From assembly GCA_002733915.1 (NCBI GenBank), contig NVXN01000013.1, positions 37,368 through 49,945 on the forward strand: a stretch of DNA of 12,578 nt. The letters run 5' to 3'. Positions 1 through 12,578 of the stretch are shown one piece after another (the stretch's first letter is position 1; every line of letters begins with the position of its first letter). The notes under the pieces were generated by a model. It was not told where the DNA came from. It saw nothing but the letters and a program-made list of their open reading frames with translations, and ran no database searches. This DNA comes from Aequorivita sp. (GTDB taxonomy: Bacteria > Bacteroidota > Bacteroidia > Flavobacteriales > Flavobacteriaceae). A program made the translations under genes and the position numbers.

Positions 1-2
1 AT

Positions 3-173
3 ACAGTTTTATATACGTGGGACGGCAAATATCTTCGTCAAGGAAAAGGCTCTTACAATACTGTCCTTCTTACTTGGGATGGAAAATATATTCGTGAAGG
101 CAAAGGGGAATACAATACGGTGCTGTACACTTGGGATGGCACCTATTTGAGAATGGGAAAGGGAGATTACAAA
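3..173 (+). repeat. Three tandem 57-bp coding repeats
   Basis: Units at 3-59, 60-116 and 117-173 each encode one 19-residue WDG repeat of the partial protein. They keep reading frame and length exactly but differ in many third codon positions. The array may continue to the left of the window. Confidence 0.85.
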
Positions 174-236
174 CCCGTTATTTATACCATTACGGAACCG
201 ATTCCCGTCGTTGTATTGATGCTGTTGAGTATATAA
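3..236 (+). CDS. C-terminal end of a short-repeat protein, 5' end outside window
   Basis: An open frame runs in from the left edge and stops with TAA at 234-236, giving 77 residues. They form three back-to-back 19-residue units with the pattern TVLxTWDGxYxRxGKGxYx (residues 1-19, 20-38, 39-57), followed by PVIYTITEP and a hydrophobic tail ending LMLLSI. Conserved Trp-Asp-Gly, Tyr, Arg, Gly-Lys-Gly and Tyr suggest short beta-strand hairpins stacked into a solenoid or flower-like fold, which is my inference. I recall similar Bacteroidetes proteins with YxxDGxYIRxG repeats and a hydrophobic C-terminus, but cannot name the family or assign a function. The units differ at many synonymous positions, so the repetition is old and kept at protein level. 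It lies next to a tRNA remnant, which fits an accessory or mobile origin. Confidence 0.75.
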   Translation, partial: TVLYTWDGKYLRQGKGSYNTVLLTWDGKYIREGKGEYNTVLYTWDGTYLRMGKGDYKPVIYTITEPIPVVVLMLLSI

Positions 237-590
237 ATAACCTTTAAAAACTAATTATTTATTAATAGATTTGCTAAATATTAAATTATAAGAATCCTGT
301 CTGAGTCATTAATGGTATAAATTAAGCATATTCAAAAACGATGAATCTATTTTTGACGATTTATTGCACGCTCTAATGATTACCTTTATATTTGCAATCG
401 TAATAAAAAACGTTCATTTTTATTTTTTCGAGAATTAATCAGCGGTACCGCCATTAAATATTGGTGTTTCCAAAGAATTAGACCCCCTTATCAAATTGGT
501 AATACTGAAAATTGAGGACACTTTTTTAGGTGTTTCTTAAAATACAAATATCTGTAATTTAACTGATTACGATTACTGAAGTTTGTGGCT
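237..590. other. Gene-free stretch of about 350 bases
   Basis: No frame here has a convincing start and coding character. It is AT-rich. It holds a perfect -7-type box TAGATTTG at 266-273 without a good upstream partner, a promoter-like pair at 364-394, a GC-rich 10-bp palindrome GCGGTACCGC at 442-451, and a direct repeat GGTGTTTC at 463-470 and 529-536. It probably represents the decayed edge of an inserted element next to the tRNA remnant. I see no RNA gene or recognisable transposase. Confidence 0.5.
364..394 (+). promoter_or_regulatory. Bacteroidetes-type promoter candidate
   Basis: TTG at 364-366 is separated by 20 bases from TATATTTG at 387-394, which matches the TAnnTTTG -7 consensus of Bacteroidetes sigma-A. 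Nothing clearly coding follows within 200 bases, so it may be a leftover promoter of a lost gene, or drive the region containing the tRNA remnant. Confidence 0.35.
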
Positions 591-592
591 TA

Positions 593-637
593 TCCCTTTT
601 AAGGAGGGGGTCCTGGGTTCGAGCCCCAGCTAGGTCA
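593..637 (+). pseudogene. 3' remnant of a tRNA-Lys(TTT)-like gene, possible att site
   Basis: The 3' half of a tRNA is clear. The anticodon loop CTTTTAA (596-602) has anticodon TTT. A 3' anticodon strand follows at 603-607, a 5-base variable region at 608-612, a perfect T arm (613-617 with 625-629, loop TTCGAGC) and an acceptor 3' strand CTAGGTC (630-636) with discriminator A637. The 5' side fails. The anticodon stem pairs only at its three inner positions, no D arm is present, and the bases where the acceptor strand should lie (565-571, GATTACG) pair only partly with CTAGGTC. The gene is therefore truncated or badly decayed. A break near the anticodon loop is the typical crossover place for tyrosine-recombinase integration into tRNA genes, so I read it as an attachment-site duplicate; that part is inference. 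Confidence 0.7.
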
Positions 638-638
638 C

Positions 639-670
639 AAAAAAGTTAAGCCATTGGTTTAACTTTTTTT
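639..670 (+). terminator. Strong hairpin terminator after tRNA remnant
   Basis: A 14-pair stem (one G-T) with loop ATT: the left arm 639-652 runs from six As through GTTAAGCC, the right arm 656-669 through GGTTTAAC into a T run. The U tract makes it a factor-independent terminator on the + strand. The leading A run would serve equally on the - strand. Confidence 0.8.
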
Positions 671-696
671 GTTTAAAACATTTTTTTATAGTTTTA
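669..696 (+). promoter_or_regulatory. Possible promoter of tRNA-Leu
   Basis: TTG (669-671) is followed after 17 bases by TAGTTTTA (689-696), one base off TAnnTTTG. A start a few bases downstream would give a short leader before the tRNA at 719. It overlaps the end of the preceding terminator, and the spacing is slightly short, so this is tentative. Confidence 0.35.
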
Positions 697-718
697 AACC
701 GAATTATGCAAAGTATCC

Positions 719-801
719 ACCCGGGTGCTGGAATTGGTAGACAGGCATGGTTGAGGGCCATGTGTCCTTTGGGCGTGTGGGTTCAAGTCCCATCCCGGGT
801 A
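719..801 (+). tRNA. tRNA-Leu(GAG)
   Basis: A complete class II tRNA. The acceptor stem ACCCGGG (719-725) pairs with CCCGGGT (794-800), with discriminator A801. The D arm has a 3-bp CTG/CAG stem with GGTAGAC. The anticodon arm CATGG-TTGAGGG-CCATG gives anticodon GAG, which reads CTC and CTT leucine codons. The long variable arm closes as GTCC/GGGC, and the T arm is GTGGG-TTCAAGT-CCCAT. CCA is not encoded and must be added enzymatically. A T run follows directly. Confidence 0.97.
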
Positions 802-817
802 CATTTTTTTTCCATTA

Positions 818-847
818 TGTTTAGAGAATTTTAAATTTATCTAAACA
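818..847. promoter_or_regulatory. Inverted repeat upstream of the MerR/B12 regulator, candidate operator
   Basis: TGTTTAGA (818-825) and TCTAAACA (840-847) are perfect 8-bp inverted arms separated by 14 bases. The outer six bases give TGTTTA-N18-TAAACA, the same pattern and spacing as upstream of crtI. It lies about 50 bases before the regulator's start, where autoregulation would act. The intervening AATTTTAAATT is also self-complementary, so the element could alternatively fold as an RNA hairpin after tRNA-Leu. Confidence 0.5.
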
Positions 848-897
848 AGTTCACTTCTTTTTAGTACTTTCACACAGTAATTTTAATTTTTTCTTCA

Positions 898-1797
898 GTG
901 GTCAAAACACAATTTGGCATAAAGGATCTTGAAAACCTTTCAAATGTAAAAGCCCATACCATCCGTATATGGGAAAAACGCTATAATCTTCTTGAACCGG
1001 ATCGTACTGACACTAACATTAGAAAATACGATCTCGACAACCTTAAAAAATTATTGAATGTTGCCTATTTATACAATGCTGGGCATAAAATATCAAAAAT
1101 TGCAAGTTTAAATAATGTACAGATCCAGGAATTGATCAAAAAAAACATCAATGGTCTTGATTCTGAATATATGCTAAATGTTTTTAAATCGGCAATGTTT
1201 GAGTTTGATGGCGAACTTTTTGATGCCACCTTGGAAAAACTTTTGGAAAAAAAATCGTTTAGGGAGGTCTTTGCCGAAATATTTATTCCGCTACTTACAG
1301 AGATGGGCATTCTTTGGCATTCCGGAACTATTGATCCATCCCATGAGCATTTTATTTCCGAAAAGATAAAACACACCATTATTTGGCATACTGCTAGAAA
1401 GAAAAAAAGCAATTCTCAAAACGGGCAATTATTTACCCTTTACCTTCCTTATCACGAAATCCATGAAATTAGCTTACTATATGCCAACTATGAGTTAATC
1501 TCAGCGGGTTTCAATACAATTTTTTTAGGTCCAAATATTCCTCTGGAAAGCTTAACACATGTTTTAAAAACAAAAAAGAAGGTCGTATTTGTTACCTACT
1601 TTACAGTACGTCCAGAAAACAACAATCTCAAAAAATATCTCACAGATTTTCAAAAGGAAGTCAGTGCTAAAGATACGTGCGAGCTCTGGATATTGGGCAA
1701 CAAAGCCGAAAAGAGCTTTAAAAACACAAAAAGCCTAAAGTTTTTTAGGGATATTAAACAATTTACATACCATATTGAAACATTGCCTACATCCTAA
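898..1797 (+). CDS. MerR-family regulator with cobalamin-binding domain (CarH/LitR-like)
   Basis: A 299-residue transcription factor that probably controls the adjacent carotenoid genes. Residues 5-75 form a MerR-type winged helix (FGIKDLENLS, then HTIRIWEKRYNLLEP). Residues about 85-165 match the four-helix cap and about 175-295 the Rossmann-like B12 domain of CarH. The W-x9-EH motif that contacts the upper face of adenosylcobalamin is intact (W140, E150-H151). The ExH lower-ligand motif is kept as E187-x-H189, though the usual following Gly is Ser192. GPNIPLESL (211-219) matches the conserved loop after beta-2. Start: GTG at 898 places the helix-turn-helix at the normal distance from the N-terminus; no upstream ATG in this frame is better. 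In characterised CarH proteins the dark B12-bound tetramer represses and light releases it. Cofactor use here is inferred from the motifs. The MerR fold is near certain. Confidence 0.9.
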   Translation: MVKTQFGIKDLENLSNVKAHTIRIWEKRYNLLEPDRTDTNIRKYDLDNLKKLLNVAYLYNAGHKISKIASLNNVQIQELIKKNINGLDSEYMLNVFKSAMFEFDGELFDATLEKLLEKKSFREVFAEIFIPLLTEMGILWHSGTIDPSHEHFISEKIKHTIIWHTARKKKSNSQNGQLFTLYLPYHEIHEISLLYANYELISAGFNTIFLGPNIPLESLTHVLKTKKKVVFVTYFTVRPENNNLKKYLTDFQKEVSAKDTCELWILGNKAEKSFKNTKSLKFFRDIKQFTYHIETLPTS

Positions 1798-1824
1798 AGA
1801 TTAGCATTTTCAAAAAAAATCAAG

Positions 1825-1841
1825 CCCGAAAACATTTCGGG
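1825..1841. other. Small perfect hairpin between regulator and crtI
   Basis: CCCGAAA (1825-1831) and TTTCGGG (1835-1841) form a perfect 7-bp stem with loop ACA. Read on + it has an A run before it and no T run after, so it is a poor + strand terminator. On - it would be followed by a T run. It may weakly end regulator transcription or be an RNA-stabilising stem. Confidence 0.45.
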
Positions 1842-1905
1842 AAAATCGCTTATTTAAAATAAAATTAAATCTTAACACAAAATTAATTTTTGCAAATTTC
1901 TTTTT

Positions 1906-1935
1906 TGTTTAAATAAAATGTAGATTTGTTAAACA
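1906..1935. promoter_or_regulatory. Inverted repeat across the crtI promoter, candidate operator
   Basis: TTGTTTAA (1905-1912) and TTAAACAA (1929-1936) are perfect 8-bp inverted arms. Within them TGTTTA (1906-1911) and TAAACA (1930-1935) are exactly 18 bases apart, as at 818-847. The site encloses the -7 box TAGATTTG, so a bound protein would block RNA polymerase. From memory, CarH DNA sites contain a TnnACA core, which TAAACA fits. The assignment to the neighbouring regulator is inference. Confidence 0.55.
1921..1928 (+). promoter_or_regulatory. -7 box of the crtI promoter
   Basis: TAGATTTG is a perfect TAnnTTTG match. The nearest upstream TTG motifs are 13 bases (1905-1907) and 28 bases (1890-1892) away instead of the usual roughly 19-21, so the -33 contact looks suboptimal. 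Transcription would begin only a few bases downstream, at or just before the crtI ATG. Confidence 0.55.
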
Positions 1936-1937
1936 AT

Positions 1938-3404
1938 ATGAAAAAAAACATTGCGGTTATTGGTTCTGGGTTTTCATCGCTTGCCGCTTCCTGCTACTTG
2001 GCAGAAGCAGGAAATAATGTAACAATCTATGAAAAAAATGAGACCATAGGCGGGCGTGCTCGCCAATTCAAAAAAGATGGTTTTACGTTTGACATGGGTC
2101 CCACTTGGTACTGGATGCCCGATGTGTTTGAACGCTTTTTTAAAGACTTTGGAAAAACTCCCTCAAATTTCTATGAACTTGAAAAGCTAAACCCTGCCTA
2201 TCGGGTTTATTTTGGGGTTAATGATTTTATAACCATTGAAGATACCCTTGAAAAAATATGTACCGCTTTTGAAAATGAAGAACCTGGAAGCTCAATTAAG
2301 TTAAGAAAATTTATGGCCCAAGCCATGGACAATTACAATATAGCCATTAAAGATTTGGTTTATCGGCCAGGTGTTTCACCGGTAGAACTGGTCACTATTG
2401 CTACTATGAAAAAAATTGGGCAATTCTTCAGCACCATAAGTAAAGATGTACGTCGTGAATTTACAAATCCTCGATTAATTTCAATATTAGAATTTCCTGT
2501 ATTGTTTTTAGGCGCAAAACCATCAAATACACCTTCCTTTTATAGTTTTATGAACTATGCAGATTTCGGCTTGGGCACATTTCATCCAAAAAAGGGAATG
2601 TATTCCGTCATTGAAGGAATAAAAACGCTAGCCGAAAAATTGGGCGTCACTATAAAAACCAATCAAAATGTAGAACAAATAATTGTCGCAAACGGAAAAG
2701 CCTCTGCATTGCTAATTAATGGAGAAAAAATTAAAGCCGATGTAGTTTTGAGCGGTGCCGACTATCACCACACCGAAACACTTTTGGATACAAAATTCCG
2801 ACAGTATACTGAAAACTATTGGAAGAAGAAAACCTTTGCGCCTTCTGCCCTACTTTTTTACGTAGCATTCGACAAGAAAATAAAAAATGTGGATCACCAC
2901 ACACTTTTTTTTGATGTGGATTTTGAGAAACATTCCCAACAAATATACGATGTGCCACAATGGCCCGAAGAACCATTGTTTTACGCTAGTTTTCCCTCGC
3001 AAACCGATAAAAGTGTAGCTCCCGAAGGAAAAGAAGCGGGGATATTTTTAATTCCTTTGGCTCCAGGTCTTGATGATATTCCCGAAATACGCGAGGAATA
3101 TTTCGAGAAAGTAATGGAACGATTTGAAAAAACCATCAACCAGGAGGTAAAAAAATACGTTATATTTAAAGAGTCTTTTTGCATAAATGATTTTATTTCT
3201 GACTATAACAGCTATAAGGGAAACGCTTACGGACTTGCCAATACATTAATGCAGACAGCTTTTCTAAGACCAAAACTGAAGAGTAAAAAAGTTAAAAATC
3301 TTTTTTTTACGGGGCAGCTTACCGTACCCGGGCCAGGGGTCCCTCCAGCCCTTATCTCTGGAAAATTAGTTGCAGGATTAATTGAAAAAGAAATAAAACA
3401 GTGA
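1938..3404 (+). CDS. crtI: Phytoene desaturase CrtI
   Basis: An FAD-dependent desaturase of 488 residues, the usual CrtI length. It introduces four double bonds into 15-cis-phytoene to give all-trans-lycopene. The N-terminal dinucleotide-binding motif reads AVIGSGFSSLAA (residues 6-17), with the acidic residue of the second strand at YEKNE and IGGRARQF at 37-44. DMGPTWYW (52-59) is the next conserved block. The C-terminal signature FFTGQLTVPGPGVPPALISG ends about 13 residues before the stop, and its Gly-Pro-Gly-Val-Pro core is typical of CrtI. An in-frame TTG at 1926 would add MLNN but overlaps the -7 box, so ATG 1938 is preferred. First gene of the crt operon; its end overlaps crtB by four bases. 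CrtN- or CrtD-type desaturation is less likely given crtB, crtZ and crtY beside it. Confidence 0.95.
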   Translation: MKKNIAVIGSGFSSLAASCYLAEAGNNVTIYEKNETIGGRARQFKKDGFTFDMGPTWYWMPDVFERFFKDFGKTPSNFYELEKLNPAYRVYFGVNDFITIEDTLEKICTAFENEEPGSSIKLRKFMAQAMDNYNIAIKDLVYRPGVSPVELVTIATMKKIGQFFSTISKDVRREFTNPRLISILEFPVLFLGAKPSNTPSFYSFMNYADFGLGTFHPKKGMYSVIEGIKTLAEKLGVTIKTNQNVEQIIVANGKASALLINGEKIKADVVLSGADYHHTETLLDTKFRQYTENYWKKKTFAPSALLFYVAFDKKIKNVDHHTLFFDVDFEKHSQQIYDVPQWPEEPLFYASFPSQTDKSVAPEGKEAGIFLIPLAPGLDDIPEIREEYFEKVMERFEKTINQEVKKYVIFKESFCINDFISDYNSYKGNAYGLANTLMQTAFLRPKLKSKKVKNLFFTGQLTVPGPGVPPALISGKLVAGLIEKEIKQ

Positions 3405-4243
3405 AAAAACTTTTTGACATAGTTTCCAAAAAATGCAGCAAACAGGTAACTGAAACCTACAGCACATCCTTTTCGTTGGCAACCCGACTGCTTGGGCCTT
3501 CCATACGGCAGGACATTTATAATATTTATGGTTTTGTACGTTTTGCTGATGAAATTGTAGATTCCTTTCACGATTACAACAAAGAGGTGCTTTTTAGTCG
3601 TTTTGAAAATGCTTTGGAAGAAGCTCTTTTAGATAAAATAAGTCTAAACCCAATTTTAAATTCATTTCAGGAAACAGTCTATAAATACAATATTCAAAAA
3701 GATTTAATTGATACGTTTATGGACAGTATGCGTTTGGACCTTACCAAAAGTGTTTACACAACTACAGAAGAATTTAATGAATATATTTATGGCTCTGCAG
3801 ATGTTGTGGGCTTGATGTGCTTAAAAGTTTTTGTAAAAGGAGACTCTGAAAAGTATGAGCAACTGAAAGAATCTGCGATGAATTTGGGCTCTGCCTTTCA
3901 AAAAGTAAATTTTCTCCGCGATCTGAAAGAAGATTATGAAAACTTAAGCCGAACGTATTTTCCAAACACAAATCTAGATTCTTTGGACGAAGATTCAAAA
4001 AGTAAAATAATTGAAGAAATTGAAGAAAATTTCACTCAAGGTTACCAAGGCATTCTTCAGTTGCCACATGATTCAAAACTTGGCGTTTTTGTTGCTTACA
4101 GATATTATAAACGACTGTTGAAAAAACTCCAGAAAACACCTGCCACAGAAATTAAGAATTCGCGAATTCGTGTTCCAAATATTGAAAAAATTGGGCTTTT
4201 AACACGCAGCTACGTAAAATATCAATTAAATTTGGTTAAATAA
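3401..4243 (+). CDS. crtB: Phytoene synthase CrtB
   Basis: A 280-residue squalene/phytoene synthase-family enzyme that condenses two geranylgeranyl diphosphates head to head into phytoene. Both Asp-rich, Mg-diphosphate-binding motifs are present: DEIVD at 50-54 within YGFVRFADEIVDS, and DLKED at 174-178 within NFLRDLKEDYENLSRTYFP. YIYGSADVVGLMC (128-140) is the conserved segment between them. TYSTSFSLATRLL (19-31) is the N-terminal substrate-binding segment. The start is GTG at 3401, and the sequence GTGA shares four bases with the crtI stop, indicating translational coupling. The chain is slightly short at the C-terminus compared with proteobacterial CrtB, which is common in this phylum. Fifty-six bases separate it from crtZ. 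Confidence 0.95.
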   Translation: MKKLFDIVSKKCSKQVTETYSTSFSLATRLLGPSIRQDIYNIYGFVRFADEIVDSFHDYNKEVLFSRFENALEEALLDKISLNPILNSFQETVYKYNIQKDLIDTFMDSMRLDLTKSVYTTTEEFNEYIYGSADVVGLMCLKVFVKGDSEKYEQLKESAMNLGSAFQKVNFLRDLKEDYENLSRTYFPNTNLDSLDEDSKSKIIEEIEENFTQGYQGILQLPHDSKLGVFVAYRYYKRLLKKLQKTPATEIKNSRIRVPNIEKIGLLTRSYVKYQLNLVK

Positions 4244-4259
4244 TACGAAGGTTCCTGGA

Positions 4260-4293
4260 TTAACAACAATAATTGGCTTTAACAAATTAACAA
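4260..4293 (+). repeat. Three TTAACAA copies in the crtB-crtZ gap
   Basis: TTAACAA occurs at 4260-4266, 4279-4285 and 4287-4293, within 34 bases just before the crtZ start at 4300. Each copy fits a TnnACA core. No good -7 box is visible. They might bind the operon regulator, or simply reflect the AT-rich leader. Confidence 0.35.
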
Positions 4294-4299
4294 ATAATA

Positions 4300-4749
4300 A
4301 TGACAACCGTTCTTTGGATATTAATTTTTATTGCTACATTTTGCATTATGGAATTCATGGCGTGGTTTACCCATAAATACATTATGCATGGTTTTTTATG
4401 GAAATTACACAAAGACCACCACCATAAAGACCACGGCAGTTGGTGGGAACGTAACGATTATTTTTTTCTGTTTTATGCCTTGGTAAGCATCAGTTGTTTT
4501 GTGGGCTGGAGTTATTTTGGTTTTTGGGCAGGTTTGCCCATTGGCTTAGGGATTTTTGCATATGGACTCACCTATTTTTTTGTTCACGATATTTTCATTC
4601 ATCAACGTTTTAAAATGTTCCGAAATGCAAACAATTGGTATGCACGCGGTATCCGCAGAGCACATAAAATACATCATAAACATTTAGGCAAAGAAAAAGG
4701 AGAATGTTTCGGGATGCTGTTTCCGCCTTTGAAATATTTCAAAAAATAA
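4300..4749 (+). CDS. crtZ: Beta-carotene hydroxylase CrtZ
   Basis: A 149-residue membrane di-iron hydroxylase that adds 3- and 3'-hydroxyls to beta-carotene, giving zeaxanthin by way of beta-cryptoxanthin. All the histidine clusters of the family are visible: H25-x4-H30, H37-xx-H40-H41, H96-x4-H101 and H122-xx-H125-H126. Hydrophobic segments lie at about 3-22, 54-72 and 76-97, placing it in the inner membrane with the histidines facing the cytoplasm. The sequence and small size match CrtZ rather than the plant-type or P450 hydroxylases. ATG at 4300 is the only sensible start. The crtY ATG follows three bases after the stop, so the two are co-translated. Confidence 0.95.
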   Translation: MTTVLWILIFIATFCIMEFMAWFTHKYIMHGFLWKLHKDHHHKDHGSWWERNDYFFLFYALVSISCFVGWSYFGFWAGLPIGLGIFAYGLTYFFVHDIFIHQRFKMFRNANNWYARGIRRAHKIHHKHLGKEKGECFGMLFPPLKYFKK

Positions 4750-4752
4750 CCC

Positions 4753-5457
4753 ATGTGGCATTTTTACCTTCTGCTTGATCTAGCTTCGTTGAGTATTCCA
4801 TTTTTATTTAGTTTTCACCCAAAATTGAAGTTTTATAAACTCTGGAAATATTTTTTTCCGGCCACCTTTATTATGATGGCTTTTTTTCTTCCCTGGGACA
4901 TTATTTTTACACAACATGGAGTTTGGGGATTCAATGAAATGTACTTGTCTGGAATTAATCTTGGGAATTTGCCGTTGGAAGAATGGCTATTCTTCATTTG
5001 TATTCCGTACGCCTGTCTTTTTACAATATACGCTTTTAAAGATTTGCTTCCCAAGTTTTCAATTTCCCGGAAAACAACTGAAATAGTATATTATTTGCTA
5101 CAAACTATTTTAATCGCTACCCTGCTTTATTTTTATGATCGGTGGTACACAGCCATCAATTTTGGATACGCCATTGTTTTACTAGCTCTGGTATTTAATT
5201 ATAAACGCGAAGCTTTAACCGTTTTTTTTCCTGTTTTTACTATTCTTCTAATTCCTTTTTTTATTGTGAATGGTTTTCTTACCGGCAGCTGGATAGACGA
5301 AGAAGTGGTTTGGTACAACAACGCCGAGAATCTGGGCATACGCCTGGGAACCGTCCCTATTGAAGACAGCATTTATGCCTTGGGAATGTTACTAACAGTT
5401 TTTGTATTGATGGAAAAATTCAAAGAAAAATATTCTTCCAAACCAGGTGAAGCTTAA
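4753..5457 (+). CDS. crtY: Lycopene beta-cyclase, fused CrtYc-CrtYd type
   Basis: A 234-residue integral membrane protein that cyclises both ends of lycopene to beta-ionone rings, forming beta-carotene. It has about seven hydrophobic segments and two related halves. The first carries the PLEEW motif at 74-78 (GNLPLEEWLFF), the second PIED at 202-205 (GTVPIEDSIYAL). These are the signatures of the CrtYc and CrtYd subunits that are separate in Gram-positive bacteria and fused in Bacteroidetes, archaea and fungi. It is unrelated to the FAD-dependent CrtY of proteobacteria. The second half also keeps GSWIDEEVVWY, corresponding to FTQHGVWGF of the first. Last gene of the crt run; no strong terminator follows. 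Confidence 0.93.
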   Translation: MWHFYLLLDLASLSIPFLFSFHPKLKFYKLWKYFFPATFIMMAFFLPWDIIFTQHGVWGFNEMYLSGINLGNLPLEEWLFFICIPYACLFTIYAFKDLLPKFSISRKTTEIVYYLLQTILIATLLYFYDRWYTAINFGYAIVLLALVFNYKREALTVFFPVFTILLIPFFIVNGFLTGSWIDEEVVWYNNAENLGIRLGTVPIEDSIYALGMLLTVFVLMEKFKEKYSSKPGEA

Positions 5458-5464
5458 AAGCTTC
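5449..5464 (+). other. Short inverted repeat at the crtY stop codon
   Basis: GAAGCTT (5449-5455) and AAGCTTC (5458-5464) flank two bases and include the TAA stop. Only a small hairpin with inner pairs opened is possible, and no T run follows, so it is a weak terminator candidate for the crt operon at best. Confidence 0.25.
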
Positions 5465-5576
5465 TATTGAAAAAATCGTCAAATTAACAGCTATAATATA
5501 TTATATACAATACCTTAGTGAATGTAATTCAGAAAATATTTTGCATTACATTTAATCCTAAAAATTAGAATTGTTT

Positions 5577-6161
5577 ATGATACATCCCAAAACAGAACTA
5601 AAGTTTATAAGTGACAAAATTGGATACGGCGTAGTTGCCACTGAATTTATACCCGCCGGGACCATAACATGGGCTTTGGATGATTTGGACCGTGAATTCA
5701 CACCAGCCAAGATGAAAAAAATGAATTCGCTGTACCAAAATATTCTGGAAACCTATTGCTACCGAAACAACAAGGGAAACTTTGTGCTCTGCTGGGATTA
5801 TGGTCGATATGTGAACCACAGTTTTAAAAGCAACTGCCTATCTACGGCCTATGATTTTGAAATTGCGATACGCGATATTCAAGCAGGAGAAGAATTGACG
5901 GACGATTATGGTTATTTAAATGTTTCGGAGCCTTTTAATGGCATTGAGGAAGGTACGAAGCGCAAAACCGTCTATCCCGACGATCTATTAAATTTTCATC
6001 AAGTTTGGGACGAGCAGCTCATAAAAAATTTCCCCGCAATTCTTAACGTTGAGCAACCATTAAAATCTTTGATAAGCCCAAAATTGTGGAGCACTATTAC
6101 CGCAATTGCCGAAGGTAAAAAGGAAATGGATTCTATTCTAAAAAACCATTTTCCTGGATAA
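5577..6161 (+). CDS. SET-domain protein, probable lysine methyltransferase
   Basis: A 194-residue protein with a compact SET fold, which uses S-adenosylmethionine to methylate protein lysines in characterised relatives. Visible motifs are GYGVVATEFIPAGT (16-29), YVNHSFKSNC (78-87) carrying the NHS core of the knot, and GEELTDDYG (104-112) with the catalytic-type Tyr111. After residue 120 there is a tail of about 75 residues without the Cys-rich post-SET motif, so lysine access must be completed differently. The ATG at 5577 is preferred over a TTG six bases upstream. It has its own 119-base leader after crtY, so it need not belong to the crt operon. It converges on the thioredoxin gene with 11 bases between stops. 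The target is unknown; DNA-binding proteins or ribosomal proteins are possible. Confidence 0.85.
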   Translation: MIHPKTELKFISDKIGYGVVATEFIPAGTITWALDDLDREFTPAKMKKMNSLYQNILETYCYRNNKGNFVLCWDYGRYVNHSFKSNCLSTAYDFEIAIRDIQAGEELTDDYGYLNVSEPFNGIEEGTKRKTVYPDDLLNFHQVWDEQLIKNFPAILNVEQPLKSLISPKLWSTITAIAEGKKEMDSILKNHFPG

Positions 6162-6172
6162 TTTACAGTAAC

Positions 6173-6733
6173 TTATTCCTTCAAAAGATGATCTAGTAAC
6201 GCTCTCACTTTTTTACTATTCCAATCTGCGGCGCCTTCTTCTTCCATAATTATTTCACCAGTTTTTGAAATCAAATAAGTAGTGGGCAAGGCTTGTGATT
6301 TCAATTGCATAGGTGCTTCGTATTCTTGAAGAAAAACTGGCAACGTATATTCGTTTTTTGTAAGAAATTTATTCACTTTTTCAGATTCCTCCGTGGTAAC
6401 AAAATAAAAATCTACTTTGTCACCATAACTATCATATAATTTCTGGAACGAAGGCATTTCTGCAACACAAGGCGGACACCATATAGCCCAAAAATTTACA
6501 ATAATTACCTTGCCCTCAGACTGTGAAAAATTGATTTCCTCACCATTTAATCGTTGTAAATTCCACTGATAATCATTAAGGGTTTCTCGTTCGGTTTCAT
6601 CTTTTTCAGAAGGCGAAAACGAAACGAGCCGCTGTACAAAAACCTGAATTGGCATCCTAGTTTGGGGAAAAACCAATAAAGCTAAAAAAGCAAAAAATAA
6701 AATGTTGCTCCAGTGTTTCTTTATAAACTTCAT
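6173..6733 (-). CDS. Membrane-anchored TlpA/ResA-like thioredoxin
   Basis: A 186-residue thiol-disulfide oxidoreductase facing the periplasm. A hydrophobic segment at 9-23 after a basic start (KFIKKHW) acts as a signal anchor with no clear cleavage site. The thioredoxin domain covers about 55-186, with active site W85-C86-P87-P88-C89 and the cis-proline at ALPTTYLI (Pro150). The CPPC pair and the Glu-rich insert EEXXK after the central strand resemble ResA/TlpA proteins that reduce cytochrome c apoproteins or other periplasmic thiols. The specific partner cannot be told, because no cytochrome gene is nearby. Its start lies only 14 bases past the aconitase terminator, so it depends either on read-through or on a promoter hidden in that hairpin. 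Confidence 0.9.
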   Translation of the reverse strand: MKFIKKHWSNILFFAFLALLVFPQTRMPIQVFVQRLVSFSPSEKDETERETLNDYQWNLQRLNGEEINFSQSEGKVIIVNFWAIWCPPCVAEMPSFQKLYDSYGDKVDFYFVTTEESEKVNKFLTKNEYTLPVFLQEYEAPMQLKSQALPTTYLISKTGEIIMEEEGAADWNSKKVRALLDHLLKE

Positions 6734-6747
6734 CGGCTTTAAGTTAT

Positions 6748-6783
6748 AAAAAAACCTAACAGATTTAAAGACCTGTTAGGTTT
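6748..6783 (-). terminator. Aconitase terminator
   Basis: Read on the - strand, AAACCTAACAG and CTGTTAGGTTT form an 11-bp perfect stem around a 10-base loop, followed directly by a run of seven Ts. It lies 20 bases past the aconitase stop and is a textbook factor-independent terminator. Confidence 0.88.
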
Positions 6784-6803
6784 AACTTCTTTAAAAGGCA
6801 TTT

Positions 6804-9068
6804 TTAAGCGTTTTGCTTCTTAATCAAATTCAAAGCCGAACCTTCACGATACCACTTAATTTGTGCATCATTATAAGTATGGTTTACCTTAATCATATTC
6901 TTACTTCCATCTTTATGTACGATTTCAATGGTTAATGGTCTATTTTCAGAAAAATCGGCAATATCCACAAAGTTGAAGGTATCATCCTCTTGAATTAAAT
7001 CGTAATCGGATTCATTGACAAAAGTAAGCGCCAACATTCCCTGCTTTTTCAAGTTAGTTTCATGGATTCGTGCAAATGATTTTACCAAAACCGCCGCAAC
7101 ACCTAAATGACGTGGTTGCATCGCCGCATGCTCTCGCGATGATCCTTCACCATAGTTATGATCACCCACTACAATCGTTTTTACTCCTTTTGCTTTATAC
7201 TCACGCTGTACATCTGGCACGCCACCATACTCACCCGTGAATTGATTTTTAACAAAATTGGTTTGTTTGTTAAAAGCATTGATGGCACCGATTAAGGTAT
7301 TGTTGGCAATATTGTCCAAATGACCACGATAGCGCAACCAAGGGCCAGCCATAGAAATATGGTCTGTGGTACATTTCCCGAAAGCTTTTATTAATAATTT
7401 TACACCTTGCAGTTCAGAATCCTTAATAGGCAGGAAAGGATCCAGTAATTGTAGACGTTCGCTATCTTTTGCAACTTTCACCTCAACGGAACTTCCGTCT
7501 TCCCTTGGTGCCAAATAACCGTTATCGTCCACCTCAAAACCTTTTGGAGGCAATTCCAAACCACGTGGCTCGTCAAGCTTTACCTCTTGCCCATCTTCAT
7601 TTAGAAGCGTGTCATTCATGGGATCAAAATCCAAGCGGCCCGAGATTGCGATTGCGGCAACCATTTCTGGTGAGCCCACAAAAGCGTGGGTATTTGGATT
7701 TCCATCCGCACGTTTTGAAAAGTTTCTGTTGAAGGAATGCACAATCGTATTTTTTTCCTCTCCTTTTCTATCACTTCTATCCCATTGGCCAATACACGGG
7801 CCACAGGCATTTGTAAAAATGGTTGCTCCTAAATTTTCAAAAACGTCCAAAAGTCCGTCACGTTCTGCTGTAAAACGAATTTGTTCCGAACCAGGATTTA
7901 TTCCGAAATCGCTTTTCGGTTTTAATTTTTTATCGATGGCCTGTTGTGCAATAGAAGCAGCGCGGGTTAAATCTTCATAAGAAGAGTTGGTACAGCTACC
8001 TATTAAGCCCCAGTCCACTTTTATGGGCCAATCATTTTTCTTTGCTTTTTCACCCAATTCTCCAACCGGAGTTGCCAAATCTGGTGTAAATGGTCCATTT
8101 AAGTGTGGACGTAGCGTAGATAAATCTATTTCTATTACTTGATCAAAATATTTTTCTGGATTTGCATACACTTCATCATCACCTGTTAGATATTCACGAA
8201 TTTTATTTGCTTCATCTGCAATATCCGCTCTGTCTGTTGCTCTTAGAAAACGTTCCATTGCGTCGTCATACCCAAAGGTTGAAGTGGTTGCGCCTATTTC
8301 GGCACCCATATTACAAATGGTTCCTTTTCCGGTACAGGAAAGGTTTTTTGCGCCTGGGCCAAAATATTCAACAATAGCACCTGTTCCACCTTTTACTGTG
8401 AGGATGCCAGCTACTTTTAAAATAACATCTTTTGAAGCAGTCCATCCATTTAGTTCCCCGGTAAGTTTTACACCGATTAATTTTGGAAATTTTAGCTCCC
8501 AAGGCATTCCTGCCATCACATCCACAGCGTCAGCACCCCCCACGCCAATTGCTACCATTCCCAAACCACCTGCATTTACGGTGTGGCTATCGGTACCAAT
8601 CATCATTCCTCCGGGAAAAGCATAATTTTCTAATACAACTTGGTGGATAATTCCGGCTCCCGGTTTCCAAAAGCCAATTCCGTACTTGTTTGAAACAGAT
8701 TCCAGAAAGTCAAAAACTTCGTTACTCGTTTCGTTGGCACGTTTCAAATCTGGAGCTGCACCCTGTTTGGCTTGAATTAAATGATCACAGTGTACGGTAG
8801 TGGGTACCGCCACCGTTTTCTTTCCGGCCTGCATAAATTGCAAAAGCGCCATTTGGGCAGTTGCGTCCTGACAAGCGATTCTATCTGGGGCAAAATCCAC
8901 ATAGTCCTTTCCTCGTTGGAAAGCCTTATCTGGGTTACCATCCCAAAGGTGGGAATATAGAATTTTTTCGGAAAGCGTAAGTGGTTTTCCCGTGATCTCA
9001 CGTGCTTTGTCAACACGTTCTGCCATCTGGGCATAAACCTTTTTAATCATGTCAATATCAAAAGCCAT
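6804..9068 (-). CDS. acn: Aconitate hydratase, mitochondrial type
   Basis: A 754-residue [4Fe-4S] enzyme that isomerises citrate to isocitrate in the cytosol as part of the TCA cycle. The three cluster cysteines are in [11 protein letters not shown] (Cys about 358) and [11 protein letters not shown] (Cys about 421 and 424). GTDSHT at about 158-163 supplies active-site Asp and His. The swivel domain begins after about residue 540 and contains [14 protein letters not shown], with the catalytic Ser and Arg that bind substrate. Length and sequence match the mitochondrial Aco2-like family common in Bacteroidetes, not the longer AcnA/IRP or AcnB types; there is no N-terminal import extension. ATG at 9068 begins the conserved [12 protein letters not shown]. 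It has its own terminator, and a 213-base upstream gap with an inverted repeat, so it is probably regulated as a single unit, perhaps with the thioredoxin gene by read-through. Confidence 0.97.
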
Positions 9069-9123
9069 AGTTGTATTTTTAGTTGTTTGCGAAAATACAA
9101 AAAATTGGAATAATTAAAAAATA

Positions 9124-9163
9124 TTTAATGAAAATGCTTATTTAATGAACATAATTCATTAAA
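9124..9163. promoter_or_regulatory. Inverted repeat plus third arm upstream of aconitase, candidate operator
   Basis: TTTAATGAA (9141-9149) and TTCATTAAA (9155-9163) are perfect 9-bp inverted arms with five bases between. A third identical TTTAATGAA lies at 9124-9132, 17 bases from the first. The group is 56-95 bases upstream of the aconitase ATG. A weak -7-like TATTTTCG on the - strand (9097-9090) lies between. The placement suits an activator or distal repressor. The cognate protein is unknown. Confidence 0.45.
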
Positions 9164-9232
9164 TATTAAATATTATTGAATATAATTATTGATATGATAA
9201 TATTACCTATGAAAAATTAAGAAATTCAGAAT

Positions 9233-9255
9233 ATTATAAAAGATTGTTTTATAAT
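9233..9255 (-). terminator. Weak AT-only hairpin after moxR
   Basis: ATTATAAAA and TTTTATAAT pair over nine AT base pairs around a 5-base loop, 27 bases past the moxR stop on the - strand. No T run or GC content supports it, so termination here is doubtful. Confidence 0.3.
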
Positions 9256-9281
9256 TCCAAAAGGAAAGAATAAAAGTTAAA

Positions 9282-10235
9282 TTAAAACAGGCTTTTGATT
9301 ATTTCTTCAATACTCAATCCTTCGGCTTCAGCCTTATAATTTTTTATCAATCTGTGTCGAAGTATTCCGATTGCGGCTTTCTGAACATCCTCAATATCCG
9401 GAGAGAACTTTCCGTGAAGCGCAGCATTCGCTTTAGCTGCCAAAATTAGGTTCTGTGAGGCCCGTGGGCCAGCGCCCCAATCAATATAGTTTTTTACTGT
9501 ATCTGTTGCGGTAGAACTATTAGGACGTGATTTTCCTACAAGTGTTACTGCGTATTCCACAACATTATCAGCCACGGGAATTCTTCTTATCAATTGTTGA
9601 AAATCAATAATTTCTTGCGCAGTAAAGAGTGCATTTACAGTTTGGATTTCGCCAGTGGTGGTTTGCTTTACCACTTCAACTTCCTCAGAAAAGGAAGGAT
9701 ACTCAAGATTGATGGCAAACATAAAACGGTCTAACTGTGCTTCGGGCAAAGGATAGGTTCCCTCCTGCTCTATTGGGTTTTGGGTTGCAAGTACAAAGTA
9801 TGGCAAATCCAATTTGTAGTGATGCCCTGCAACAGTTACAGCACGTTCCTGCATTGCCTCTAACAACGCTGCTTGAGTTTTTGGCGGTGTTCTATTTATC
9901 TCATCAGCTAGGATGATATTGGCGAAAATTGGTCCTTTTATGAATTTGAACTCGCGGTTTTGGTCCAAAATTTCGGAACCTAAAATATCGCTTGGCATCA
10001 AATCTGGCGTAAACTGGATTCTTTTGAATTTAAGACCAAGAGTTTCTGCAACGGTATTTACCAATAAAGTTTTAGCTAGCCCAGGAACTCCGATAAGCAA
10101 TGCATGCCCCCCTGAAAAGATAGCGAGCAAAACCTGCTCAACTACTTCATCTTGACCTACTATTACTTTTTTTATTTCTTTTTTGAGGGCGTCGTATTTT
10201 GAAACAAGTTGTGTTACCGCTGCTACGTCTGACAT
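9282..10235 (-). CDS. MoxR-family AAA+ ATPase
   Basis: A 317-residue cytoplasmic AAA+ ATPase of the MoxR group, chaperone-like proteins that help assemble or activate partner complexes. Walker A is GVPGLAKT (49-56), Walker B ILADEINR (108-115), sensor 1 lies in ATQNP (Asn153), and LPEAQLDRF (163-171) is the conserved MoxR block. A C-terminal lid spans about 235-317. MoxR genes usually sit with VWA-domain partners (BatA/BatB, DUF58). Here the gene follows two prolyl-isomerase genes with nine bases between, and aconitase lies beyond, so the typical downstream partners are absent from the window. The position suggests a role linked to envelope protein folding, but that is inference from operon structure. 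ATG at 10235 gives the normal N-terminus. Confidence 0.94.
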   Translation of the reverse strand: MSDVAAVTQLVSKYDALKKEIKKVIVGQDEVVEQVLLAIFSGGHALLIGVPGLAKTLLVNTVAETLGLKFKRIQFTPDLMPSDILGSEILDQNREFKFIKGPIFANIILADEINRTPPKTQAALLEAMQERAVTVAGHHYKLDLPYFVLATQNPIEQEGTYPLPEAQLDRFMFAINLEYPSFSEEVEVVKQTTTGEIQTVNALFTAQEIIDFQQLIRRIPVADNVVEYAVTLVGKSRPNSSTATDTVKNYIDWGAGPRASQNLILAAKANAALHGKFSPDIEDVQKAAIGILRHRLIKNYKAEAEGLSIEEIIKSLF

Positions 10236-10244
10236 ATTATTATA

Positions 10245-11681
10245 TTATTTTTTTGACCAATTTCCAGCAAATTCACAATCCTGGTAATCTTGATTGATGC
10301 TAATATACGTATCTTTTATCTTCTCATTCTGCCACTTGTTTATTACCTTAATTTGTTTTTCACGTAGTGCCAGTTGTTTTATACGCTCATAATCATTGGC
10401 ATAATCAGCTTTGTGCTCAGCATACTTTTTTGTTACGGTAAGAATTTTGAGGCTACTTTTCCCTGTACGGTCACGATCCGTAAAAATTTCAGAAACTTCC
10501 CCTTCTTTTAAATTATACACTTGGGCACTAAGTGTTGGATCCATTTTGGTAAGGTCAAACTTGGTGTCAAAATTTATTGGATTAATCAATTGTCCTCCAT
10601 TGTTTCTTGTTTCCTTATCATCAGAAAATTTTCGGGCCGCTTCGGCAAATGTGATTTCACCCGAGCTTATTTTGGCTTTAATATCCTCTATTTCTTTTTG
10701 TGCAGCATCAATGGATTGTTGTGAGACTTCGGGAAACATTAGAATATGGCGGACGTCAACTTCTTGCCCGCGAATTTTTTCAACATACAGAATGTGCCAT
10801 CCAAATTCGGTCTCAAAAGGTTCGCTTATTTCACCTTCCAAAAGAGAAAAAGCTTGATCCTTAAATTCTTTTGCCCAAGGAGAGTCTCTTTTAACCCCGG
10901 TATAAAGCCCTCCTTTAGAAGAAGAACCGGGATCTTTTGAATATAAAACCGCTTTGGTAGAAAAGCTTGCGCCATTGTCCAAAACATCTGCACGAATTGC
11001 ATTTAATTTGGCGATTACCTCATCTATAGCTTGTTTGGTAATTTCGGGGTCAATTACTATTTGGGCGATTTCTATTTCAGCTCCAAAAACCGGACGCTCA
11101 TCTTCTGGAATGGAAAAAAAGAAGGTTCTAACTTCCTCTGGAGTTACTTCAACTTTTTCAATTACTTTTTGCTGCATTAAACTGGCTAGTTTAATGCTTT
11201 TATTGGCCTCAAAAAGATCTTTCCTAAGTTGGGCAATATTGTCTTTTCGGTAATACTCGGCTACTTTTTCCTCACTGCCCAGTTCGCTCACCATATATTG
11301 TAATTGTTGATCTATCATCCCGTTTATTTCAGCGTCGGGAACTAAAATACTGTCCTGTTTGGCTTGGTGTGCATAGAGCTTGTCTTCCATCAATTTGCCC
11401 ATCAATTGGCAGCGGGTAATATCTTCAATGGACATTCCCTGTGATTGCATTTCTACATAGGCCTTGTCAATATCGCTATCCAAAATAACGTATTCTCCCA
11501 CCACTGCACTTACACCTTCTGCTTTATATCTTTTAAAAGGTTTCAGTGTGTCGCGTTTTACGGTTTGCTGTACCACCAAAGAATCGTTGCTTTTAACTAC
11601 ACCACTACTGTCTGGCTCTACAACAATTTGTGCTTGTAGCACTGTTGTGGAAAATAGTATTACGAATAAGAATTTATTCAT
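10245..11681 (-). CDS. SurA-like periplasmic peptidyl-prolyl isomerase
   Basis: A 478-residue periplasmic chaperone and isomerase of the SurA/parvulin type, expected to escort outer-membrane proteins. A signal peptide (MNKFLFVILFSTTVLQAQ) is followed by a linker and a SurA N-terminal helical domain at about 55-190. There are two parvulin domains: about 203-303, with GWHILYVEK at its end, and about 309-415, which begins VRHILMFPEVS and keeps the family histidine. The first domain has AEIEIAQIVI where a histidine-containing strand is usual, so it may be inactive. The frame stays open 57 bases further upstream, but that would put 19 residues before the signal peptide. ATG 11681 overlaps the upstream gene's stop as ATGAATAA, eight bases. 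Third gene of a coupled operon. Confidence 0.9.
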   Translation of the reverse strand: MNKFLFVILFSTTVLQAQIVVEPDSSGVVKSNDSLVVQQTVKRDTLKPFKRYKAEGVSAVVGEYVILDSDIDKAYVEMQSQGMSIEDITRCQLMGKLMEDKLYAHQAKQDSILVPDAEINGMIDQQLQYMVSELGSEEKVAEYYRKDNIAQLRKDLFEANKSIKLASLMQQKVIEKVEVTPEEVRTFFFSIPEDERPVFGAEIEIAQIVIDPEITKQAIDEVIAKLNAIRADVLDNGASFSTKAVLYSKDPGSSSKGGLYTGVKRDSPWAKEFKDQAFSLLEGEISEPFETEFGWHILYVEKIRGQEVDVRHILMFPEVSQQSIDAAQKEIEDIKAKISSGEITFAEAARKFSDDKETRNNGGQLINPINFDTKFDLTKMDPTLSAQVYNLKEGEVSEIFTDRDRTGKSSLKILTVTKKYAEHKADYANDYERIKQLALREKQIKVINKWQNEKIKDTYISINQDYQDCEFAGNWSKK

Positions 11682-12531
11682 TTTTATAGATTTCAAAATT
11701 GTTTGTTTCAATAGCATCTTTTGTAATATCTGTTTCAAGTTTTTTTATAAGTTCAAGCTTTCGTTTGTTTAGGATAATTTGCCTCAAAGTAGGCTTAACA
11801 TAGGAAAGTGGTGCGGTATCATTGGGATTGAGCACATTTTCAATTTTCATCAAATATACTCCTAATGAATCTTGCAGTTGTGCAAAATTGGATTTTTTTA
11901 ACACTTGTTCATTGGCGCCCCTGATGATGGGCAATGCCTGTGTTAAAACTTCTTTTTTTACCCAAACGGAATCATTAAAATTTGAGGATATAAATTGATA
12001 ATCTTGGCTGTTTAGCGATTTTCTATCCTTCTCATTGTAGCGGTTTAATTTTTCACGAACAGCGGAAAGGCCATCATAGTTTACCGGAAGTTGCACGTAA
12101 CGTAGTTTTACAAGAAAATCCTTTAATTTGAAATTATCTTTATTGGTCTCATAATACTCCTGAAATTCCTGTTCTGATATTACACTGTCCAATTGCTTGC
12201 CAACAATAACGTTTTTATATGCTTCGGTCAACAAATCATTTTGATATTCCTTTACCAGTTTGTTGTATTGCTCAAGCTTGTCTGGGGAAAGATTGATTTT
12301 TGCTTGGTCTATCAGTAACTGCTGGGTTGCCCACCTGTTAATGTAGTTGTTTACTATTAAGGTACTGTCTTCAGCAGAAGTATCTTCAGTTATCAATTTT
12401 TGGATATCAGCTTCGTATAAATACGTATTGTTAACTCTGGCAATTGCATTTTCGGTTGTTTCCTGTCTAAAATAATCACAGGAAGTAATAAAAGTACTTA
12501 TAACTATGATATGAAAAATTCGGTTTATCAC
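11674..12531 (-). CDS. Lipoprotein with degenerate parvulin-like fold
   Basis: A 285-residue predicted lipoprotein. The signal segment MINRIFHIIVISTFITSC ends at Cys18, with ITSC a plausible lipobox, followed by Asp. The rest is helical and charged. Residues about 30-120 resemble a SurA N-terminal region (ARVNNTYLYEADI, then a Gln- and Leu-rich helix pair). About 140-255 resembles a worn parvulin domain, with KLRYVQLP near its start and LGVYLMKIENV then APLSYVKP near its end. The usual histidines and the GG loop are missing, so it is more likely a chaperone or scaffold than an active isomerase. The GTG start overlaps the upstream stop as GTGA; an in-frame TAA directly precedes it, which excludes a longer form. 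It probably works with the SurA-like protein encoded next. Confidence 0.82.
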   Translation of the reverse strand: MINRIFHIIVISTFITSCDYFRQETTENAIARVNNTYLYEADIQKLITEDTSAEDSTLIVNNYINRWATQQLLIDQAKINLSPDKLEQYNKLVKEYQNDLLTEAYKNVIVGKQLDSVISEQEFQEYYETNKDNFKLKDFLVKLRYVQLPVNYDGLSAVREKLNRYNEKDRKSLNSQDYQFISSNFNDSVWVKKEVLTQALPIIRGANEQVLKKSNFAQLQDSLGVYLMKIENVLNPNDTAPLSYVKPTLRQIILNKRKLELIKKLETDITKDAIETNNFEIYKNE

Positions 12532-12578
12532 TTAAGGTCTTTTTTTACTCGCTTTAGAACTTTTTTATTTACCTCAAC
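12528..12578 (-). CDS. C-terminus of an upstream gene in the same operon
   Basis: Sixteen residues, VEVNKKVLKRVKKDLK, then TGA, read in from the right edge on the - strand. The stop overlaps the GTG start of the lipoprotein gene by four bases, as expected for coupled genes. The Lys-rich, helical ending gives no family. By analogy with related genomes it may be another prolyl isomerase, but too little is present to say. Confidence 0.6.
   Translation of the reverse strand, partial: VEVNKKVLKRVKKDLK

Follow-up and report, generated by a model that had tools for sequence, protein, structure and literature searches.

The stretch of DNA analyzed here (the window, 12,578 nucleotides of an Aequorivita sp. 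contig, family Flavobacteriaceae) contains a gene for a CarH-like regulator and, behind it on the same strand, a series of carotenoid genes headed by crtI (Table 1). A pattern scan of the window recovered TGTTTA-N18-TAAACA exactly, i.e., with 0 mismatches, at two places, ahead of the regulator gene (element 1) and immediately ahead of crtI (element 2), which presumably heads the regulator's target operon. Both positions and the 18-base spacing are those given in a sequence-only reading of the window. The 8-bp inverted arms were likewise as described there, perfect in each copy (TGTTTAGA/TCTAAACA in element 1 and TTGTTTAA/TTAAACAA in element 2), and element 2 does enclose the -7 box assigned to it, namely TAGATTTG, which matches the flavobacterial consensus TAnnTTTG and would form part of a predicted promoter. 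In element 1, TAAATTTA at 832-839 is an approximate -7 box at best, and a -7 box within the regulator-side element was rejected as a candidate feature, TAnnTTTG lying inside 0 of 39 such sites. Just 3' of element 1, a TTCACTTCTTTTTAGTACTTTCAC-like block (window positions 850-873) is strikingly conserved in Aequorivita; it may hold the regulator promoter, though it does not fit TAnnTTTG.

Table 1 Features of the window (positions) and genes next to the element at other loci (locus handles); distances run from the element to the first possible start codon
Feature	Position or locus	Strand	Remarks
tRNA-Leu	719-802		upstream of element 1
Element 1, TGTTTA-N18-TAAACA	818..847	+	right end 50 nt from regulator GTG start (898)
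CarH-like regulator	898..1797	+	GTG start; Pfam MerR_1, B12-binding_2
Element 2, TGTTTA-N18-TAAACA	1906..1935	+	right end 2 nt from crtI ATG (1938)
TAGATTTG, match to -7 box TAnnTTTG	1921..1928	+	inside element 2; predicted promoter
crtI, phytoene desaturase	1938..3404	+	NCBIfam NF058655 CrtID, 727.6 bits, cut-off 640
Phytoene-synthase-type protein, probably crtB (name inferred)	3401..4243	+	Pfam SQS_PSY, E 2.5e-46
Fatty-acid-hydroxylase-type protein, probably crtZ (name inferred)	4300..4749	+	Pfam FA_hydroxylase, E 1.7e-12
Lycopene cyclase	4753..5457	+	Pfam Lycopene_cyc, E 2.8e-40
SDR/DUF2867 gene	L111		12 nt
folE	L114		7 nt
CrtISO-like FAD oxidase	L125		11 nt
TetR-ABC1K	L117		57 nt
egtB-egtD, ergothioneine synthesis (read from Pfam domains)	L116, L123		52 nt
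Fasciclin genes	L121, L129		48 nt (L121); 16 nt (L129)
CIA30	L119		14 nt
HbpS-like gene	L128		0 nt
Short gene, no Pfam match	L130		0 nt
Proteorhodopsin / beta-carotene dioxygenase gene	L124		A. lipolytica; element between, 16 nt and 59 nt, respectively
ECF-sigma-like gene behind element	L264, L267, L269, L270, L272, L274-L277, L279, L280		Pfam on L269, L275

The regulator contains a MerR winged-helix DNA-binding domain (Pfam MerR_1, 46 bits, cut-off 21.6) and a helical plus a Rossmann cobalamin domain, and matches CarH of Thermus (5c8d) with an E value of 2.5e-10. Its 11 named relatives all come from Aequorivita, and three of the congeneric loci lie within Aequorivita records. Its predicted model (pLDDT 85.5) retrieved CarH (5c8f) as the top Foldseek match (E 1.3e-13), and the protein is accordingly modeled, i.e., predicted, to adopt the CarH fold. 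Because it misses the cut-off of the NCBIfam CarH equivalog NF052513 (66.5 of 400 bits), we refer to it as CarH-like, outside that equivalog. The window protein carries the Wx9EH motif (W140, E150, H151) and the axial cobalamin-ligand histidine, H189; by domains and ligand residues it appears to belong with the CarH/LitR superfamily of B12 photoreceptors, with adenosylcobalamin (AdoCbl) binding and light-driven disassembly as putative properties. Among 55 regulator relatives, W140, E150, E187, and H189 are kept in all 55, while variation is seen at two positions close to the cobalamin site: position 141 is a histidine in 29 and position 151 in 33, with 28 regulators of the H141/H151 type and 16 of the Q141/R151 type, which may differ in photochemistry. 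A CarH-like protein might also read DNA without cobalamin, like CarA of Myxococcus, or answer another signal, in which case there would be no direct B12 light switch. This we consider unlikely: CarA is able to bind B12 although its operator binding does not require it (PMC8156234, available portion), and the two variable positions would suit such a protein, but the four invariant residues, the retention of both histidines in 26 of 27 Aequorivita regulators examined, and neighboring genes that fit a light response (see below) argue against it.

Abundance, spacing and conservation of the element

The sequence-only reading had asked for a test of chance, the pattern having been found in AT-rich DNA. 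The window has 2 exact matches, whereas 200 dinucleotide shuffles averaged 0.00; exact matches numbered 8 in the window's own genome against 1 for a reversed control pattern, and 182 against 16 across 28 Aequorivita genomes. Rather than being equally frequent elsewhere, the element thus exceeds both chance and the reversed control. In the three genomes with complete site lists (G015, G016, and G020), to which the spacing count was limited, N18 accounted for 24 sites compared to 41 summed over the other 20 spacings between N8 and N28, and in the window's own genome for 8 of 16 spacing-series sites. With 2 mismatches allowed, the pattern was not enriched in the window (4 found, 2.48 expected), and with ≤1 mismatch the own-genome count was 41 versus 29 for the control; since the enrichment fades once mismatches are allowed, the signal resides in the exact arms. 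These totals include three sites inside reading frames: C5:13711 (L032) in the own genome, within a frame of 556 aa, looks like chance, and two others (L112 and L118) are taken as chance. Could both window copies nonetheless have arisen by chance, or from the composition of promoters in AT-rich flavobacterial DNA? The near-absence of enrichment with mismatches would be expected from such an origin, while the excess of exact arms, the specificity for N18, and the failure of related genomes lacking the regulator to show a clear excess run against it, and we regard its probability as negligible. The element is not a chance pattern, and a spacing of 18 is strongly preferred.

Two variants with other spacings were seen alongside. 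An N20 relative with a nearly identical spacer recurs in the three genomes (G015:C1:590596, G016:C1:599884, and G020:C27:315968), and an N24 version occurs as four identical copies in G016 (C1:1663350, 2542470, 2726686, and 3017022), probably inside a repeated element.

A scan of orthologous merR-crtI loci, also proposed in the sequence-only reading, showed that the element is widely present there. Upstream of the regulator, the exact element was found at 25 of 28 Aequorivita loci and at 14 of 29 further family loci, which are mostly best matches; downstream, the corresponding counts were 27 of 28 and 20 of 29. Each of these 27 and 20 downstream sites immediately precedes a crtI-type FAD motif, the identity of crtI being taken from this motif in 26 and 19 cases and from the printed protein start at L015 and L090. 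Spacer sequence on the regulator side varies among loci. On the crtI side, TAnnTTTG, the flavobacterial -7 consensus (PMC9723704, available portion), lies inside the element at one register (+15) in 39 of 47 sites, so that, like CarH operators, the element overlaps a predicted carotenoid promoter, and an ATG follows 2 nt past the right arm in 35 of 47. The crtI-side element would therefore cover the predicted -7 box and the probable start site, a placement that suits repression by occlusion.

Genes associated with the element

Further genes carrying the element were surveyed at loci from six Aequorivita genomes, with neighbors identified through Pfam (Table 1); the element stands right before the first possible start codon, at distances of 0 to 59 nt overall. 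One additional site lies ~220 nt ahead of a DUF2452 gene. Three of the 28 Aequorivita genomes were checked for sites at photolyase operons: the operon of G010 has an exact site ~150 nt ahead of its first gene, that of the window genome has a one-mismatch site at the same place, and in G002 an exact site lies ~600 nt ahead of the photolyase. An "SRPBCC" label for the gene that opens the photolyase operon was discarded, as that gene has no Pfam match. Overall, the element-bearing genes fit a light/antioxidant regulon. For folE, a search of 80 genomes yielded 47 with a close folE, and the exact element preceded it in 1 of the 25 genomes that have the regulator and in none of the 22 others; the element at folE is a feature of Aequorivita rather than of the family. 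Separately, many Aequorivita genomes share an exact N18 site just past the stop codon of ABC1K (L113:2043-2072, L117:4164-4193, and L126:539-568); a pattern search for a small conserved gene behind it found none, nor is there an obvious gene start.

Proteorhodopsin genes were identified in 51 of the 249 Flavobacteriaceae genomes, and 25 of 50 proteorhodopsin promoters examined carry the exact element, the remaining 25 being without an exact copy. The distance from the start of the element to the matched protein segment is 41 to 132 nt. All other spacings from N6 to N30 gave a single hit at these promoters (N8), the shuffle mean was 0.007 loci, and several near-misses keep N18 with one arm base changed. 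TAnnTTTG occupies the expected place (offset 14 or 15) in just 11 of 31 proteorhodopsin sites. In A. lipolytica Y10-2 (G020, L124), the proteorhodopsin gene (1260-1994) and a beta-carotene dioxygenase gene (2100-2981) are divergent. Three Aequorivita genomes sampled in the family survey gave no proteorhodopsin match, and proteorhodopsin-side elements considered for Aequorivita G004 and G002 were dropped, with no proteorhodopsin motif at L046 and L050. In the available portion of a Dokdonia genome paper, proteorhodopsin regulation is said to need further work (PMC3587595), and a literature search that covered few subscription journals, partly through excerpts, returned no report of CarH control of proteorhodopsin.

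Co-occurrence of element and regulator

Across 249 Flavobacteriaceae genomes, excess sites appear only alongside a regulator orthologue. The 196 genomes with an orthologue (match better than 1e-60) contained 1126 sites compared to 236 for the control, whereas 27 genomes with only a remote regulator relative contained 57 versus 39, and 26 genomes with no regulator contained 34 versus 29. A rank test gave P 8e-13 for genomes with versus without the regulator and P 0.55 for remote relative versus none, values that overstate independence because the genomes are related; the E-value threshold was picked post hoc, and a cut at 1e-45 leaves the remote group with 35 versus 30 sites (23 genomes). In six genera, one sampled genome had an orthologue and one had none; the site counts with/without orthologue were 6/2, 3/0, 11/1, 8/0, and 8/0, with a contrary sixth of 1/3 (G069, with the orthologue, 1 site; G264, with none, 3 sites). 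Within genus g131, G385 lacks the regulator and has 0 sites (2 control), and its 20 congeners with the regulator have 123 (54 control). Beyond the family, family f7 of the same order, with the regulator in 35 of 36 genomes, contained 54 sites versus 9 for the control; family f5 (35 genomes, no full-length regulator found) contained 14 versus 31, and family f11, with a remote regulator relative in 14 of 26 genomes, showed no excess (7 versus 21). Of 20 f7/f14 loci, all from genomes with at least 2 sites, 2 have the exact element upstream of the regulator and 15 have it downstream, at nearly 700 nt in two cases; it stands before crtI in one locus and before an ECF-sigma-like gene in eleven (Table 1). 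In the LitR-LitS system of Streptomyces, a B12 MerR regulator adjoins an ECF sigma gene. The order-level relatives resemble this system in placing an ECF-sigma-like gene near the regulator, unlike the Flavobacteriaceae loci examined, where the element stands directly before crtI.

G031, G208, and G254 have proteorhodopsin, no regulator orthologue, and no element; G264 (no regulator found, 91% complete) has a one-mismatch copy at proteorhodopsin, and G141 and G209 have exact copies despite only a remote regulator relative (E 8e-49 and 2e-54). A different regulator might read the element, the co-occurrence arising since genomes that shed light-protection genes lose both. Genomes without the regulator may indeed lack the targets too, the folE counts above are neutral here, and a TetR-type gene is among the element-bearing genes. 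We nevertheless judge this explanation very improbable, because the element lies beside the regulator gene both in Flavobacteriaceae and in order-level relatives, is absent from the proteorhodopsin genes of the three orthologue-free genomes, has a half-site equal to the CarH TnnACA core, and favors orthologue carriers in five of six same-genus contrasts.

A candidate operator of the CarH-like regulator

The operators bound by CarH in Thermus thermophilus and Bacillus megaterium consist of 11-bp repeats in tandem, three or four in number, of the form nnnnTnnACAn (PMC9304148; this and the papers below are cited from their available portions). The flavobacterial element shares with these operators the TnnACA half-site, the overlap with a promoter (here a predicted one), a regulator with MerR DNA-binding and B12 domains, and carotenoid genes as neighbors (PMC9304148, PMC8156234): its right arm, TAAACA, is a TnnACA core and its left arm the reverse complement. 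It differs in consisting of two inverted half-sites 24 bp apart instead of tandem direct repeats. TnnACA steps at 11-bp intervals were found next to the right arm in 3, 0, and 0 of 117 sites at -11, +11, and -22, and next to the left arm in 0 of 117 at each offset. As TAAACA fits the core and the 11-bp repeats are missing, the element resembles CarH operators in its half-site but not in its architecture, which bears out the view of the sequence-only reading that the arrangement is unlike that of known CarH operators.

Other systems show partial likeness. Myxobacterial CarH operators have been called remarkably plastic (PMC9304148), and at Pcrt of Myxococcus xanthus, where CarA and CarH of the same regulator superfamily act, inverted repeats were proposed for CarA; that operator, ~55 bp long, comprises five repeats or pseudorepeats of 11 bp, and its inverted repeats are degenerate in relatives (PMC9304148), unlike the one strict N18 pair kept here over many genera. 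The class II LitR proteins of Pseudomonas (PplR/PmlR) govern a light regulon with phrB, folE, SDR, and FAD oxidoreductase genes (PMC9758184), and this similarity in genes supports a light reading of the targets listed above. There, a separate LOV protein senses light in P. mendocina, the half-site is T(G/A)TACA, and the available portion of the paper names no carotenoid or proteorhodopsin genes (PMC9758184). Classical MerR operators also have a (pseudo)palindromic site in or over the promoter that is read by a dimer (PMC8156234); MerR metal-regulator sites measure 21-22 bp with promoter spacers of 19-20 bp (PMC5045206), compared to 30 bp over a -7 box here. No report of the present operator was found in the literature searched, including papers on MliR, Chryseobacterium, and MerR correlations, with most subscription journals outside the search and several sources available in part.

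The element, its fixed spacing and conservation, its neighboring genes, the position of the -7 consensus at crtI, and the ligand residue of the regulator are observed features of these genomes, as is the co-occurrence with the regulator. From the conserved loci, the genome-wide excess that tracks the regulator, and the TnnACA half-site, we consider it likely that the element is the operator of the adjacent CarH-like MerR/B12 regulator and marks a light/photo-oxidation regulon in Flavobacteriaceae, with AdoCbl-dependent repression in the dark and release in the light. This is in line with the proposal of the sequence-only reading that the two copies are operators of a CarH-type regulator; binding by the regulator, the sign of control, and the dependence on cobalamin and light are what we infer from these features.

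Under such a scheme, a CarH oligomer carrying AdoCbl would, in the dark, place two of its DNA-binding domains on the inverted TGTnnA/TnnACA half-sites, 24 bp apart, and the two-fold axis between CarH protomers would match the dyad of the 30-bp site. The oligomer would thereby cover the crtI -7 box and probable start site as well as the upstream region of the regulator's own gene and, in many relatives, that of proteorhodopsin. Light would then break the Co-C bond, the oligomer would disassemble, and the genes would be turned on.

Regulators of this type, with carotenoid genes as targets, are known from other bacteria; new, as far as the covered portions of the literature go, are an inverted operator with strict N18 spacing and the fact that half of the proteorhodopsin genes examined have it. 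The two sites of the sequence-only reading become a multi-gene signal that reaches proteorhodopsin, and with a regulator named, an operator defined exactly, and targets listed, the regulation of flavobacterial proteorhodopsin becomes directly testable. A broader proposal, which we hold to be evenly balanced between true and false, is that Flavobacteriaceae have a CarH operator made of inverted half-sites at 24-bp spacing, which a two-fold symmetric face of the oligomer reads, and with it place proteorhodopsin phototrophy and the synthesis of carotenoids, pterin, and ergothioneine under one cobalamin-dependent light switch. If so, the known designs of CarH operators would come to include an inverted pair with wide spacing in addition to tandem direct repeats, and proteorhodopsin levels in these bacteria would depend on both light and the supply of B12, connecting the vitamin with light-driven energy in a group that is widespread.
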